Part shown: piece after piece, positions 1 through 64,000 of the stretch
Layout of the letters: each line of letters starts with the position of its first letter
Position numbering within the stretch: the first letter of the stretch is position 1
Notes under the pieces: generated by a model
What the model was told of the DNA's origin: nothing
Databases searched by the model: none
What the model saw: the letters and a program-made list of their open reading frames with translations, nothing else
Assembly: GCF_026651875.1 (NCBI RefSeq)
Contig: NZ_CP104067.1
Location: 2,046,001 to 2,110,000, forward strand
Length of the DNA: 64,000 nucleotides
Direction: 5' to 3'
DNA from: Alicyclobacillus fastidiosus
GTDB lineage: Bacteria; Bacillota; Bacilli; Alicyclobacillales; Alicyclobacillaceae
Position numbers and translations under genes: made by a program

Positions 1-1
1 A

Positions 2-364
2 ACCGCCAAACGCCTTGCCACGAGGATGGGAAAGGAGTCGGTTGAGGTCAATGAGTTCCCTGGGTTTGTGACCAGCCGAATTAGTTGCCTAGTTGGAAAC
101 GAGGCGATGAAGATGCTTCAGGAAGGTGTCGCCTCTGCACAAGACATCGACAAGGCTATTCAGTTGGGGCTGAATTACCCGATGGGACCGCTTGCGCTGG
201 CAGATTTGGTGGGCCTCGATTCACGGCTGCGGAATATGCAGTATCTGCATCAAAAGTTGGGAGAGACGTACCGCCCGGCACCTATTCTTGAGAAATATGT
301 AAAAGCAGGGCGGTTGGGGAGAAAAACGGGTAGGGGATTTTTCGATTACGCTTCGAAGTCGTAA
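2..364 (+). CDS. 3-hydroxyacyl-CoA (3-hydroxybutyryl-CoA) dehydrogenase, C-terminal part, truncated by the window edge
   Basis: The reading frame is open from base 2, so the gene starts outside the window. The visible 120 residues are the C-terminal helical domain of the NAD-dependent 3-hydroxyacyl-CoA dehydrogenase family. The domain begins with the linker 'NEFPGFVTSR', followed by 'NYPMGPLALADLVGLD' and the terminal 'GRKTGRGFFDY', all family signatures. The enzyme oxidises L-3-hydroxyacyl-CoA to 3-oxoacyl-CoA in the cytoplasm. It lies about 70 bases before an acyl-CoA dehydrogenase and then a thiolase, on the same strand, so the three enzymes fit one beta-oxidation or butanoate-type operon. 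The NAD-binding Rossmann domain is not in the window, so chain-length preference cannot be judged. Confidence 0.93.
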   Translation, partial: TAKRLATRMGKESVEVNEFPGFVTSRISCLVGNEAMKMLQEGVASAQDIDKAIQLGLNYPMGPLALADLVGLDSRLRNMQYLHQKLGETYRPAPILEKYVKAGRLGRKTGRGFFDYASKS

Positions 365-435
365 ACCAGTTGACCCACATGCGAACGAATTCGGCTGGGC
401 GAAGGAACTATCTAAGCTTTGAGGGGGCATCGAGG

Positions 436-1593
436 TTGGATTTTCGGTTGTCACAAGATATCGTAAGAATGAAGGAGACCGTCAGACAGTTTGTCGAAAA
501 CGAAGTAGAACCTTTGGCGATGAGGATAGAAGAGGAAGATGATGTGCCGCAAGCGCTACTCGACAAGTCCAAGGCACTTGGGTTGTTCGGCCTGAGCATT
601 CCGGAAGAATACGGCGGTATGGGTGTGAACATGGTCGGGAAATGCGCGCTCTACGAGGAACTTGGCAAAACTATCAACGGATATACCACCATTCTTGGGG
701 CACACAACGGAATCGGGTCGGTCGGCCTCGTCGAACTCTCGAACGAGGAGCAAAAGATGCGGTACCTGCCGAGGATGGCCAGCGGCGAGTGGATTGGCGC
801 GTTTGCGCTGACGGAGCCGCAGGCGGGATCGAATGCCGCGAACCTGCGGACGACGGCCGTGAAAAAGGGCGACAGGTACGTCTTGAATGGTCAGAAAATT
901 TACATTACAAACGCACCCATCGCACACGTGTTCACAGTGATGGCTGTGACCGATTCGGCGCTGGGAGCAAAGGGCATCACGTCCTTCATCGTCGAGCGGG
1001 ACTTCCCTGGTTTTCAAGTGGGGAGCATTGAGAAGAAGATGGGCTTACATGGATCGCACACGGCGCAGCTGTACTTTGAGGATGTCGAGGTGCCTGAAGA
1101 AAATGTCCTTGGGACCGCGGGTGCTGGGTATGTAAACGCTTTAAAAATTCTGGCGAACGGGCGAGCGGGATTGGCCGCGCGCTGCTTAGGGTCCTGTCAG
1201 TACCTGCTCGAAAAATCGGTCGCGTATGCGATGGAGCGAGAGCAATTTGGAAAGCCCATCTTTGAGCAACAGATCATCCAGCACTACCTGGCTGAAATGG
1301 CGCTGGAAATCGAGACGCTGCGCTCGATGACCTACCGCGTGGCGTGGATGTGCGACGAGGGACACAGCGTGATCAAGGAGGCCGCCATGCTGAAACTGTA
1401 CGGTTCGGAGGTGTACAACCGGATTGCCGACAAAGCGGTTCAAATCCATGGAGGCGTCGGTTATATCGCGGAGTATCCCATCGAGCGATTTTACCGGGAC
1501 GCACGCATCACCCGAATCTACGAGGGCACATCGGAAATTCAAAAGAATATCATCGCGGCACAACTGAAAAAGGAATATGCGGCGCGCGCTTAG
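436..1593 (+). CDS. Acyl-CoA dehydrogenase (FAD-dependent)
   Basis: Family acyl-CoA dehydrogenase: alpha,beta-desaturation of acyl-CoA with electrons passed to ETF. Visible signatures are 'GAFALTEPQAGSN' near residue 120 (FAD/substrate contact) and 'RIYEGTSEIQ' near residue 360. The latter carries the glutamate that acts as catalytic base in short- and medium-chain enzymes. I chose TTG at 436 because GAGGGGG lies 8 bases upstream and the product is then 385 residues, the usual family length. Earlier in-frame starts (TTG 370, ATG 379) add about 20 residues without family resemblance. It follows the 3-hydroxyacyl-CoA dehydrogenase and precedes a thiolase by about 45 bases, which fits co-transcription. 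Confidence 0.93.
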   Translation: MDFRLSQDIVRMKETVRQFVENEVEPLAMRIEEEDDVPQALLDKSKALGLFGLSIPEEYGGMGVNMVGKCALYEELGKTINGYTTILGAHNGIGSVGLVELSNEEQKMRYLPRMASGEWIGAFALTEPQAGSNAANLRTTAVKKGDRYVLNGQKIYITNAPIAHVFTVMAVTDSALGAKGITSFIVERDFPGFQVGSIEKKMGLHGSHTAQLYFEDVEVPEENVLGTAGAGYVNALKILANGRAGLAARCLGSCQYLLEKSVAYAMEREQFGKPIFEQQIIQHYLAEMALEIETLRSMTYRVAWMCDEGHSVIKEAAMLKLYGSEVYNRIADKAVQIHGGVGYIAEYPIERFYRDARITRIYEGTSEIQKNIIAAQLKKEYAARA

Positions 1594-1637
1594 CTTCGGG
1601 ATCTGACAAGGGTTGAACATGAGGGGAGAGGTTGTGC

Positions 1638-2831
1638 ATGGAGCAGGTTTGGCTTGTCGAATATGTTCGGACGCCCATCGGGCGCCAAGGTGGGGTGCTT
1701 AAGCGCATCCGCCCGGACGATCTCGCCGCCCACGTCATCCAATCCGTCGTCGCGCGAAGCGGCGTGAGTCCGGATGAGATTGACGAAGTCATTATGGGGT
1801 GCGTCAATCAGGCCGGCGAGGACAATCGGAATGTCGCGCGGATGGCCACACTGCTTGCCGGCTTGCCAGAGCATGTACCCGGTATCACCGTCAATCGCCT
1901 GTGTGCGTCCGGGCTCGACGCGGTGAATCAAGCGGCGCGAGCGATTGCCCTTGGCGAAATCCAGATGGCCGTCGCAGGTGGCGTCGAGAGCATGACCCGC
2001 GCGCCGCTCGTCCTCCAGAAACCTGAGGTCGAATACGTCCGGGGAAATCAAACCTTGTGGGACACGGCACTCGGGTGGCGAATGATGAATCCCAACTTTC
2101 CGTACCCGTTCGAGAGCATGGGTGAAACCGCGGAGAACGTCGCGCAACAGTACGGAATAGACCGCAATGACCAAGACCTCTTTGCGCTCGCCAGTCAACG
2201 CAAGACCGCAAAGGCGCAGGCGCAAGGGGTGTTTCAAGAGGAAATCGCGCCAATTGTCGTTCGCGGACAGACGGGTGAATACGCGATTGACACCGATGAG
2301 CACCCACGGCCCGACGTGAGCGCAGAATCGCTGGCCAAGTTGCGACCTGTGTTCCGCGAAGGGGGAACGGTTACCGCTGGGAACTCTTCTGGAATCAACG
2401 ACGGAGCTGCAGCACTCCTCCTCGTCTCCGAGACGAAGGGGCGGGAATTGGGCCTCTTACCCATGGCGCGCTACGTCGTGAGTGCGTCCGCTGGCGTAAG
2501 CCCGCGGACGATGGGGCTGGGCCCCATCCCAGCCACACAGAAGGCGCTGCGACTCGCGGGACTGTCCATCGCGGACGTCGACGTCTTTGAACTCAACGAA
2601 GCGTTCGCGGCGCAGTCGCTCGCCTGTATCCGTGAACTGGGCATCCCGATGGATCGCGTGAACCCAAACGGAGGGGCCATCGCGCTCGGGCATCCGCTGG
2701 GCTGTTCTGGCGCCAGACTGATTGGCACGCTCGCACGTCAATTACAGCGAACGCGTAGCCGGTACGGGGTCGCTACGCTGTGCGTCGGAGTGGGTCAAGG
2801 GGTCGCCACAGTCATCGAACACGTCGAATGA
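1638..2831 (+). CDS. Thiolase (acetyl-CoA acyltransferase / acetyltransferase)
   Basis: 397 residues, normal thiolase length. It cleaves 3-ketoacyl-CoA to acetyl-CoA plus a shortened acyl-CoA, or runs in the condensation direction. The nucleophilic cysteine is in '[10 protein letters not shown]' (about residue 88). The '[10 protein letters not shown]' block follows, then the histidine in '[14 protein letters not shown]' (about 352) and the second catalytic cysteine in 'TLCVGVGQG' (about 380). The last motif is usually CxGGGxG, so valine replaces a glycine here. ATG 1638 is preceded by GAGGGGAGAG at a 7-base spacing. It is the last gene of the operon. Biosynthetic and degradative thiolases cannot be separated with certainty, but the neighbours favour degradation. 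Confidence 0.92.
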
Positions 2832-3339
2832 GGCCGTATTGAGCAATGGGCCGGGAACAGGCGCGGGTATACGTTCTGAACCGCAGGCGGGGCCGCATTT
2901 CCCGCTGGAAGCGACGTCAACCATCTCAGCGGTGCAGTGGATATGGTCACGAAAAAACAAAGTTGAACACTCAAAAGCCTTGGTGGGCAGCATGTGCTAT
3001 CAGACACCCATTTCGACTCCAAAATTAAAGTTGTATACCAAGGGGTTTCCGCTTTGTGGGGGGGCAGGAAAATAAAGTCGTAACTGATTCATGTCCGTGT
3101 AGGACTTCAAAGCCAGGCGAGCTTCAGTATTTTTTTACTGTTTGTAACATGTTTATGCATCTTTCGAGTGCCCATCTTGTTCAGTTAAGGCACCCGTTAA
3201 CGCACCCGTTAACGCAGTAAGGGCTCATGCTAGTCAGTCGCATATGCCCATTTAAGCCGGGTGCTCAGCATTCGACTACGTGGTCCAAAACTGGGACGAT
3301 CGATGAAAGAGGGACAAACATTGCACAAGCGGATCGAGT
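2832..3339. other. Gene-poor stretch with a 12-base tandem repeat
   Basis: No convincing gene is visible on either strand. Two perfect tandem copies of GCACCCGTTAAC lie at 3190-3213, followed by GCAGTAAGG. A related block with TAACGCAGTAA occurs near 9180-9196 in another intergenic region. From about 3260 weak traces in shifted frames may be the upstream continuation of the dead beta-galactosidase gene. Confidence 0.4.
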
Positions 3340-4890
3340 GACAGGATTCTGTCGTTTCATCAAGGTCTGCCAGACGACTACCCTTCATTTCATTTTGAAT
3401 TTGGAGAGTTTTGGCGAAATTACACGAAGCAATATGTCGGGAAACTGAGGGAATTTTATCCTGGCCACATCGGCTATGACAATTATCACGACCTGGTACT
3501 CTCTGCTGCTTACACAAAAGCAATTTCCGGTACAGAACAGCCTCTCTTCTCCGCGGAATTTCAATCTGGACGTTTGGCGGACCGGCCCAAATTGTACCCG
3601 CAGGACTTAGATTTAAATACCCGCACCTGCGTCGCACATGGAATGAATGCACTGAATTACTATATGTTTGTCGCAGGAGAAAACTACGAAGAAATCGGTT
3701 TGTTCGGACGCCGGCACGAGTGGCAGGCACCAATTGACTCGAATGGGGATCTTCGCCCGAATTATGATAAGGCCCGTCACTTGGGGTCCGTATTTAAAAC
3801 AGTTGGCTAGCAATTGCTAAATTGCCCAAAGAAAGTCCATACCTTCGTGGGTTTTAACCCAAACGACTACATGTCGGAGCTCGTTGAAGATCGGGATCGC
3901 ACTATCTTAAATGAAGTGATTGCGAAGCGGGAGCATTTCGCGTTTGATGGCATGATCCGTCTGCTAGTCGGAGCAAACATTCAATTTGAAGCGGTTGATT
4001 TATTGCAGGAGTTCACTGTGACAGAAGTACCTACCTTATGGGTGTTTTCTACTCAATATATGGACCGAGAACTACAAAAACGATTATCAGAATATGCTCG
4101 AGCAGGTGGAAAATTGATGCTGTATCCCGAAATTCCAGTTCTGGACCTGCAGGGTCATTCATGCAGGCTATTGGCTGAAGAACTCGGGCTTGGTGAATGG
4201 GAGGTGATTGGTGGCGTAGACACGCTTGAGGTCCTCAGTAGCGATTCCGTTCTAGTTAGACAGCGGTTGAAATTCTCATCGTTTGAAGGCGAAGTCCTGG
4301 CTACACGTACCCGAGATGGGAGACAAGAAGTAGCTGCCTATAAGAAGTCTGTTGGCGCTGGGGAAGTCGTCGTTCTCGGTCTCGCAATCGGCCAAGAATA
4401 CGGATACCAACTTGATGTAATTAGAGAGATTGCAAATAACGTCGGAATTCAGGGCCACCTCGTGGCAACGAATGGTGAGCTATCGCTTGTTGAGCGTACG
4501 AATGGCAAAGAGTCCTTCATTTTTGTTACCAATTACGATGATGTCGTCCAAAGAACAATCGTATTTGAAGATGGCACTCCATTGTTTGATGGTGAGGAGA
4601 TTATGTTGCCGCCGCGCTCCGGAGCCATCTATGTTCGCAACTTGGAGATTGCAAAGGATTTAACGATTTCATACGCCACTGTGGAATTAATTGAGTTGCT
4701 CGTCGACGACGACAAGGTGGAACTGTGCGTGCAACCGATTGGCGCCAGAGGGTCAATTTCAATGCATACCAATGGCAACTGGCATGTCACGCATGGCACA
4801 GTTGAAGCCGGCGAGAGGATCGTAATTCGCGACATTACAGATCGATTAACGATTGTCTTTTCCAACGCCAAACAAGTTGTATCTCAATAA
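3340..4890 (+). pseudogene. Beta-galactosidase-like glycoside hydrolase (GH35/GH42 type), 3' remnant with in-frame amber stop
   Basis: The frame from about 3343 encodes a TIM-barrel end, with 'HFEFGEFW', 'PLFSAEFQSGRLADRP' and 'HGMNALNYYMFVAGENYE'. 'FSAEFQ' fits the catalytic-glutamate strand of GH35-like enzymes. The frame stops at TAG 3808-3810 and continues in the same frame from 3811 to 4890 with the glutamine-amidotransferase-like and beta-sandwich domains of such enzymes. One base change therefore splits the gene. The N-terminal half of the barrel is missing, and upstream of 3340 only frame-broken traces remain. The intact enzyme would release galactose or a related sugar from a glycan. 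It heads a decayed sugar locus with an isomerase and an oxidoreductase. The exact GH family is an inference. Confidence 0.75.
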
Positions 4891-4908
4891 CGAATCGGGG
4901 TTGAAATC

Positions 4909-5704
4909 ATGAAAATTTGTGTTGCATCCCTTTTCGTTCCACGGATTGTTACAGGAGAGAAAGATGGATGTATTTGGATATCTGGAAAGTACGAAATACC
5001 GTTATAACCTGAATGCCGCGGACATTTGGAATGGCATGTTAGAGAATATTGGTGACGATGACTATCTTACAAAGGTTCGACAAGCGATGGATGAGAGAGG
5101 TTTACACTTAGCCAACTTATGCGTTGATGGAGCGCATTTGTGGGAATCGGATCCCGAAATGAGAGAACAGAACTACCGCCATGCCCTTGCGAATTTGCAT
5201 GCCGCTGAAGTTTTGGGTGCACGCACCGTTCGCATCGATATGGGGGGGCGAGAGTCGGAACTGTCCGAGGAACAGTTTGAGTATACGGTCAAGTGGTATC
5301 AAGAATATGCGCATCGTGCGCAGGAAAACGGATATATGATTGGACCCGAAAACCATTGGGGAGCTTCACGAGTGCCGGCGAATATTAAAAAAATCTATGA
5401 AGCGGTCGATAATCCGTCATTTGGAATTCTTCTTCACTTTGAGAACTGGGACACCGACGAAGAGAACGGGGACCGACTTTGTGCCCCGTATGCGTTTCAC
5501 ACGCATTTAGCAGCTTGGGTTGAACCGAGGTATGAAGATAAGCTGAAAATTCTAGCGGATACTGGTTATTCTGGTTATCTCGGAGTAGAACATCATTCTG
5601 GGGAAAACGAATACATTCAGGTGGAGTGGCAGTTGGCCAGCCTACGCAGAACAGCAAGCCAATTGGCGCGTTCAAAGACTCAGATGGGGGGTGAACTCGG
5701 ATGA
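4909..5704 (+). pseudogene. Sugar phosphate isomerase/epimerase (xylose isomerase-like TIM barrel), frameshifted near its start
   Basis: The body from about 4935 is a xylose isomerase-like TIM barrel protein of about 260 residues, with 'ANLCVDGAHLWES', 'MIGPENHWG', 'FGILLHFENWD' and 'HTHLAAW'. The natural start appears to be ATG 4909 (MKICVASL). That frame runs into the wrong phase after a run of four T at 4931-4934. Removing one T restores MKICVASLSFHGLLQE and joins the two parts. A restart is possible at ATG 4964, with AGGAG about 10 bases upstream, which would give a shortened protein. The stop overlaps the next ATG (ATGA at 5701-5704), so the two genes were translationally coupled. The lesion could also be a homopolymer read error. 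Confidence 0.72.
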
Positions 5705-6823
5705 ATCATGTTCGGGTGGGGGTTATTGGCATCGGCTTAATTGGGAAACATCACTTGGAGAATTACGCGAAAATTGACGGAGTAGACGTCGTCGCGGTTG
5801 CAGACATCAATGCAGCGGAGTTGAGGCGTGTTGCCGATCAATACAATATTCCGCACGTGTATACCGATTTTCGTCAGCTCCTACAACGTGACGACTTGGA
5901 TGCGGTCGATGTGTGTCTTCACAACAACTATCACACGGGTCGCGATTGCTGCCATTATGGCTGGTAAACATGTGTATTGTGAAAAACCAATTGCGGGTTC
6001 CTACGCAGACGGCAAATCCATGGTCGACGCTGCGAAAGAGTGTGGTAAAAAACTTCACATCCAGCTGAGTACCTTGTACTCCCTAGAGGCGAAGGCTGCA
6101 AAACTCCTGATTGATGAAGGAAAACTAGGCAAAATTTATCATGCACGGTCCACGGGATACCGACGACGCGGCCGTCCATATGTCGATGGCTATGGTACCG
6201 AGTATTTCACCAAAAGGGAAACAGCATCAGGTGGCGCCTTGTTGGATATGGGCGTGTATCATCTCGCGCAACTATTGTATTTATTGGGGACTCCAGAAGT
6301 TACTACGGTGTCCGGAAGAATCTATCAAGAGATAGACATGGACGAGAAGAGAAGGACGACGAGCGGTTTTGATGTGGAGGAATTGGCAGTAGGATTTGTG
6401 AGGTTTCGGGACGGTCTGACTCTTGACGTAATTGAATCTTGGGCGATCCAACTAAATGGATTTGAAGGGAGCAGTATTGCCGGGACGAAGGGCGGCATTC
6501 GTCTACCTGGCATTACCAACTCAAAAAGTACGCCTCTCAGTTACCATACGACAATATGTGACATGGAAATGGACAGTACCTTTGACTTGAATGCCGCTGA
6601 TTATCGCTGGCATCAATTGAAAGATAATACGGATGCCTATGACTCATCACAGCACCATTGGATCGCGGCGCTGCAAGGAAGAGTAGAACTACTGCCGACT
6701 GCAGAAATTGCCTTGCAAACCATGTTAATCAGTGAGGGGATTTATTTGTCTGACCACCTTAACCAGGAAGTTAAGGCGGATGATGTCGTCGCAATGTCTA
6801 GGTCATGTTGTGTTCAACTATAG
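5701..6823 (+). pseudogene. Gfo/Idh/MocA-family NAD(P)-dependent oxidoreductase, frameshifted
   Basis: The first 80 residues form a Rossmann fold ('[13 protein letters not shown]'). The frame then breaks near 5937. The +1-related frame continues at once with the family signature '[18 protein letters not shown]' and runs to 6823 with the substrate domain ('GGALLDMGVYHLAQLLYLLG'). The junction lacks one residue between HT and VA, compared with the usual H-x-P-V-A pattern. This suggests loss of two bases, for example CC from ACGCCGGTC. Family members oxidise or epimerise sugars, inositols and sugar acids with NAD(P). Overlap with the isomerase stop shows a former operon. No start in the second frame would give the cofactor domain, so the product is almost certainly inactive. 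Confidence 0.8.
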
Positions 6824-6925
6824 AAATCGGGGTATGCGTAGTAATTGAATGATAACTGGAAATAAGCAATCGCTGTATTCCAGCCAGGGTCACATGATTG
6901 ATACTGTCACACATACGTATGCCTC

Positions 6926-7087
6926 GAAGAGTTGTCGATTGCCATTGCAGAGTATATCGAGAAACACGGAATGGACTGGGGTCGGTTCATGACTGCGGGC
7001 GGATTCATTGGTCATCGGTCATCATCGCCCTGGTCCTCCATCGAATAGTCGGCGGTCTGACGGTCGGCGCCATTCTCCGTGGTACGG
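6926..7087 (+). pseudogene. C-terminal remnant of a sugar ABC transporter permease (MalG-like)
   Basis: In one frame 6926-7012 reads 'ELSIAIAEYIEKHGMDWG' and 'RFMTAGGFIG'. In another frame 7013-7080 reads 'VIIALVLHRIVGGLTVGAI'. Joined, these match the usual end of MalG/UgpE-type permeases, where a last membrane helix is followed by QRxIVGGLTxGAVKG. At least one frameshift separates the pieces and the rest of the gene is missing. It supports the view that a sugar importer once accompanied the dead beta-galactosidase, isomerase and oxidoreductase genes. Assignment rests on about 50 residues. Confidence 0.5.
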
Positions 7088-7318
7088 CAACGGATATTAC
7101 ACAAGATGATATGTGGTGGTTGACTCGGATTAATGAAATGGCGGCTGACTCACATGGTAAAGAGCAGCTCACTAGGTGTTAAGTGGTTCGGGTTGTAAAT
7201 GAATTTTATATCATCCGGCATAATTGTCTCCAAGGAGAGGCGTATGTGGTGATGGTGTAGTAGCAATTGGAGAATTGTCTGGCATATTCCACCGGTATGT
7301 AAAATATGGTAAATTGAC

Positions 7319-7352
7319 GGGGACGAGGTTTCCCCGTACCGGATTCCTGTGC
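7319..7352. repeat. 34-base sequence shared with the end of the IS1182-like transposase
   Basis: These 34 bases, starting GGGGACGAGGTTTCCCC and ending ATTCCTGTGC, occur again exactly at 11109-11142 inside the terminal codons of the IS1182-like transposase. Here they run straight into the first IS110 copy. They are either the flank into which IS110 inserted or the true outer end of that IS110 element. Confidence 0.8.
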
Positions 7353-8334
7353 CTTCAGTCCCGACCTTCAACCCTAATTACAATTATTCTTTACTACAGT
7401 TCTTTTCCAAAACTTATACTGCAGTCGATGTCTCCATCTGCCGCTCTGCCTCACAAGCAATGGCCCATATAAATCCCAACAATTCTCTTGCCACTGAAGT
7501 GACGGCTACATTGTGATGCTTACCTCGTGATATCATCTTCACATACTTTCGATGAAGCCTGTCCTGTGCTCGCCAAGCAATGTCCTGTACCTTGGGACTC
7601 TGCCCTTCTTGCCGCTTACGAATCTTTCCTTTAATAGCGGGTTTGTATCGGTAACACCATGCTGCCTCTCCTAGGAACCCGTCTAAGATGTGAATTCCCA
7701 GACTCCGTGATTCTTCCTTGCTTTCGAGATACCCCGCTCGAATACTCGGATGGTACTAATCCAGCGTACGCCATCAACTGCTTTGGATTCCGGAAACGAC
7801 GAAACTCCCCAACCTCAGCGACCAAGGAGGTTGCGATGACCTCTGCAACACCCTTCAGTGTTTGCAAAGCCTGAATCACTGGAGTTCTCTCGCTTTCCGT
7901 TGCCTCCAAATGTATAGCTGCCTCAAGAGGTTTGAGACGTCCCTCAATCTCGTCTAAATGATGCAAATACTCCTGGTACACCACTTGCTCTCGACGATCC
8001 GTCCATTTGAGACCGTCCAACCACCGACGATACATAGCCCCCAAGCACTAAGCTTAGTTTCAGGACGCCGATTATGTCTGAGTAGGAACTTGGATAGCCG
8101 ATGCCTTGCCCGTGTACGGTCTTCCACCGCATCTTCCCGTGCCCGCACTAAATCCCGTAATGACTCGTTTTCCTCATTTGGAACAAAGACTGCAACCAAC
8201 TCTCCAGCCCTGAACAATTGTGCCAATCTCAACGCATCTCGCTTGTCTGTCTTCACTCGGTCTCCTTGGCGAACTGGAATGAGGGATGGTGCGACAACGG
8301 TACACGGCATGTCCATTGCACGCAGTAGTTGATA
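7343..8334 (-). mobile_element. IS110-family element, copy 1, lacking its 5' end (transposase pseudogene)
   Basis: Nearly identical to 13686-14677 at a constant offset of 6343 bases; the match ends abruptly at 8334. The transposase (minus strand, 7414 to 8334) therefore lacks about the first 70 residues, including the first catalytic aspartate. What remains shows 'VVAPSLIP' and 'GDRVKTDKRDALRLAQL', which carries the DD pair of the DEDD domain. The transposase_20 part follows ('LKGVAEVIATSLVAEVGEF', 'AYAGLVPSE'). Two frameshifts break it: at a run of five C at 8038-8042 and at about 7675-7679. Both are present at the same positions in copy 2. Sequence upstream of 8334 on the gene's 5' side is unrelated to the element. 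Confidence 0.85.
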
Positions 8335-8554
8335 TATGACTAGCGACATAAAGGCTCCTGCATCTAGGAGTCAGTTTTTAACCCGAGCAGATGATTGCTT
8401 TGTTGAACGAGGTCTTGAAATCTATCCGTGCTTTCGTATTCAATCTGCGACTCAGCGAGAGAAAACAGATAAATGCCCTCCGTCATTCACCGCGACTGCT
8501 TTGTTACCCCCAACATAATTTACTAGCAAGTCAAGACGAGAGGGGGATTTTAAA

Positions 8555-8719
8555 GTGGTTCGGTCAAATGTCAAAACATTTAAATTTAGAGTGGGCAAGA
8601 ACCAATTCATCTTGGTACAAATTTTCCAAAGGTCAACGGCGACGGCGGCGGGAGGAAACGCATTGGCGAGCAATGCAGCGAACATACGAATTTTCAAATC
8701 CATAAAGAAGAAGCGTTAA
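8555..8719 (+). CDS. Small polybasic protein with a GNALA motif (54 residues), unrecognised family
   Basis: GTG 8555 is preceded by AGGGGG at an 8-base spacing, and the frame ends at TAA 8717-8719. By my reading the product has 12 Lys/Arg and no Asp or Glu. The second half, 'STATAAGGNALASNAANIRI', aligns with 'TATATANFGNALAANQANVR' of the next ORF 60 bases downstream. The two are therefore tandem paralogues. Neither has Cys or a signal peptide. No function is assigned. Possible roles include a spore-associated small protein, a peptide precursor or a nucleic-acid binder, but nothing in the sequence decides this. The good ribosome sites and shared terminator make both likely real. Confidence 0.5.
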   Translation: MVRSNVKTFKFRVGKNQFILVQIFQRSTATAAGGNALASNAANIRIFKSIKKKR

Positions 8720-8779
8720 CTAGCCGAATGCTAGAGATAGGTTTTTACCCTTTATCGAATTTGAAAGGGGGTGAAATCT

Positions 8780-8905
8780 ATGAAGAAAAAGCATGCATTT
8801 AAAAGAAACCGTGTTCGCATCACACAAACTGCTACAGCAACAGCGAATTTTGGTAATGCTCTCGCAGCGAACCAAGCAAACGTGCGCGTCGCTCGCGGTA
8901 AGTAA
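8780..8905 (+). CDS. Small polybasic protein with a GNALA motif (41 residues), paralogue of the upstream ORF
   Basis: ATG 8780 has the strong ribosome site AAAGGGGGTG about 6 bases upstream. The product starts MKKKHAFKRNRVRITQ and ends 'GNALAANQANVRVARGK'. It has ten Lys/Arg and no acidic residue. The Thr/Ala repeat 'TATATA' precedes the GNALA core. A 13-bp terminator hairpin follows 23 bases after the stop, which suggests the pair forms one short transcript. No family is recognised. Confidence 0.6.
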   Translation: MKKKHAFKRNRVRITQTATATANFGNALAANQANVRVARGK

Positions 8906-8927
8906 GTAATCAGCTATTAACTCAGAT

Positions 8928-8961
8928 AAGTGGGAGAGGAACTTTTATCCTCTCCCACTTT
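8928..8961 (+). terminator. Rho-independent terminator after the small ORF pair
   Basis: AAGTGGGAGAGGA and TCCTCTCCCACTT form a perfect 13-bp stem around a 7-base loop. It follows the 41-residue ORF. The 3' T-run is short, and the hairpin could also serve the minus-strand fragment that ends at 8963. Confidence 0.75.
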
Positions 8962-8962
8962 A

Positions 8963-9155
8963 CTAGGAGCTCTCATGGATTTCAAGCTTGCGATAGGTGC
9001 CATAACCACACTTGATTCGAACATAACCCAGTAAGTGCCGACGAATCGCCGTACAATTGACACTTAGGAGTCACGGAACCTTGTTCGTATAAATCGATTT
9101 TAGCCATATCCACTTCAATCGCTCCCGAGTGGCACACAGTACAACACCCAACCAC
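8963..9155 (-). pseudogene. Small zinc-ribbon protein remnant, frameshifted
   Basis: On the minus strand, GTG 9155 opens a frame reading 'CCTVCHSGAIEVDMAKIDLY' and then EQGSVTPKC. Just after this the adjacent frame continues with 'RRHLLGYVRIKCGYGTY' and 'RKLEIHESS' to a stop at 8963. Joined, this is a small protein with spaced cysteine pairs of zinc-ribbon type. The join needs about two extra bases, so a short deletion is likely. No protein family is recognised and the start is uncertain. Confidence 0.35.
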
Positions 9156-9359
9156 TACGCGACTCTTCTGTTAACCTGTCCGCTAACGCAGTAACAGTTC
9201 AACACCGATACCGTATATTTATGTGTAACGTCTGGGGCAACATCTTATTTATTTTCCGTTGTGTCTACATTTAGAGCCTAACACCAGATGTCCGGATATA
9301 TTCTCGCGTAGACTCACATCTAAAACACACTTCAAAAATTAAGTTTCAACCGGGGGAGC

Positions 9360-9815
9360 CTATTTACCATCTAAAGCAGATAGCTCTTGTCCTATACCTT
9401 GCCAAGATGATTGCATGAGAGTGAAACTTTTACTTTTTGCATATTGATCGGCTGATAAAAGATTATCATGGATTTCTGACCATTCTATAGAGTTTGTACT
9501 ACTGGAATTGGATTTTGGAGTAGTGATTGAATAATACTTCTTGAACGCTTCAATTGTCAGTTTTTCAGATTCACTTTCGGATAACTGGCACGAAACGATT
9601 TCATTACTTAGTTTTTGTAGAGCCAATTCACTGGACTGTTGAGTCGGAATTGATGTTTTCGTCAAAACAGATTGATTGTTTGTTTCTCTTGGTGATGCTG
9701 TTGCGTGTCGATTTTCGTACATCAAGACTACGATGATTCCAATGACGCTAGCGATTCCGTATGCAATAAAAATGTACTTAAAAGACGTTTTCTTGTTTTT
9801 TCTGCTTTGATTCAC
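9360..9815 (-). CDS. Membrane-anchored protein of unknown function
   Basis: 151 residues from GTG 9815, chosen because AGGAAGGTG lies 6 bases upstream at 9822-9830. Longer in-frame starts lack a ribosome site. A basic N-terminus (VNQSRKNKKTSFK) leads into one hydrophobic segment, 'YIFIAYGIASVIGIIVVLMY' at residues 14-33. A polar Ser/Thr/Gln-rich region and a C-terminal part with few features follow. This is the topology of a small protein anchored in the membrane with an outside domain. Base composition is AT-rich compared with the core genes to the right. It has no operon partner. I recognise no family. Confidence 0.6.
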   Translation of the reverse strand: MNQSRKNKKTSFKYIFIAYGIASVIGIIVVLMYENRHATASPRETNNQSVLTKTSIPTQQSSELALQKLSNEIVSCQLSESESEKLTIEAFKKYYSITTPKSNSSSTNSIEWSEIHDNLLSADQYAKSKSFTLMQSSWQGIGQELSALDGK

Positions 9816-10073
9816 CTTTTTCACCTTCCTTAAACATTTTCGCTCAAAAAACTTCGAGGTCACAGTGAAAACAAGTCTTTTTGTGAACAAAATAGCACTT
9901 CATTTTTTGGGTAACCGATTATTGCTGTTCTTATTAGAATCTTAATTGAGCGTTTTGCAGATTTCTAAGCCCTTGAGGGACAAGGGATAACAGAACATAA
10001 AAAAGGACTTCACCCCAACTTCGAGAAGATTTCAAGTGACCAAACAAGAAATATCCGAGGAGGGAAGTCCCAC

Positions 10074-11159
10074 TTGTATCTTCTCCAAAAGTCTCTGTTT
10101 TCCTTTGAAGAGTGGCTAGAAATCGAACCCAGTGAGCGGCTGGAGCTCTTCTTTTCAACACTTGACCTACATCCATATGCCGCAAAGTTGAAGAACTCAT
10201 CACCCCAAGGTGCAAAGCCAATCGACCGAGAAGCAATTCTACGCGCGTTGCTCGTTGCTCCGCTGGAAGGCATCTCGACCTTCACCCGGTTACACAAGCG
10301 TTTAGACGGTGATCTGCGTTTTCGATACCAGTGTGGATTTCGTTTAGATGAACCCGCACTGTCCATTGCGACACTCAGTCGAGTCTTTGGAACGGTCGTG
10401 GGTCAGTGTAAAGAGTCCGGAATCATTGACGGAAGTCATCTTGCGATTGACAGTACAGCTATTGGTGCCTACGAGAAAAAACAGCCGAAATCACGAAACC
10501 AGGAAACGCACAATGCCAACTGGGGTGCGAAATATGACACATTTGGCAACAAGCTCACGTGGTTCGGGTACAAGATTCACCTAGCTGTAGATACAGCCAG
10601 TGAATTGCCCGTCTCACTCGAGGTTACACCAGCGCATGTATATGACGGCGAGATGTCGATTCCATTGATGAAAGATGTCATCGAAAATCGCCATTGGAAA
10701 GTCAAATTTGTCATGATGGACGCTGGATACGACCAGGTAAAGAACTATGAAACTGCCCGTGGTTACGGTGCGCAGGCGATTATTGCACTGAACCGGCGCG
10801 GTGAAAAGGAACCACCTGCCGGGATGACTTCTAACGGCACGCCACGCTGTTCAATGGGATACGACATGGTGTACTGGGGAGCTGACGGCGATAGACTGAA
10901 GTTCCGCTGTCCGCACGCTCTAGGCAAGGTTGATTGCCCACTTGGCACCGCTGCATGTTCCGATTCCAACTACGGAACGGTCGTGAAGAAAAACATTTCC
11001 GAAGATGTACGCCGCTATTCGAACCCTCACCGAAATACGCGAGGGTGGATAGAGCTGTACAACGAGCGCACTAGCTTCGTGCGTCAGGTTCTGGACCTTG
11101 CACAAACGGGGGACGAGGTTTCCCCGTACCGGATTCCTGTGCTGTGTATGGTCAAATAA
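10074..11159 (+). pseudogene. IS1182-like DDE transposase, C-terminally truncated and lacking the catalytic Glu
   Basis: The N-terminal helical domain (residues 1-110, DUF772-like, 'AILRALLVAPLEGISTFTRL') is followed by the RNase H-fold domain. The first catalytic Asp is D126 ('LAIDSTAIGAYEKK') and the second D216 ('MMDAGYDQVKNYE'). The final motif should read Y-x2-R-x3-E. Here 'YNERTSF' is followed by Val336 instead of Glu (GTG for GAG). After residue 337 the sequence no longer resembles the family and stops after 361 residues, against more than 400 in relatives. The last codons contain the 34-base segment also found beside IS110 copy 1. The element is therefore dead and its right end is replaced. 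Confidence 0.82.
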
Positions 11160-11328
11160 AAATGGAGGTTTCGATCATCAGAAATTCCCTGATCTAATCA
11201 TTAAGAAATCCTTGCTGATGTCATCAGGAAATCCCTGATCTGATCTGGAAATTTCCCTGGTGTATCTCTCCTAATTGTGTCATTTGCTTCTTACAATCCT
11301 CTTTGTAGAAATGCGAGGAGGAGAAAGG

Positions 11329-12819
11329 ATGACGATGAGTATGGAGCAGATTCACCGGATCAAGGAACTGCAACTCCAAGAGAAAGGAGCGTATCAGATT
11401 GCAAAGGAATTGGGGCTAGATCCCAAGACCGTTCGGAAATACATGAAGCAGGAGGACTTCTCCCCAAGGCTGCCTGTGCCAGTGTCTAAGCCATCCAAGT
11501 TGGATCCCTACAAGCCAACCATTGATGCATGGCTTCTTCAAGATGCTAAAAATCGGTACAAGCAACGTCATACGGGGAAGCGAGTATATGACCGACTCGT
11601 GAAAAAGTTTCCGGAGTTCAACTGTTCGTACCCGACCGTGAACCGATACGTGACCGCATTTCGTCAACGCCAGCACCTTAGTAAGAAGGGCTATCTTGAA
11701 CTTCAGTGGCATCCTGGAGAGGCTCAGGCTGATTTTGGTGAATGTGATGTGATTGTAAACGGCGTGCGACGCGTTACGAAGTATCTGGTGGTATCTTTCC
11801 CGCATAGCAATGCAGGATTTGTTCAGTGCTTTCTCGGTGAAACTGCTGAATGCTTATGCCAAGGATTAATGGACGTCTTTTATCATATTGAGGGTGTTCC
11901 GTCACGACTTGTGATTGACAATGCCACAGCAGCCGGCAGGCGAATTGGAGAGCTAGTTCGCCTTACACAGTTGTTTAAGCGATTCCAAGCCCATTTCGGA
12001 TTTGAGATTACATTCTGCAATCCGAATAGCGGTCATGAAAAAGGAAATGTGGAGAACAAGGTTGGTTACGCTCGGAGAAATTACATGGTTCCCCTACCAT
12101 CCAAAGTGTCATTGCATGAGTGGAACACTGAATTATTCGAACTATGCGATTTGGATAATAGCCGCGAGCACTACAAGAAAGGAGTACCTATCTGCGAGTT
12201 GTTTGAGAAGGACAAGGAAGCCATGCGAGCACTCCCAAACGCGCCGTTTGAATCTTGCCGATATGGGCATGTAAAGACCAACGGCTATGGCAAGTTCATA
12301 CTTGATGGCAAGCACACTTATTCTTCCTCGCCGCTGTATGCAGACCGGGAGATTATTGTCCGGATCGGCGCACATTTCATTGAACCACTTGATGAAGCGG
12401 GTGACGTTATCTCTCGCCACGAAAGGGAGTTCGGTACAGAGCGGACAGACACAGTCGACTGGTTAACGATGCTAGATCAATTGATTGTAAAACCAGGAGC
12501 ATGGCGAAACAGCCTGATGCGTAGCCAAATGTCCTACGAGGTTCGTGATTACATGGATGAGCAGGACAGGAGTGGGTTACGGCAAGCGTTACGCCTCATG
12601 AAGGATTTGTCTAACCAATATGGCTTGGACGTTGCGGTGACTTCGATACAGGAAGCAATTGTTCGCAAACGCACACAAGGCATTGAGGTCAATGCAGCAG
12701 TTGTTGCGGCTCGGATTGCTCACTACGGTCTGGATACGCCAGGGGAGCCTGGACCCGACATGAGCCAGTATGATGTTTTACTACCCGCATTCGGAGGTGA
12801 AGTGCATGGACCGCAGTGA
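11329..12819 (+). CDS. istA: IS21-family transposase IstA
   Basis: 496 residues. An N-terminal helix-turn-helix ('AYQIAKELGLDPKTVRKY', residues 22-39) recognises the terminal repeats. The rve/RNase H-fold catalytic domain has D135 ('AQADFGEC'), D197 ('LVIDNATAA') and E242 ('GNVENKVGYARRN'). The triad and spacing are complete. ATG 11329 is preceded by GAGGAGGAGAAAGG. The stop overlaps the istB start by 14 bases, so the two are coupled. IstA performs strand cleavage and transfer, with IstB as ATP-dependent target regulator. Nothing suggests inactivation. Confidence 0.92.
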   Translation: MTMSMEQIHRIKELQLQEKGAYQIAKELGLDPKTVRKYMKQEDFSPRLPVPVSKPSKLDPYKPTIDAWLLQDAKNRYKQRHTGKRVYDRLVKKFPEFNCSYPTVNRYVTAFRQRQHLSKKGYLELQWHPGEAQADFGECDVIVNGVRRVTKYLVVSFPHSNAGFVQCFLGETAECLCQGLMDVFYHIEGVPSRLVIDNATAAGRRIGELVRLTQLFKRFQAHFGFEITFCNPNSGHEKGNVENKVGYARRNYMVPLPSKVSLHEWNTELFELCDLDNSREHYKKGVPICELFEKDKEAMRALPNAPFESCRYGHVKTNGYGKFILDGKHTYSSSPLYADREIIVRIGAHFIEPLDEAGDVISRHEREFGTERTDTVDWLTMLDQLIVKPGAWRNSLMRSQMSYEVRDYMDEQDRSGLRQALRLMKDLSNQYGLDVAVTSIQEAIVRKRTQGIEVNAAVVAARIAHYGLDTPGEPGPDMSQYDVLLPAFGGEVHGPQ

Positions 12820-13546
12820 GATACGACTAGAAATCTCACAATACTGCCGACAATTAATCCTGAGTCAGAATGCGGTACGGTTATGCGATTTAGAAGCTAC
12901 GCCAAGACAGGAGGAGTTTCTACATAAGGTGTTCCGGGAGGAATTGGAGCACCGCGAGCGTCAGCGGAGAATTCGTTTATTTCAACGAGCTGCGTTCCCT
13001 GTACGAAAAACGCTGGAGGGGTACGAATTCAGTTCACTTCGCCTGCCCTCTACCTTGTCCCTGGATGAACTGACTTCGTGTCAGTTTGTCCAGGAGAAAA
13101 AGAACCTCGTTCTGTATGGTCCTGTCGGCACTGGTAAGACACACCTTGCCATTGCCTTAGGAACGAAAGCGTGTGAGATGGGAATTGTTACGAGGTTTTT
13201 CACCGCAGCATCCCTGGTGACACGACTGAGCGAGAGCAAACGCGCTGGATCTTTAGAACGCATAATGAAGGAACTAGAAAAGGCTCAGCTTGTGGTCATT
13301 GATGAGTGGGGTTACCTTCCGATGGACCGTGAAGAGGCGCAGCTATTATTTCAAGTGGTTGCAGCTAGTTACGAGAGACGAAGTTTGGTGATCACCACGA
13401 ATCTGGAGTTCTCCAAATGGGGCGGTATTTTCACGGATGACCAGATGGCTGCTGCAATGATTGACCGTCTGGCGCACCATGGACAACTTGTTGTGTTTGA
13501 GGGAGAAAGCTACCGACTAAAACACGCATTGATGCGGCAAAAATGA
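12806..13546 (+). CDS. istB: IS21-family helper ATPase IstB (AAA+)
   Basis: 246 residues from ATG 12806, with GGAGGTG at a 6-base spacing; an upstream in-frame ATG at 12770 lacks this. Walker A is 'GPVGTGKTHLAIALG' (about 105-119) and Walker B is 'VVIDEWGYLP' (about 163-172). This is the DnaC/IstB branch of AAA+ proteins. It binds ATP and DNA, oligomerises and directs IstA to target DNA. The reading frame is full length. Confidence 0.92.
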   Translation: MDRSEIRLEISQYCRQLILSQNAVRLCDLEATPRQEEFLHKVFREELEHRERQRRIRLFQRAAFPVRKTLEGYEFSSLRLPSTLSLDELTSCQFVQEKKNLVLYGPVGTGKTHLAIALGTKACEMGIVTRFFTAASLVTRLSESKRAGSLERIMKELEKAQLVVIDEWGYLPMDREEAQLLFQVVAASYERRSLVITTNLEFSKWGGIFTDDQMAAAMIDRLAHHGQLVVFEGESYRLKHALMRQK

Positions 13547-13685
13547 CCCAAACAGAACTGGAAATACACCAGGGAATTCTCGTGATAATACCAGGGGATT
13601 TTAGTTGATCACACCAGGGAAAAATCGATGATTACACCAAGGAAAAAGTGATGATAAAACCAGGGAAATCTTCTTGACAAAACAC

Positions 13686-14945
13686 ATTCCTGTGCCTTCA
13701 GTCCCGACCTTCAACCCTAATTACAATTATTCTTTACTACAGTTCTTTTCCAAAACTTATACTGCAGTCGATGTCTCCATCTGCCGCTCTGCCTCGCATG
13801 CGATGGCCCATATAAATCCCAACAATTCTCTTGCCACTGAAGTGACGGCTACATTGTGATGCTTACCTCGTGATATCATCTTCACATACTTTCGATGAAG
13901 CCTGTCCTGTGCTCGCCAAGCAATGTCCTGTACCTTGGGACTCTGCCCTTCTTGCCGCTTACGAATCTTTCCTTTAATAGCGGGTTTGTATCGGTAACAC
14001 CATGCTGCCTCTCCTAGGAACCCGTCTAAGATGTGAATTCCCAGACTCCGTGATTCTTCCTTGCTTTCGAGATACCCCGCTCGAATACTCGGATGGTACT
14101 AATCCAGCGTACGCCATCAACTGCTTTGGATTCCGGAAACGACGAAACTCCCCAACCTCAGCGACCAAGGAGGTTGCGATGACCTCTGCAACACCCTTCA
14201 GTGTTTGCAAAGCCTGAATCACTGGAGCTCTCTCGCTTTCCGTTGCCTCCAAGTGTATAGCTGCCTCAAGACGTTTGAGACGTCCCTCAATTTCGTCTAA
14301 ATGATGCAAATACTCCTGGTACACTACTTCTTCTCGACGATCCGTCCATTTGAGGCCGTCCAGCCACCGACGATGCATAGCCCCCAAGCACTAAGCTTAG
14401 TTTCAGGACGCCGATTGTGTCTGAGTAGGAACTTGGATAGCCGATGCCTTGCCCGTGTACGGTCTTCCACCGCATCTTCCCGTGCCCGCACTAAATCCCG
14501 TAATGACTCGTTTTCCTCATTCGGGACAAAGACTGCAACCAATTCACCAGCACGGAACAACTGTGCCAATCTCAACGCATCTCGCTTGTCTGTCTTCACT
14601 CGGTCTCCTTGGCGAACTGGAATGAGGGATGGTGCGACAACGGTACACGGCATGTCCATTGCGCGCAGTAGTCGATACAGTCCAGAGCCTGTCGGACCTG
14701 CTTCGTAACAAAACTCCAGTTCGACGCCATCTGAAGCCAATCTATGTACCAGGCTCCTTACAGCTTCCACCGTATGAGGGAACATTCCGATATATCTCGG
14801 TTCTCCACGGCCCTCGTCTGCTACCGCAACTGCGATGCTTTCCTTAGACACATCCAAACCTACAAACTTTGTGATAGTCTTCATAGTATCGGCTCCCTTC
14901 GTATGTGGCTCTGCACTGTTCTCCTAACTTCAGTGTAAACCACGA
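13686..14945 (-). mobile_element. IS110-family element, copy 2 (5' end complete, outer limit uncertain)
   Basis: This copy carries the whole transposase frame on the minus strand and about 70 bases of non-coding sequence between the stop (13757) and the shared boundary ATTCCTGTG at 13686. The non-coding stretch upstream of the start, from 14885 to at least 14945, is the IS110 left end. In this family a bridge RNA is encoded in such non-coding ends, but I could not fold one with confidence. There is no obvious terminal inverted repeat or target duplication, which is normal for IS110. Confidence 0.75.
13757..14884 (-). pseudogene. IS110-family transposase with two compensating frameshifts
   Basis: Start ATG 14884 gives MKTITKFVGLDVSKES, with the first DEDD aspartate in GLDVSK. 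'FCYEAGPTGSGLY' carries the Glu and 'RVKTDKRDALRLAQL' the DD pair. The frame breaks at the run of five C at 14381-14385 (AW then GAMHRRWLDG needs a -1 step). It breaks again near 14018-14022 (HLRR then FLGEAAWCYRYKPAIKG needs a +1 step), after which it ends at 13757. The net shift is zero, giving about 375 residues, the usual length. Both breaks also occur in copy 1, so they predate duplication or the parent was already defective. Confidence 0.8.
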
Positions 14946-15029
14946 TGTGCGAAATGGAGCCGGTGTCGTCCATTATGACTAACGACAGAACCATTGAGAA
15001 AAACAAGGGTTTTGTACCATGAAGTAACA

Positions 15030-15064
15030 AAAGGACACCGTGTCACACTGTAACGGTGCCCTTT
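15030..15064 (-). terminator. Terminator hairpin downstream of the SdpI-like gene
   Basis: AAAGGACACCGT and ACGGTGCCCTTT pair over 12 positions with one mismatch. Read on the minus strand it follows the sdpI-like stop at 15075 by about 10 bases and ends in a T-rich run. Confidence 0.65.
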
Positions 15065-15074
15065 GTCAGTACAG

Positions 15075-15716
15075 TTACTCCTTTTTGGCGTAAAAATACG
15101 ACGCCACAACCGTAATAAGCACCCATAAAATAATGGGTATAACAACCGCAAGTACCATCACTTTACCGATGGGCAAAACCCAGGCAAGAATAATAATCAA
15201 AATTCCTATCGGAATTCCTAGTTGTCCACCTAAACGATGTGTGCGATTCCAGCATTCTTCACTCGACAAAGTCCATGGCGTTCGGATGCCAACGAACCAA
15301 TTGGGTTGAAGACGCGGCAAAACGTTTGCTATCAGCATAAACATGATACCGTATACGGTCAGAGCGAAATGCATAGACCCGATGTGCAAAAGGTGTCCTA
15401 AAACCACGAGGTAAATCAAGCTAACACACACAATAACGACGCCGCCGATATATCGATACGTCGACCAGAACGACTCATAATTTCTCTTCTTCGGGTCAAT
15501 TCTCCAGAGAACGTGCCACACGAGAATGATGACAAGCATAATCGACGGTTCATACACAACCGCTAATAGACGCGAAATGAAGAAAGCCGGTTTTCCAGTC
15601 GAATTAACATGGCTTGGAACCTGTACAGGGAGATGAAAGTACGTAAGACACCCCAGCACGATTGCCAAGATCCACGCAAGCCAGCCCCACCACGGCATTG
15701 CCTTTTTCTTATTCAT
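15075..15716 (-). CDS. SdpI-family (DUF1648) integral membrane protein
   Basis: 213 residues from ATG 15716, which has GGAGGTGGTGATAG just upstream. About six hydrophobic segments are visible. The motif 'PNWFVGIRTPWTLSSEECW' is the SdpI signature (NxxxGIRxPWTxxxxxxW), and the DUF1648-like N-terminus includes 'HLPVQVPSHVNSTGKP'. In B. subtilis SdpI gives immunity to the killing factor SDP and sequesters the repressor SdpR. The first gene of this pair encodes an SdpR-like ArsR repressor and overlaps it by 8 bases, so the same membrane-tethered control is plausible. No SdpC-like toxin is visible nearby. Confidence 0.85.
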   Translation of the reverse strand: MNKKKAMPWWGWLAWILAIVLGCLTYFHLPVQVPSHVNSTGKPAFFISRLLAVVYEPSIMLVIILVWHVLWRIDPKKRNYESFWSTYRYIGGVVIVCVSLIYLVVLGHLLHIGSMHFALTVYGIMFMLIANVLPRLQPNWFVGIRTPWTLSSEECWNRTHRLGGQLGIPIGILIIILAWVLPIGKVMVLAVVIPIILWVLITVVASYFYAKKE

Positions 15717-15984
15717 CACTATCACCACCTCCAAAGTGTTCGAGAAGCCATGCCAGCCATTCTTGCAAAATGGTTGTGTTGAGCCTGTAAATAATAAAAG
15801 TTCCTTCCCGCTGATCAATAACCAAATTCGCATTCTTGAGAACGTTCAAATGTCGACTAATCGTCGGTTGAGCTGAGGAGAAATGTTCCGAAATCTCACC
15901 TGCTGTTTTTGGTCCTTCCTTCAACAGTTCGATGATCTTCCTACGAGTCTTGTCAGACATCGCCTTGAAGACATTCTCGTTCAT
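15709..15984 (-). CDS. ArsR-family (SdpR-like) transcriptional repressor
   Basis: 91 residues from ATG 15984. A GTG three codons earlier is less well placed relative to AAGGTAGG. The winged helix shows 'VFKAMSDKTRRKIIELLKEG', then 'AGEISEHFSSAQPTISRHL' (recognition helix), then 'LVIDQREGTFIIYRL' (wing). No metal-binding CxC is present, so it is not a metal sensor; it resembles the autorepressor class SdpR. The coupled SdpI-like gene suggests that a membrane partner modulates it. AT-rich sequence upstream (16000-16080) likely holds its promoter and operator. Confidence 0.85.
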   Translation of the reverse strand: MNENVFKAMSDKTRRKIIELLKEGPKTAGEISEHFSSAQPTISRHLNVLKNANLVIDQREGTFIIYRLNTTILQEWLAWLLEHFGGGDSDE

Positions 15985-16486
15985 AGAATTCACCTACCTT
16001 AAGCTTCTCCTCGAATTAATTTCATTGTATGCATAATTAGCTAAAAATGAAACAACAATTTGACAAGGTTTTGTTTCGTAGTGCTACGAACCAAAATTAG
16101 TTCTGCATATGTCGCTGGACCGCTGATAAAAAGGAGCGATTCCGATATTGGGCATCCGCTCCTGTTCATTTAGGAATAATCAGTGCTTTTGTCCCATGAG
16201 GGATCAGTTCAAGTTCACCCATTACCACGGTAATCATACGGAACCGTTCCGTCGCTAACCTGCCCATATCTACAATAAGCGTATCATTCAAAAGGCAGAT
16301 AAATATTCAATGTCTTTTTAAATTAGATTTGCTTGGTCCAAAACCAAAAGGCGCGGCGACCACCTACCGACGCTTTGAATAGTGAAAAATACTGAGTAAG
16401 TACCAAAATTGGAAATTAAATTGGGTATTTGGTGTGGAAAATGGTGTGATTGTCTGCTAGTGAAAGAATCATACGACACTCGCTAC
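15985..16486. other. Intergenic stretch, no gene seen
   Basis: AT-rich region between the divergent arsR-like gene and the hairpin block. I see no convincing ORF, tRNA or mobile-element end. The part near 15990-16080 probably contains the arsR promoter. Confidence 0.4.
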
Positions 16487-16679
16487 GCGGAGCCCACTGG
16501 TGAGCAAATCACTCACCGGTGGGTCTCCGCTTCACGCTCATGGCCCAAGGGCCAACACGGGTCCCGGCCTGATGTATAAGTCAAATTCAATACAGCAGCG
16601 CCGGTCGACGTGGATCCGATCAAACATTCGGATTCACGCCAACCAGCGCGGGATGACCCAGGGTTTCCCTGGGTCTTTT
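16487..16679 (+). other. Cluster of strong hairpins, possible structured RNA or mobile-element end
   Basis: In 193 bases there are at least three inverted repeats. The first arm at 16487-16504 pairs with 16512-16530 over about 18 bp with one bulge. TGGCCCAAGGGCCA lies at 16541-16554. GACCCAGGGTTTCCCTGGGTC lies at 16655-16675 and is followed by TTTT, like a terminator. GC content is clearly higher than in the flanks. A 39-residue ORF follows. I do not recognise an RNA family. Confidence 0.5.
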
Positions 16680-16748
16680 GATGTCTCCTGCTTAGGAGTG
16701 CCGGGGCCCCCAAAAGGGCGCATGAGACAACTAAAGGAGCGATAACAC

Positions 16749-16868
16749 ATGACACAACAACTTCTTTCCAAAGAACTCAAAAATGCTCAATCCACACTGA
16801 ATGAACTCGTGCAGAAATACGGGAAGGTAAAGCCCGAACTACGGGCTAATCCAACATCCGGCTGCTAA
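16749..16868 (+). CDS. Small ORF (39 residues) or 5' piece of a broken gene
   Basis: ATG 16749 has AAAGGAG at 9 bases. The product MTQQLLSKELKNAQSTLNEL continues with VQKYGKVKPEL and stops at 16868. Right at the stop an adjacent frame continues with 'AAKPNFDVGGVVYDKTARIG' and TVSVNPPK before its own stop near 16948. The two may therefore be halves of one 65-residue protein with a frameshift. No family is recognised. Confidence 0.35.
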   Translation: MTQQLLSKELKNAQSTLNELVQKYGKVKPELRANPTSGC

Positions 16869-17093
16869 ACCAAATTTCGATGTTGGTGGTGTAGTCTATG
16901 ACAAGACGGCACGAATCGGAACTGTTTCAGTTAATCCACCCAAATGACATCAAACGATTAGGCGTTTACGCATGGCTTGATCAAAAGGAGTCATTCCATC
17001 AATCCGACTAGAGCCAGCCGACGCCAGTTGGTTATTCATTTTCAGGATAATGGTGGGTGGTCAGTTCACAAACCAATATGGAGGTGGTGCGCC

Positions 17094-18842
17094 ATGGATA
17101 GGATACAGTTATCAGTTGAACAAACTCAGAACACTACGATCCCCGCAGAATCAAAGTCAAACAGATGGTTCGGGGATAAGGTGTTATGGACCTTTTTGGC
17201 ACTATTGGTTTCATCCGTTCTTCTGCAACTTTGGATGGCCGGAAAATTTCGAGGATATGTTGGCGATCAAAGCACTTTTATCTCCTGGATGCAATCCGTA
17301 GAAAAAGTGGGTATCGTGAAAGCTTACCAATCTTCACAGATGGACTATCCTCCAATTTACCCACTATTGTTGGGAATGTTGGGGCACGTTGCTTCGAGTC
17401 TCGGCATGCAAGTGCAACCGGGACAATGGCTCATCAAACTACCGGGTATTATTTTTGATGCAGGGGCCATGATTGTTATGTTTGTTGCCACAAAATCTGT
17501 GCGCCCTGCCTGGAGATTGGCAATCCTTAGTCTGTTTTGCCTAAATCCGGCTATCTTGTTTGATACGGCCGTATGGGGACAAATCGACATCTTGGATGGA
17601 ATTTTGTCAGTTACGGCGATTTTGCTGGTGGTCACGAAGCGCCCATTATGGTCAGGATTCACCTTTGGTGTGTCTTTGCTCAGTAAATTTCAATCTATCC
17701 TGATAGCGCCGATTTTGATGGTCTACGGATTGAAGGTATGGATGTTGAACAAACATCCAAAACTTTCATTGAAAATATTAGCTGGAGCGATTCTGCCGTT
17801 TGGTGTATTTGTTATCTGGTTTGCCGCGCAAGGTGGCGGAATCGTCAATATGTTCCACGACTCCTATGTGGCTACGACATCTGAGTATCCGTACCTCAGC
17901 TTGAATGCGATGAATATATGGTTTGAATTATTCGGGACTTCACCTGGTACATCTGATGCGACCCAGGTTATTCCATCCGTTGATTATAAGCTTATCGGTT
18001 TAATTCTTTTGTTTGCAGCGGTTGTGTATGCCTCTTATTACATTTGGTTCAGCGCAAAAGATGTTGGGGAGACACTGTTGAAAGCAGCCACAATTGTCAG
18101 CCTCTCATTTTACATGCTGGCAACCGAAATTCATGAACGATATATCATTATGGCTCTAATTTTTAGCATGTTTACCATGCTGCGAGACCAACGTTGGGCT
18201 TGGTTTTCCATCGCTCTGACACTCACTTCGTTTTGGGATATGTGGACGGTTGTCTATTCAACTACAAGCGCTACGGCCGACCTCTGGATGGTTTATTTGA
18301 ATTGTGTTATCTTAATCGCGATGTTTGGACTAAGCAATCGGGACATCGTAGACTCTAGAAGGCCCTTCCGTCGATTGTCTAGGAAACCCATCATCGTCCG
18401 TGTGTGTATCGCAGTCGGAACCCTTGCCCTTGCAGTCAGGTCTTTTATGCTTTTGGATTCCCAGCCAGACTGGTATCCATGGTTACGATTCGTTTTGATT
18501 GCTGTTGGTTGTGCAGCGGCCATCATCATACTGGTTGGTCCAAAGCTTGGCCGGAAGATATTTGTAGGCGCTACTGTCACTGCCCTCGTCGCTGCAATGG
18601 CCGGGCCCTTGGTGTATAACATGGATAATATAACCATTTTTGACGGTGGATCAGGCCGGATGTCACACTTTGGTTTTAGGGGTGGTGGACCAATGGGTGG
18701 TTCCGTCACAAACAGATATGGAAACTTTGGTCAATGGAAAAATGACGGTAATTTCTCTCCACCATCGGGGACTACGCCACATCCTAACGGCATGGGTGGT
18801 TTGCCTCGAGTGGGTAACAGTTCTCAGAGCAAGTCGAAGTAA
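17094..18842 (+). CDS. GT-C-fold membrane glycosyltransferase (Gpi18/COG5542-like)
   Basis: 582 residues from ATG 17094, with GGAGGTGG 6 bases upstream; the in-frame extension to 16977 is unsupported. About a dozen hydrophobic helices are present. The first outside loop holds 'YVGDQSTFISWMQSVEK' with the acidic residue typical of GT-C mannosyltransferases, followed by 'DYPPIYPLLLGMLGH', as in Gpi18/Alg6-type enzymes. 'TAVWGQIDILDG' matches the second acidic loop. Such enzymes transfer a sugar from a polyprenyl-phosphate donor on the outer membrane face. The C-terminus is unusual: about 70 residues rich in Gly, Pro and Asn ('GFRGGGPMGGSVTNRYGNFG'). Acceptor and sugar are unknown. No neighbour helps. 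Confidence 0.8.
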   Translation: MDRIQLSVEQTQNTTIPAESKSNRWFGDKVLWTFLALLVSSVLLQLWMAGKFRGYVGDQSTFISWMQSVEKVGIVKAYQSSQMDYPPIYPLLLGMLGHVASSLGMQVQPGQWLIKLPGIIFDAGAMIVMFVATKSVRPAWRLAILSLFCLNPAILFDTAVWGQIDILDGILSVTAILLVVTKRPLWSGFTFGVSLLSKFQSILIAPILMVYGLKVWMLNKHPKLSLKILAGAILPFGVFVIWFAAQGGGIVNMFHDSYVATTSEYPYLSLNAMNIWFELFGTSPGTSDATQVIPSVDYKLIGLILLFAAVVYASYYIWFSAKDVGETLLKAATIVSLSFYMLATEIHERYIIMALIFSMFTMLRDQRWAWFSIALTLTSFWDMWTVVYSTTSATADLWMVYLNCVILIAMFGLSNRDIVDSRRPFRRLSRKPIIVRVCIAVGTLALAVRSFMLLDSQPDWYPWLRFVLIAVGCAAAIIILVGPKLGRKIFVGATVTALVAAMAGPLVYNMDNITIFDGGSGRMSHFGFRGGGPMGGSVTNRYGNFGQWKNDGNFSPPSGTTPHPNGMGGLPRVGNSSQSKSK

Positions 18843-19238
18843 CGTAGATATACAACACATTGGGATGCTTCATATGGAGTGTCCTTTTGTTCATCATCCG
18901 CCTGTATTTGATTGTCCCGCCCATATAAACAGTTACTGACCGAATGATATCCTGCGATAGAATACCCAATCAAGTGTCGCTCACATAAACCGCATGATAT
19001 GAATGTGGAATGTGTGAACGGCACGTTTTCTTATTGTTGAGTTACGGAGATCCTCTATAATTCTACAAATTTAGCCCCAGAACTGAAATCTGATGCACGC
19101 CCAACAGGCGTGCCGTTTGTCCGTCTATACAGCTTGTCCATTCATTGTCAACTGGTATGTCTCCCGAGCGACTTTACCTCAAAAGAGTATAAAAGGTTGC
19201 TTATTGCCCGTTCGGGCACCCCATTTATCGCGCCACCC
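18843..19238. other. Convergent intergenic region
   Basis: Lies between the ends of the GT-C gene (plus) and the MFS gene (minus). Two short hairpins are visible: GCACGCCCAACAGGCGTGC at about 19095-19113 and TGCCCGTTCGGGCA at about 19204-19217. The second is just after the MFS stop and may end its transcript. No ORF is convincing. Confidence 0.45.
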
Positions 19239-20486
19239 TTATGCCAATTTTGCATTCTTCGTCTCAGGGATAAGGAATAGGACGGCAAGTGCGGCAATCA
19301 CGTAGATGGCGGAGAGCAAGCCGAGTGCCCAGCTTAAACTGTGTGTCAGGGAGAGGTAGCCGATGACGAATGGGCCGAATCCTCCAACTGCGCGTCCCGT
19401 ATTGAAAATGAAGTTCTCGGCGGTGGACCTTGCTTCCGTTGGATAGTGTTCGGCAATAGCCGCACCATAACCAGCCATCATGCCGTCGACAAAGAAGCCA
19501 AGTAAGGCACCAAGAATGAGCAGAACTACCGCGTTTGTCTGTTGGAAGAAGACCCAAACCATCACTGCTGACGCCAACTGGAAGATGATGAAGGCCGCTT
19601 TGCGTCCAATTTTATCTGCAAGAACCCCGAACAACAGGATGCCAGCCAGCATGCCGAGGATGGTGACAAAGGTCCAGGTCAGCGATTTATTGAATGAAAA
19701 GTGCAGTTGCTTGGCAAGCATCGTCGGCAGCCATGTCATGATTCCGTAAAAACCAAAGTTCTGGACGCTCGTGATGATGACTAACCCGATGGTGGTTCCG
19801 GTCTTTTTAGGCGTTGCAAACAAGTGGGACATCGGTACCTTAGTTGTGCGTTGTTGTTGTACCCAGAGTTCAGGTTCTTTCAGGTTGCGTCTAGACCACC
19901 ACGCGTACAGTGCTGGCAGTGTACCGATCAGGAAAACGCTGCGCCAGCCAAAGTGTGGGACAAAGAGCATTGAGCAGATGAGCGCAACCACCATGCCGAT
20001 GACAAACCCCGCTGCAACCACACCGGTTGCACGAGCCCGGAATCGTTTGGGCCACACTTCGCAAACCAGCGTCATGCCAATCCCGAATTCGCCACCGAGG
20101 CCAAGACCCGCAATAAATCGTGTAACATCAAACCAGAAGATATTGTGCACAAAGGCCGTGGTGCCAGTGAAAATGGCGAAGATAAGGATGCTCAGAGAAA
20201 ATGTTTTCACACGACCATAGATGTCGGCTAGCACACCAAAGGTGTAGCCGCCAATCACCGCGCCAATGAGGGTAATGGTGCTGATGAGCCCAGCCTGTGC
20301 GGAGTTGAGTTTGAAATGCGTAATTATCATCGACATCACATACGATAGAGCCATGAGGTCAAGTCCATCAAGTGCGTAACCGATGGTGGAAGCCCAAAGG
20401 GTCTTCCATTGGTACGAAGTCACGGTTGCTTCCTTGCTGTGTACAGCCAAATGGATCACTTGGTGTTGGTGTTGTGGCCTAGCCAT
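19239..20486 (-). CDS. MFS transporter (aromatic acid/sialate H+ symporter-like), under a PyrR-type attenuator
   Basis: 415 residues from ATG 20486, with GAGAGG 8 bases upstream. About twelve transmembrane helices are present. The MFS signature 'GVLADIYGRVKTFSLS' follows helix 2 and 'GVLADKIGRKAAF' follows helix 8. 'GLDLMALSYVMSMI' in helix 1 and 'GLGLGGEFGIGM' in helix 4 are typical of proton-coupled carboxylate symporters. The leader contains a PyrR-binding hairpin and a terminator, which in Bacillota control pyrimidine synthesis and uptake. The transported compound is thus likely a pyrimidine base or precursor such as orotate. That is an inference from regulation, since the family alone would suggest organic acids. 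Confidence 0.85.
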   Translation of the reverse strand: MARPQHQHQVIHLAVHSKEATVTSYQWKTLWASTIGYALDGLDLMALSYVMSMIITHFKLNSAQAGLISTITLIGAVIGGYTFGVLADIYGRVKTFSLSILIFAIFTGTTAFVHNIFWFDVTRFIAGLGLGGEFGIGMTLVCEVWPKRFRARATGVVAAGFVIGMVVALICSMLFVPHFGWRSVFLIGTLPALYAWWSRRNLKEPELWVQQQRTTKVPMSHLFATPKKTGTTIGLVIITSVQNFGFYGIMTWLPTMLAKQLHFSFNKSLTWTFVTILGMLAGILLFGVLADKIGRKAAFIIFQLASAVMVWVFFQQTNAVVLLILGALLGFFVDGMMAGYGAAIAEHYPTEARSTAENFIFNTGRAVGGFGPFVIGYLSLTHSLSWALGLLSAIYVIAALAVLFLIPETKNAKLA

Positions 20487-20533
20487 AAAGAACATCCTCT
20501 CGTGTCGAATGTAGTAGTGGATGCCCGTACATG

Positions 20534-20564
20534 CAAAAAAGGCTCCCTGCTGCTGCAGGAAGCC
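20534..20564 (-). terminator. Attenuator terminator in the MFS leader
   Basis: Read on the minus strand, GGCTTCCTGC and GCAGGGAGCC pair around AGCA with one mismatch, followed by TTTTTTGC. It lies about 50 bases before the ATG and downstream of the PyrR-type hairpin, the position expected for the terminating stem. Confidence 0.85.
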
Positions 20565-20660
20565 AACATAGCCTTTACTTAGGGCACACTCGTGCCGCAG
20601 TAAATAAGCTATACCCGGACATCCTTGTCAGCCTCACGGGACTGAATTAAAGGATCTTAC
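20565..20660 (-). promoter_or_regulatory. PyrR-type pyrimidine attenuator (anti-antiterminator and antiterminator region)
   Basis: On the minus strand 20654-20621 reads ATCCTTTAATTCAGTCCCGT followed by GAGGCTGACAAGGAT. It folds as outer stem ATCCTT/AAGGAT, an internal loop, inner stem AGUC/GGCU and hexaloop CCGUGA. The consensus for UMP-PyrR binding is ARUCCNGNGAGGYU, matched here in full. Between this and the terminator lies sequence (GGCACGAGTGTGCC hairpin, 20583-20596) that could form part of the antiterminator. High UMP would let PyrR hold this hairpin, so the terminator forms and the transporter gene is switched off. Confidence 0.85.
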
Positions 20661-21145
20661 TGTAAAGTCAGACAAACTATCTCATAGTAGGCATGCGTGT
20701 GTCAATGGTGTTTATTAACACGCGTATGCACGTCGCACGGCGACAATATACGGATCGCAAGATTTCGTTTGTAATTCTTCTGCACCCTCATAGCAAACTC
20801 ATAAATACACTGACACACCGAAAGAGGATCTGAGCTTAAACGTCTAAGTTCATATGTACAGAGTAATATGTATTGAATCCAGCTACTCCCCCCATTTGAA
20901 ATACATTTACTTCCTATATCTTTTACTTAAATTCCTTGCAAAGATTGCTAACTGCCATTCTATTCACCTTCTTCTTCACCACGTTATGGACAAGGCAGGC
21001 GATTTGAAGCGGATGGCTGTCATGTATTCACCAAACTCGTGGTCAAAACATATGAGGCATTTACAATGTATCATTAGCCCCTGCATTTGAATCCACAAGT
21101 GAATTTTATAGCTTAAGGACACAAGTGAGGGGGGTGGATAGACCG
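20661..21145. other. Intergenic stretch, no gene seen
   Basis: AT-rich divergent region between the MFS leader and the first YjcZ-like gene. Short open frames exist but have no ribosome site or recognisable content. Promoters for both sides are expected here, but I could not pick them with confidence. Confidence 0.4.
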
Positions 21146-21244
21146 TTGTACGGTACCTTTGGCGGATACACACAATGGGCTGTCGTATTTCTCATCATTT
21201 TCGTTTTATTCATTTTGATTGTTCCAGCAACCAGCGGATATTAA
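21146..21244 (+). CDS. YjcZ-like small hydrophobic sporulation protein
   Basis: 32 residues from TTG 21146, with GAGGGGGGTGG about 8 bases upstream. The product has a short Gly/Tyr-rich N-terminus (YGTFGGYTQ), then the hydrophobic run 'WAVVFLIIFVLFILIVP', then a Ser/Gly/Tyr tail. This is the pattern of the YjcZ family of tiny sporulation proteins (Gly/Tyr-rich head and one membrane helix). It is a close paralogue of the gene at 21977, with which it shares WAVVFLIIFVLFIL. The two flank a YmaF-like gene. Function in the family is poorly known; location in the spore is a family-level expectation. Confidence 0.7.
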   Translation: MYGTFGGYTQWAVVFLIIFVLFILIVPATSGY

Positions 21245-21309
21245 TTGTCCAGTATGCAGAAGGGGATGGGGCTATAATTCCCTTGCCTCTTACTCAGGGA
21301 GGATAACAA

Positions 21310-21699
21310 ATGGATGATGAGCAAAAGGTCTATGGACTTGTGTACGAACCTGACCATTCGGAGTCCGATACTCATTCCCATGAAATTTATCTGATTACAT
21401 GGGACGGAAGGCCACTTCATACCCATGGCTTTTGTGGTATTACCACACTTAATGTAGGGCATCGTCATGCTTATTCCGGTTTTACCCAACCCGCCCCGAG
21501 CGGCGTCCCGCATACACACCTTTATTCAACTATTACAACCCTTAATGACGGACATCGCCATCGTATTAGTGGTCGAACAGGGCCGGCGATTCCTCTCCCG
21601 AGTGGAGGGCACATTCATTATTTTAGTGGCATAACAACGGTGGACGGTAGGACACCACATACACACACTTACAGCGGTACCACAGGTAACGAACGATAA
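21310..21699 (+). CDS. ymaF: YmaF-family His-rich repeat protein
   Basis: 129 residues, ATG 21310 with GGGAGGA 7 bases upstream. The protein is built of repeats with paired histidines: 'HTHGFCGITTLNVGHRHAYS', 'HTHLYSTITTLNDGHRHRIS', 'GGHIHYFSGITTVDG' and 'HTHTYSG'. This matches the YmaF family, found in spore formers. The regular HxH pairs about 12-20 residues apart suggest a beta-rich fold and possible metal binding. It lies between two YjcZ-like genes, which supports a spore or coat context. Biochemical function is not established. Confidence 0.8.
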   Translation: MDDEQKVYGLVYEPDHSESDTHSHEIYLITWDGRPLHTHGFCGITTLNVGHRHAYSGFTQPAPSGVPHTHLYSTITTLNDGHRHRISGRTGPAIPLPSGGHIHYFSGITTVDGRTPHTHTYSGTTGNER

Positions 21700-21976
21700 A
21701 ATAGCGAGGCGAAATTTAACTAGGGCGAGGGACTTGCGAATTTCAGATGCTTCGCGGGTCCCGAAAGCGTCTACGACTCCTAATGTGATCACGTCCGCTT
21801 TGCCGTGATATCGTAAGGGTGATCTTCATCTACGGATCGATACTCTCATTGCCCCCAAAGTTGCATCTGATGCCACTAAATCAGAAGCACTGTTTATAAA
21901 TTCAAGGAGAGATTGGTTAAGTATCCGTCGCGCGAAGTTGCTTCGCCCCATAAGATTCAGTAAAGGGGGTGATAAC

Positions 21977-22075
21977 ATGAATGGTTGCTTTGGAAGTTAC
22001 ACCGCTTGGGCTGTCGTTTTCTTGATCATCTTCGTCTTATTCATTCTGTTAGTTCCTTATGGAACAGGATATTAA
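21977..22075 (+). CDS. YjcZ-like small hydrophobic sporulation protein, second copy
   Basis: 32 residues from ATG 21977, with AAAGGGGGTG at 21962-21971. The product MNGCFGSYTA is followed by 'WAVVFLIIFVLFILLVP' and YGTGY. The helix is almost identical to that of the gene at 21146, while the DNA differs at many third positions. This suggests selection on the peptide rather than a recent copy. The family is a set of very short sporulation proteins. Confidence 0.75.
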   Translation: MNGCFGSYTAWAVVFLIIFVLFILLVPYGTGY

Positions 22076-22358
22076 CTCTGAGCGATAAAACGTGGCGAGC
22101 ACTCTTGGTAAGGAGCTTATTGGGAGCCACGCCATCCGTCTTAAACGGAGTTTGTATTACGTAAACACAATATCCGAGTTACAGTGTTGCATAACCACTG
22201 GCTACTTGAATACCGCGTCTTATTTATATCCACTTCGAGGCGAAAAACAGGCCTTCGATCTCTTTAACGCATGTTCGAGAAGCTCTAACACATTGCAATA
22301 GGGGACAACTGTCGGTTAAGACTGTACCCTAATCACCAATGATCGGATGCACACATAA
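22076..22358. other. Intergenic stretch before a convergent terminator
   Basis: No gene is supported. A frame from 22092 to 22301 has no recognisable content and no ribosome site. Confidence 0.35.
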
Positions 22359-22387
22359 AAGACCTCCGGATCTACCGAGGAGGTCTT
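22359..22387 (-). terminator. Terminator of the alpha/beta hydrolase gene
   Basis: AAGACCTCC and GGAGGTCTT form a 9-bp stem. On the minus strand it ends in TCTTTTATG. It lies about 100 bases after the hydrolase stop codon at 22487. Confidence 0.6.
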
Positions 22388-22486
22388 ATACATATAACCG
22401 ATGCTGGATTAGATAAAAGCAAAATTGTTCAAATCCGCCTTCGTGAACTGTCGAATAAGCCCCCATCGCGTTCCTAACTTACGGAC

Positions 22487-23260
22487 TTACGGATGGTCAC
22501 ACACATATCTCACCAGTTGGTCTATCAACGCAGCTTCCCATTCACGCTTGTCGAAGGTGTGATCGGCGCCTTCCATCAAGTGAACCATAGCTCGGCCGTT
22601 ATATGCCCGTTCTTGATAGCCTATCGCTGCCTCTACAGGTACCACTGCGTCCTCGGTCCCATGGATAATGAGAACGGGCCCTGTGTAGTGGCTTGCGCGA
22701 CGATACACGTCGATTGTCGATAAATCATCCAGGCAGGCATGGCTCACCAAATTCCCGAGGTAGTCATAGTACGGGGCTTCCTTGGTGATGTCCGTGCCGC
22801 TGTCGGTGAGTAAGCCCAATACGATATCGCGAATTTTGCCACCGCCGGGCGCCAGTAGTACGAGCCGACGGATATCCTTTGGACGTGCCCCAGCCACTTG
22901 ACTCGCCACGAGGCCGCCCATGCTAAGGCCTACTACAGAAATATGCGTTGGATCTAGGCGTGGATCCGCCTGAACCCAGTCAAAAATGGCGTGTGCTTCG
23001 GAAATTTCGCCGCTAACCGTCATTTCCTCGAAGTTCCCATCGCTCTCGCCACTGCCGGAAAAATCAAATCGAAAACTCGCTACGCCGACGGACTCTAGGG
23101 CCCGGCAAATCTTGACGAACAAGCGGTGTGGCTCGACACACGTCGCTGCGAATCCGTGATACAACACGACCGCAGGTAGGGGGTGCGTCGCACCATCAGG
23201 CACATGTTCCATCCCGCGTAATATCCGTCCATTGTATTCGAGTTCAATCGCCCTCTGCAT
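22487..23260 (-). CDS. Alpha/beta hydrolase, esterase type
   Basis: 257 residues from ATG 23260, with GGAGGG about 6 bases upstream; an in-frame ATG five codons earlier overlaps the ribosome site. The catalytic triad is visible: Ser in 'VVGLSMGGLVASQ', Asp in 'IIHGTEDAVVP' and His in 'GADHTFDK'. The oxyanion-hole strand is 'VVLYHGFAA'. The order resembles serine esterases of the cinnamoyl/feruloyl esterase and YqkD type. It lies next to and on the same strand as the sigma-54 activator gene, separated by about 80 bases. A link to the divergent Rieske operon is possible but not shown. The substrate is unknown. Confidence 0.85.
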   Translation of the reverse strand: MQRAIELEYNGRILRGMEHVPDGATHPLPAVVLYHGFAATCVEPHRLFVKICRALESVGVASFRFDFSGSGESDGNFEEMTVSGEISEAHAIFDWVQADPRLDPTHISVVGLSMGGLVASQVAGARPKDIRRLVLLAPGGGKIRDIVLGLLTDSGTDITKEAPYYDYLGNLVSHACLDDLSTIDVYRRASHYTGPVLIIHGTEDAVVPVEAAIGYQERAYNGRAMVHLMEGADHTFDKREWEAALIDQLVRYVCDHP

Positions 23261-23338
23261 AAAATTTCCCTCCATGATTGAGTCTCGTTACTCGCTAGTC
23301 CACTTCATTCGCCTCGATGCGCGTGGATGGCGCTCATA

Positions 23339-25060
23339 TTACCGTAGCCCATGCTGCTTCAACTTGCGTACCACGGTGGACTGGCTGACGCCGAGAAGTG
23401 CCGCGACCTCACGCGTGCTAGAGCATTTCGCCAGGGCGGCTGCGTAGATTTCCCGCTCCGATGTGCGCAGGTGGTGTTTCCAGTCATCGGAAAGTGTGGC
23501 GTGTTCACACCGTGGCCTTGCTGATGCAGCGATTACCTCTGGGGGTAAATGGTGTGTCTGAATGATGACGTCGTCCACTGTGATTGCTACATACTCTATG
23601 ATGTTTTCCAACTCACGGATGTTACCTGGCCACTCATATTTGCGCAAGAGCTCCAGGGCGGCCCCATCCAGCACGTGTTCTCCTAGATTGTGTTTATTTG
23701 TGAATTGCGCGAGATAGACCTCGCAAAGCGGAGTGATATCTTCGATCCTCTGCCTGAGCGGCGGAATTTCAATCGGGATTACGTTGAGGCGGTAGAATAG
23801 ATCCGCGCGAAAAGTGCCTTGTGACACCATCTCGCGCAAGTTGCGGTTGGTCGCGGTGATGATACGAGTATCCACGTAGGTAGGGGAAGTCGCGCCGATT
23901 CGCTCAATACGATGTTCCTGTAGTAAATCAAGCAGTTTGCCCTGTAAATTAAGGGGCAGTTCCCCGATTTCATTCAAAAACAGCGTTCCCCCTTGTGCGA
24001 GTTCTACCTTCCCAGGTTTGCCCTCTCGTCGTGCACCGGTGAAGGATCCCCGCTCATACCCGAACAGTTCACTCTCAAGGAGTGACTCTGGGATGGATGC
24101 GCAGTTTATTTCAACCCACGGTCCCTTCGACCATTGACTGATTTGATGGATGTATTTTGCCACGCGATTTTTGCCGACTCCTGTTTCTCCAAGCAAGATA
24201 ACGGACGCATTTGTCCGTGCAACCCGGAGCGCGCGATCCAAACATCGCCGCATTGCAGGACTGTTGGAGACGAATGGGGCCGGTTGCTCTGACGGTGCTA
24301 CCGTGCTCTCAGGCGGAAGCATGGGCCGGCCATTCAATGTGAGGAGTTCCAATTCTGACACATCTTTCGCGTAGGATATCACTCGTTTTATCGATCCGTC
24401 CGCATTAAAGATGGCATTCCCGGTAGAAATCAGACGCCGCCCGTCGATAGTGTTCTGTAGTACTGTCTGCTGCTTGCGATGTCGCAACACCATGGCGGTG
24501 ACGGAGGGATAGAAGATTCGTTGACGTTCGAGATCGAAGATGGACTTCCCGACGAGGCCGCCGACTAAGGGACCGTACATCTGCTCGACTTGATCGTTGA
24601 CCTGCAGGGTAATTCCTTCGCCATCCGTGATGTACCACTCATCCAGAGAGGAATCAATCAGTTCCGCGAGATCACTTTTCTCCTGTTGAAGCGCCCAGAT
24701 ATGGTTTTCGTCCGGACCTTCGGGAAGCCGCAAGCACTCGATGAGTAACCGGTTGGGTCCGAAGATTTCCTTGTGTAGAATGTAGGAGAATCCCTCTGGC
24801 AGCACTAATTCCGCACCCCTTGCCTCGGAGATTGGGGCTGCGGCGGCTTCGGTTGAATCACCGGGAGGTATGTCAGGAAAGCTGTCCACATTGATTCGGG
24901 TGGGATCGTTCGTGTTCGTTCCATTCGCATCGGTACGGAAGTTGGCGAGCACGCTCATCTTAGCTGCCTGGTTGGCCCATTCTAATTTGCCTTCGAGTTG
25001 GACAATTAAAAGCGGGGTATCAAGCGTATTGAGAACGTTGAACAGATTGCTCATCTCCAT
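23339..25060 (-). CDS. Sigma-54-dependent transcriptional activator (PAS - AAA+ - Fis)
   Basis: 573 residues, ATG 25060 with AGAGGTG 8 bases upstream. The N-terminal 250 residues hold PAS-like sensing regions ('LLIVQLEGKLEWANQAAKMS', 'EWYITDGEGITLQVND'). The AAA+ domain has Walker A 'GETGVGKNRVAK' (about 291), the sigma-54 contact loop 'ERGSFTGA' (about 335-342; GSFTGA instead of GAFTGA, a common variant) and 'GTLFLNEIGELPLNLQ'. A Fis-type HTH ends the protein ('TREVAALLGVSQSTVVRKL'). It would bind enhancer sites and drive open-complex formation by RpoN. The divergent Rieske operon has a consensus -24/-12 promoter, so that is its likely target. The inducer is probably the operon's substrate. 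Confidence 0.92.
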   Translation of the reverse strand: MEMSNLFNVLNTLDTPLLIVQLEGKLEWANQAAKMSVLANFRTDANGTNTNDPTRINVDSFPDIPPGDSTEAAAAPISEARGAELVLPEGFSYILHKEIFGPNRLLIECLRLPEGPDENHIWALQQEKSDLAELIDSSLDEWYITDGEGITLQVNDQVEQMYGPLVGGLVGKSIFDLERQRIFYPSVTAMVLRHRKQQTVLQNTIDGRRLISTGNAIFNADGSIKRVISYAKDVSELELLTLNGRPMLPPESTVAPSEQPAPFVSNSPAMRRCLDRALRVARTNASVILLGETGVGKNRVAKYIHQISQWSKGPWVEINCASIPESLLESELFGYERGSFTGARREGKPGKVELAQGGTLFLNEIGELPLNLQGKLLDLLQEHRIERIGATSPTYVDTRIITATNRNLREMVSQGTFRADLFYRLNVIPIEIPPLRQRIEDITPLCEVYLAQFTNKHNLGEHVLDGAALELLRKYEWPGNIRELENIIEYVAITVDDVIIQTHHLPPEVIAASARPRCEHATLSDDWKHHLRTSEREIYAAALAKCSSTREVAALLGVSQSTVVRKLKQHGLR

Positions 25061-25123
25061 TGGGACTTCACCTCTTTTATGTTAGAGTGCGGGAGCTGAT
25101 TTCTCAAAATTCTATCACCTTTT

Positions 25124-25159
25124 GAACCACAATTGGTTCTAAAACTGAACCATTGATTC
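25124..25159. promoter_or_regulatory. Candidate enhancer (UAS) for the sigma-54 activator
   Basis: GAACCACAATTGGTTC (25124-25139) is an inverted repeat with GAACC arms. A second, imperfect copy GAACCATTGATTC follows at 25147-25159. It lies about 160-190 bases upstream of the -24/-12 promoter, the usual enhancer distance, and 64 bases from the activator start. Confidence 0.6.
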
Positions 25160-25315
25160 ACATTTGATTCAGAATGATTGCAAACTTATCTCTGTTGAGC
25201 CCCGGTGAGGCGAGTGATTGGTCCCCTAAAAAATAAAATTTCGATGGCTGATCCAGCGAGATATTGCCTGTGCACAAGCTGTTTTCTCTCTAATTCGGAC
25301 ACATCGGTATGATGT

Positions 25316-25331
25316 TGGCATGAAATTTGCT
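25316..25331 (+). promoter_or_regulatory. Sigma-54 (-24/-12) promoter of the Rieske operon
   Basis: TGGCATGAAATTTGCT matches the RpoN consensus TGGCAYRNNNNTTGCW at every fixed position, with GG (25317-25318) and GC (25329-25330) 10 bases apart. The predicted start is near 25342, about 45 bases before the Rieske ATG. The adjacent divergent gene encodes the matching class of activator. Confidence 0.88.
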
Positions 25332-25388
25332 TGAGTTTAAGTAAAACAGACTATTAACAAGTTCCAATAGTGAGAGGGGACCGTACAC

Positions 25389-26468
25389 ATGAATGTAGAG
25401 CTCAGCAGACCAGAAGTCAGTGCATTCCAGGATGAAAACGTTGACATGACGCTGCCGTACGCGTTGTATGTGGATCCAATGGTGTTGCGTATGGAGTATG
25501 AAAAGATTTTCACGAAGTCTTGGCAGTATGTTGGCCACGTTGCACGACTCAAGAACCCAGGGGATTACATCGCGTGTACGATTGGGAACGAGCCAATTCT
25601 CGTTGTGCGTGATCACGACAATGAGATCCGCGCGTTCTATAACGTGTGCCCACATCGGGGGACAAAGTTGGTTCAGGACAGTGCGGGATCGAAGAAGATT
25701 CTGCAATGTTGTTATCACGGCTGGACGTTCCAGCTGAATGGGAAGCTGCACCAGGCCCCTAACTTTAGGAAAGCACCCGGTTTTTGCGGGGACGACTACT
25801 GCTTAAGACCAGTCCACGTGTCTATCGAGCAGTCACTCGTGTTCGTCAACCTGAGTGAGGACCCGGTACCACTTGCGAAAGAGTTTGCAGATTTCTTCGC
25901 TGATTTGGGTCAATTCCACTTTCTCAACGATTTGAACTTGTATAGCACGGAACAGCGCATCATCAAATGCAACTGGAAGACCTTCATTGACAACTATCTG
26001 GAATGCGATCACTGCCCGATTGCTCATCCCAGCTTCGTCGCCACGCTCGATATGACGAAGTATCAGATCATTAACGCGGACAAGTGCAATATTCAGGGGT
26101 CCCAAGTGAAGGCCAGCCGTCAGGACTTCAATGATGCCGAAGTCCAGGAGGGGCGCTTCTACTGGCTGTGGCCAAACGTAATGTTCACGATTTATCCAGG
26201 GCCTGGGAATTTCCGGTCGATTCAGATGATCCCTGTCGATCATGAAACGACGCTCGGCATCTACTCCGTCTATGTACACGGAGAGGAGCCGACGGAGGAG
26301 CAGAAACAACTGATTGCGTTTGCGAAACAAGTGGCCGATGAAGATGTGGATATCGTGGAGTTGCAGCAGATTGGGCTTGGGTCAAGCGCGTTCAAGCAAG
26401 GCCTGTTGTCGCCGACTGAGCACGGTCTACGTCACTTTCACAATCTCGTCCGCACCGTCCTGAAGTAG
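25389..26468 (+). CDS. Rieske non-haem iron oxygenase, quaternary-amine (CntA/YeaW-like) class
   Basis: 359 residues. The N-terminal Rieske domain has C87-x-H89 ('NVCPHRGTKL') and C107-x2-H110 ('CCYHGWTF') for the [2Fe-2S] cluster. The catalytic domain has 'DNYLECDHCPIAHPSF', with H208 and H213 as iron ligands. The third ligand is probably D319 in 'DEDVDIVE'. E205 occupies the electron-bridging position where most Rieske oxygenases have Asp. That Glu is the hallmark of carnitine monooxygenase CntA and its relatives. These enzymes hydroxylate and cleave quaternary or tertiary amines such as carnitine, stachydrine or glycine betaine. A reductase partner is not seen in the window. The exact substrate is an inference from the downstream genes. 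Confidence 0.85.
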   Translation: MNVELSRPEVSAFQDENVDMTLPYALYVDPMVLRMEYEKIFTKSWQYVGHVARLKNPGDYIACTIGNEPILVVRDHDNEIRAFYNVCPHRGTKLVQDSAGSKKILQCCYHGWTFQLNGKLHQAPNFRKAPGFCGDDYCLRPVHVSIEQSLVFVNLSEDPVPLAKEFADFFADLGQFHFLNDLNLYSTEQRIIKCNWKTFIDNYLECDHCPIAHPSFVATLDMTKYQIINADKCNIQGSQVKASRQDFNDAEVQEGRFYWLWPNVMFTIYPGPGNFRSIQMIPVDHETTLGIYSVYVHGEEPTEEQKQLIAFAKQVADEDVDIVELQQIGLGSSAFKQGLLSPTEHGLRHFHNLVRTVLK

Positions 26469-26534
26469 TACAGTCCACGGCGCTAGGCTGTAGTCACCGC
26501 ATTTCACTGAGTCCTAATTAAAGGAGGCGTTTAG

Positions 26535-27962
26535 ATGAGGGTCGAACAGCGCAGTATCGATTATATCCCGGATGCGGAACGACATGGCAAGGCCCGAGAC
26601 CTGTTCAATATCTGGTTCAGTGCGAACATGCAGCTCACCCCAGTCATGACAGGGGCTGTTGTCGTCTCGCTTGGACTGAACATTTTCTGGGCACTGGCGG
26701 CAGTGATCATCGGCAATATCATTGGTGGCCTGTTCATGGCCACCCACTCTGCGCAGGGGCCGAAACTTGGCATTCCGCAGATGATTCAAAGTAGGGCACA
26801 GTTTGGCGTCGTTGGTGCCATTTTGCCGCTCGTTCTCGTCATGGTCATGTACATCGGATCGGTCTACTATAGTGGACTCCTCGGTGCACAAGCTATTCAC
26901 AGTGCGCTTCATGGGGTGCCAGTGTGGTTGGCGATGATTGTCCTCAATGGTGTCACACTCATTGTCACAACCTTCGGCTACGATTTGATTCATGCCATTG
27001 AGAAATACTTTGCGATTGTCTTTGCCCTCTTCTTTATCCTCATCACAGTGGAGGCTTTTCGGCTGCCTCTTCCGTCTCACAGTTGGTCTGTAAGCGGATT
27101 CAAATATGGTCCATTTCTCATGGCACTGAGCATTTGTACCACCTGGCTATTGACTTATGCACCGTATGTTGCTGACTACTCGCGATACCTGCCAAGAAAC
27201 ACCTCGTCGACAGCGACCTTTACCTGGACGTACGCTGGCGGCGTCCTTGGCACAGCATGGCCCATGATTCTCGGTGTGGTACTGATTGCGGCATCCGCGA
27301 AATTCGGAGATAACCCCACCGGATTCCTTGCGCAAATGGTCGGTCCGACGCTTGCGCCGATTCTTTACTTGGTCGTCGTTCTCGGGATTCTCGGAGTCAA
27401 TGTTCTGAATCTCTACTGTGCATTTATGGCCACCGTCACCACGATTGAGCCGTTTACGAAAATGAAAGTCACGCCGACCAAACGGTTTGTCATGTTAGCC
27501 ATTATCGATGCTGTCTCCACTTATATCGGCATTGTCGGCCAAGGAAGTCTGATCACCATCATGAATGACTTCCTCCTCATGCTGCAGTACATCATGGTGC
27601 CTTGGAGTGCGATCAATCTTGTTGATTTCTACCTCCTGCGCAGGGGGAATTACAGCATTAAGGACATTTTTGATGTTAACGGGAAGTATGGGCGCTTCAA
27701 TTGGATTTGCATCGGTTCGTATCTCGTGACCGTCGCTGCCCAAATTCCGTTTATGAACGTGGCCGGTGTCTATGAAGGACCCATCTCGAAAGCACTCAAC
27801 CATGCAGATATCGCCTGGATTATCGCTTTAATACTTCCTGCTGTCATTTATTACTTTGCAATGAAAGCGAAACTACTTGCAACTGGTGAAATTCAGGAGA
27901 TTCATAAATTCTCCTCCCGCAGCCCGATGGACGTCATAGAATCCACGCAAACAGAAAGGTAG
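26535..27962 (+). CDS. NCS1-family permease (cytosine/purine/allantoin permease type)
   Basis: 475 residues with about twelve hydrophobic helices, ATG 26535 with AAGGAGG upstream. Signatures of nucleobase:cation symporter-1 proteins are visible: 'LFNIWFSANMQLTPVMTGAV' near residue 22, 'SRAQFGVVGAILPL', and 'YVADYSRYLPRNTS' with helix 6 features. It sits 66 bases after the Rieske gene and 8 bases before the dehydrogenase, so it is in the operon and probably imports its substrate. NCS1 members move bases, hydantoins, allantoin and vitamins, whereas carnitine and betaine usually use BCCT carriers. The pairing with a quaternary-amine oxygenase is therefore unusual. Confidence 0.88.
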   Translation: MRVEQRSIDYIPDAERHGKARDLFNIWFSANMQLTPVMTGAVVVSLGLNIFWALAAVIIGNIIGGLFMATHSAQGPKLGIPQMIQSRAQFGVVGAILPLVLVMVMYIGSVYYSGLLGAQAIHSALHGVPVWLAMIVLNGVTLIVTTFGYDLIHAIEKYFAIVFALFFILITVEAFRLPLPSHSWSVSGFKYGPFLMALSICTTWLLTYAPYVADYSRYLPRNTSSTATFTWTYAGGVLGTAWPMILGVVLIAASAKFGDNPTGFLAQMVGPTLAPILYLVVVLGILGVNVLNLYCAFMATVTTIEPFTKMKVTPTKRFVMLAIIDAVSTYIGIVGQGSLITIMNDFLLMLQYIMVPWSAINLVDFYLLRRGNYSIKDIFDVNGKYGRFNWICIGSYLVTVAAQIPFMNVAGVYEGPISKALNHADIAWIIALILPAVIYYFAMKAKLLATGEIQEIHKFSSRSPMDVIESTQTER

Positions 27963-27970
27963 GTATCCGA

Positions 27971-29062
27971 ATGAACTTATATTCGATTGCAGTCATTCCG
28001 GGGGATGGGATCGGCATTGAGGTCGTCCCCGCAGCGATTCAAGTCCTGGACACGGTCGCAGAGATCCACGGCGGCATTCGATTTGACTGGACTCACTTTC
28101 CTTGGGGGTGTGAGTACTACTTACAGCACGGAACCATGATGCCCCAAGATGGAATCGACACGCTAAAGTCCTTCCATCAAATCTTCCTTGGGGCGGTTGG
28201 AATGCCAGGTCTCGTACCCGATCACGTTTCTCTCAGCGGCCTCCTCCTCAAAATCCGCCGCGAACTGGAACAGACCATCAACGTGCGGCCTGCCAAACTT
28301 CTACATGGGATGAAGTCACCGCTCGCGGCGCCCCAGGACTTTGACATCCTCGTGGTACGAGAGAATTCGGAAGGCGAGTATGCCGAAGTCGGCGGGCGGG
28401 TGCACCGGAATGGTGAAGAAATGGCCATTCAGTCCGCCGTATTCACGCGTAAAGCATCGGAACGCGCCATGCGCTACGCATTCACTCAAGCAGCCAAGCG
28501 CCGTGGCCATGTGACGAGTGCGACGAAGTCGAACGGGATCGCATATAGTATGCCTTTCTGGGATGACGTGTTCCGCGAGGTGAGTCAGTTGTATCCGGAC
28601 ATACAGGCGGCAAGCAACCACATCGACGCGCTCGCAGCCTTCTTTGTGATGAAGCCCCATGTGCTTGATGTCGTTGTCGCATCCAACCTATTTGGCGATA
28701 TTTTGACCGATCTCGGTGGCGCCATCATGGGCAGCATTGGCATCGCACCGGCTGCCAATCTCAACGTCGAGCGCACCTATCCGTCGATGTTCGAGCCCGT
28801 ACATGGATCGGCGCCGGATATCGCTGGGAAGGGGATCGCGAATCCGCTCGGCCAAATTTGGACCAGTAAACTCATGCTCGACTTCCTGGGTCATGAGGAT
28901 CTCGGTGAGATCGTCCTAGGAGCCATGGAGGATACCCTGGACGACAACGTGAAGACCGCCGATTTAGGCGGCACTGCGAATCTCAAAGAAGTGACTGAAC
29001 GAGTGATCGAACACGTTAAGCTGCGGGCAGAGAAGGGTGTATCTATCACGAATCGGCTGTAA
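27971..29062 (+). CDS. Tartrate/D-malate dehydrogenase family (beta-decarboxylating)
   Basis: 363 residues, ATG 27971. It belongs to the isocitrate/isopropylmalate dehydrogenase superfamily. 'VIPGDGIGIEVVPAA' starts the protein. 'LLKIRRELEQTINVRPAKL' carries the substrate arginines. 'VVRENSEGEYAEVGGR' is the branch typical of tartrate and D-malate dehydrogenases rather than LeuB. 'ASNLFGDILTDLGGAIMGS' carries the metal-binding aspartates. 'EPVHGSAPDIAGKGIANP' is the NAD site. Such enzymes oxidise and decarboxylate D-malate to pyruvate, with activity on tartrate or isopropylmalate. In this operon D-malate made by the oxygenase and aldehyde dehydrogenase is a logical substrate. LeuB-like activity cannot be excluded by reading alone. 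Confidence 0.87.
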   Translation: MNLYSIAVIPGDGIGIEVVPAAIQVLDTVAEIHGGIRFDWTHFPWGCEYYLQHGTMMPQDGIDTLKSFHQIFLGAVGMPGLVPDHVSLSGLLLKIRRELEQTINVRPAKLLHGMKSPLAAPQDFDILVVRENSEGEYAEVGGRVHRNGEEMAIQSAVFTRKASERAMRYAFTQAAKRRGHVTSATKSNGIAYSMPFWDDVFREVSQLYPDIQAASNHIDALAAFFVMKPHVLDVVVASNLFGDILTDLGGAIMGSIGIAPAANLNVERTYPSMFEPVHGSAPDIAGKGIANPLGQIWTSKLMLDFLGHEDLGEIVLGAMEDTLDDNVKTADLGGTANLKEVTERVIEHVKLRAEKGVSITNRL

Positions 29063-29094
29063 TCTATCACACTACCCACACAGGAGGGCACGTA

Positions 29095-30516
29095 ATGAAG
29101 AAACGTCTTTTCATCAATGGAGAATGGTTGGAAGCGAAACAGTATACAACGCTGGTATCCCCGTTTAGTGGTGAATCTATCGCAGAAATCCCAGTGGCGA
29201 ACGATGAGGAAGTTGAAGCCGCCATTGAAGCGGCCAATGGTGCAAGCAAAGTTATGGCCATGATGCCTGCCCACAAACGCGCAAGTATTTTGGCAAAATT
29301 GGCTGACCTCTTCGAGCAACGCAAAGAGGAAGCAGCGTCCGTGATTGCGTTGGAAGCGGCCAAACCAATCACCACTGCACTTGCCGAAGTGAACCGCACC
29401 ATTTTAACGTATCGATTTGCGGCGGAAGAAGCGAAACGCATCCACGGCGAAACCCTGCGCCTTGACGCGGCGCCAGGGGGGGAAGGCAGAGTTGCTTATG
29501 TGGTGCGCGAGCCACTCGGTGTCATCGGTGCGATCACACCATTTAATTTCCCGATGAACCTGGTCGCACACAAGGTCGGACCCGCCATTGCCTCAGGAAA
29601 TACGGTGGTCCTAAAGCCCGCTTCCCAGACCCCACTTTGCGCTTATTTTCTTGCGGAACTGTTGCAGGAGGCCGGGATTCCTGCTGGTGCATTCAACGTG
29701 GTGACCGGTGGCGGACGAACCGTTGGTGACAAGCTCGTCACGGATCCGCGCATCAAAATGGTTACCTTTACGGGTAGCCCGGAGGTTGGAATCGGGATCC
29801 GGAATAAGGCTGGATTAAAACGCGTCACCCTAGAACTTGGTTCCAATGCAGCGGTCATCGTCGATGAAGGCGTGAACATCGACAAAATCATACCGCGGTG
29901 TGTAAACGGCGCGTTTTCGTTTCAAGGTCAAGTCTGTATCTCCTTGCAGCGCATCTACGTTCACGAAACCCTTTACGACGTGTTTGTGGAAAGATTGGTT
30001 GCTGAAACGGAGAAATTGAATATCGGCGATCCGCTCGATCCGAAAACAGACGTGTCCGCTTTGATCTCCTCTGCAGACGTAGACCGCACTTTAAACTGGA
30101 TTGAAGAGGCCAAACAGTACGGAGCGAAGGTGGCGATAGGTGGCAAGGCAGAGGGGAACATCCTTCATCCGACCGTGATTTTGAACGCGAAACCGCACAT
30201 GAAGGTTTCATGCCAAGAGGTGTTTGCACCAATTGTACTCATCAACAAAATCTCGTCTGTCGAAGAGGCCATTGGACTTGTAAATGATTCTCGCTACGGT
30301 TTGCAAGCTGGCATCTACACCGAGAACGTTCATACGGCGCTGGATGCTGCCGAAAAATTGCATGTCGGCGGGGTGATGATTAACGATATTCCAACTTTCC
30401 GCGTCGACAACATGCCATACGGCGGGGTCAAGGAAAGCGGTGTGGGACGCGAAGGAATCAAATATGCGGTCGAGGAAATGACGGAAATGAAGCTGGTCGT
30501 CTTCAATCGCAATTAA
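29095..30516 (+). CDS. NAD(P)-dependent aldehyde dehydrogenase
   Basis: 473 residues, ATG 29095 after an AGGAGGGC site. Catalytic C281 is in 'FQGQVCISLQR' and general-base E247 in 'TLELGSNAAVIV'. The cofactor site shows 'GVIGAITPFNFPMNLVAHK' and 'FTGSPEVGIGI'. The type resembles lactaldehyde/phosphonoacetaldehyde and YcbD-like dehydrogenases rather than betaine aldehyde dehydrogenase. It is the fourth gene of the sigma-54 operon. If the Rieske enzyme cleaves carnitine, malic semialdehyde would be its substrate and malate its product. The aldehyde cannot be identified from sequence. Confidence 0.9.
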   Translation: MKKRLFINGEWLEAKQYTTLVSPFSGESIAEIPVANDEEVEAAIEAANGASKVMAMMPAHKRASILAKLADLFEQRKEEAASVIALEAAKPITTALAEVNRTILTYRFAAEEAKRIHGETLRLDAAPGGEGRVAYVVREPLGVIGAITPFNFPMNLVAHKVGPAIASGNTVVLKPASQTPLCAYFLAELLQEAGIPAGAFNVVTGGGRTVGDKLVTDPRIKMVTFTGSPEVGIGIRNKAGLKRVTLELGSNAAVIVDEGVNIDKIIPRCVNGAFSFQGQVCISLQRIYVHETLYDVFVERLVAETEKLNIGDPLDPKTDVSALISSADVDRTLNWIEEAKQYGAKVAIGGKAEGNILHPTVILNAKPHMKVSCQEVFAPIVLINKISSVEEAIGLVNDSRYGLQAGIYTENVHTALDAAEKLHVGGVMINDIPTFRVDNMPYGGVKESGVGREGIKYAVEEMTEMKLVVFNRN

Positions 30517-30837
30517 GTTGAAATATGGACTACCCCCAAAGCCGTATCATGTAGCTTACTGAACATGAGTTGTCGCACAGGTAGCGTGATTGGCTACCTG
30601 TGCGGCGCTATGAGAAAGGAGAGTATAGAAGTACAACGAATCACTCGTACGTTCCAGTCTCTTCCCCTTCGACCCAAGGCAATCCTCAATGGTCCCCAGC
30701 AATAAGGCCTCATCCCACTATGCAAGCACAATGGGAAAACCACCCGCAAACAATCGAATCCTGTATAACTCAGAGTTAGGTCAGGGAAAACTCATACAGT
30801 ATAAGGTGTGAATATCACCTGAATAGGAGAATTATGA
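30517..30837 (+). other. Intergenic region with a perfect 11-bp hairpin
   Basis: GCACAGGTAGC and GCTACCTGTGC at 30575-30603 form a perfect stem 60 bases after the operon end. There is no T-run, so it is a weak terminator or an RNA-stabilising element. No ORF is seen. The promoter of the next MFS gene should lie in 30700-30830. Confidence 0.5.
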
Positions 30838-32049
30838 ATGAGTTCATCCTCAAATACAAAGCGGCGTCCTTTATTGAAGGATTTTCACTTGCCAGAGAGT
30901 AGTGTGTGGAAACTGTCTGGTGCTCACGTTTTAAATGACTTGATGACCACAGGACTTGTTCCCGCCTTGTTGCCATTGTATAAAGCAGCCTTTCACCTTT
31001 CCTATATAGAGACAACCTTAATCGTTTTAGTATCGTACATCACTTCTTCCATCATTCAGCCCATTTCTGGTTTGATCACGGATCGGCATCCGTTTGTTTG
31101 GCTTCTACCCATTGGAGTTTTCTGTACCTGTTTCGGTCTGGCGATAAGCGGGATTGTCCCAAATTATGCATTACTGATGGTATGCATTGCCCTATCCGGA
31201 TTCGGATCGGGTGCTTTTCACCCAGAAGCCTCACGCGCGACGAATCTCGCCGCAGGGGAGAACAGAGGATTGACGCAGTCAATTTTTCAAGTAGGAGGAA
31301 ACTTAGGTCAGGCAGTTGGCCCCTTAATGATGCCACTTTTTATCATTACTTTGGGCTTACACGGATTGTTGTGGTTTCTGATTGCTGCCATCCTTGCCTT
31401 TCTGCTCACTTGGTGGGTACTCCCGCGATATAAACAGCAATTACAGAAAGGCGAAGCAAAAAAAGCCGTCGCAGAAGGGAAACACAGCCGTGTCGGGATT
31501 ATTCTACTCGTCCTCGTCGTGGCTATCCGCTCGTGGGCTCAAATTGGAATAGTGAGTTTTTTGCCGTTCTATTACTTGGAACAACACATTCCACTGGGCA
31601 CAGGAGATATGATGACCTTTGTGTTCCTTTTCGCAGGGGCAATAGGTACACTCATCGGAGGAACCATTTCGGACAGAATCGGACGCAAATGGTTGCTAAT
31701 GGGATCGATGATTCTAACCATCCCCTTCGCTTGGTTGTTGCCCACCATGCATGGTCTCAATGCTGGTGTTGACTTGTTCTTCTTTGGGTTTTTCATCCTG
31801 TCATCCTTCGCGGTGACAGTCGTTTACGGCCAGATGATGCTGCCAAACAACATCGGTTTAGCCTCGGGGTTAATGATTGGTTTCGGTGTTGGAGCAGGTG
31901 GAATCGGAGCCACTTTGATGGGATGGATAGCAGACCATTACGCCGTCTCAACAGTGCTGGATTTCATTGCCATATTACCGATCATTGCAGCCATCATTAC
32001 GTTCTTTCTACCAAACGATAAAAAGCTGGTACGCTCGAGGCTCAAATAA
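30838..32049 (+). CDS. MFS transporter, fosmidomycin-resistance (Fsr) type
   Basis: 403 residues with twelve predicted helices. ATG 30838 has AGGAG 8 bases upstream; an ATG 4 bases earlier is in another frame. 'LSGAHVLNDLMTTGLVPALL' in helix 1 is characteristic of the Fsr/YfnC group. 'GSGAFHPEASRATNLAAGEN' is the group's conserved loop after helix 4, and 'GGTISDRIGRKWLL' the second MFS signature. Members export drugs such as fosmidomycin or handle small organic acids. It is followed by a broken MFS gene and a class II aldolase, so an import role for an aldolase substrate is possible. No operon link to the preceding gene is apparent. Confidence 0.85.
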   Translation: MSSSSNTKRRPLLKDFHLPESSVWKLSGAHVLNDLMTTGLVPALLPLYKAAFHLSYIETTLIVLVSYITSSIIQPISGLITDRHPFVWLLPIGVFCTCFGLAISGIVPNYALLMVCIALSGFGSGAFHPEASRATNLAAGENRGLTQSIFQVGGNLGQAVGPLMMPLFIITLGLHGLLWFLIAAILAFLLTWWVLPRYKQQLQKGEAKKAVAEGKHSRVGIILLVLVVAIRSWAQIGIVSFLPFYYLEQHIPLGTGDMMTFVFLFAGAIGTLIGGTISDRIGRKWLLMGSMILTIPFAWLLPTMHGLNAGVDLFFFGFFILSSFAVTVVYGQMMLPNNIGLASGLMIGFGVGAGGIGATLMGWIADHYAVSTVLDFIAILPIIAAIITFFLPNDKKLVRSRLK

Positions 32050-32179
32050 AGGGCACTATAACAAATTGTTCGTCGTTGTTGCACATTGTGCAACAACGCA
32101 ATTGTTGTTTCGCTAGTCCGCCGCCATAATCTCGTTTGTAAACGCATACAATCTCGGTTCGTAGAGGGGAGGAAATCGT

Positions 32180-32479
32180 GTGGCGAATCCGCAAGTCGGT
32201 CTCGTAGAGCCCGCACAAAACATCGCAATTAGACGTACGACAATCCGCTGGTCGCACATCACCACGACGCTGGCGGTGATGTGGATCATCGGCGTGATCG
32301 ACAAAATTGGCGTCGCCGTCATCGCCACGAACAAACCATTTTTGCAAGATATGCATCTGGCCGGGCATAACGGACTGATTGGGAGTCTGACTTCCACACC
32401 ACAACCACCTGGTCTCCGAGCATCGTGCGGAAGGTGTGGACGTATGATGAGGAGAAAGCGCGTAGAGATGGCCCACTAG
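32180..32479 (+). pseudogene. MFS transporter, N-terminal remnant with an internal deletion
   Basis: From GTG 32180, preceded by GGGGAGG, the frame encodes a soluble start and helix 1 of a phthalate/hexuronate-type MFS carrier: 'ITTTLAVMWIIGVIDKIGVA' and then 'FLQDMHLAGHNGLIGSLTS'. After about residue 72 the sequence changes character. A neighbouring frame reads 'SIVRKVWTYDEEKARRDGPL' and ends at 32501, which could be the C-terminal end of this or another gene. Most of the transporter (eleven helices) is missing. It precedes the class II aldolase by about 60 bases, where its substrate carrier would be expected. Confidence 0.6.
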
Positions 32480-32538
32480 ATCGGGTTACTGCATTTTAAT
32501 GGACAGATGGATTCACTCGAAACAGGGAGGTCAATTAA

Positions 32539-33261
32539 GTGCTGAATGAAGCGTCTATGTGCGAAAAATTGGCGGTAGCTTGCCGGATTCTCGCAATGGA
32601 AGGATTGGTCGATGAAATTCTCGGACATGTCAGCGTCCGCGTCCCAGATACGGATGAAATGTTGATTCGTTGCCGCGGACCGTATGAATGTGGAGTGGCC
32701 TATACACAATCGGACGCGATTCAGCGGGTGACATTCGAGGGGGGAGGTGCGAAACACGGGTACCACGTGCCTAAGGAGCTCCCTATCCACTCCGAAATAT
32801 ATAAAGCTCGGCCCGATGTGACTTGTGTCGTGCACGCCCATCCACCAGAGGCGCTGATCTGTGGCATCGCGGAGCTCGAATTTCGGCCGATCTTCGGCTC
32901 TTTTAACATCCCCGCCATGCGGTTGGCGCTGGAGGGAATTCCTGTGTTTGGGCACTCGTATCTAGTCACGCGTCCAGATTTGGCGAAACCGTTCATCGAC
33001 GCGATGGGGGACAAAGACGTCTGCGTCATGCGTGGGCACGGGATCACTGTCACCGGCCGTTCTGTTGAAGATGCGGTGGTGCGGGCACTGAATTTCAATA
33101 CGCTCGCGAAGGTCACTTTGCAAGTCGCACAGACAGGCCGAGAGGCCCGGGCGATTTCGGAGGAAGACATCGCAGAGCTGCCGGATCTCGGGCAGACGTT
33201 TAATGAGGAGTGGGTTTGGCGGTATTATGAGCGCAAGCTCAAGCAGTTAGAAAGAAATTAA
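32539..33261 (+). CDS. Class II aldolase/adducin-domain protein
   Basis: 240 residues, GTG 32539 with GGGAGG 8 bases upstream. The zinc-site histidines are visible in 'CVVHAHPPEALICG' (about residues 95-108) and 'VMRGHGITVTGRSVEDAV' (about 160-177). 'EILGHVSVRVPDTDEMLIRC' is the N-terminal signature. The family includes fuculose- and ribulose-phosphate aldolases/epimerases and hydroxy-aromatic decarboxylases. No phosphate-binding pattern is clear, and the residues around RGHG resemble the decarboxylase-like branch. The neighbouring dead MFS gene of phthalate/hexuronate type is compatible with either sugar-acid or aromatic substrates. Confidence 0.82.
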   Translation: MLNEASMCEKLAVACRILAMEGLVDEILGHVSVRVPDTDEMLIRCRGPYECGVAYTQSDAIQRVTFEGGGAKHGYHVPKELPIHSEIYKARPDVTCVVHAHPPEALICGIAELEFRPIFGSFNIPAMRLALEGIPVFGHSYLVTRPDLAKPFIDAMGDKDVCVMRGHGITVTGRSVEDAVVRALNFNTLAKVTLQVAQTGREARAISEEDIAELPDLGQTFNEEWVWRYYERKLKQLERN

Positions 33262-33338
33262 GAAACGGCGGGACTGAGGCTAGAACGGACAGTCTACCTC
33301 GGTCCCAAGCGTCACACAGCGACGGAAGAACTCCCAAA

Positions 33339-33701
33339 ATGGCGTACTGCGGTGGGGACAACGCCGAGTTTTCCAAAGGGGACCCGGTGACGGCCCAGTC
33401 GTTTGTAGTCGAGTCTGAACGCGTTCTCGGAAAAGGTGGGGTCGTCTCCTCCGGGAGTGCATATTTGGAGTCTGTTGTGGTGGGAGCGACCGATTATGCA
33501 ACGCACAAAAGGTGGTCGATTCGCGGCGTCAGTACGCCTGACAAATACACCTTGGTCATTCACCTGACCAAACCGGAACCCTTTTTTCTAGACATCCTCT
33601 CCATGCCGTTTTCGAATCGAATCCTCCCATCCGCTGTCGATTATTCAATCCGGATAACGCGCGTCAACTTCTTTCTTCGTGCGGCTATCGAGCTGATTTG
33701 A
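33339..33701 (+). pseudogene. Fragment of a peptide-binding protein (SBP family 5), broken paralogue of the next gene
   Basis: The frame reads 'KGDPVTAQSFVVESERVLGK' and 'YTLVIHLTKPEPFFLDILSM'. These correspond to 'NGDSVTAQSFIDEFERVLSK' and 'DTLVIKLTKPEPFFLQVLAQ' of the intact lipoprotein downstream. Only about 100 residues of a protein of about 545 survive, with no signal sequence. It is a divergent remnant of a tandem paralogue, not a recent duplicate. Confidence 0.8.
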
Positions 33702-33850
33702 ACGAATTGTCATTCTATACAAACAATTCTTTCATTTATCGGCGATAATCGATATAATGCCTAGCAATACTCGGCTTTCACAATGACGGCCAGGTATTGT
33801 CAGTTTTAAGCACAGAACATTTAGATATAGCATCCGAAGGGGGCGGAGTT

Positions 33851-35488
33851 GTGAAGAGGAGATTCTTTGTAGCCGCTGCTAGCTCACTCGTCATTTCACT
33901 GGGGACTTTAAGTGGTTGTGCTACACAGCCAAACAATACAACCAAGACGACGAGCACAGGTGCGGTATCGGGTGGGAAAATCGTCATCGATGAACCGGAC
34001 GAAATCAGCACGTTAGATCCGGCCATCGCCTACACGCTGTACGATGATGAAATCGTGTTTCAAATGTATGACCAACTCGTCACATACAAGCCAGGAACGA
34101 GTACCATCGCGCCGGATTTGGCGACGAGTTGGGATATTTCTCCGGATGGGAAGACTTACACGTTTCACCTTGCAAAGGGTGTGAAGTTTTGGAATGGAGA
34201 CTCGGTAACAGCTCAGAGCTTTATCGACGAATTTGAACGCGTCTTGAGTAAGCGCGTGAATTCTCCTGGGGAAGGATTTATTGATCCGATTATCGAGGGG
34301 TCGACCGCGTACCACAACGGTCAAGCCAAAGACGTGAGTGGCCTGTCGGCACCGAACGACGACACCCTAGTCATCAAATTGACCAAGCCTGAGCCATTCT
34401 TCTTGCAGGTGCTCGCACAGGAATTCTTTTCAGCGGTCGATATGAAGTACATCAACTCCGTCGGGAATGCCGCGTTTGCCTTTAAACCAATGGGCACTGG
34501 ACCGTTTGAACTGAAGTCGTACAAACAGGGACAGATGCTGACGCTCGTCAAGAATCCACATTATTTCATTCCGAATACACCGAAGCTCGATGAGGTGGAT
34601 ATTTCGATCCAATCGAACGAAACCATCTCCGCGATGCGTTTTGAGCAAGGGACGACCGCCTTTATCGACTACAACCAAAATATCGATTCACAGGACTTTA
34701 TTTCGATGATGAAAAATCCTAAGTACAAGGGGGATTTCTATAAAGAGCCCTTAAATACGCTTGGATATTTGAACATCAACAATCAATTAGGTCCATTTAA
34801 AAATAAGCTTGTGCGGCAAGCGGTCAACTACGCTATCAATCGACAACAGCTCGTGCAACTCCAAAATGGTCGCGCCACCGAGGCATATCAAATTCTTCCG
34901 CCAAACATGCCAGGGTACGAGTCGAATTTGCCGAGCAGTTTAAAGTACGCATACAACCCCCAAAAGGCCAAGGAGCTGCTTCGTGAAGCGGGATATAAAA
35001 ATGGGTTTAGCACGGAAATCTTGACGCCGAACGACGAGTCGACCGTCAAGCTCGTGGAGTCGATTCAGGCCGACTTGGATGCGGTGGGGATTAAAACGGC
35101 CATCAAGCCGGTTACCTTGAGCGCCTACAGCCCGCTCGCACAGTCTGGAAAAGAACCCTTAGTGTACGAGATCTGGTCTCAAGATTTTCCGGACCCATAT
35201 GATTTTCTCGATAGCTTCCTGAATAAGCGCAACATACCCAGTATCAACTTTTCATTCTACGATAATCCGACTGTGAACAAGGAGTTAGATCAGGCCGCGA
35301 ATATGGCACAAGGTCCGGCTCGCATCGCGTTGTATCAGAAGATACAAAATCAGGCTCTGGCCGACGCAGCGTTGGCACCACTCTACTATCCAGTTCAATA
35401 TGCGGTTGTCCAGCCTTGGGTCAAAGGATTTTACATGAATCCTGTTCATCTAGATCCGCTTCAAGACATTTCGGTGGTCACTCACTAG
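33851..35488 (+). CDS. Oligopeptide/dipeptide ABC transporter substrate-binding lipoprotein (SBP family 5)
   Basis: 545 residues from GTG 33851. The signal peptide 'VKRRFFVAAASSLVISLGTL' ends in the lipobox LSGC with C23, so the mature protein is a lipoprotein on the outer membrane face. The SBP_bac_5 signature 'DLATSWDISPDGKTYTFHLA' lies near residue 90. The hinge and C-terminal lobe follow ('YAINRQQLVQLQNGRATEAY', 'EIWSQDFPDPYDFLDSFL'). It binds short peptides for import. No permease or ATPase genes are adjacent, so it is an orphan that must share a transporter encoded elsewhere. A broken paralogue lies directly upstream. The next gene, a PIG-L deacetylase, is on the same strand after 50 bases. 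Confidence 0.88.
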   Translation: MKRRFFVAAASSLVISLGTLSGCATQPNNTTKTTSTGAVSGGKIVIDEPDEISTLDPAIAYTLYDDEIVFQMYDQLVTYKPGTSTIAPDLATSWDISPDGKTYTFHLAKGVKFWNGDSVTAQSFIDEFERVLSKRVNSPGEGFIDPIIEGSTAYHNGQAKDVSGLSAPNDDTLVIKLTKPEPFFLQVLAQEFFSAVDMKYINSVGNAAFAFKPMGTGPFELKSYKQGQMLTLVKNPHYFIPNTPKLDEVDISIQSNETISAMRFEQGTTAFIDYNQNIDSQDFISMMKNPKYKGDFYKEPLNTLGYLNINNQLGPFKNKLVRQAVNYAINRQQLVQLQNGRATEAYQILPPNMPGYESNLPSSLKYAYNPQKAKELLREAGYKNGFSTEILTPNDESTVKLVESIQADLDAVGIKTAIKPVTLSAYSPLAQSGKEPLVYEIWSQDFPDPYDFLDSFLNKRNIPSINFSFYDNPTVNKELDQAANMAQGPARIALYQKIQNQALADAALAPLYYPVQYAVVQPWVKGFYMNPVHLDPLQDISVVTH

Positions 35489-35539
35489 GACCTCCATTGA
35501 CAAGACAGCGCGGAATCCACTTTGACGAGGTGTAATGCA

Positions 35540-36289
35540 ATGACTATCACGGGTAAGAACATTCTCCTATTTGTTGCGCATCCAGATGATGAAGCCTACT
35601 GTTCCGGGACGATTGCGAAACTGTCCGCTGCAAATAATCACATTACCATGGTTATCGCCACAGAAGGAAACAGGGGAACACAAAATCCCGAGGTGAAACC
35701 TGAACAATTGGCAGCCCAACGCAAAGTGGAAATGCGAAAGGCTGCGGAAATACTGGGTATTCACGAACTCGTCTGGCTGGGGTACGAGGACGGCGGCCTA
35801 TGGAACGCACCAGACTATAAGGAACGGGCATTTAAGGTGATTCGAACGTATCGGCCGGACGTGGTCATCACGTTTGATCCGTGGAAAAAGTACGATTTTC
35901 ATTCGGATCACCAGTCCACGGGATTTGTCGTGACAGAGGCGGCTTACTTGGGGCGATGTGTCTGGTATTTCCCCGAACACATGGGGGCTGGTTTGACGGG
36001 TCACGCACCTGCAGAAGTGTACTTGTTTCAACCCGAAGAGGCGAATTACACCGTCGATGTCACCGACTTCCTCAAGACCAAGCTAGATGCCGCGGTGGTT
36101 CATGCGAGTCAGGCAGCCGACTCTGGGATGAACCATCTGATGCGAGTGCAGCGGTTCTTGAGTGATGTAGAGAACGGCAATTTCTCGCAAATCGGGGATG
36201 TTAAGCAGTCGTTGAAGGACTTTTCGCAACTAAACGCGGAGTCGACCGAGTACCTGCGCAAGGTTTACGAATCAGATCTCTTCATTTGA
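35540..36289 (+). CDS. PIG-L (LmbE-like) family N-deacetylase
   Basis: 249 residues from ATG 35540, with GAGGTG at a 7-base spacing; a start six codons earlier has no such site. The zinc and catalytic motif 'VAHPDDEAYCSGTIAKL' (residues 12-28) and the second histidine motif 'DFHSDHQSTG' (about residue 121) are both intact. Family members remove acetyl groups from N-acetylglucosamine conjugates. Examples include BshB in bacillithiol synthesis and chitobiose deacetylases. Length and motifs fit BshB-like enzymes, but there is no bshA neighbour. Co-orientation with the peptide-binding lipoprotein is the only context. A terminator follows directly. Confidence 0.85.
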   Translation: MTITGKNILLFVAHPDDEAYCSGTIAKLSAANNHITMVIATEGNRGTQNPEVKPEQLAAQRKVEMRKAAEILGIHELVWLGYEDGGLWNAPDYKERAFKVIRTYRPDVVITFDPWKKYDFHSDHQSTGFVVTEAAYLGRCVWYFPEHMGAGLTGHAPAEVYLFQPEEANYTVDVTDFLKTKLDAAVVHASQAADSGMNHLMRVQRFLSDVENGNFSQIGDVKQSLKDFSQLNAESTEYLRKVYESDLFI

Positions 36290-36294
36290 GCGGG

Positions 36295-36337
36295 AGCTCC
36301 TCCTCAGTCATTGCAGATGGCCGAGGAGGAACTTTTT
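36295..36337 (+). terminator. Rho-independent terminator after the PIG-L gene
   Basis: AGCTCCTCCTC and GAGGAGGAACT pair over 11 positions with one mismatch, followed by TTTTTC. It begins 6 bases after the stop codon. Confidence 0.85.
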
Positions 36338-36506
36338 CGTTGGCGCGAGTCAGGCGCCGACACCATCGCTTGAAAGGGAACGCGCTAAGGCGTTTCCGAT
36401 CCTTTAGGCCACGTCTTTTTAGCATTGGAGTAATTTGGGCTCGTCCAAGATTTGTATCTTTCTTGTCAATGAAGTAACATAAGAAGGCAACAAATTTCAC
36501 AAACAA

Positions 36507-36612
36507 CTCGCTGAATTCCTTTTTAGGAAACGGGGGAACCAAATCTGGGGTGAAACGTTTATCGTGGGGCGCCTTTCCAGTCCTAACCCGACAGCTAACC
36601 TCGTAAGCGCAT
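36507..36612 (+). promoter_or_regulatory. Cyclic-di-AMP riboswitch (ydaO/yuaA class)
   Basis: The aptamer signatures occur in the right order and spacing. The 5' CGCTGAATTCC stem is followed by ACGGGGGAACC (36530-36540), then GGGGTGAAAC (36547-36556), then CCTTTCCAGTCC. The near-invariant AACCCGACAGCTAACC (36585-36600) comes next, closed by TCGTAAGCG. This matches the B. subtilis yuaA aptamer block for block. In this class c-di-AMP binding turns expression off, mostly of potassium transporters and cell-wall hydrolases. A ribosome site (AAGGAG) follows within 10 bases, but the frame it serves is only 26 codons long. Confidence 0.88.
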
Positions 36613-36631
36613 TGGAAGGAGATGTTTTACA

Positions 36632-36712
36632 TTGTTTAAATCCCTCTGTAAAATTCCTCAACTCATTTCGCAACCCACCATCGCACTCATTGGCAGCACG
36701 AACGAGTGTTAA
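36632..36712 (+). pseudogene. Truncated ORF controlled by the c-di-AMP riboswitch
   Basis: TTG 36632 lies 10 bases after AAGGAG. It encodes LFKSLCKIPQLISQPTIALI and six more residues, then TAA 36710-36712. The start looks like a basic leader plus hydrophobic region, perhaps a damaged signal peptide. From 36713 to about 36890 frames stay open for short stretches without recognisable domains. The expected riboswitch target (transporter or secreted wall enzyme) is thus missing. Whether the riboswitch now acts on the MFS gene at 36921 is open. Confidence 0.45.
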
Positions 36713-36920
36713 TGAACCACCCACAACCTGTGGCTGATTTCCACCGATAGCACCGGTGTGTTTTCCTATGCCAACAGGCGGGGCAGTGGTCTCATACTCC
36801 GTGTCACCATGAGCAATCTCAATTTCCGTACACTTTTGGGTTCTGATGGCTTCGTCAGGATCAGTTTTCATTTCTGGATGTCCGCTGGTGTTATTTAGTC
36901 AATATAGAAGGGAGACACAA

Positions 36921-38306
36921 ATGCAAAAAAGAAAGAAAAATCTTGTTGAAGATGCTAAGTTTAGCTCATTTCACATGCGACTCACGATATATTCGTCTGG
37001 AGGACCGTTTCTCGACGGTTATATCCTCAGTATCATCGCCATCGCTTTGACACAGATCACGCCGCAATTGCATCTCAATGCGACTTGGAGCGGTTTGGTT
37101 GGGGCATCCGCCCTAATTGGCATATTCATCGGTGGTTTCTTAGGCTATGTGACCGACCGGGTCGGTCGGCAGTTGATGTACACCATCGATTTCATCCTAT
37201 TGATTGTCGCATCGCTTCTACAATTTTGGATCCAAACAGGCTGGGAGCTATTTATCATTCGGCTGATCCTGGGGATCTCCATCGGTGCCGACTATCCTAT
37301 CGCGACCTCCCTATTAGCGGAGTTTTCACCACGAAAGCAGCGTGGGACGATGCTTGGTGTAACCCTCATCGCGTACTACGTAGGCTCCACTGTCGCGTAT
37401 ATCGTAGGTCAACTGATGTTGAGCATTGGTCCTGATGCTTGGCGGTGGATGTTGGCAAGTAGCGCGGTTCCGGCGATCATCCTCGTACTCTTGAGGCTTG
37501 GGACGCCGGAATCTCCACGCTGGTTGCTACAGAAGGGAAGACGTACTGAGGCTCTCGGCGTGCTCAAGGAGGTCTATGGCCCGGATGCGTCGCTCGACGA
37601 CATCGTCGTTCCGAATGCTGGTCAAGCGAAAACCAGTTACTTAAAGCTGTTCTCCCGCGGCTACTTGAGGAGAACGCTGTACGTTGGACTGTTTTATATG
37701 GCAGCGGTCGCTCCGTTGTTCGCCATGCTCACGTTCGGCCCAGAGATGCTAACTTCGTATCATCTCTTTGAAGGAGCGGGCGGTTACGGTGCGGCCATCA
37801 TCAGTGCCCTCTTCCTCATCGGCTGTGTCCCGGCCCTCTTTTTGGTCAACAAATTGGGGCGCAGACTGATGATCATCATCTCCTTTGCGGGGATGACCGT
37901 GGGCATCTTGTTGTTAGGTATTTTTCCAAACGGCCCGGTTGGCATCATCCTGCTTGGGTTCGTCGCATACGCGATCTTCTCTGGCGGACCGAATGTGATG
38001 GAATGGCTGGCGCCCAACGAGCTGTTCCCGACGGAGGTGCGAGGAACGGCTGTGGGCATCACAACGTGTATCAGTCGATTCGGCGCCGTATTTGGCACGT
38101 ATTTGTTTCCTTGGGGTCTACAAAACTTCGGGATTGGCCCAACCATGTTAGTCGGTGCCGCGGTCACGTTTGGCGGCTTGATCATCTGTATCGCACTGGC
38201 CCCCGAAACGACCAACAAGTCCCTGAATGCTGCTAGTTCGGCATATTCATCGAAAGACCGCTTTTCCAGAAAACAGCAACGTTCGTTGCATTCATCGTCA
38301 CAGTGA
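36921..38306 (+). CDS. MFS transporter of the sugar-porter/niacin-porter (YceI, NiaP-like) type
   Basis: 461 residues from ATG 36921, with GAAGGGAG about 8 bases upstream. Twelve hydrophobic helices are predicted. 'LGISIGADYPIATSLLAEFS' and 'PRKQRGTMLGVTLIAYYVG' are typical of the SV2/YceI group. 'GYVTDRVGRQLMYTIDF' is the first MFS signature and 'PTEVRGTAVGITTCISRFG' the late one. Known relatives carry niacin, sugars, aromatic acids or quaternary compounds such as ProP substrates. The gene stands alone between its own terminator and the orphan riboswitch 300 bases upstream. The substrate cannot be told. Confidence 0.83.
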   Translation: MQKRKKNLVEDAKFSSFHMRLTIYSSGGPFLDGYILSIIAIALTQITPQLHLNATWSGLVGASALIGIFIGGFLGYVTDRVGRQLMYTIDFILLIVASLLQFWIQTGWELFIIRLILGISIGADYPIATSLLAEFSPRKQRGTMLGVTLIAYYVGSTVAYIVGQLMLSIGPDAWRWMLASSAVPAIILVLLRLGTPESPRWLLQKGRRTEALGVLKEVYGPDASLDDIVVPNAGQAKTSYLKLFSRGYLRRTLYVGLFYMAAVAPLFAMLTFGPEMLTSYHLFEGAGGYGAAIISALFLIGCVPALFLVNKLGRRLMIIISFAGMTVGILLLGIFPNGPVGIILLGFVAYAIFSGGPNVMEWLAPNELFPTEVRGTAVGITTCISRFGAVFGTYLFPWGLQNFGIGPTMLVGAAVTFGGLIICIALAPETTNKSLNAASSAYSSKDRFSRKQQRSLHSSSQ

Positions 38307-38395
38307 AAGCAGTCGGATGCGTGATCGGGCGTCATTGACGGTGGGAATCCGGATTGGAACAAATTTTTGAGGATATTTACAGAGGGATGTCGTGC

Positions 38396-38446
38396 GCCCC
38401 CGAATCTATCCGTCCTGATGCGACGGGTGGATTTCGGGGGTTATTT
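38396..38446 (+). terminator. Strong hairpin terminator after the MFS gene
   Basis: The arms at 38397-38414 (CCCCCGAATCTATCCGTC) and 38422-38440 (ending TTCGGGGG) pair over about 18 bp with a few mismatches. TTATTT follows. It lies 90 bases after the stop. Confidence 0.75.
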
Positions 38447-39071
38447 ACGTAGAATCGTCCGCCATGGAGTTGTCGTGTTTTTAGAATACGGGTACCTTAC
38501 AACTAAGATGTGCTGTCGTCCATCCAACACGATGCTTTAGATCAATGCCGCACATATGGGAGGAGGCTGTTGGTATGACCGTATACATCGCGGAGGAATT
38601 GTCCGTATGCGGCCGATTCGTTGAGAGAGGGGGAGAGCATCCACGTTTCTCTGTTCACTGAAGCAGCTTCAGAGGACAGAGTCCTACGTCTGCTAGATTG
38701 TGACAGTGGAATGGATGAGTGGCGCATGAACGGGCGAGAGATTTACGCTATGTTTCGACAAAGCATATTGGACTCTAGGTTGGCAAGGAATATACAAAAG
38801 TTGGGCGATTGTGTGACGACGCGCAACTTGAATACGATACATAAGCTGGCCGCCTTGGCTAGCGATATGCGGGGAACAAGATAACTTCGTGCCGAGCACA
38901 TAACTTTGGACTCAACGCAAGAACATGACGTCGACGAACCGTATGTCGTCCAGCTCGTCACAGCAGTTGAAGAAGAGAGAGCCAATCGTTCTAGGATCCT
39001 GTTCGTCCCGTGCTGCTGTTGCCAACATGATGTAGCGTGCGAAGACAATAGGAAGATGAAGAGAACCCCCT
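38447..39071. other. Region with only doubtful short ORFs
   Basis: Short plus-strand frames exist at 38575-38661 (ATG with GGGAGGAGG upstream but only 28 residues), 38621-38884 (87 residues, no ribosome site) and 38906-39079 (57 residues, with a CCCC run). None has a recognisable domain. The first has the best ribosome site but stops early, so a decayed small gene is possible. Confidence 0.35.
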
Positions 39072-39320
39072 ATGTTTGAAGTTCTGGTACGAATATTGTT
39101 TGCATCAGGTTTTGTAGGGGGCTTTTGGAGAATTGTGAAATTCGCTAAGTATGTTCATCGTTTTTGGTGTCGTGCTTGTGATTTGAGGTGGGACTTACCG
39201 TCTTTAGGCGTGGTGATGGCTGAACCTCGGTGTGTGAAGTGTGGTCATGTGATGAAGCAAGTGGATTTTGAACAGACATGGTTCGTGGTTTCGAATCATG
39301 GTCCGTATGGAAAATCGTGA
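39072..39320 (+). CDS. Small protein with N-terminal hydrophobic segment and zinc ribbon
   Basis: 82 residues from ATG 39072. A hydrophobic start 'MFEVLVRILFASGFVGGFWR' is followed by 'FWCRACDLRWDLPSLGV' and 'PRCVKCGHVMKQVDF', so two CxxC knuckles about 25 residues apart form a zinc ribbon. The ribosome site is weak. The short product could be a membrane-associated zinc-ribbon protein. I recognise no family, and no neighbour suggests a role. Confidence 0.45.
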   Translation: MFEVLVRILFASGFVGGFWRIVKFAKYVHRFWCRACDLRWDLPSLGVVMAEPRCVKCGHVMKQVDFEQTWFVVSNHGPYGKS

Positions 39321-39677
39321 ATATCAAATAGATTGAATACATGTGTACTGTACACGTTTCATTGAACCGCCAGACAAATAGGCGCATACTTTTACTCGTA
39401 AACCCATACTCTTTCCGTGTCCCTGCATCGTACCCTCTTGATGTGGGGATTCATTGTGACCGCGAAAAAAAGCCGTCAACCACGACTAGGTCCCCTCTGG
39501 CGCTCACACGTGATCGAACGTGCGAAATCTCTGCAATCCACCACGGGCTTTAAGAGATGTGCCTCTCTATCCACCGATAGATGCGTCTCGCTTAAACTGT
39601 GGTCTTCAGACAGACGCGGTACTCCGCCGGATGGCGTTACACTGACACCAACAAATTCGAAATGAGGTGTCGGTTTC
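39321..39677. other. Intergenic stretch with a short palindrome
   Basis: GTGTACTGTACAC near 39343-39355 is a perfect odd palindrome that could be an operator. Frames through the rest have no recognisable content. Confidence 0.35.
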
Positions 39678-40187
39678 ATGCCTACCCAAGCGATATCGAC
39701 AGGATTGATTGTTGCGGTTGTTCTGACGTGGGCTATCGGGCGTCAGGTGCTTCCGCGTCGAGTCACGCGGATTCCCTTCGTCGTCTTACCTATCGTTGGC
39801 ATCTTTGAAATGATTCGTTACCTGCCACATTCGACGATTCCGGCAAACCAGGTAGCCGAGTGTATCGTCAGCGTGCTGTTGTCCGCCGCTGCAGGATTGT
39901 TACAAGGGCTCGTCACAAAGGTGTACACCGCCGCAGACGGCCAAGTGTACATGCGCGGTGGCTGGAAATACCTCATGCTTTGGTTGGGGCTGATCGCAAC
40001 TCGACTTGTCGTCGGGTTCGTGTTCAGTGGCGGAACGTTCCACTACGACAGCGTCGCTTGGATCATCTGGATTGACCTCGCAATTGTCTGGGGGGCACGC
40101 GGTATCCTGCTGTACGCGAGGTATCCGGAGATTCGCGCCCAGCTCGCCAACGCTTCTGCAAATCGACGGGAGCGCCGACTCGGTTAA
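39678..40187 (+). CDS. CcdC-like (DUF1453-type) membrane protein
   Basis: 169 residues with four to five hydrophobic segments. ATG 39678 has GAGGTG about 9 bases upstream. The pattern of short helices with 'VLPRRVTRIPFVVLPIVGIF' after the first helix and 'GLLQGLVTKVYTAADGQVYM' in the middle resembles the CcdC/DUF1453 family. There a conserved region after helix 3 reads GxxxG...T.....G. 'RGGWKYLMLWLGLIATRLVV' follows. CcdC is encoded next to cytochrome c maturation genes in B. subtilis, but no such genes are here. Function is unknown. Confidence 0.6.
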   Translation: MPTQAISTGLIVAVVLTWAIGRQVLPRRVTRIPFVVLPIVGIFEMIRYLPHSTIPANQVAECIVSVLLSAAAGLLQGLVTKVYTAADGQVYMRGGWKYLMLWLGLIATRLVVGFVFSGGTFHYDSVAWIIWIDLAIVWGARGILLYARYPEIRAQLANASANRRERRLG

Positions 40188-40258
40188 GCGTGATGTCCGA
40201 AATGGACCGTGTGTTCTGTCGTTCGTCTACCTGTTAACGTTGCCTGTCAGAAAGCGAA

Positions 40259-40648
40259 ATGCCACTCAGTTTGTCAGCCATCTGTACTACTTGTGGCACG
40301 CAGTATCCGCCGTCATCAGAACCGCCTCATACATGTGTGATTTGTAACGACGAGCGCCAGTATGTTCATCCAGACGGTCAATCGTGGACGACATTAGAAG
40401 GGTTGCGTCTGGAACGCACGTATAAGAACGAAATCCTGGGTGAGGAGGACGGTCTCTACAGCATGACCACAAGGCCCAGTTTTGCCATCGGTCAAACCGC
40501 ATATATGGCCGAGAAAGTTTCAACGCTCAAGTTTGAACGCCTCTATAACGCCTTCCATCGCATTGTGCGTGACAACGCGAGTCAATCCGTGCAAAAATCT
40601 GCTGAACGGTACATCGCCGCGCTCGAAGGAACATTGTTTGACACGTAA
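40259..40648 (+). pseudogene. Zinc-ribbon MBL-fold metallo-hydrolase with its catalytic core deleted in frame
   Basis: 129 residues. The N-terminus is the zinc ribbon of a known MBL-fold hydrolase group: 'AICTTCGTQYPPSSEPPHTC' and then 'VICNDERQYVHPDGQSWTTL'. 'TRPSFAIGQTAYM' follows, which normally starts the beta-lactamase fold. At about residue 84 it jumps to 'FERLYNAFHRIVRDNASQSV' and 'QKSAERYIAAL', the C-terminal helices of the same family. About 120-130 residues, with the HxHxDH-type metal site, are absent without a frame change. The remaining protein cannot be a hydrolase. It may be a relic or a shortened binding protein. Confidence 0.7.
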
Positions 40649-40669
40649 TTGACGGGGGCTCATGGCTCG

Positions 40670-43600
40670 TCAGTCTAACCGGAGAATTTGTCGGATGTCT
40701 TGTTCCGTCAAAGGTGCGATGGCTTCCTCGCCTGGATTGACCACTTCGTCGATCAGACTGATCTTTTTTTGCTGCAGTTCGTACATCTTCTCCTCCACAG
40801 TGCCTTGGCTGACGAGGCGTATGACTTGCACCACGTTCTTCTGACCCATTCGGTGTGCCCGGTCGGCCGCCTGTTGTTCAATTGCGGGATTCCACCACAG
40901 ATCATAGAGGATGACGGTATCGGCGCCGGTCAAGTTGAGGCCTGTTCCTCCAGCTTTTAACGAGATGAGGAATAAATCCCCTTCTCCTTGGTTGAATCGG
41001 TCGCACAGGTCGACGCGATCGTAAGCTTTGGTCTCCCCGTCCAAATAAAAGTACGGCGCTCCAAGAACGCCAAGCTCGCGCCGGATGAGTCCGAGCATCT
41101 CGGTGAACTGTGAAAAGACGAGAACCCGTTTGCCCGCACGCCTGCACGCCGCTAGGATTTCTACCAACTGTTCGAATTTCGCTGATTTGCCCGTATATCC
41201 TTCGACGAACAGGGCTGGGTGGCAGCAGAGCTGGCGAAGTCGAGTCAGCCCCGACAGAATTTTGATCCGGTTTTTCTGATATCCATCTCGACTGAGGTGC
41301 TTGACGGTTTCCTGTTGCAGTTTCGCCAAATACGCGACATATAGCTTTTTTTGATCCGGCAGCAACTGGCTGAGTTGCAGCGATTCGATCTTCTCTGGAA
41401 GCTCCTGCAGCACGTCTCTTTTCAACCGGCGCAGCACAAATGGGCGAGTGCGCCTCGCGACGGTTTCCCTCGACATCTCATTGAACGCCCTGCGACCTGG
41501 GAGCAACTCGGGGAACACCACGTCAAAGATGGACCACAAATCGTCGAGATGATTCTCGACAGGAGTCCCAGTGAGCGCAAACCGGTGTGCGGCCCGAATC
41601 GCCTTGACCGCTTTCGCCGTCTGCGTCGTGTGGTTCTTGAACGCCTGCGCCTCGTCCAAGATGAGCGTATGGAACGATTGATCGACATACTGCTCGACAT
41701 CCCTGCGCAAAAGCGGGTAAGACGTGATGAGGACGTCAATGTGGGATGTGCCCTTGAGCACCGTGGTTCGGTCCGCTTTGCTTCCGTCCGCGACGGCGAC
41801 CCGAATCTCGGGTGCAAATTTCTTGAGCTCATTGTGCCAGTTGTACACAAGCGAAGCCGGGCACACGATGAGGGCTGGAAGCGCCTGGTATCTCATCTCA
41901 GGCAGCGCGGAGACGATAAACGCAATGCTTTGCAGGGTCTTGCCAAGCCCCATATCGTCGGCTAGAACGCCACCAAAACCGTAGTGCGCGAGTGTTTTCA
42001 TCCACTGGAACCCACGCGTTTGGTAGTCTCGGAGAATCTGCTCAAGGCTTTGGGGCACGGGGAAGTCCAACTGGTTGGGATTCTGCAGATGCTCGATCAA
42101 CTGACGCAACGACGTACCCAACTTGACGGCGCTCCCTCGGCGATTTGCGCCTAGTAAATGCAGCCCGTGCGCGAGTGGAACGTGGGTTTTCGCTCCTTGA
42201 ATATCCCCATCTCGAATCCCGAACTCGCCCATGAGTCGGATGATTTCCTGAAACTCTTCGCTCTCCAAGGGGACGAGCGCACCACTTCGCAATCGGTAGT
42301 ACTTGCGCTTCTCGCGGAGGGATTTCAGGAGACTGCGAATTTCGGCTTCAGGAATTCCGTCCATATCAAATCGCAATTCTAGCCAATCGGTTCGGGAACT
42401 CACGTCCACCGCCACGGTTGGCGATGCGTGTCCCCTGTGAAGCCGTTCTTTCACGGCCGTGGTGGCATATACCGTCAACCAATTCTCCAGTTGTGGGACC
42501 ACGTGATAGAGAAAATCGTATTGCAGGTCTTCTTCATCCATGAAGTAGCCGGCTTCCGTTTTGCTGAAACGACTCTGTTCCATCACTTCGAGAATTCGCC
42601 GCTCCTGTTCGCCATCGCGCACGAGCATGCGCCCGGTCGGCTGTTTTTGACCGTGTCCTTCTAACGGATTGATGACGATGTCGCCGTATTGAAACTCGAG
42701 CCCAGCCACCAGCCGGTCGCGAACTCGGTCGAGATACAGCCGGGCCTTTAACGGCGTTTGTACAATTTTTTCGGAAACTGCGTTCGCGATGTGGACGCTG
42801 CCCAACTTCATCAGTCCAGGGATCACCGCCTGGATAAACGGTTCCATCTGGTCCGGCGGAATCGGGATGTGGCGTTCGCTCGAAACGTCCATCATTTGCT
42901 TCATTAGGGCGAGGCACCGGCACTCATCGGGGTTCACTCTGAACAGCCTTCCTTCGGAGACGACCATCCCGTACGATTCCATGACAATCAACTGTTCTAA
43001 CCCCTGGACGCTCAACTGATAGGAACCGGCAAGTGTTTGGTCAAATTCAAACTGAAGGGGTAGCGGTTCGTCGGACAGATGAACCCCCTCGAACGACGCG
43101 TCACCGTGCTTAAGCCTCACGGAGGGCGCTTTGGCCAGTGCCGCAAGGACACCGTCCCACAAGACGGGCGGAACGCACAGTATCTGGTTGTCGTAGATAG
43201 CGCTTGGTTCGCTAGAAGGAGGATTTGATGAATCTCGGTACAGCTGTTCGCTGCGGTAGATTTGAATTAACTGCCGAAGTACCGAGTCATCTTCCATTCG
43301 CACGCGGTGCAGAGCTGGTTGGTACGTGAAGTCCAAAGAGATAACTGAAGGCTCCCCGCAGTCCATCCGGTCGAGAAATTCTCTAATATTCCGTACCGTG
43401 TGGAATTGTTGCGCTCCCATCTGGACCTCAATACCGAACACGTACTTTTCATCCCCGGATGCGACAGGCCGATAAGTGAACGCGACATCGACCGTCGTCC
43501 TCGTGTCGATAAGCGGGTGCATACGTCTTGATGGCGGCCTTTGGTTGGTGAACAGCCCGAGGAAACGCTTTGTCAATTGCAAACCGTTCGCCGATGGTAA

Positions 43601-43999
43601 ATGCGTGTCCGCGGGCGGCAAGGATGGAGTGGCGGGGGGTTCTATTCCGGCTGGCGAAAGGCCCTCGGGATGGTTAGAACATACTGGGGATATGCCGAGG
43701 TGCTCAATGTCGTGAAGATAGAGAAGAACCGCCGCGACGTGCTGGCAGTGGTTGTCGTACGAATCCAATGTGGGGCAGGTACAGCTCGCGATCACGTGCC
43801 CATTATTTTGAATCTGCACGGCAACGCGACAGTGTTGGTCTGTGTGATGGTTCGTTTTGACCGTGGCTTCATAGAGCGACAGTTCCGGATGATAGCTTGT
43901 AAAAGTCACTTTTCGCAATCGGTAGTAGGTCTTTCCGCTTGCGTAGGAGACCTGGCCGCATAATGACTTGATCATGCCGTGGGTCAACTGAACGCTCAT
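40670..43999 (-). CDS. SWIM-domain SNF2-family DEAD-like helicase
   Basis: 1109 residues, ATG 43999 with AAAGGA about 8 bases upstream. The N-terminal SWIM zinc finger has CxC then CxH ('CTCPTLDSYDNHCQHVAAVL', about 74-93). A long middle region (about 150-640) follows. The SNF2 ATPase core shows motif I 'DDMGLGKTLQSIAFI', motif II 'LILDEAQAFKN' and motif III 'ALTGTPVENHLDDLWSIF'. The helicase C part has 'LISLKAGGTGLNLTGADTVI' and 'ADRAHRMGQ'. Bacterial members (YwqA-like) are DNA-dependent ATPases thought to move proteins or RNA polymerase on DNA. The stop lies 22 bases from the convergent metallo-hydrolase remnant. No restriction or defence genes adjoin it, so a housekeeping role is more likely. 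Confidence 0.93.
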   Translation of the reverse strand: MSVQLTHGMIKSLCGQVSYASGKTYYRLRKVTFTSYHPELSLYEATVKTNHHTDQHCRVAVQIQNNGHVIASCTCPTLDSYDNHCQHVAAVLLYLHDIEHLGISPVCSNHPEGLSPAGIEPPATPSLPPADTHLPSANGLQLTKRFLGLFTNQRPPSRRMHPLIDTRTTVDVAFTYRPVASGDEKYVFGIEVQMGAQQFHTVRNIREFLDRMDCGEPSVISLDFTYQPALHRVRMEDDSVLRQLIQIYRSEQLYRDSSNPPSSEPSAIYDNQILCVPPVLWDGVLAALAKAPSVRLKHGDASFEGVHLSDEPLPLQFEFDQTLAGSYQLSVQGLEQLIVMESYGMVVSEGRLFRVNPDECRCLALMKQMMDVSSERHIPIPPDQMEPFIQAVIPGLMKLGSVHIANAVSEKIVQTPLKARLYLDRVRDRLVAGLEFQYGDIVINPLEGHGQKQPTGRMLVRDGEQERRILEVMEQSRFSKTEAGYFMDEEDLQYDFLYHVVPQLENWLTVYATTAVKERLHRGHASPTVAVDVSSRTDWLELRFDMDGIPEAEIRSLLKSLREKRKYYRLRSGALVPLESEEFQEIIRLMGEFGIRDGDIQGAKTHVPLAHGLHLLGANRRGSAVKLGTSLRQLIEHLQNPNQLDFPVPQSLEQILRDYQTRGFQWMKTLAHYGFGGVLADDMGLGKTLQSIAFIVSALPEMRYQALPALIVCPASLVYNWHNELKKFAPEIRVAVADGSKADRTTVLKGTSHIDVLITSYPLLRRDVEQYVDQSFHTLILDEAQAFKNHTTQTAKAVKAIRAAHRFALTGTPVENHLDDLWSIFDVVFPELLPGRRAFNEMSRETVARRTRPFVLRRLKRDVLQELPEKIESLQLSQLLPDQKKLYVAYLAKLQQETVKHLSRDGYQKNRIKILSGLTRLRQLCCHPALFVEGYTGKSAKFEQLVEILAACRRAGKRVLVFSQFTEMLGLIRRELGVLGAPYFYLDGETKAYDRVDLCDRFNQGEGDLFLISLKAGGTGLNLTGADTVILYDLWWNPAIEQQAADRAHRMGQKNVVQVIRLVSQGTVEEKMYELQQKKISLIDEVVNPGEEAIAPLTEQDIRQILRLD

Positions 44000-44180
44000 T
44001 GTGCAAATCCTTTCCTGTGTGCACCGTGATGGTCAAATTGTGTGCGGACGAGCACACGAAAGGTGTCCGCATCGGCAACAGTCAATCCGAGCCCTTTCCA
44101 ATGGGCCCTTGGCGGTGTTGTCGGGCTTTCCCCATTGCATCATATGGTACATGGGTGAATGGCCAAGTGGGGGTGATGGA

Positions 44181-44381
44181 ATGCGTTCCCCAGGAACAAA
44201 CGGCAAAGACGGTTTCGGCCCACCGTTGATGCCAGTGCCTCGTCCGATCATCTACGTCGACAGATACATCTATGTGGATATCCCTAGACACTATTACGTG
44301 CCGGTCACGCGGCGCGTCGTCGTCGAGCAAGGACATCCGGCCCAGGGTCACGAGGGCCGCGAAAATCCGTCTGCGGGTTGA
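44181..44381 (+). CDS. Small tyrosine/proline-rich protein of unknown function
   Basis: 66 residues from ATG 44181, chosen because GGGGGTG lies about 6 bases upstream. An in-frame ATG at 44151 is an alternative. The N-terminus is Gly/Pro/Asn-rich, then 'PRPIIYVDRYIYVDIPRHYY' and 'VPVTRRVVVEQGHPAQGHEG' follow. Alternating Tyr/Val/Arg suggests beta structure. Such Tyr-rich short proteins are common among spore-coat components, but this is only analogy. It is divergent from the SNF2 gene. Confidence 0.45.
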   Translation: MRSPGTNGKDGFGPPLMPVPRPIIYVDRYIYVDIPRHYYVPVTRRVVVEQGHPAQGHEGRENPSAG

Positions 44382-44395
44382 GCGAACGGCCACAC

Positions 44396-44442
44396 CACAC
44401 CACGGCAGCAGGGGCTTTCCTGCTCGCTCTGGCGTGGTGTGG
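44396..44442. terminator. Hairpin between convergent genes
   Basis: CCACACCACG (44396-44405) pairs with CGTGGTGTGG (44433-44442), and inside it AGCAGG pairs with CCTGCT. It lies between the ends of the small Tyr-rich gene and hemL. There is no T-run, so efficiency is uncertain. Confidence 0.5.
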
Positions 44443-44481
44443 AACGGAGGGCCGGTCAGCCGTCAACCCGACGGCAATCGA

Positions 44482-45780
44482 TCACGCCAGTTCGTGAAAG
44501 ACCCGTTCGATGACTTCGCACGTCTTGTCGATGTCGTCGTCTGTGTGGACTGCCGACACGAACCACGCTTCGTACTTGGACGGTGCAATCAAGATGCCGT
44601 TGTCGGCTAAGAGATGGTAGTAGCGAGCAAATTGTTTGCTATCGGTCGCCTGTGCGTCATCGTAGTTGCGTACGGGGCGGTCGCCGAAAAACACGGTGAA
44701 CGCGCCGCCGACGCGATTGACGGTGACCGGTACGCGGTAACGTTGTGCCGCCGCAGTCGTCGCCTCCACCAAACGCTTCGCGCGCGCCGCCATTTCGTCG
44801 TAAATTCCTGGTTGTCGAAGGACGTTTAAGCAACTAATGCCCGTACGCATCGACAACGGGTTCCCGGCCATCGTCCCGGCTTGATAGGCGGGGCCAAGCG
44901 GAGCCACTTTTTCCATGACGTCGCGCCGACCGCCATACGCGCCGATGGGCAGGCCGCCACCGATGATCTTGCCGAGGGCGAACAGATCTGGATGCACATC
45001 GTAAAGCTGTGCGGCGCTGCCATAGTGGAAGCGAAAAGCCGTGATGACTTCGTCAAAAACCACGAGCGCGCCGTGGTGGTGGGCGAGTTGGATGACGGAC
45101 TCTAGGTACTGGTCATCCTTTGGCGCCACGATGCCGAAGTTCCCGACGATTGGCTCGACGAGCACGGCGGCGACATCTGTACCGTGTGTCGCAAGCGCTT
45201 GTTCTAAGGCGTCCAAGTCGTTGAAGGGAACAGTGATGACTTCCTCGGCCGTCGATTTGGTGACGCCGGCGCTGTCAGGTACGCCCATTGAGGAAGGCCC
45301 GGAACCGGCGGCGACGAGCATAGCGTCAGAATGCCCGTGGTAGCAGCCTGCGAACTTGATGATGCGCGTGCGGCCCGTATACGCGCGTGCCACGCGAATG
45401 GTCGTCATGACCGCTTCCGTGCCGGAATTGACGAAGCGGATGCGTTCGAGATCCGGAATCGCCACGCGCAATTGCTCCGCGAAGAGCACCTCTGAGGTGG
45501 TCGGCGTTCCATAGAGAATTCCGTCGCTGGCGGCCTGCGAAATGGTCCTCGTGATCTCTGGGTGGGCATGTCCGAGAATGGATGGGCCATAGCCGGCCAA
45601 GTAGTCGATATACTCGTTGCCATCGACGTCGTAAAACTTCGACCCCTCGCCGCGCGACATGACGATGGGGGTTCCGCCGCCGACTGATTTATACGATCTC
45701 GACGGGCTGTTCACGCCCCCCAAGATGACGGATTCTGCTCGATGGAACCATAGATCGGACTGTGCTCGATTCATTGCCAT
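44482..45780 (-). CDS. hemL: Glutamate-1-semialdehyde 2,1-aminomutase
   Basis: 432 residues from ATG 45780, with AAGGGG 9 bases upstream; the in-frame extension of 15 codons has no ribosome site. This class III PLP enzyme makes 5-aminolevulinate from glutamate-1-semialdehyde in tetrapyrrole synthesis. '[12 protein letters not shown]' is the substrate-gating start. '[16 protein letters not shown]' carries the PLP-binding Asp. '[17 protein letters not shown]' carries the catalytic Lys, and '[16 protein letters not shown]' is the dimer loop. It is a single gene outside a hem operon, like the second copy (gsaB) found in many bacilli, so the main hemL may be elsewhere. Confidence 0.92.
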
Positions 45781-46092
45781 AGAATATATCCCCTTATATC
45801 TCGCTAATTCACAAAGGCGGTGCATACCTCAAAAGCGTAGCAAAGTCTCGCGGCGCGTCAAGGACACCTGCTGCATGAAACGCGGAAATCGGGGAGATGG
45901 TAAGGACGAAGTGAAGTTGCATATGGACAGGAGGGGAATCGATGCGCGAATCGCTTCGTACAAGCCTGCTTCGCAATCCGGAAGTACTAGGTCCTGCGGG
46001 TGACCAGCGGGGGGAGAAGGCGCTGCACGCCGAGATGCTAGGGGCGTTCGTCAATCCTCCGAAACGTGGGCTAAGCGAAATTTCCAGCCGTA

Positions 46093-46122
46093 TTGACAGC
46101 GTGCCGCAAAGTTCCGTATAAT
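46093..46122 (+). promoter_or_regulatory. Sigma-A promoter of the hisS-aspS operon
   Basis: TTGACA (46093-46098) and TATAAT (46117-46122) are both perfect matches, separated by 18 bases. Transcription would start near 46130, at the 5' edge of the T-box leader. Confidence 0.85.
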
Positions 46123-46129
46123 CTCCTTC

Positions 46130-46450
46130 AAACTACATGAGACAAAATCTTTGACGAAGACGAGTACAAACGATTTGGGTTGCAAAAAGCGCGCACCACG
46201 TGAGCGGTTTGTGTGTGGGGGCTCAGTTAGAGAGACGTTGCCGCGGCTGAGAGCATCGTCCAACCCCCGTTTGGAAGGACAGCTTCTAAGATCCGGGATC
46301 AACGGGCTTTATAGCCCTCAAGTTCCGGCGCGGGTGCGCGTTATGCCAGTGAGAGGAACATTTGTTCAAACAGGGTGGTACCGCGGAAGCGCTCTTTCGT
46401 CCCTGTCGGTTGTGACCGGCATAGACGAAAGAGCGTTTTTTTGTCTATTC
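46130..46450 (+). promoter_or_regulatory. T-box leader of hisS-aspS, with antiterminator and terminator
   Basis: The T-box core GGGTGGTACCGCGG lies at 46373-46386. A strong terminator follows (CGCTCTTTCGTC with GACGAAAGAGCG, 46390-46435, then seven T). Upstream, AGTA and GAGA elements of the stem I region are seen at about 46167 and 46231. In the place where the alaS leader of this window carries GCT, this leader reads GAAGGACAGC, so the likely specifier is GAC (Asp) at 46278-46280. Binding of uncharged tRNA to specifier and T-box opens the terminator. An Asp specifier on a hisS-first operon is known in bacilli. Confidence 0.9.
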
Positions 46451-46496
46451 CTTTTTGGCGGACCACCGACTGTAAAGATTTTAAAGGAGGAGAAGT

Positions 46497-47786
46497 ATGG
46501 ACATCCAACGCCCTCGCGGTACTGCAGATCTGCTTCCAGGTACAGTGGAAGCGTGGCAAGTGCTCGAGCGAATCGTGCGGGAAACGCTCGCTACCGCGAA
46601 CTATCAAGAAATTCGCACACCTGTCTTCGAATACACCGAACTGTTTGAACGTGGAGTGGGAGACACCACGGACATCGTGAACAAGGAGATGTACACGTTC
46701 GAAGATCGGGGAGGCCGCTCCGTCACGCTGCGGCCGGAGGGCACGGCTGGCGTCGTTCGCGCGTTCGTCGAGAACAAACTGTATGGCCAAGGAACGATTT
46801 CGAAGCTGTACTACATCGAACCGATGTTCCGCTACGAGAAGCCTCAAAAGGGGCGCTTCCGCCAGTTTCACCAGTATGGGGTCGAAGTGCTCGGCTCCGA
46901 GGCGCCCGCCATCGACGCAGAGGTTATCCAACTCAACCTCTCCGTCCTGCAGAATCTCGGGCTTAAGCAGTTGACGGTCGAATTGAACAGCGTGGGTTGC
47001 GCCGTTTGCCGCCCGCGGCACAAGGAGCAGATGATCGCCCTTTTGTCACCGCGGCGCGACGAGTTGTGCAAAGAGTGTCAGGAACGCCTTGAGAAAAATC
47101 CTCTGCGGATGTTCGACTGCAAGAACGAACACTGTCACACCATCCTTCGCGAGGTTGGTGCACCGTATATTTCGGACGCGTTGTGCGAGGAGTGCAGCGA
47201 GCACTTCCAGGCCGTACAGGGATACTTGACGGCCATGTCCGTGCCGTTTGTGCACAAGAAAGACCTCGTCCGAGGACTCGATTACTACACGCGGACGGCT
47301 TGGGAGATCACCTCCCCAGGATTCACCACCATTGCCGGTGGCGGCCGCTACAACGGCCTAGTCGAGCAAGTCGGCGGGCCCGCGACGCCGGGGATTGGGT
47401 TTGGCGGCGGCATTGAGCGCGCTCTGTGGGTACTTGGCGAGCAAGGCGGCCGGTTGACCGATGAGCATGAACTGGACGCGTTTGTAGCCGTGGCGGACGA
47501 GAGTGCAGAACGGCCCGCGATGGTCGTCTTGTCGACGCTGAGGGGCCGTGGGATCTCGTGTGATCGCGACTACCAGGGGCGCGGGTTGAAATCCCAGTTT
47601 AAGCTGGCGGATCGGGCGAATGCGAAGTTTGTGATCATTTTGGGCGAGTCGGAACTGGCGTCCGGGAAGGCGACGGTTAAAGATTTGGCCACGGGGCAAC
47701 AGGATCAAGTGGTGTTTGCCGACGTGGCGACGTTTGTTCAAGAGCGCCTGGGAGAGGCGCCGACTGCGGGAGGACAGGGAGCATGA
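46497..47786 (+). CDS. hisS: Histidyl-tRNA synthetase
   Basis: 429 residues, ATG 46497 with AAAGGAGGAG. Class II synthetase: motif 1 region '[20 protein letters not shown]', motif 2 '[19 protein letters not shown]' and the histidine signature '[15 protein letters not shown]'. Motif 3 is '[12 protein letters not shown]', followed by the anticodon-binding domain. A Cys-rich insert (CxxC pairs at about residues 166-240) is typical of bacterial HisRS from this group. It charges tRNA-His in the cytoplasm. The stop overlaps the aspS start by 4 bases (ATGA), so the two are coupled and share the T-box leader. Confidence 0.97.
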
Positions 47787-49567
47787 GTACAGCACAGCAG
47801 TTTGTTCGGGAACACCAAGTCAAAGAGACGCTCGAGACGGCTATCGGGGGCGTCGTCACGCTCGGCGGTTGGGTGCAAAAGCGCCGCGATTTCGGGAGTG
47901 TCGTCTTCGTCGACCTGCGCGACCGCTCGGGCATCGTGCAACTCGTGTTTGACCGCGGACGCGGTACGAGCGAAGCGGCGATGGACGCCGCTAACAAGTT
48001 GCGCAACGAATACGTGATCATCGCGCGGGGGACGGTGGAGAAGCGCGATGAAAAGTCCATCAACCCGAAATTGCAGACGGGCCACATCGAAGTCGTGGTG
48101 AGCGACGTCGTCATTGAGAACGCCGCGAAGAATCCACCATTTTATATTCAGGATGGGATCGACGTCGAAGAGCCCTTGCGCCTGCGCTATCGCTACCTGG
48201 ACTTGCGGAGACCGGAGATGCAGCGCATGCTCATGCTCCGCCACCAAGTGATTCGAGCGTTCCGCGCCTATTTGGACGACCACGGGTTTATTGAGATGGA
48301 GACGCCAATTCTCACGAAGAGCACGCCGGAGGGCGCCCGCGATTACCTCGTCCCCAGCCGTCTTCAGGCGGGCGAATTTTATGCGCTGCCACAATCGCCG
48401 CAGATCTTCAAGCAATTGCTGATGGTGTCGGGGATGGAGCGCTATTACCAAGTCGCGAGATGTTTTCGGGACGAGGACTTGCGGGCGGATCGCCAGCCGG
48501 AATTCACCCAGTTAGACATCGAGACGTCGTTTCTCACGGCGGCGGATTTGCAAGCGATGATGGAAAAGATGGTGCAGAAGGTGTTGCGGGACGTGGCGGG
48601 CATCGAGGTGGAAATTCCGTTCCAACGCCTGCCTTACTCGGAGGCGATGGAACGCTACGGGTCAGACAAGCCAGACCTGCGCTATGATCTGTCCTTTGTC
48701 GATCTCGCCGAAGCCGTCCAACACAGCGACTTCCGCGTCTTCCAAGACGCCCTGGCAGCGGGCGGCACGGTGAAGGCCTTGGTCGCACCAGGCATTGCCT
48801 CGTACAGCCGCAAACAGGTCGATGAGCTGGTCGAGTTTGTGAAGGCGTATGGACTCAAGGGCTTGGCGACCATAGCCGTCCAGCAGGATGGAACCGTCAA
48901 GTCGTCCATAGGCAAGTTCTTTACGGACGAGCAGTTGGGCGACATCGTCTCCACTTGTGGAGCGAAGCCAGGAGACTTGATTCTCATCGCGGCGGCGAGC
49001 CGCAAGGAAGTCTTCGCGGCACTTGGCGCACTTCGCGTGAAGCTCGGCCAGGAGTTGGGCCTCGCAGATCCGAACGTCTACAAGTTCCTCTGGGTGACCG
49101 ACTTCCCGCTCCTCAGTTACGATGAGGAGGAAGGTCGTTACGTGGCCGAACATCACCCGTTCACGATGCCGCGCTACGAAGATGTGGAATTGTTGACGAC
49201 GGCTCCTGAGAAGGTCAAGGCGCAAGCGTATGACATGGTCCTCAACGGATTTGAGATCGGTGGTGGCTCCATGCGCATTTACCGCCGAGACATTCAAGAA
49301 AAGATGTTCCAAGCGCTCGGATTTACACCTGAGCAAGCGTATGAAAAATTCGGCTTCTTGCTCGACGCGTTTGAATACGGGACGCCGCCGCACGGTGGCA
49401 TCGCATTTGGACTGGATAGAATCGTGATGTTGCTCGGCGGCAGCAAGTCGCTCAGGGATGTCATTGCGTTTCCGAAGACGGCCAGCGGCACGGACCTCCT
49501 GATGGATGCGCCGAGCGCCGTCTCTGATGCGCAACTCGACTTGTTGCACCTGTCCATCAAGGAATAA
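47783..49567 (+). CDS. aspS: Aspartyl-tRNA synthetase
   Basis: 594 residues, the bacterial type. The N-terminal OB fold (1-105, '[20 protein letters not shown]') binds the anticodon. The class II core has motif 2 '[18 protein letters not shown]', the bacterial GAD insertion (about 290-410), and motif 3 '[16 protein letters not shown]' near residue 540. It attaches Asp to tRNA-Asp. Whether it also charges tRNA-Asn cannot be told from reading. Coupled to hisS by an ATGA overlap. A 6S RNA-like locus follows, as in B. subtilis. Confidence 0.97.
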
Positions 49568-49651
49568 ACGATTCATTTTGGATGGCCGTCCGCCCAAATT
49601 TGGGCAAGGTGTAGCTTGCGCGACGAGCCACCAGCGTGTTAACATAAGACT

Positions 49652-49850
49652 CATCAAACGGTGCCCTGCGGTGTTGGTGAGGCCCGCAGTGTTTTGTTCC
49701 AACACTTTTTGATTGGGAGTCCGGACGTCATCAGGAACTGTAACGAATGCCCGCTGGTCGGGACTCGAGAACTTCCTGTGCAGGACATCCACCTGCGCGA
49801 GCAGGATCAAAACCTTGGGCTGCACGGCAATTGCGGGGCGCCTATTCACA
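49652..49850 (+). ncRNA. ssrS: 6S RNA (candidate)
   Basis: About 190 nt with no coding potential. The ends pair: GGTGCCCTGC (49660-49669) with GCGGGGCGCC (49833-49842) over 10 bp including wobbles. Inside, TTTTGAT (about 49707-49713) pairs with ATCAAAA (about 49806-49812), leaving a large unpaired region between the stems, as in the central bubble of 6S RNA. TTGCGC and TAACAT, 18 bases apart just upstream (49616-49645), form a plausible promoter. Length, rod-like pairing and position directly after aspS agree with B. subtilis 6S-1 (bsrA), found between aspS and yrvM. 6S RNA binds sigma-A RNA polymerase in stationary phase. A covariance search was not possible here. Confidence 0.6.
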
Positions 49851-49856
49851 GATGCG

Positions 49857-49893
49857 AAACGCGCGATACCTTCTAGCGAGGTATCGCGCGTTT
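49857..49893 (+). terminator. Terminator after the 6S-like locus
   Basis: AAACGCGCGATACC and GGTATCGCGCGTTT form a perfect 14-bp stem with a 9-base loop, followed by CGTATTTT. Confidence 0.8.
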
Positions 49894-50050
49894 CGTATTT
49901 TGACGGCGAGGTGCACAAGCCTCGGTACCGATTGCGCGAACCAAGCCAGGAGCGATGGCAGTGTCGTGCCTGAAGCCTTTTCTGGCGACAGCTTTTTGCA
50001 TATAATAATGTTGAGTAAACGACTAGGATTAATGATCGCGAGGGAACGGA

Positions 50051-50461
50051 TTGAAAATTTCTACGAAAGGCCGCTATGGTCTGATGTTACTGGTCGACTT
50101 GGCGCAGCAGGGATCAGATAGCCCCATCTCGTTAAAATCGATTGCGGAGCGCCAGGGTCTTTCCGAGCACTACCTCGAGCAACTGATTGCGCCGCTTCGC
50201 AATGCGGGTTTCGTTCGGAGCATTCGCGGTGCGTATGGCGGTTACGTGTTGGCGAAAAATCCACAAGATATCATCGTCAAGGACATCATCCTCACACTCG
50301 AGGGCCCCATCACCATCGTCGATGAGGATTTGGATGATGGATTGGAGACGTTATGGACAAGGCTGCGCACGGCGATCTCCGATGTGCTTGAAGGCGTTAC
50401 GCTACAAGATCTGGTCGAGATGAGATCGAGTGATGCAAACGGCTTCATGTTCTATATCTAG
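50051..50461 (+). CDS. cymR: Rrf2-family regulator, CymR-like
   Basis: 136 residues from TTG 50051 (KISTKGRYGLMLLVDLAQ). The winged helix shows 'ISLKSIAERQGLSEHYLEQL' and the wing 'SIRGAYGGYVLAK'. The three cysteines that bind an Fe-S cluster in IscR are absent, which fits CymR, the cysteine-metabolism repressor that works with CysK. Position before a cysteine desulfurase gene matches B. subtilis (cymR-yrvO). It would repress sulfur uptake and cysteine synthesis genes when cysteine is plentiful. Confidence 0.88.
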   Translation: MKISTKGRYGLMLLVDLAQQGSDSPISLKSIAERQGLSEHYLEQLIAPLRNAGFVRSIRGAYGGYVLAKNPQDIIVKDIILTLEGPITIVDEDLDDGLETLWTRLRTAISDVLEGVTLQDLVEMRSSDANGFMFYI

Positions 50462-50524
50462 CGCGTGTGACGGCGTGCGTAGGCGCAATCAGTGAACACC
50501 ACGAATGGGAGACGATTGTGAAGC

Positions 50525-51670
50525 ATGATTTATCTAGACAATGCGGCGACGACAAAAGTGTCTGACGAGGTCCGGGCGGCGATGATGCCATATCTGGAGG
50601 GCGCCTACGGCAATCCCTCGAGTATTCACCAGGCTGGCCGAAAGGCGCGTCAGGCGGTCGATCACGCCCGGCGCCACATCGCCTCCTGGCTTGGCTGCGA
50701 CGCACGCGACCTCGTCTTTACCAGCGGCGGCACGGAAGCGAATGCGACAGCGCTGACTGGTGCCTATGTCGCGCGACGCGAGACGAAGCGCCACATCATC
50801 ACATCGGCCGTCGAGCACCACGCGGTCCTTCACACGCTCGAGTTCCTCGAGTCGGTGGGGGCAGAGGTGACCATCCTGCCCGTGGATGGCGACGGGCGTG
50901 TCCGTGTGGAGGATGTCCTGGCCGCGCTTCGCGAGGACACAGGCGTGGTCAGCATCATGGCCGTCAACAACGAGATTGGCACCATAGAACCCATTGAAAG
51001 AGTGGTGCAGGCGGTCAAATCGGTAAATCCGTCCATCGTCGTCCATTCTGATATGGTCCAGGCCCTGCCGTTTATCGCACATCCCCTTTTGCGGATGCCA
51101 GTCGATATGGCCACGTTCTCTGCTCACAAGATTCACGGTCCGAAGGGGATTGGCCTGCTTTATCTGCGCAAAGACGTCCCTTGGCGCCCGATGCTGTATG
51201 GCGGACAGCAAGAAGGTCGCCGCCGAGGCGGCACGGAAAATGTAGCGGGCATCGTCGGATTTGGCGCAGCCGTCGACGCGCTGTCGTCCGATTTCGAGCG
51301 TCGCGTGGCACACATTGGAGATTTACAGCGCGCGTTTTTCGACGTTCTGCAGCGGCGCTGCAACGCCGTTTTACTGAGCCCAGAGGACGGCGCCCCGACG
51401 ATTCTTTCCGTGGCGTTTCCTGGGGTTCGCAACGATACCCTGCTGATGCGATTAGATCTGGCTGGTGTGGCGGCTTCCGCAGGATCGGCCTGCACAGCGG
51501 GGAGCCTTGAACCAAGTCACGTGATCGCGGCGACTGGCCGGACTGAATACCTCGGGGAGGCAGTTCGCTTCAGCTTCAGCGACGATTTGTCGATGGACCA
51601 CATCTTAGAAGCCGCGGAAATTGTTTGCACGACGGTAGAGGCGTTGACCGCCGGCGCGCGGTTTTCGTGA
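50525..51670 (+). CDS. Cysteine desulfurase (IscS/NifS, YrvO-like)
   Basis: 381 residues, ATG 50525. PLP enzyme that removes sulfur from cysteine as a persulfide for tRNA thiolation or Fe-S assembly. 'YLDNAATTKVSDEVRAAM' is the typical start. 'SAHKIHGPKGIGLLY' carries the PLP lysine. 'ASAGSACTAGSLEPSHV' carries the catalytic cysteine on the flexible loop of group I enzymes. It sits 64 bases after the cymR-like gene. In bacilli the next gene is usually mnmA (tRNA 2-thiouridylase), but that is not here, so the sulfur acceptor gene lies elsewhere. Confidence 0.94.
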   Translation: MIYLDNAATTKVSDEVRAAMMPYLEGAYGNPSSIHQAGRKARQAVDHARRHIASWLGCDARDLVFTSGGTEANATALTGAYVARRETKRHIITSAVEHHAVLHTLEFLESVGAEVTILPVDGDGRVRVEDVLAALREDTGVVSIMAVNNEIGTIEPIERVVQAVKSVNPSIVVHSDMVQALPFIAHPLLRMPVDMATFSAHKIHGPKGIGLLYLRKDVPWRPMLYGGQQEGRRRGGTENVAGIVGFGAAVDALSSDFERRVAHIGDLQRAFFDVLQRRCNAVLLSPEDGAPTILSVAFPGVRNDTLLMRLDLAGVAASAGSACTAGSLEPSHVIAATGRTEYLGEAVRFSFSDDLSMDHILEAAEIVCTTVEALTAGARFS

Positions 51671-51935
51671 TTTTTTGTAAGCCGCTTTTAATTCGATATC
51701 CAGTTTCTGCATTGCAAACCCCTGCACGGAGGGTTAGGATAGTCACAGAAAGTCTCGTTTGACATGTATTTCGGAACCGAAAATATTCTGTATGTGAACT
51801 GATTGTTATATTTTTCTCACAATTTGGTTTGCGTGATGAAGCCTTCGGGCATGCTGTGTTAGTGATACATATCAAGCGAGAACCAGGCGTAAAAGGGTCA
51901 AGGCCATAAACCATAGATGAAGTGGAGGGTTCCAC

Positions 51936-52124
51936 GTGCGGTGTCCAAACTGTACAAGTCGGGATATCGGTAAGATTGGTGCGAGCCAATATTACTGCTG
52001 GAGTTGTTTCAAGGAATTCAACGTCGCCGGTGAAGAGGTTCGCGTCTACGATGTAGCCGAGGACGGTTCGCTCGTCGTCATCGAAAACTTTACGGACGAA
52101 ATTGAGTACGGTACGGGTGCATAG
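51936..52124 (+). CDS. Small zinc-ribbon protein
   Basis: 62 residues from GTG 51936 with TGGAGGG upstream. The N-terminus 'MRCPNCTSRDIGKIGASQYY' and CWSCFKEF give two CxxC knuckles of a zinc ribbon. An acidic tail follows ('RVYDVAEDGSLVVIENFTDE'). It looks like a conserved small cytosolic protein of this lineage, but I know no function. It has its own terminator. Confidence 0.7.
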   Translation: MRCPNCTSRDIGKIGASQYYCWSCFKEFNVAGEEVRVYDVAEDGSLVVIENFTDEIEYGTGA

Positions 52125-52136
52125 ATAGAATAACGA

Positions 52137-52166
52137 GGGCCGCCGAACACATCGGCGGCCCTTTTT
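52137..52166 (+). terminator. Rho-independent terminator after the zinc-ribbon gene
   Basis: GGGCCGCCG and CGGCGGCCC form a perfect 9-bp GC-rich stem, loop AACACAT, then TTTTTG. It starts 12 bases after the stop. Confidence 0.9.
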
Positions 52167-52204
52167 GTGCTACGGCGGGCAGCATCTAGTGTATGACGAG
52201 TTTC

Positions 52205-52579
52205 CTACCGAGCGGGGAGGCCGTAGAGTCCGAGTGCGGATGCCGCAAAGCCGCCGAGGCATGAGACGGCGATGTACACCAGTGCGGTGATCTCTCGTTG
52301 TTCTCGAAACAGGCTCACCGCTTCGTAGGAAAACGTCGAGAATGTCGTGTACGCCCCGCACACGCCGACGCCAAATAGCAGCATGGGCGCGGAACCCAGG
52401 GCTGGAAAGTACGCGTTTAAGTCCCGCGTGAACCATCCGAGTAGAAAAGACCCGGTTACGTTGATGAGTAGAGTCGGGAAGGGGAAGTTAACGTCAAAGT
52501 GGTCGTTGACGAAGCGTGAGACTTGGAATCGCAGCAGTGCCCCGATGATGCCGCCGATGCCGACCAATAACCAGTTCAC
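52205..52579 (-). CDS. crcB: Fluoride channel subunit Fluc/CrcB (second of a pair)
   Basis: 124 residues from GTG 52579, overlapping the stop of the preceding crcB by 4 bases. Four hydrophobic helices are present. Family motifs are 'GGIIGALLRFQVSRF' (residues 8-22), 'PTLLINVTGSFLLGWF' with the pore Asn, and 'GVCGAYTTFSTFSYEA' with the Phe box and sodium-site TTFST. Two unequal copies with opposite membrane orientation usually form a dual-topology heterodimer that exports fluoride. Confidence 0.9.
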   Translation of the reverse strand: MNWLLVGIGGIIGALLRFQVSRFVNDHFDVNFPFPTLLINVTGSFLLGWFTRDLNAYFPALGSAPMLLFGVGVCGAYTTFSTFSYEAVSLFREQREITALVYIAVSCLGGFAASALGLYGLPAR

Positions 52580-52986
52580 CGTGCCATGCCCCCACTTCTG
52601 CGCTCGTACCAGCTCATTTGAAACTGGGCAACGCGGTAGCCAACATACGAGAGGAGGAGACCTCCGATGACGGACAGGAGAATGTAGCCGAGCGATTGCA
52701 GGACTTGTCCATTTTGATAGAGCTTCCAGGCGTCGACCGTGAACGTGGAGAAAGTCGTGAATGCCCCGATAAGACCTGTCCCAATCGCGAGACGGACGTT
52801 TGGATGAATGGGCAATGCGACCGACGACACGGTGTTGAGCCAGCCGAGCACCAGACACCCGGACCAATTTGTAAGCAAGGTCGCGATGTTCAGTCCATTC
52901 CACGTCCCCAACCACTCACTGACGCCATAACGCAGGATGGCGCCAAAAAAACCACCGATTGCCACGGCGAAATAGGCCATTGTCAT
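52576..52986 (-). CDS. crcB: Fluoride channel subunit Fluc/CrcB (first of a pair)
   Basis: 136 residues from ATG 52986, with GGAAGGAGG upstream; longer in-frame starts have no ribosome site. Motifs are 'GGFFGAILRYGVSEWLG', 'ATLLTNWSGCLVLGWL' (pore Asn) and 'GLIGAFTTFSTFTVDAWKLY'. The C-terminus is more basic than in the partner (YERRSGGMAR), which fits opposite insertion of the two subunits. The stop is coupled to the next crcB (GTGA). I looked for a fluoride riboswitch upstream and did not find one. Confidence 0.9.
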   Translation of the reverse strand: MTMAYFAVAIGGFFGAILRYGVSEWLGTWNGLNIATLLTNWSGCLVLGWLNTVSSVALPIHPNVRLAIGTGLIGAFTTFSTFTVDAWKLYQNGQVLQSLGYILLSVIGGLLLSYVGYRVAQFQMSWYERRSGGMAR

Positions 52987-53186
52987 GAGGCCTCCTTCCT
53001 CTTGCGCCGAACCCGAAGCGGCGATGTACACAGGCGCGACGACGGCCTGTCCAAAGGTTTCCTCAAGTATAGAGAAGTGACGAGATGGTCGTAAAGGGCT
53101 GTGAGGAGAATGCCGGAGCCATTGCTTAATAAGAGGGGGTTTTTTCCGAACCTTGCGGGGAATCTTACGCATAGTCTCGGGACGGG

Positions 53187-54026
53187 GTGCGCCGTGCGAG
53201 GAGTGCTTCACGAAGAGCCATTTCGGATTTGCCCTTTGAGGAGGAAGCAGAACTGAGAAACAGATATGTGCAATTGCCGGGCGGGGATTATGTGCTGTAC
53301 GCGCCTCGCGTCATCAGAGGATGTCGACAAGCCAGCGCCGAGGTACCGTTTTACGTCAGCGCGTCCGACTTAGAGCGGGTGGCAGCATGGGATGGGACCT
53401 GGACGGCCAACTGGAGCCGATCCGGCACCTTGCCATCCATCGCGGGTTGTTCCGGCGAGATGGAGGTTACAGGCACCATGAGGCGCAGGGGCGTGAAACT
53501 CCATCGCTGGATTTACGAGGGTCGCAACGGGACTGTACCTGCTGGTTTCGTCTTGAGTTACTGGAACCACAACCCCGTGGACAACCGTTGGGACAATTTG
53601 CGCTTGTCCCCTTCGCGTGAGACAGGGCGGCGGGAGAAGCATGAGAAACCGGCGTTTGATGCGAGTGGTTTGACAGTTACAGGCATTCAACAGGAGGGAC
53701 AGCGCAAACGGGATTTGTTTGGCGAAACGGCGTACTTCGGCAGCATTTTGCTCGTCCGCTACCGACCTCACGCGCCGACGGAATCCGTCGATGAGCGACT
53801 GTACATGGAGTGGGATTATCGTATCGCGCACATGCTTCTCATCGAGGAACGGCCACGTCAGGAAATATACAACCAACTGATCACGCTCAAGATGACGCGC
53901 GAACAAATTGACGGCGCGGGGCTCCACATGGAGTCGTATGACGAGTTAAAGCCGAAAATCGACTTGCATCTCAAGCGCATCCTCCAGCGCCTCTGGTGGA
54001 CGCCCACTTTTCTCGATCCCGCCTGA
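53187..54026 (+). CDS. HNH_3-like protein with an altered active site
   Basis: 279 residues from GTG 53187. A later start is possible: GAGGAGG at 53239-53245 would best serve a non-standard start near 53254. The centre resembles HNH_3 homing-type endonucleases: 'VKLHRWIYEGRNGTVPAGFV' and then 'NHNPVDNRWDNLRLSPSRE'. In the family, the stretch after 'ipegfvV' reads HxNGxxxDNRxxNL. Here it reads LSYWNHNPVDNRWDNL, so the first catalytic histidine seems displaced or lost. The C-terminal part (180-279) is unrelated to known domains. No mobile-element context is visible. It may be a domesticated DNA-binding protein. Confidence 0.6.
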   Translation: MRRARSASRRAISDLPFEEEAELRNRYVQLPGGDYVLYAPRVIRGCRQASAEVPFYVSASDLERVAAWDGTWTANWSRSGTLPSIAGCSGEMEVTGTMRRRGVKLHRWIYEGRNGTVPAGFVLSYWNHNPVDNRWDNLRLSPSRETGRREKHEKPAFDASGLTVTGIQQEGQRKRDLFGETAYFGSILLVRYRPHAPTESVDERLYMEWDYRIAHMLLIEERPRQEIYNQLITLKMTREQIDGAGLHMESYDELKPKIDLHLKRILQRLWWTPTFLDPA

Positions 54027-54237
54027 CTGTCACAATTTCTCGGACAGTCAAGGCAGGTACGAAAGTCGGGCGACACGAGCGCTCCCCGGCCGTTTGGTGC
54101 ACCCCCTAGACCACGATTTCCCGCGACCGGATAAATGAGGCGCCGCGTGATTGCATATACTGTGAACAACTTGTACTGGTTGTCCGACGTCCGAAGCATC
54201 CAGCGGACAGCCGATGGTCTGTGGAGGAGGTCGCACC

Positions 54238-55302
54238 ATGTGGCCCACGAGCCGTTATTTTCGGGCGACGCTGTCCATTTTTTTGACGTTGCTGTGCATT
54301 TATTTAATCGGGCTCCTACGCGGTTTCTTCTCGGATATCTGGGCGGTATTGAGCGCGGTCATCTACCCGTTTCTAGCGTCGCTCATCGTGAGTTACGTCC
54401 TCCAGCCACTCGTCGAATTGCTCGCGCGCCGTCGCGTTCCGCGGGGTGCCGCCATTCTCCTGATCTATTTTACGTTTGTGCTGCTCGTGGTCGTCGCTGT
54501 GCTCAATGCGGTCCCTGTCATTACGAAACAGGTGACGCAGTTGGTGGCCAACATGCCGGGGATGGTCGTGCAGGTGAACCACTGGATCGACATGGTTAAC
54601 GCACACAAACAGTATTTGCCCGACACGGTGCGCATCGGCGTGGAAAACGCTCTGAACCAAGTGGAGCGCAACTTGACACAATCGGTATCGGGCGTATTTT
54701 CCTTTATTTCGGGCGCCGTGAACATCGCCTTCATCGCCGCATTGGTGCCGTTTTTGGTGTTCTACATGCTCAAGGATGGCCGGTCTATCGGCCGCGACGC
54801 CGTGCGGTTGGTACCGAAGGCGCGGCGGGAGCAGATGCAAGAATTGATGGTCAGCGTGGACCACACGCTAGGGAGCTACATCCGAGGGCAGTTTCTCGTG
54901 ATGCTGGCACTCGGCGTCTTGGCCTTCGCCGGCTATTTGATCGTGGGCATGCCGTACGCTCTTCTGTTGGCTATCTTTTTGGCGTTTGCTGACATCATAC
55001 CGTACTTGGGGCCGTTTATTGGGGCGGCTCCAGCGGTGTTCTTGGCGATGACGGTCAGCCCTGCCATGGTCATCAAGGTGCTGATTGTCAACGTCATCGT
55101 GCAGCAGTGTGAAGGAAATCTCATCTCACCGCAGATCATGGGGAGGACGCTCAAGTTGCACCCAATGGCCATTGTCGCCGCCCTGCTCGTCGGCGGGGAA
55201 CTTGGCGGACTGCTCGGACTCATTGTGGCGATTCCCTTGCTCGCGGTGCTGAAAGTGGTGTGGGTCAACATTCAAGAGGAGCGGCACAAATCGCAGACCT
55301 GA
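54238..55302 (+). CDS. AI-2E family (UPF0118) transporter, YrrI-like
   Basis: 354 residues from ATG 54238, preceded by GGAGGAGGT; an in-frame start 8 codons earlier overlaps the ribosome site. About seven or eight hydrophobic segments are present. Signature stretches are 'YPFLASLIVSYVLQPLVELL', 'GSYIRGQFLVMLALGVLAF' and 'DIIPYLGPFIGAAPAVFLAM'. Near the end is 'ISPQIMGRTLKLHPMAIVAA'. Some members act as sodium/proton antiporters and one was linked to autoinducer-2 export. B. subtilis yrrI lies upstream of alaS as here, so the position is conserved. It has its own transcript, since alaS carries a promoter and T-box. Confidence 0.88.
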   Translation: MWPTSRYFRATLSIFLTLLCIYLIGLLRGFFSDIWAVLSAVIYPFLASLIVSYVLQPLVELLARRRVPRGAAILLIYFTFVLLVVVAVLNAVPVITKQVTQLVANMPGMVVQVNHWIDMVNAHKQYLPDTVRIGVENALNQVERNLTQSVSGVFSFISGAVNIAFIAALVPFLVFYMLKDGRSIGRDAVRLVPKARREQMQELMVSVDHTLGSYIRGQFLVMLALGVLAFAGYLIVGMPYALLLAIFLAFADIIPYLGPFIGAAPAVFLAMTVSPAMVIKVLIVNVIVQQCEGNLISPQIMGRTLKLHPMAIVAALLVGGELGGLLGLIVAIPLLAVLKVVWVNIQEERHKSQT

Positions 55303-55343
55303 GCAGTCAGGTCGCCCGTTTGTTCGAAAATCCGCGCATGGAT

Positions 55344-55373
55344 TTGACAGTCTTCTCGCGAAACCGATAAAAT
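55344..55373 (+). promoter_or_regulatory. Sigma-A promoter of alaS
   Basis: TTGACA (55344-55349) and TAAAAT (55368-55373) are spaced by 18 bases. The predicted start near 55381 is at the 5' edge of the T-box leader. Confidence 0.75.
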
Positions 55374-55380
55374 ACAGGCA

Positions 55381-55625
55381 CGAATGAAAGCGATGCGGAA
55401 AACGAGTACGTCGATTCTACTTTGTTCAGAGAGGGTGCCCTTGGCTGAGAGGCATCTCAAGGTGGGCGGCCGAAGCTACTTTCCAAGCGCGTGACAAAAC
55501 CACGCCGGGGTTCGCCCGTTACTGCGATTGTGAGGGACAGCGTCTCGATAGCTTCGACGCTGTAACCAGGGTGGTACCGCGAGCACAACTCTCGTCCCTG
55601 TCGGGATGAGGGTTTTTTTGTGTTT
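55381..55625 (+). promoter_or_regulatory. T-box leader of alaS
   Basis: The T-box GGGTGGTACCGCG lies at 55569-55581. The terminator (CTCTCGTCCC with GGGATGAGGG, 55590-55612) ends in seven T. Stem I carries AGTA (55405) and GAGA (55446) elements and the specifier GCT (Ala) at 55475-55477 in CCGAAGCTACTT. Uncharged tRNA-Ala would stabilise the antiterminator and raise alaS expression. Confidence 0.92.
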
Positions 55626-55648
55626 ATCGCAATAAGGAGGACATTGAC

Positions 55649-58291
55649 GTGAAGCCTTTATCTGGTCAACAAATTCGCCGGCTGTATAAGGAGTTTTTCG
55701 CCGAGCGTGGGCACAGCATCTTCCCCAGTGCGAGCTTGGTGCCGCACGACGATCCGACGCTGCTCTGGATCAACGCCGGTATGGCGCCGCTCAAACCTTA
55801 CTTCGACGGCCGTGAGATCCCTGAGAACCCGCGGATTGTCAACTCACAAAAGTGTATCCGCACCAACGACATCGAGGAAGTGGGTCAAACCGCAAGGCAC
55901 CAGACGTTCTTCGAGATGCTCGGCAACTTTTCGTTTGGCGATTACTTTAAACAGGAAGCCATCACCTGGGCGTGGGCGTTTCTGACGGAAGTTTTGGAGC
56001 TCGATGGAACGCGACTGTCTGTCACCATCCACGAAAATGACGACGAGGCGTTCGACATCTGGCACAATCGCGTCGGACTGCCAGAAAACCGAATCTATCG
56101 CGGGTCGGAAGACAACTTTTGGGAGATCGGTGAAGGTCCATGCGGTCCGTGCTCGGAGATCTTTTACGATCGCGGTGAACAATTTGGTTGTGGCGCGAGC
56201 GACTGCCAGCCAGGCTGCGATTGTGACCGGTTCCTCGAGATTTGGAACCTCGTGTTTACGCAGTACAACAAGGGTGCCGATGGGGAATACACGCCCTTGC
56301 CGAAGAAGAACATCGATACGGGCAGCGGTCTTGAGCGCCTAGCCTCCGTCCTTCAGGACGTTCCAAACAATTTCGAGACGGATTTGTTCCGACCGATTAT
56401 CGATAAGACCGGTGAAATTTCCGGGAGAGCATACAAAGAGCGCTCGGAAGACGACGTGCACTTCAAAATTGTCGCGGACCACCTGCGCACGGTGGCGTTT
56501 GCCATCGGCGATGGCGTGCTTCCAGGCAACGAGGGCCGCAGTTACATCATCCGTCGCCTATTGCGCCGTGCAGTCCGCAGCGGCCGTCGCCTAGGCATCG
56601 AAAAGCCGTTCATGTATCGGCTCGTCGACGTGGTGGACGAGGTCATGGGTGCAGACTATCCAGAGATCCGCGAGAAGCGGGAATTGATTTCTCGCGTCAT
56701 CAAAACCGAAGAAGAGCGGTTCCACGAGACGTTGACCGAAGGGGAAGCGCTGCTCGCCGACCGTATAGCGGCTCTGAAGGACAAAGGGGAGACCGTTATC
56801 TCTGGAGCGGACGCTTTCAAACTGTACGACACGTACGGTTTTCCGATCGACTTGACGATTGAAATCGCCAGTGAGTCAGGTTTCACCGTGAATCGCGAGG
56901 GGTTCGACAAGGAACTCGAACAACAGCGGGAGCGCGCGCGGGCGGCTCGTCAGACCATCGAGGGGATGAGTAGTCAACGTGGTGTGCTGGAGGCGTTTAC
57001 GACCCCATCGACGTTTGTCGGCTATGGGCAGTTGACCACGGACGCACAGATCATCGGGTTGGTTCGAGATGGCGACTGGATTGACGGCGCTGGCGTAGGC
57101 GACGAGGTTCAACTGATTCTGGACACGACGCCGTTTTACGCAGAGAGTGGCGGTCAGGTCGCGGATAAAGGGGAACTGGTCGGACCGATGGGGCGAGCGG
57201 ACGTACTCGAGGTGAAAAAGGCTCCGCACGGCCAAACCGTCCATACGGTGCGGGTCGTCGACGGGACGTTGCACACGAACGACACCGTGCGCGCCACAGT
57301 CGATGGTTCGCTTCGCAAGGACACCATCAAGAACCACACGGCCACGCACTTGTTGCACAAGGCCTTGCGGGAAGTGCTAGGCACACACGTGGCACAGGCA
57401 GGATCGCTGGTCGAGCCGGATCGACTGAGGTTCGACTTCTCGCACTTTGGCCCGCTCACAGACGAGGAGCTTCGCGATGTGGAGCAGCGCGTGAACGCGG
57501 CGATTTGGCGCGATTACGAAGTGGCCATTGAAGAGATGGACATCGATGCGGCTAAGGCCTTGGGGGCGATGGCGCTGTTCGGTGAGAAGTACGGTCAGCG
57601 CGTGCGCGTCGTGCAGGCTGGCGACTATAGCATCGAGCTCTGTGGCGGATGTCACGTCGAACGGACTGGCCTCATTGGCCAATTCCTGATTGTGTCGGAG
57701 ACGGGCATCGGCTCTGGAACGCGCCGAATTGAGGCGGTGACCGGTCGTCACGCCTACGCACGCGTGACAGAGAAGCAAGGGGTTATCGACCGCGCGGCAG
57801 AGTTGTTAAAGGCCAATGAGGCAAACCTGGTCGATCGGATTCAGAAGACACTGGACGATATAAAACAGCTCGAGCGCGAACTCGATTCCGCGAAGGCGCG
57901 GTTAAACCACGCCCGGGTCGGAGAGTTGAAAGACCGCGTAGAGATGATTGCCGGCGTCCCGGTCACGCGTGCGGCGTTGTCCGACGTGGACATGGATGGC
58001 TTGCGTCAACTGGCCGATGAATTGCGGGCCGACAAGTCTTCGTACATTGTTGTGCTAGGTTCGGTGCACAATGAAAGAGTGCAATTTGTGGCAGCAGTCT
58101 CGAAAGACCTGCAAGGGCGCGGGTTTCATGCAGGGCAAATCGTCAAGGCCATAGCCGCTGTAGCGGGTGGCGGCGGTGGCGGCCGTCCAGATATGGCACA
58201 AGCAGGTGCAAAGGACCCTGATAAACTGCAGGCGGCGATCGAAAAAATTGAGGAGATTGTCACGTCTGTCGCAGGAAACTCGGGGGTTTAA
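55649..58291 (+). CDS. alaS: Alanyl-tRNA synthetase
   Basis: 880 residues, GTG 55649 with AAGGAGG 8 bases upstream. The class II aminoacylation domain covers 1-360 ('[17 protein letters not shown]'-type start, motif 2 '[18 protein letters not shown]', motif 3 '[17 protein letters not shown]'). The editing domain has the zinc motif '[16 protein letters not shown]' with the partner '[10 protein letters not shown]' near residue 665. The C-Ala domain ends with a Gly-rich linker '[20 protein letters not shown]'. It charges tRNA-Ala and hydrolyses mischarged Ser- or Gly-tRNA. ireB, yqgF and mltG follow in the order found in bacilli. Confidence 0.97.
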
Positions 58292-58350
58292 AGAGAAGAA
58301 GGACAATCGGAAGTATAGCGTCCTTTGACGCACTAGCGAGGTGGCGCACT

Positions 58351-58629
58351 TTGACCAGCCGCGATTTTGACAAGACGATGCGGTTTGAGACAAAATCTGA
58401 GAACGCCGAGGCGCGCCAAGCATTTCAGGTAGCATATCGCGCGCTGAAGGAAAAAGGGTACAATCCGATTTACCAAATCGCAGGGTATCTCATCTCTGGG
58501 GACCCGGCGTACATCACGAGCCATCTTGATGCGCGCAATACCATCCGACGGATTGAGCGCGACGACTTGATTGAAGAACTCGTGCGCGCTTACGCCGCAC
58601 TCCATGGCGATGCGGATACTAGCAGTTGA
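58351..58629 (+). CDS. ireB: IreB-family regulatory phosphoprotein (UPF0297, YrzL)
   Basis: 92 residues from TTG 58351 with GAGGTGG upstream. The family pattern is intact: '[20 protein letters not shown]' with the Thr-containing N-terminus, '[20 protein letters not shown]' and '[20 protein letters not shown]'. In Enterococcus IreB is phosphorylated by the Ser/Thr kinase IreK and modulates cell-wall stress and cephalosporin resistance. The gene order alaS-ireB-yqgF-mltG is conserved. The end overlaps the yqgF start, so the genes are coupled. Confidence 0.93.
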
Positions 58630-59023
58630 TTACGGAGAGCGCCGAGTGGGCTTGGCGCTCTCAGATCCGATGGGCTTTTTGGCGAGTGCGCTCAAGGTGA
58701 TTCAGCGGCAATCGGACAAGCAAGTGGCCGCAGACATCCAGTCGGTTGTGCGCGAGTACGAAGTCGACCACATCGTGCTCGGCCACCCCATCACCTTGGC
58801 GGGGGAAGTCGGAAAAAAGGCACAGCACGTGGAGCGATTTCGGGCCCTCTTGGCCAACCTGGTCAGCGTACCGGTGGAGTTGTTTGACGAGCGGCTGACC
58901 ACGGTGAGTGCGCAGCGTGTACTCCTCGAGGCCGATGTCAGTCGAAAGAAGCGCAAGGAAGTCGTGGATGCCGTTGCGGCAACCATTCTTCTACAACACT
59001 ATCTCGACGCGAAGTCGCACTGA
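58610..59023 (+). CDS. yqgF: Pre-16S rRNA nuclease YqgF / RuvX
   Basis: 137 residues from ATG 58610, overlapping ireB by 20 bases; ATG 58604 is an equal alternative. The RNase H-like fold is visible: '[17 protein letters not shown]' with the first catalytic Asp, '[20 protein letters not shown]', '[20 protein letters not shown]' with the Glu, and '[16 protein letters not shown]' with the last Asp. It trims the 5' end of 16S rRNA precursor in other bacteria. Translation probably depends on coupling with ireB, as no separate ribosome site is seen. Confidence 0.93.
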
Positions 59024-59090
59024 GCCGCATTGGCTCGGTGCGACCGCTTTGTACGGGGTAAACCCGTCCTTACGCGGGAGGCGAAACAAT

Positions 59091-60167
59091 CTGGGAAACA
59101 GCAACAAAAGAAGTCGCAAGTTGACCACAGTCGCCATCAGTATTGTCATTTGTGCTGTGGTCGTCGTCATCGGCGCGTTCATCTGGTATCAGCGGGCCTT
59201 ATCGCCCGTCTCCAGCCAGTCGAAGACGCAGGATGTAGTCGTGTCACGCGGTGAATCCGCGCGGGAAGTCGCCGATGATCTCCGTCAAAAGGGACTGATC
59301 CGCAGTCAGACTGCGTTTCTATATTTCTATCGTGGACATCATGGCGTATCGGGTATTCAGGCCGGTAAATACGCACTGGCACCGGATATGAAACCGTCGC
59401 AAATCCTGGCTGTTTTGACCCACGGAGAAGTGGTATCCGACGCCATCAGCGTGACCATTCCGGAAGGGTACAACGTTCAGGACATCGCCACCAAGTTGCA
59501 GGAGCAGGGAATCTGTAGTTCGTCCGCTTTCCTCAACGCCGTTCGCGGCGGATCGTTTAAGGAACCGTTTCTGGCTCAGTTGGCCGATCGAAAAGGCGTT
59601 CGTTATCGGTTGGAGGGATTTCTGTTCCCGGACACCTATCAATTTCAACCAAACGAGCCTGCTGCAGATGTGGTCAACGAGATGCTTCAGGACTTTCAGG
59701 ACCGCGTCTTGACATCCTCGAATGTGGCTCTGATGAAAGCTGATCACCTGTCGCTGAACCAGTTGATCACGGAAGCTTCGCTGGTGGAAAATGAAGCGCA
59801 GGTCAATCAGGAGCGGCCGCTCATCGCGAGCGTGATCGACAACCGTCTGAAGGCAGGCATGAAGCTGCAAATCGACTCGACAGTGGACTACGCACTCGGC
59901 CATCACGTGGATGTCGTAACCGACGCAGATCTAGTGGAGGCGAAAGGTCCATACAATACGTACCTCGTTGCTGGACTGCCGCCAGGCCCCATCGACAGCC
60001 CAGGTTTATTGAGCATCGAGGCCGTGTTGAAACCGGCGCACACCGACTATATGTACTATGTTGCAAAAGGCGATGGAAGTGGCGAACACTACTTCTCAAA
60101 GACGTATTCAGAGCAACTGCACAATGAGGCATTGCGGGCTGAGAATTTGCGAAAGGCGACCAAATAA
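59091..60167 (+). CDS. mltG: Endolytic murein transglycosylase MltG (YceG-like)
   Basis: About 358 residues. Start is uncertain. GGGAGGCG at 59076-59083 best serves CTG 59091, a rare start codon, while TTG 59121 lacks a site and TTG 59049 precedes it. A basic N-terminus leads to one membrane helix ('VAISIVICAVVVVIGAFIWY'). A LysM-like region ('VSRGESAREVADDLRQKGLI') and the YceG catalytic domain follow, with 'RLEGFLFPDTYQF' and 'LITEASLVENEAQVNQERPL', which holds the catalytic Glu. It cuts nascent glycan strands outside the membrane and so ends chain growth. A penicillin-binding protein gene follows. Confidence 0.92.
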   Translation: MGNSNKRSRKLTTVAISIVICAVVVVIGAFIWYQRALSPVSSQSKTQDVVVSRGESAREVADDLRQKGLIRSQTAFLYFYRGHHGVSGIQAGKYALAPDMKPSQILAVLTHGEVVSDAISVTIPEGYNVQDIATKLQEQGICSSSAFLNAVRGGSFKEPFLAQLADRKGVRYRLEGFLFPDTYQFQPNEPAADVVNEMLQDFQDRVLTSSNVALMKADHLSLNQLITEASLVENEAQVNQERPLIASVIDNRLKAGMKLQIDSTVDYALGHHVDVVTDADLVEAKGPYNTYLVAGLPPGPIDSPGLLSIEAVLKPAHTDYMYYVAKGDGSGEHYFSKTYSEQLHNEALRAENLRKATK

Positions 60168-60242
60168 GCAAAGCTCGACGTGCAATAGTCCAGTATATGG
60201 TGAACAGGCATGGGCAACCTACCCTTAAGGAGTATGGTAGCC

Positions 60243-61733
60243 GTGCACAATACGCAAGTGCGAGTGGGTCGTCTCATCACACTGTATATCCTGTTTGTGA
60301 TCATTGGCGCCGTCCTGTTAGGGCGGCTTTTTCTGTTGATGTTATTTCCACGTGTATCCGACACAGGCGATGGGCGAGTCGTGCGCGTGCCACGCTGGCA
60401 ACTCGACGAAGAGCACTTTCACCTGCAACTGACCAGTGATGCTCGTGGGTGGATAGAGTTTCAAAATGGCCACCGTTGGCTATCCCGGCGGCTGATAGGA
60501 CAGACGGGCGGGAAGCCTTTGTCGCCCGCTGTGGTGGCACCTGAAATCGTGGGTTCCATCGGCCTGCCGGACATCTGGCCGAGTCGCGACAAGGTGGTGG
60601 CGGAACAAGGCAGATCTGGGCTCGAATACACGTTTGATCCCATCTTGTCGGGGCGCCGCCCAGGGGTGACCGGCCACGTCGTCGCGGCTAAGGTTGCGAA
60701 CGGAACTGCGGTCCATGGCCTACCTGCTACCGCTTTCACTCTGACGCCCATCCGCGGCAAAAACGTCGTTACGACGATCGACGAATCGCGCCAACGTCTG
60801 GCCGAATCGCTGTTACAGAAAACGGGCGCCAGACACGCGAGCATCGTCAGCATTTCGCTGCGAAGTGACGACATCGGCGTTCTCGCGTCGGCGGACCACG
60901 AATCTAGCGATGCGCTGCGGGCTATCGCGCCCGGATCTATCTTTAAGCTGGTGACAGCCGCAGCGGCGCTCGAGACGCATACATATCTCTCGAACGCCCG
61001 CTTCACGTGCCGCGGGCTGATCCGCGTTCCTCATGTTGACATGCATTGCTGGCGCGTTCATGGCCAGTTGTCGCTGCGTGAGGCTATCGCACAATCCTGC
61101 GACGTCACGTTTGCGACGATTGGCATAAAGCTCGGACGAATGCCGATGCTGGTGCAGGCGCAGCGATTTGGCATCCTCGAGTCGGGCATAGCACCGTACG
61201 ACGGCCGCGAGGTCATCGCCAATGCCACTGCGGGCGCCGTGTACAAGCAGTCAGGAGCCGACTTGGGATTGCTGGCGAACACGGCTATCGGGCAGGAGGA
61301 CGTTCGGATGAGTCCCCTTCAGGGTGCCGTGCTCGCGGCCACCATCGCGATGGGTGGCGAACATCACCGCGCGAGGCTTGTCAAGGGGTTTACGGACGAC
61401 TCGGGGCGCTTTACACCGCTGTACCCAGACGCGCGCGACACGGTCGGCCTGCGGGCCTGTTCTGGTTTTACGGCATCCGTTCTTCGCGACGGCATGTGGG
61501 TGGCAGTCCACCGCAGAGAGGGGACAGCCTACGCGCTACACCGCTTTCCAATCGTGGCTAAAACCGGTACCGCTGAGTTGCCAAACGGGCACGTCAACGC
61601 CTGGCTCATCGGTTATCAGATGCACGAAGGCACGCCTGTTTCGGCCTTTTCCGTCTGTGTCGCCGATGAACCGAGCTGGCTTGCGCACAAGCACCTGTAT
61701 CAACTGGCCACTGCGTGGTTTAAGTCACTGTGA
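60243..61733 (+). CDS. Penicillin-binding transpeptidase, PbpI/YrrR-like (class B)
   Basis: 496 residues. AAGGAG at 60227-60232 is 10 bases from GTG 60243 but only 1 from ATG 60234, so GTG is preferred. One N-terminal membrane helix ('LYILFVIIGAVLLGRLFLL') is followed by a short pedestal region. The transpeptidase domain has 'IAPGSIFKLVTAAAA' (SxxK with the active Ser), 'SCD' ('AIAQSCDVTFATIGIKLG'; usual motif SxN) and 'VAKTGTAELPNGH' (KTG). Asp instead of Asn in the second motif is notable but found in some class B PBPs. It cross-links peptidoglycan outside the membrane. YrrR in B. subtilis lies in the same neighbourhood, which supports the homology. Confidence 0.87.
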   Translation: MHNTQVRVGRLITLYILFVIIGAVLLGRLFLLMLFPRVSDTGDGRVVRVPRWQLDEEHFHLQLTSDARGWIEFQNGHRWLSRRLIGQTGGKPLSPAVVAPEIVGSIGLPDIWPSRDKVVAEQGRSGLEYTFDPILSGRRPGVTGHVVAAKVANGTAVHGLPATAFTLTPIRGKNVVTTIDESRQRLAESLLQKTGARHASIVSISLRSDDIGVLASADHESSDALRAIAPGSIFKLVTAAAALETHTYLSNARFTCRGLIRVPHVDMHCWRVHGQLSLREAIAQSCDVTFATIGIKLGRMPMLVQAQRFGILESGIAPYDGREVIANATAGAVYKQSGADLGLLANTAIGQEDVRMSPLQGAVLAATIAMGGEHHRARLVKGFTDDSGRFTPLYPDARDTVGLRACSGFTASVLRDGMWVAVHRREGTAYALHRFPIVAKTGTAELPNGHVNAWLIGYQMHEGTPVSAFSVCVADEPSWLAHKHLYQLATAWFKSL

Positions 61734-61837
61734 GTCGCCCGCGCAAACCTATCGAACGATAGATGCGGGTTGGCACAAGTCTGGGCTAAGATAGGCACAC
61801 GGATAATAGGAAAGCCGTACAGGGGAAACGACATACC

Positions 61838-62986
61838 ATGAGAATGTTCGGGTTTGGTCAGCCGGAGACCGTTACGCGTCGACTCATCGCGACGGTCGTG
61901 ATCTTTTTTGTCTACTCGCATTCCATCCACGGCTCCATCACCATTCGCGCCACGGTGTACCTGATGCTCCTCGTCGAGTGTGTGATCATCTGGTTGCCAA
62001 ACGACGCGGTGCGGCGCTGGCACATGGTAGCGGGCGTGGGTATGTCATTTGTACCGGTCGCCGTGATGGTGTTCTTGGGGGTTCCCTTCGCGGCCGCCTC
62101 GCAACTTCTCTGGCCCGTCGCGGGCTGGGTGGCGTTGTGCCAGCGCGATAAGGACGTCGTCGCCACGGTCCTGTATGTGACGGTGGCCATCGTGATCGTC
62201 GTCGGGTTCGCTCGGACGGTGCCGACGTACGGGTTCGTCTCGGAGTTCATCGGCCTCGTCGCGATGTACTTTGGCATCCGGGCCGGCCGCTTGCGCCGCC
62301 TCGAACACGACCGCCTCGTCCGCGCGCACCAAGAGCTCGAACAGGCGACGCTGGAAACGATGAAACACGCGACGATGGAAGAGCGGATGCGAATCGCGAG
62401 AGACATGCACGACGGGGTGGGGCACCAGTTGACGTCGCTCATCGTCCAACTGCAGGCGACGCAGTTTGCCATCGCAAACGGCGACCAAAACGCCAAAACC
62501 ATGACGTCCGACGCCTTGGCGACGGCGCGCAGCGCCTTGCAGGAGTTGCGGGAAGTGGTACGGCGGTTCGAGTCGAGCGACGAGCACTTGACTGTGTCCG
62601 CCTTTGAAGCGCTCCTTCGCAGCTTTCAAAGGACCAGCGCCGTGGAATGTCGGTATGACATACAGCGCGTCATCGACAGACTGCCTTCTAAGGTAGCCAC
62701 GTGCCTCTACCGCGTGCTTCAGGAGTCGCTCACGAACGTCGCTCGCCACGCAGGAGCATCTGTCGTCGAAGTGGAACTATGCGAACAGAACGGTCACGCG
62801 AACCTCAGCGTGCGCGATGACGGCCGCTTGACCGACGTGTCAACATTGACGTTCGGATTTGGTCTGCGCGCCATGCAAACTCGCGTCCGCGACATGGGTG
62901 GTTCGTTTGCGTTAGAGCGCACGGGAAGTCACGGGTTGACCCTCGAGGTTCGGGTTCCCGTAAGGCAACAGGAGGCGTCGACTTGA
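61838..62986 (+). CDS. Sensor histidine kinase, NarL/DesK type (HisKA_3)
   Basis: 382 residues, ATG 61838. Five or six hydrophobic segments fill residues 15-140. The dimerisation and phosphoacceptor helix has 'EERMRIARDMHDGVGHQLTS' with the His (about residue 190). The ATPase domain has the N box 'YRVLQESLTNVARHAGAS' and the G boxes 'LSVRDDGR' and 'TFGFGLRAMQTRVRDMGG'. The membrane-rich sensor has no large outside domain, so it may sense a membrane or lipid-soluble signal, as in DesK or LiaS. The stop overlaps the response regulator start, so they form one two-component system. Confidence 0.93.
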   Translation: MRMFGFGQPETVTRRLIATVVIFFVYSHSIHGSITIRATVYLMLLVECVIIWLPNDAVRRWHMVAGVGMSFVPVAVMVFLGVPFAAASQLLWPVAGWVALCQRDKDVVATVLYVTVAIVIVVGFARTVPTYGFVSEFIGLVAMYFGIRAGRLRRLEHDRLVRAHQELEQATLETMKHATMEERMRIARDMHDGVGHQLTSLIVQLQATQFAIANGDQNAKTMTSDALATARSALQELREVVRRFESSDEHLTVSAFEALLRSFQRTSAVECRYDIQRVIDRLPSKVATCLYRVLQESLTNVARHAGASVVEVELCEQNGHANLSVRDDGRLTDVSTLTFGFGLRAMQTRVRDMGGSFALERTGSHGLTLEVRVPVRQQEAST

Positions 62987-63651
62987 TGGATTGCGGCCAG
63001 GAAAGGCAGATACGCGTGTTCATTGCGGACGACCAGGACATGATTGTTCAAGGACTCCGCTATATCGTCGACGCACAATCGGATATGACCGTCGTGGGCG
63101 TGGCGCAAGACGGCGAGCGTGCGCTGTCGCAATTGCAACTGGGGGTGGCGGATGTGGCGCTCGTCGACATTCGCATGCCGAAGTTGACTGGCATCGAGGT
63201 CGCAGAGCAGTTGAATTCGCGGCAGACCTGTTGCAAGGTGATCCTCCTCACCACCTTCGATCACGCCGAATACGTCCAAGAAGGCATCCGCGCGGGGGCC
63301 GTGGGCTTTTTGCTCAAGGACTCCCCGACCGAACAGCTCTTAGACGGCATTCGTCGAGCCGCGAGCGGCGAGGTGTTCTACCTCACGGCGAATGCGCAGG
63401 GAGCGCTCGCGACTCTCTATACCGTAGGCGAGCCCAAGCAGCCGCTGACGCTTCTCGAACCTCTGACGGATCGAGAACGGGATGTGCTGCAGTGCATGGC
63501 GCAGGGGATGCGCAACCAGGAAATTGCCGAGCAGATGTGCGTCTCGGTGGGGACTGTGAAGACACATGTGCACAGGATCCTGCAAAAGATGGGCGCAGAG
63601 GACAGGACCCAGGCGGTGGTTTGGGCCATTCGCGGTGGTCTCGTCAACTGA
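62986..63651 (+). CDS. Response regulator, NarL/LuxR type
   Basis: 221 residues from ATG 62986 with GGAGGCG 8 bases upstream, overlapping the kinase stop by one base. The receiver domain has 'RVFIADDQDMIVQGLRY' (acid pocket), 'ALVDIRMPKLTGIEVAEQL' (phospho-Asp), 'VILLTTFDHAEYVQEGIRAG' and 'AVGFLLKDSPTEQLLDGIR' (Lys). The C-terminal LuxR helix-turn-helix is 'LTDRERDVLQCMAQGMRNQE' then 'IAEQMCVSVGTVKTHVHRIL'. It is the DNA-binding partner of the kinase upstream. Target genes are not evident. The sigK start follows 180 bases later. Confidence 0.95.
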   Translation: MDCGQERQIRVFIADDQDMIVQGLRYIVDAQSDMTVVGVAQDGERALSQLQLGVADVALVDIRMPKLTGIEVAEQLNSRQTCCKVILLTTFDHAEYVQEGIRAGAVGFLLKDSPTEQLLDGIRRAASGEVFYLTANAQGALATLYTVGEPKQPLTLLEPLTDRERDVLQCMAQGMRNQEIAEQMCVSVGTVKTHVHRILQKMGAEDRTQAVVWAIRGGLVN

Positions 63652-63828
63652 ACATGGGTTTCAGGCGCATCGGTGCAATGCGGCCGGGCGGTTTTTAACG
63701 GGCGGGCCGTTCAGGTTCTGCCTCTTCCTAGGCGAATTCGCCATCGTGTCGCGAAGGCAGATTCAGTGTCCACGCTGCATAAATTAGGCCGAAGTCATTG
63801 CCAAGACGCACGACGGAGGTGGCGTAAT

Positions 63829-64000
63829 TTGTCCGGCATATTGGCACTGCTCGCACTCGTCTTGAAGGACGTCTCGGTATTCGTCTCGTATGTGAAAAAC
63901 GGTGCGTTCCCGAAACCGCTCTCTGCAGCAGAGGAGCGCGATGCGCTGGACGACCTGGCCAAGGGCAGTGAATCCGCGCGCAATTTACTGATTGAACACA
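63829..64000 (+). CDS. sigK: Sporulation sigma factor SigK, N-terminal part, truncated by the window edge
   Basis: TTG 63829 with GGAGGT 8 bases upstream opens a frame that is still open at the end of the window (57 residues). 'SYVKNGAFPKPLSAAEERDA' and 'LDDLAKGSESARNLLIEH' match sigma-K of B. subtilis (VSYVKNNAFPQPLSSSEE and MAKGDEHARNMLIEH). The short hydrophobic N-terminus (ILALLALVLKDVSVFV) is the pro-sequence that holds pro-sigma-K at the forespore membrane until SpoIVFB cuts it. SigK directs late mother-cell genes. No recombination site of a skin-type element is seen in the visible part. Confidence 0.92.
   Translation, partial: MSGILALLALVLKDVSVFVSYVKNGAFPKPLSAAEERDALDDLAKGSESARNLLIEH

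Follow-up and report, generated by a model that had tools for sequence, protein, structure and literature searches.

Which compound is degraded by the products of a compact gene cluster in Alicyclobacillus fastidiosus that joins a Rieske oxygenase to an NCS1 permease? The window, i.e. the whole stretch of DNA analysed, comprises 64,000 nt (NZ_CP104067.1, 2,046,001-2,110,000); the feature lies at 23339-30516, and all positions follow the numbering of the window. A sequence-only reading had proposed a sigma-54-controlled route from carnitine to pyruvate. We consider it probable that the cluster is an operon that, under sigma-54 control, serves the breakdown of L-carnitine or of a closely similar quaternary ammonium compound.

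Gene order and sigma-54 control

All five ORFs of the earlier reading were recovered. The activator gene (23339-25060, minus strand) encodes PAS, AAA+ and HTH domains (Pfam Sigma54_activat 2.1e-65, PAS_9, HTH_50) and is divergent from four plus strand genes, which are separated by gaps of 66, 8 and 32 bases according to the ORF coordinates. These encode a Group V Rieske oxygenase of 359 aa with a CntA-like signature (25389-26468; Pfam Rieske and Ring_hydroxyl_A), an NCS1-family permease (26535-27962; Transp_cyt_pur 1.6e-62), a tartrate/D-malate-type beta-decarboxylating dehydrogenase (27971-29062; Iso_dh) and a lactaldehyde-dehydrogenase-like aldehyde dehydrogenase (29095-30516; Aldedh 2.4e-163). 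A search for terminator-like sites at 30300-31000 gave none. Three further features had been absent from the earlier reading: an alpha/beta hydrolase gene behind the activator (22487-23275, minus strand, 262 aa; Hydrolase_4 2e-18), which adjoins the sigma-54 activator in four of five same-family loci, a predicted promoter and a palindrome.

The comparison drew on a listing of at least 590 stretches and 577 relatives, of which the best 80 were retained, a choice biased to close relatives. The resulting set of 51 loci comprises 45 of the best 80, the five same-family loci and a Priestia megaterium plasmid, while the remaining 35 of the 80, which belong to a further Bacillota group or to different phyla, were left out. 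49 of the 51 fall inside a 50-row tree clade that includes the window; L081 and L085 have split oxygenase frames and were included on the basis of identity. All gene counts refer to a distance of up to 7.5 kb and to score limits set by ourselves. The locus table includes the 212-aa aldehyde dehydrogenase piece of L039 and omits the NCS1 gene of L040, which was hidden by a longer antisense ORF and seen separately. Activator, oxygenase, NCS1 and dehydrogenase genes occur together in all five same-family loci; an intact adjoining aldehyde dehydrogenase gene is present in two of the five, with a 212-aa piece in a third, and none that is both intact and adjacent was found in G015, G016 and G030. 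Across the 51 loci, mostly from the best 80 of 577 relatives, a sigma-54 activator homologue lies at most 7.5 kb from the oxygenase gene in every case, and dehydrogenase and aldehyde dehydrogenase genes were each counted in 48 (the latter 47 plus one of SSADH type). Because the grouping recurs in all five same-family loci and its core in 51 Bacillota loci, it is not due to chance.

The predicted sigma-54 promoter TGGCATGAAATTTGCT (-24/-12 type; 25316-25331, plus strand) scores 14 of 15, and a score of at least 14 was reached in 48 of 52 control regions vs 4 of 2600 shuffles. An rpoN gene is present in the genome, so that Sigma54_activat activator, -24/-12 promoter and sigma factor gene, the marks of a sigma-54-dependent operon, were all found. 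The perfect 6-4-6 inverted repeat GAACCACAATTGGTTC (25124-25139, no strand) is a candidate binding site for the activator; it has two to three mismatches in the five same-family loci, as raw counts without chance control. The proposed sigma-54 control thus stood, whereas its supposed rarity did not: it is the rule in the Bacillota loci of this group.

Oxygenase and dehydrogenases

The PDB entry closest to the oxygenase is carnitine monooxygenase 6y8j (2.8e-62), and identity to the oxygenase of A. baumannii is about 35%. The alignments bore out the bridging Glu E205 together with H208 and H213; D319 (CntA D323) completes the His-His-Asp iron ligands, and Y203 and the Cys pair C206/C209 are also present. 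Tyr203, Glu205 and the Cys pair are features of Group V oxygenases acting on quaternary ammonium compounds, and PMC7948474 defines Group Va by an aromatic side chain at position 203 (CntA numbering) that serves pi-cation binding (residue roles are taken from parts of PMC7948474 and PMC10952381). Among seven CntA pocket residues, Y225 and Y295 (Y292 here) are retained, F258 is retained in one of two alignments only, and three are changed (N270 to T, Y315 to A, F319 missing). One pocket string is common to 38 of 95 oxygenase rows, including loci with BCCT, SSS and, in L073, NCS1 carriers; the window protein differs from it solely in having a gap at position 247 of the alignment. As three of the seven CntA residues are changed, carnitine is its presumed substrate.

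In the first tree the fragments L049_26 and L085_8959 were dropped, and Stc2, on a long branch, was the sole Group Vb row. AU tests, run on 43 of the 95 tree rows with groups named after that tree had been seen, rejected a single clade of the Bacillota rows and three CntA/YeaW rows (p-AU 0.0014) but not one with a wider nine-row CntA group (p-AU 0.068). The likeness to CntA put forward earlier thus extends to the Group V signature and not to a direct sister relationship. Identity with GbcA was rejected by the family model (157 bits, cut-off 670).

The dehydrogenase passes the tartrate dehydrogenase models NF006048 (602 bits, cut-off 501) and TIGR02089 (557, cut-off 470) and fails the LeuB model TIGR00169 (232, cut-off 353), so that, as far as family models go, its assignment to the tartrate/D-malate type rather than LeuB was borne out. 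It matches tartrate dehydrogenase/decarboxylase (PDB 3flk, 1.5e-109) and shares 50% identity with the corresponding enzyme of the A. baumannii cnt operon record. A beta-decarboxylating malate-type enzyme acting after aldehyde oxidation would imply 4-ammonio-3-hydroxybutanoate, i.e. carnitine, as the starting compound.

The aldehyde dehydrogenase remains under the cut-off of NF040648 (543 of 650 bits) and is 64% identical to the P. megaterium operon enzyme vs 36% to the A. baumannii enzyme. The carboxylate-binding residues R166, R284 and S447 of malic semialdehyde dehydrogenase (MSA-DH) all differ in our alignment. They are kept in the aldehyde dehydrogenase of L047, which is 50-51% identical to A. 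baumannii MSA-DH and also passes the SSADH subfamily model (665, above 646). Since human succinic semialdehyde dehydrogenase binds the carboxylate with the same three residues (excerpt of PMC11353897), the L047 enzyme points to a four-carbon semialdehyde acid and not to malic semialdehyde alone.

Carrier and electron supply

The permease matches Mhp1 (2jln) at 1.4e-12 by profile, remains under the TIGR00800 ncs1 cut-off (139 of 353 bits) and aligns too weakly with Mhp1 for its pocket to be compared. Its gene adjoins the oxygenase gene, ends 8 bases before the dehydrogenase gene in the window and lies between the two in all five same-family loci. In the 51 loci, mostly from the best 80 of 577 relatives, NCS1 genes were found near the oxygenase in eight in addition to the window, BCCT genes in 25 and OpuAC-type (OpuC/ProU-type, betaine) ABC importers in two; SSS carriers were counted at 19 among the matches listed, including weak paralogues such as a 27% one in L041. 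An NCS1 carrier had been called unusual for this pathway; this was borne out, although some relatives have one as well. One OpuAC-type ATPase passes the betaine/proline/choline proV cut-off (354.5, above 326.6), and the one BCCT that was scored is nearest to the glycine betaine model (599, cut-off 650), with 299 of 541 for the carnitine antiporter model.

It is also possible, if on balance unlikely, that carnitine enters by another carrier and that NCS1 is a passenger gene, which would leave the other steps as proposed. NCS1 proteins of about 82-83% identity occur in relatives without an oxygenase orthologue (G004, G013) and as a second copy elsewhere in G016. The constant position between oxygenase and dehydrogenase genes and the 8-base gap speak against this, as do three Neobacillus loci from two species, among the matches listed, in which the gene lies 3' of the dehydrogenase gene. 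There the NCS1 proteins are 79-85% identical to that of the window vs only 52-54% for the oxygenases, as if the NCS1 gene had moved between such operons.

The reductase noted as missing from the operon was not found elsewhere as a CntB: the best match in the own genome is just 30% identical (E 4.6e-11) and was rejected. Among the matches listed, none of the 51 loci has a CntB of at least 80 bits up to 7.5 kb away from the oxygenase, a 29% match near L071 falling under this limit, while a ferredoxin-NADP reductase gene is near 24 of the 51, which stem mostly from the best 80 of 577 relatives. CntB-like genes in G016 (39%) and G032 (37%) look like dimethylamine monooxygenase parts because HODM-type and DmmA-like genes surround the one in G032 (L186). 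A Fer4_13 ferredoxin was found in none of six genomes (5 of 14 controls gave a match), and the P. megaterium ferredoxin as query gave no match in eight genomes, the own included. An FdxA-like ferredoxin (67.4, above 65) is encoded on contig 2 next to a second homologue of ferredoxin-NADP reductase and is a possible candidate electron donor.

Substrate, rival readings and known systems

From the gene identities, conserved linkage, promoter and residue signatures observed here, we infer substrate, transport direction, electron donor, inducer and every reaction as follows. The N-terminal part of the activator would sense the substrate and drive the promoter at 25316, and the NCS1 permease would import the substrate. 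The oxygenase would hydroxylate the carbon adjoining the trimethylammonium group, giving trimethylamine and malic semialdehyde. Instead of CntB, a ferredoxin and a ferredoxin-NADP reductase whose genes lie elsewhere would supply its electrons. Oxidation by the aldehyde dehydrogenase, a putative malic semialdehyde dehydrogenase, would then yield D-malate, and the tartrate-type dehydrogenase would convert this to pyruvate by decarboxylation; a role of the hydrolase at 22487 may be to release carnitine from acylcarnitines. This route, which is proven in Acinetobacter, is the best supported reading, given the Group V oxygenase with its CntA signature, the D-malate/tartrate-type dehydrogenase and the BCCT or OpuC/ProU-type importers in operons of relatives. 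The earlier proposal is thus supported in part, with carnitine itself as the presumed substrate.

Rather improbable, in our view, is an operon for a different quaternary ammonium compound, be it gamma-butyrobetaine, choline or an unusual betaine, whose dehydrogenase would act on tartrate or a similar 2-hydroxy acid. Gamma-butyrobetaine is also accepted by CntA according to part of PMC7948474. Three pocket positions are unlike CntA, the carrier is NCS1 and not BCCT, and the dehydrogenase model is named after tartrate; as SSADH has the same three residues as the L047 enzyme, which passes the SSADH model too, and the tested BCCT is glycine-betaine-like, we hold carnitine slightly less firmly and this alternative slightly more so. 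However, gamma-butyrobetaine would yield succinic semialdehyde and choline no malate, leaving the D-malate-type dehydrogenase of 48 of the 51 loci (among the matches listed) without a role, and tartrate needs a dihydroxylated betaine, which to our knowledge is not common as a substrate. Far less probable still is a role in aromatic or heterocyclic catabolism, with a Rieske oxygenase of the aromatic-ring or another demethylating type and a permease that imports a heterocycle. NCS1 proteins usually carry nucleobases, hydantoins and allantoin, relatives of this one adjoin an agmatinase and a urocanase gene, and the genome holds eight further Rieske matches; against this stand Y203 and the Cys pair as Group Va features and the BCCT and betaine ABC carriers at other loci. 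Grouping with aromatic-ring oxygenases, named beforehand as evidence against the carnitine proposal, was not seen, as union with the rows that stood for the aromatic type was rejected (p-AU 4e-7); these were HcaE of E. coli and the same-family paralogues L002 and L020, both assigned to this type without family-model annotation.

What is unusual here is the NCS1 carrier, the lack of a linked CntB above our threshold, with a ferredoxin-NADP reductase gene near 24 of the 51 loci, and an oxygenase that is not a direct sister of CntA. Tentatively, and with slightly more doubt than belief, we suggest that Bacillota hold a separate, overlooked aerobic system from carnitine to trimethylamine, with a Group Va oxygenase whose carnitine specificity was reached or kept outside the CntA lineage, ferredoxin-NADP reductase and ferredoxin, a sigma-54 switch and, in one branch, NCS1 import. 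If true, we know of no earlier quaternary ammonium carrier among the NCS1 proteins, and the substrate range of the family would be widened. Trimethylamine formed from carnitine matters to medicine and to the environment, and its producers are counted by means of cntA/cntB. One such census, from 2017 (PMC5433236), excluded 34 sequences of Bacilli from true cntA on the grounds of their distance and the absence of a syntenic cntB. If such loci work as proposed, genuine carnitine degraders that obtain their electrons by a different route may be among sequences like these, and for them the presence of cntB would be the wrong test.

The A. baumannii pathway (cntA, cntB, msadh, mdh, bcct, hyd) is proven, and its alpha/beta hydrolase is a proposed acylcarnitine hydrolase (both from part of PMC11353897). 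Its operon likewise combines a Rieske oxygenase with bridging Glu and Tyr203, an aldehyde dehydrogenase, a D-malate dehydrogenase, a carrier and a hydrolase in one cluster, but has a LysR-type regulator instead of sigma-54 control, BCCT instead of NCS1, CntB where the window has no linked reductase, and an aldehyde dehydrogenase of a different subfamily. E. coli dmlA-yeaV-yeaW-yeaX also clusters a D-malate dehydrogenase, a putative carrier and a CntA-type oxygenase; unlike the window it has the YeaX reductase and no aldehyde dehydrogenase, and we take YeaV to be a BCCT carrier and DmlR a LysR-type regulator. Stc2 and GbcA (Group Vb) are Group V oxygenases with the Cys pair (checked for Stc2), although Stc2 has Asn at position 203 instead of Tyr. 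In place of NCS1, the cluster on P. megaterium plasmid pMLY91_1 has a pair of SSS/DUF3311 carriers, and it includes ferredoxin-NADP reductase and ferredoxin genes, whereas the operon of the window has no reductase gene. The oxygenase, aldehyde dehydrogenase and tartrate-type dehydrogenase of the plasmid are 53%, 64% and 50% identical to those of the window, and the plasmid cluster shares the divergent sigma-54 activator, as do its Bacillaceae relatives.

Gene layout and conservation of the operon

The five genes expected from the sequence-only reading were all confirmed at the stated positions, with identities from domain search. The minus-strand gene (23339-25060) encodes a sigma-54-dependent activator that also carries PAS and HTH domains. 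On the plus strand, 25389-26468 encodes the Rieske oxygenase, 26535-27962 the NCS1 permease, 27971-29062 a dehydrogenase of isocitrate/isopropylmalate type and 29095-30516 the aldehyde dehydrogenase, and these four genes are separated by 66, 8 and 32 bases. Among curated family models, the dehydrogenase scored above the cut-off of both tartrate dehydrogenase models and failed the LeuB model, which speaks for the proposed tartrate/D-malate type and against LeuB. Elsewhere in the window, a class II aldolase-like protein (32539-33261) passes the model of the 3,4-dihydroxyphthalate decarboxylase PhtC with 302 bits (cut-off 200); its gene is flanked by an MFS gene on one side and on the other by genes for a probable solute-binding protein and a PIG-L-like protein (both by translation), and the region looks like a separate unit. 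ORFs at 10074-13546 resemble transposase and IstA/IstB, by translation only.

An orthologue of the oxygenase (72-98%) was found in five other genomes of the family (41 genomes including the window's own). Activator, oxygenase, NCS1 and dehydrogenase genes are present in all five loci, and a hydrolase gene adjoins the activator in four. An intact adjacent aldehyde dehydrogenase gene was found in the family genomes G007 and G032 and a 212-aa piece only in G015, while none adjoins the operon in G016 and G030. Downstream of the dehydrogenase in the G030 locus (L040:1574-6494, local coordinates), a short unit repeated across several ORF translations resembles a CRISPR-type repeat array. We further tabulated, within 7.5 kb, the genes of 51 clade loci obtained as best matches in GTDB species genomes and by a plasmid search (45 of the best 80 of 577 relatives, the five same-family loci and a P. 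megaterium plasmid cluster). The activator was present in 51/51, the dehydrogenase in 48/51 and the aldehyde dehydrogenase in 47/51, with one more of SSADH type. Carriers varied: 25/51 loci have BCCT, 19/51 SSS and 2/51 OpuAC-type ABC genes, and NCS1 was tabulated in seven, or eight including L040, where an antisense ORF hid the gene. A CocE-type esterase gene lies near 14 of the 51; a hydrolase of the CocE/NonD type, about 585 aa long and the third kind of esterase found next to these clusters, recurs near Bacillaceae operons (L053, L056, L073, L077 and others; model run on the L073 protein) and is possibly an acylcarnitine esterase.

The oxygenase and the probable carnitine route

In a careful 43-row oxygenase tree, whose groups were named after an earlier quick tree and whose values are guides, Stc2 and some other rows being long-branched, the 15 Bacillota rows form one clade (100/99) with another Bacillota group as sister (95/94). 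A grouping of the Bacillota rows with HcaE plus two presumed aromatic-type paralogues was rejected (p-AU 4e-7), which sets the Rieske protein apart from these aromatic-type rows. Placing the Bacillota rows as the immediate sister of CntA/YeaW, represented by three rows, was also rejected (p-AU 0.0014); a grouping with a broader CntA set of nine rows was not (p-AU 0.068). The sister group is a second Bacillota Group V clade, with 18 rows in the quick tree (L082-L084, L086-L092, L094, L096-L099, L101, L107, L095:140); here the gene after the Rieske gene mostly encodes a product of about 470 aa, which in L083 is an amino-acid permease most similar to S-methylmethionine permease, and FNR and ferredoxin genes also occur.

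The best solved relative of the window oxygenase is carnitine monooxygenase CntA (6y8j, E 2.8e-62). CntA residues Y203, E205, C206, H208, C209, H213, F216 and Y225 are kept, as are Y295 and D323 (Y292 and D319 in the window protein). PMC7948474 describes Tyr203 as the pi-cation residue by which Group Va (carnitine, choline, benzalkonium) differs from Group Vb, and PMC10952381 gives the Cys pair as a feature of Group V. N270 is replaced by T, Y315 by A, and F319 is missing, which speaks against simply equating the protein with CntA; the counterpart of F258 depends on the alignment, being F257 with nine rows and G255 with 95.

In A. baumannii, according to PMC11353897, carnitine is converted to trimethylamine and malic semialdehyde and further via D-malate to pyruvate, a route that has been reconstituted both in vitro and in E. 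coli; D-malate is formed because the stereocentre is left unchanged, and an extra dehydrogenase is therefore needed. A D-malate-type dehydrogenase together with a quaternary-ammonium oxygenase and an aldehyde dehydrogenase should thus be close to diagnostic of a carnitine route. The BCCT (25/51) and betaine-type ABC genes (2/51; OpuAC 2e-61, L043 passing the proV cut-off) of relatives add support; the one BCCT scanned (L049) comes nearest to a model for glycine betaine carriers, without reaching its cut-off, and falls far short of the one for the carnitine antiporter. The aldehyde dehydrogenase of Aneurinibacillus tyrosinisolvens (L047) shares 50-51% identity with the A. baumannii enzyme and retains R166, R284 and S447. 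As equivalents of these residues also bind carboxylate in human succinic semialdehyde dehydrogenase (PMC11353897) and the L047 protein passes the SSADH model, they indicate a four-carbon semialdehyde acid rather than malic semialdehyde alone. The window enzyme, a member of a different subfamily, has none of the three residues; we infer its malic semialdehyde activity. Overall, carnitine breakdown is a well-supported prediction for the operon.

Putative carrier and electron supply

One pocket string is common to 38 of 95 oxygenase rows, among them BCCT, SSS and (L073) NCS1 loci, which argues for one substrate with interchangeable carriers; the window string differs solely by a gap at aligned position 247. 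The window NCS1 shows 79-82% identity to its counterparts in Neobacillus cucumis and N. pocheonensis, with 85% in one fragment; both N. pocheonensis loci have split frames. The oxygenases, in contrast, are 52-54% identical, which suggests transfer of the carrier gene between operons of this kind. NCS1 genes of 82-83% also occur in G004 and G013, both without an oxygenase orthologue, and at a second place in G016, which counts against an exclusive tie to the operon. A 63% relative (L183:5849-9940, G032) adjoins a ureohydrolase of the agmatinase family and a homologue of the sigma-54 activator (41% to the window's). A 52% relative (L191:3729-9505, G022) lies divergently to a urocanase gene, whose product passes the hutU model, near a formimidoylglutamase-like gene just below cut-off and, by translation only, an imidazolonepropionase-like gene; these neighbours suggest that such carriers may transport small nitrogenous molecules bearing a cationic group.

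We detected no CntB orthologue: the best match in the window's genome reaches 30% (E 4.6e-11), and none of the 51 loci has a match of at least 80 bits within 7.5 kb, a 29% match near L071 falling under this limit. CntB-like reductases in L186:6827-9329 and L187:6539-9008 adjoin haem-dependent oxidative N-demethylase-like and DmmA-like proteins (Pfam on L186 only), probably a dimethylamine monooxygenase in G032 and perhaps in G016. Ferredoxin-NADP reductase genes lie near 24 of the 51 oxygenases, in 23 cases between activator and oxygenase, and ferredoxin genes near 12; the P. megaterium reductase matches ferredoxin-NADP reductase 2 (3lzw, 536 bits). The window's genome has two homologues (55% and 52%), the second adjoining an FdxA-like ferredoxin on its 205-kb contig 2 (L190:4301-5619). 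Electrons would thus likely be supplied by a ferredoxin-NADP reductase and ferredoxin encoded elsewhere in the genome.

Comparison with known carnitine systems

Rath et al. 2017 (PMC5433236) did not count 34 Bacilli sequences as true cntA, owing to distance and the lack of a syntenic cntB, and reported no cntB for Sporosarcina newyorkensis. A 2024 paper (PMC11353897) gives the operon of S. newyorkensis as one of two kinds that could yield substantial trimethylamine, and a Bacillota carnitine operon, possibly of the window's clade, has thus already been suggested in print. In the literature searched we found no report of a sigma-54-controlled or ferredoxin-reductase-fed Bacillota carnitine system nor, in a search aimed at it, of an NCS1 carnitine carrier, and the suspicion that this carrier is unusual for the pathway held (8/51 loci besides the window). 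The operon would represent known chemistry in a Bacillota arrangement for which we found no description, with carrier and electron supply as its new points.

Sigma-54 control runs through the loci examined: besides the activator in 51/51 and one rpoN in the window's genome, the -24/-12 consensus is matched with a score of 14 of 15 by TGGCATGAAATTTGCT (25316-25331), and promoter scores of at least 14 were reached in 48/52 regions (window and 51 loci) vs 4/2600 shuffles (45/52 at p<=0.05 with another cut of the control regions). As a candidate binding site of the activator we note the perfect palindrome at 25124-25139. Sigma-54 control had been called unusual; among the Bacillota loci examined it is not, and the claim stands only in comparison with the carnitine clusters of Acinetobacter and Klebsiella, which have LysR-type regulators, and with E. 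coli, whose DmlR is likewise LysR-type.
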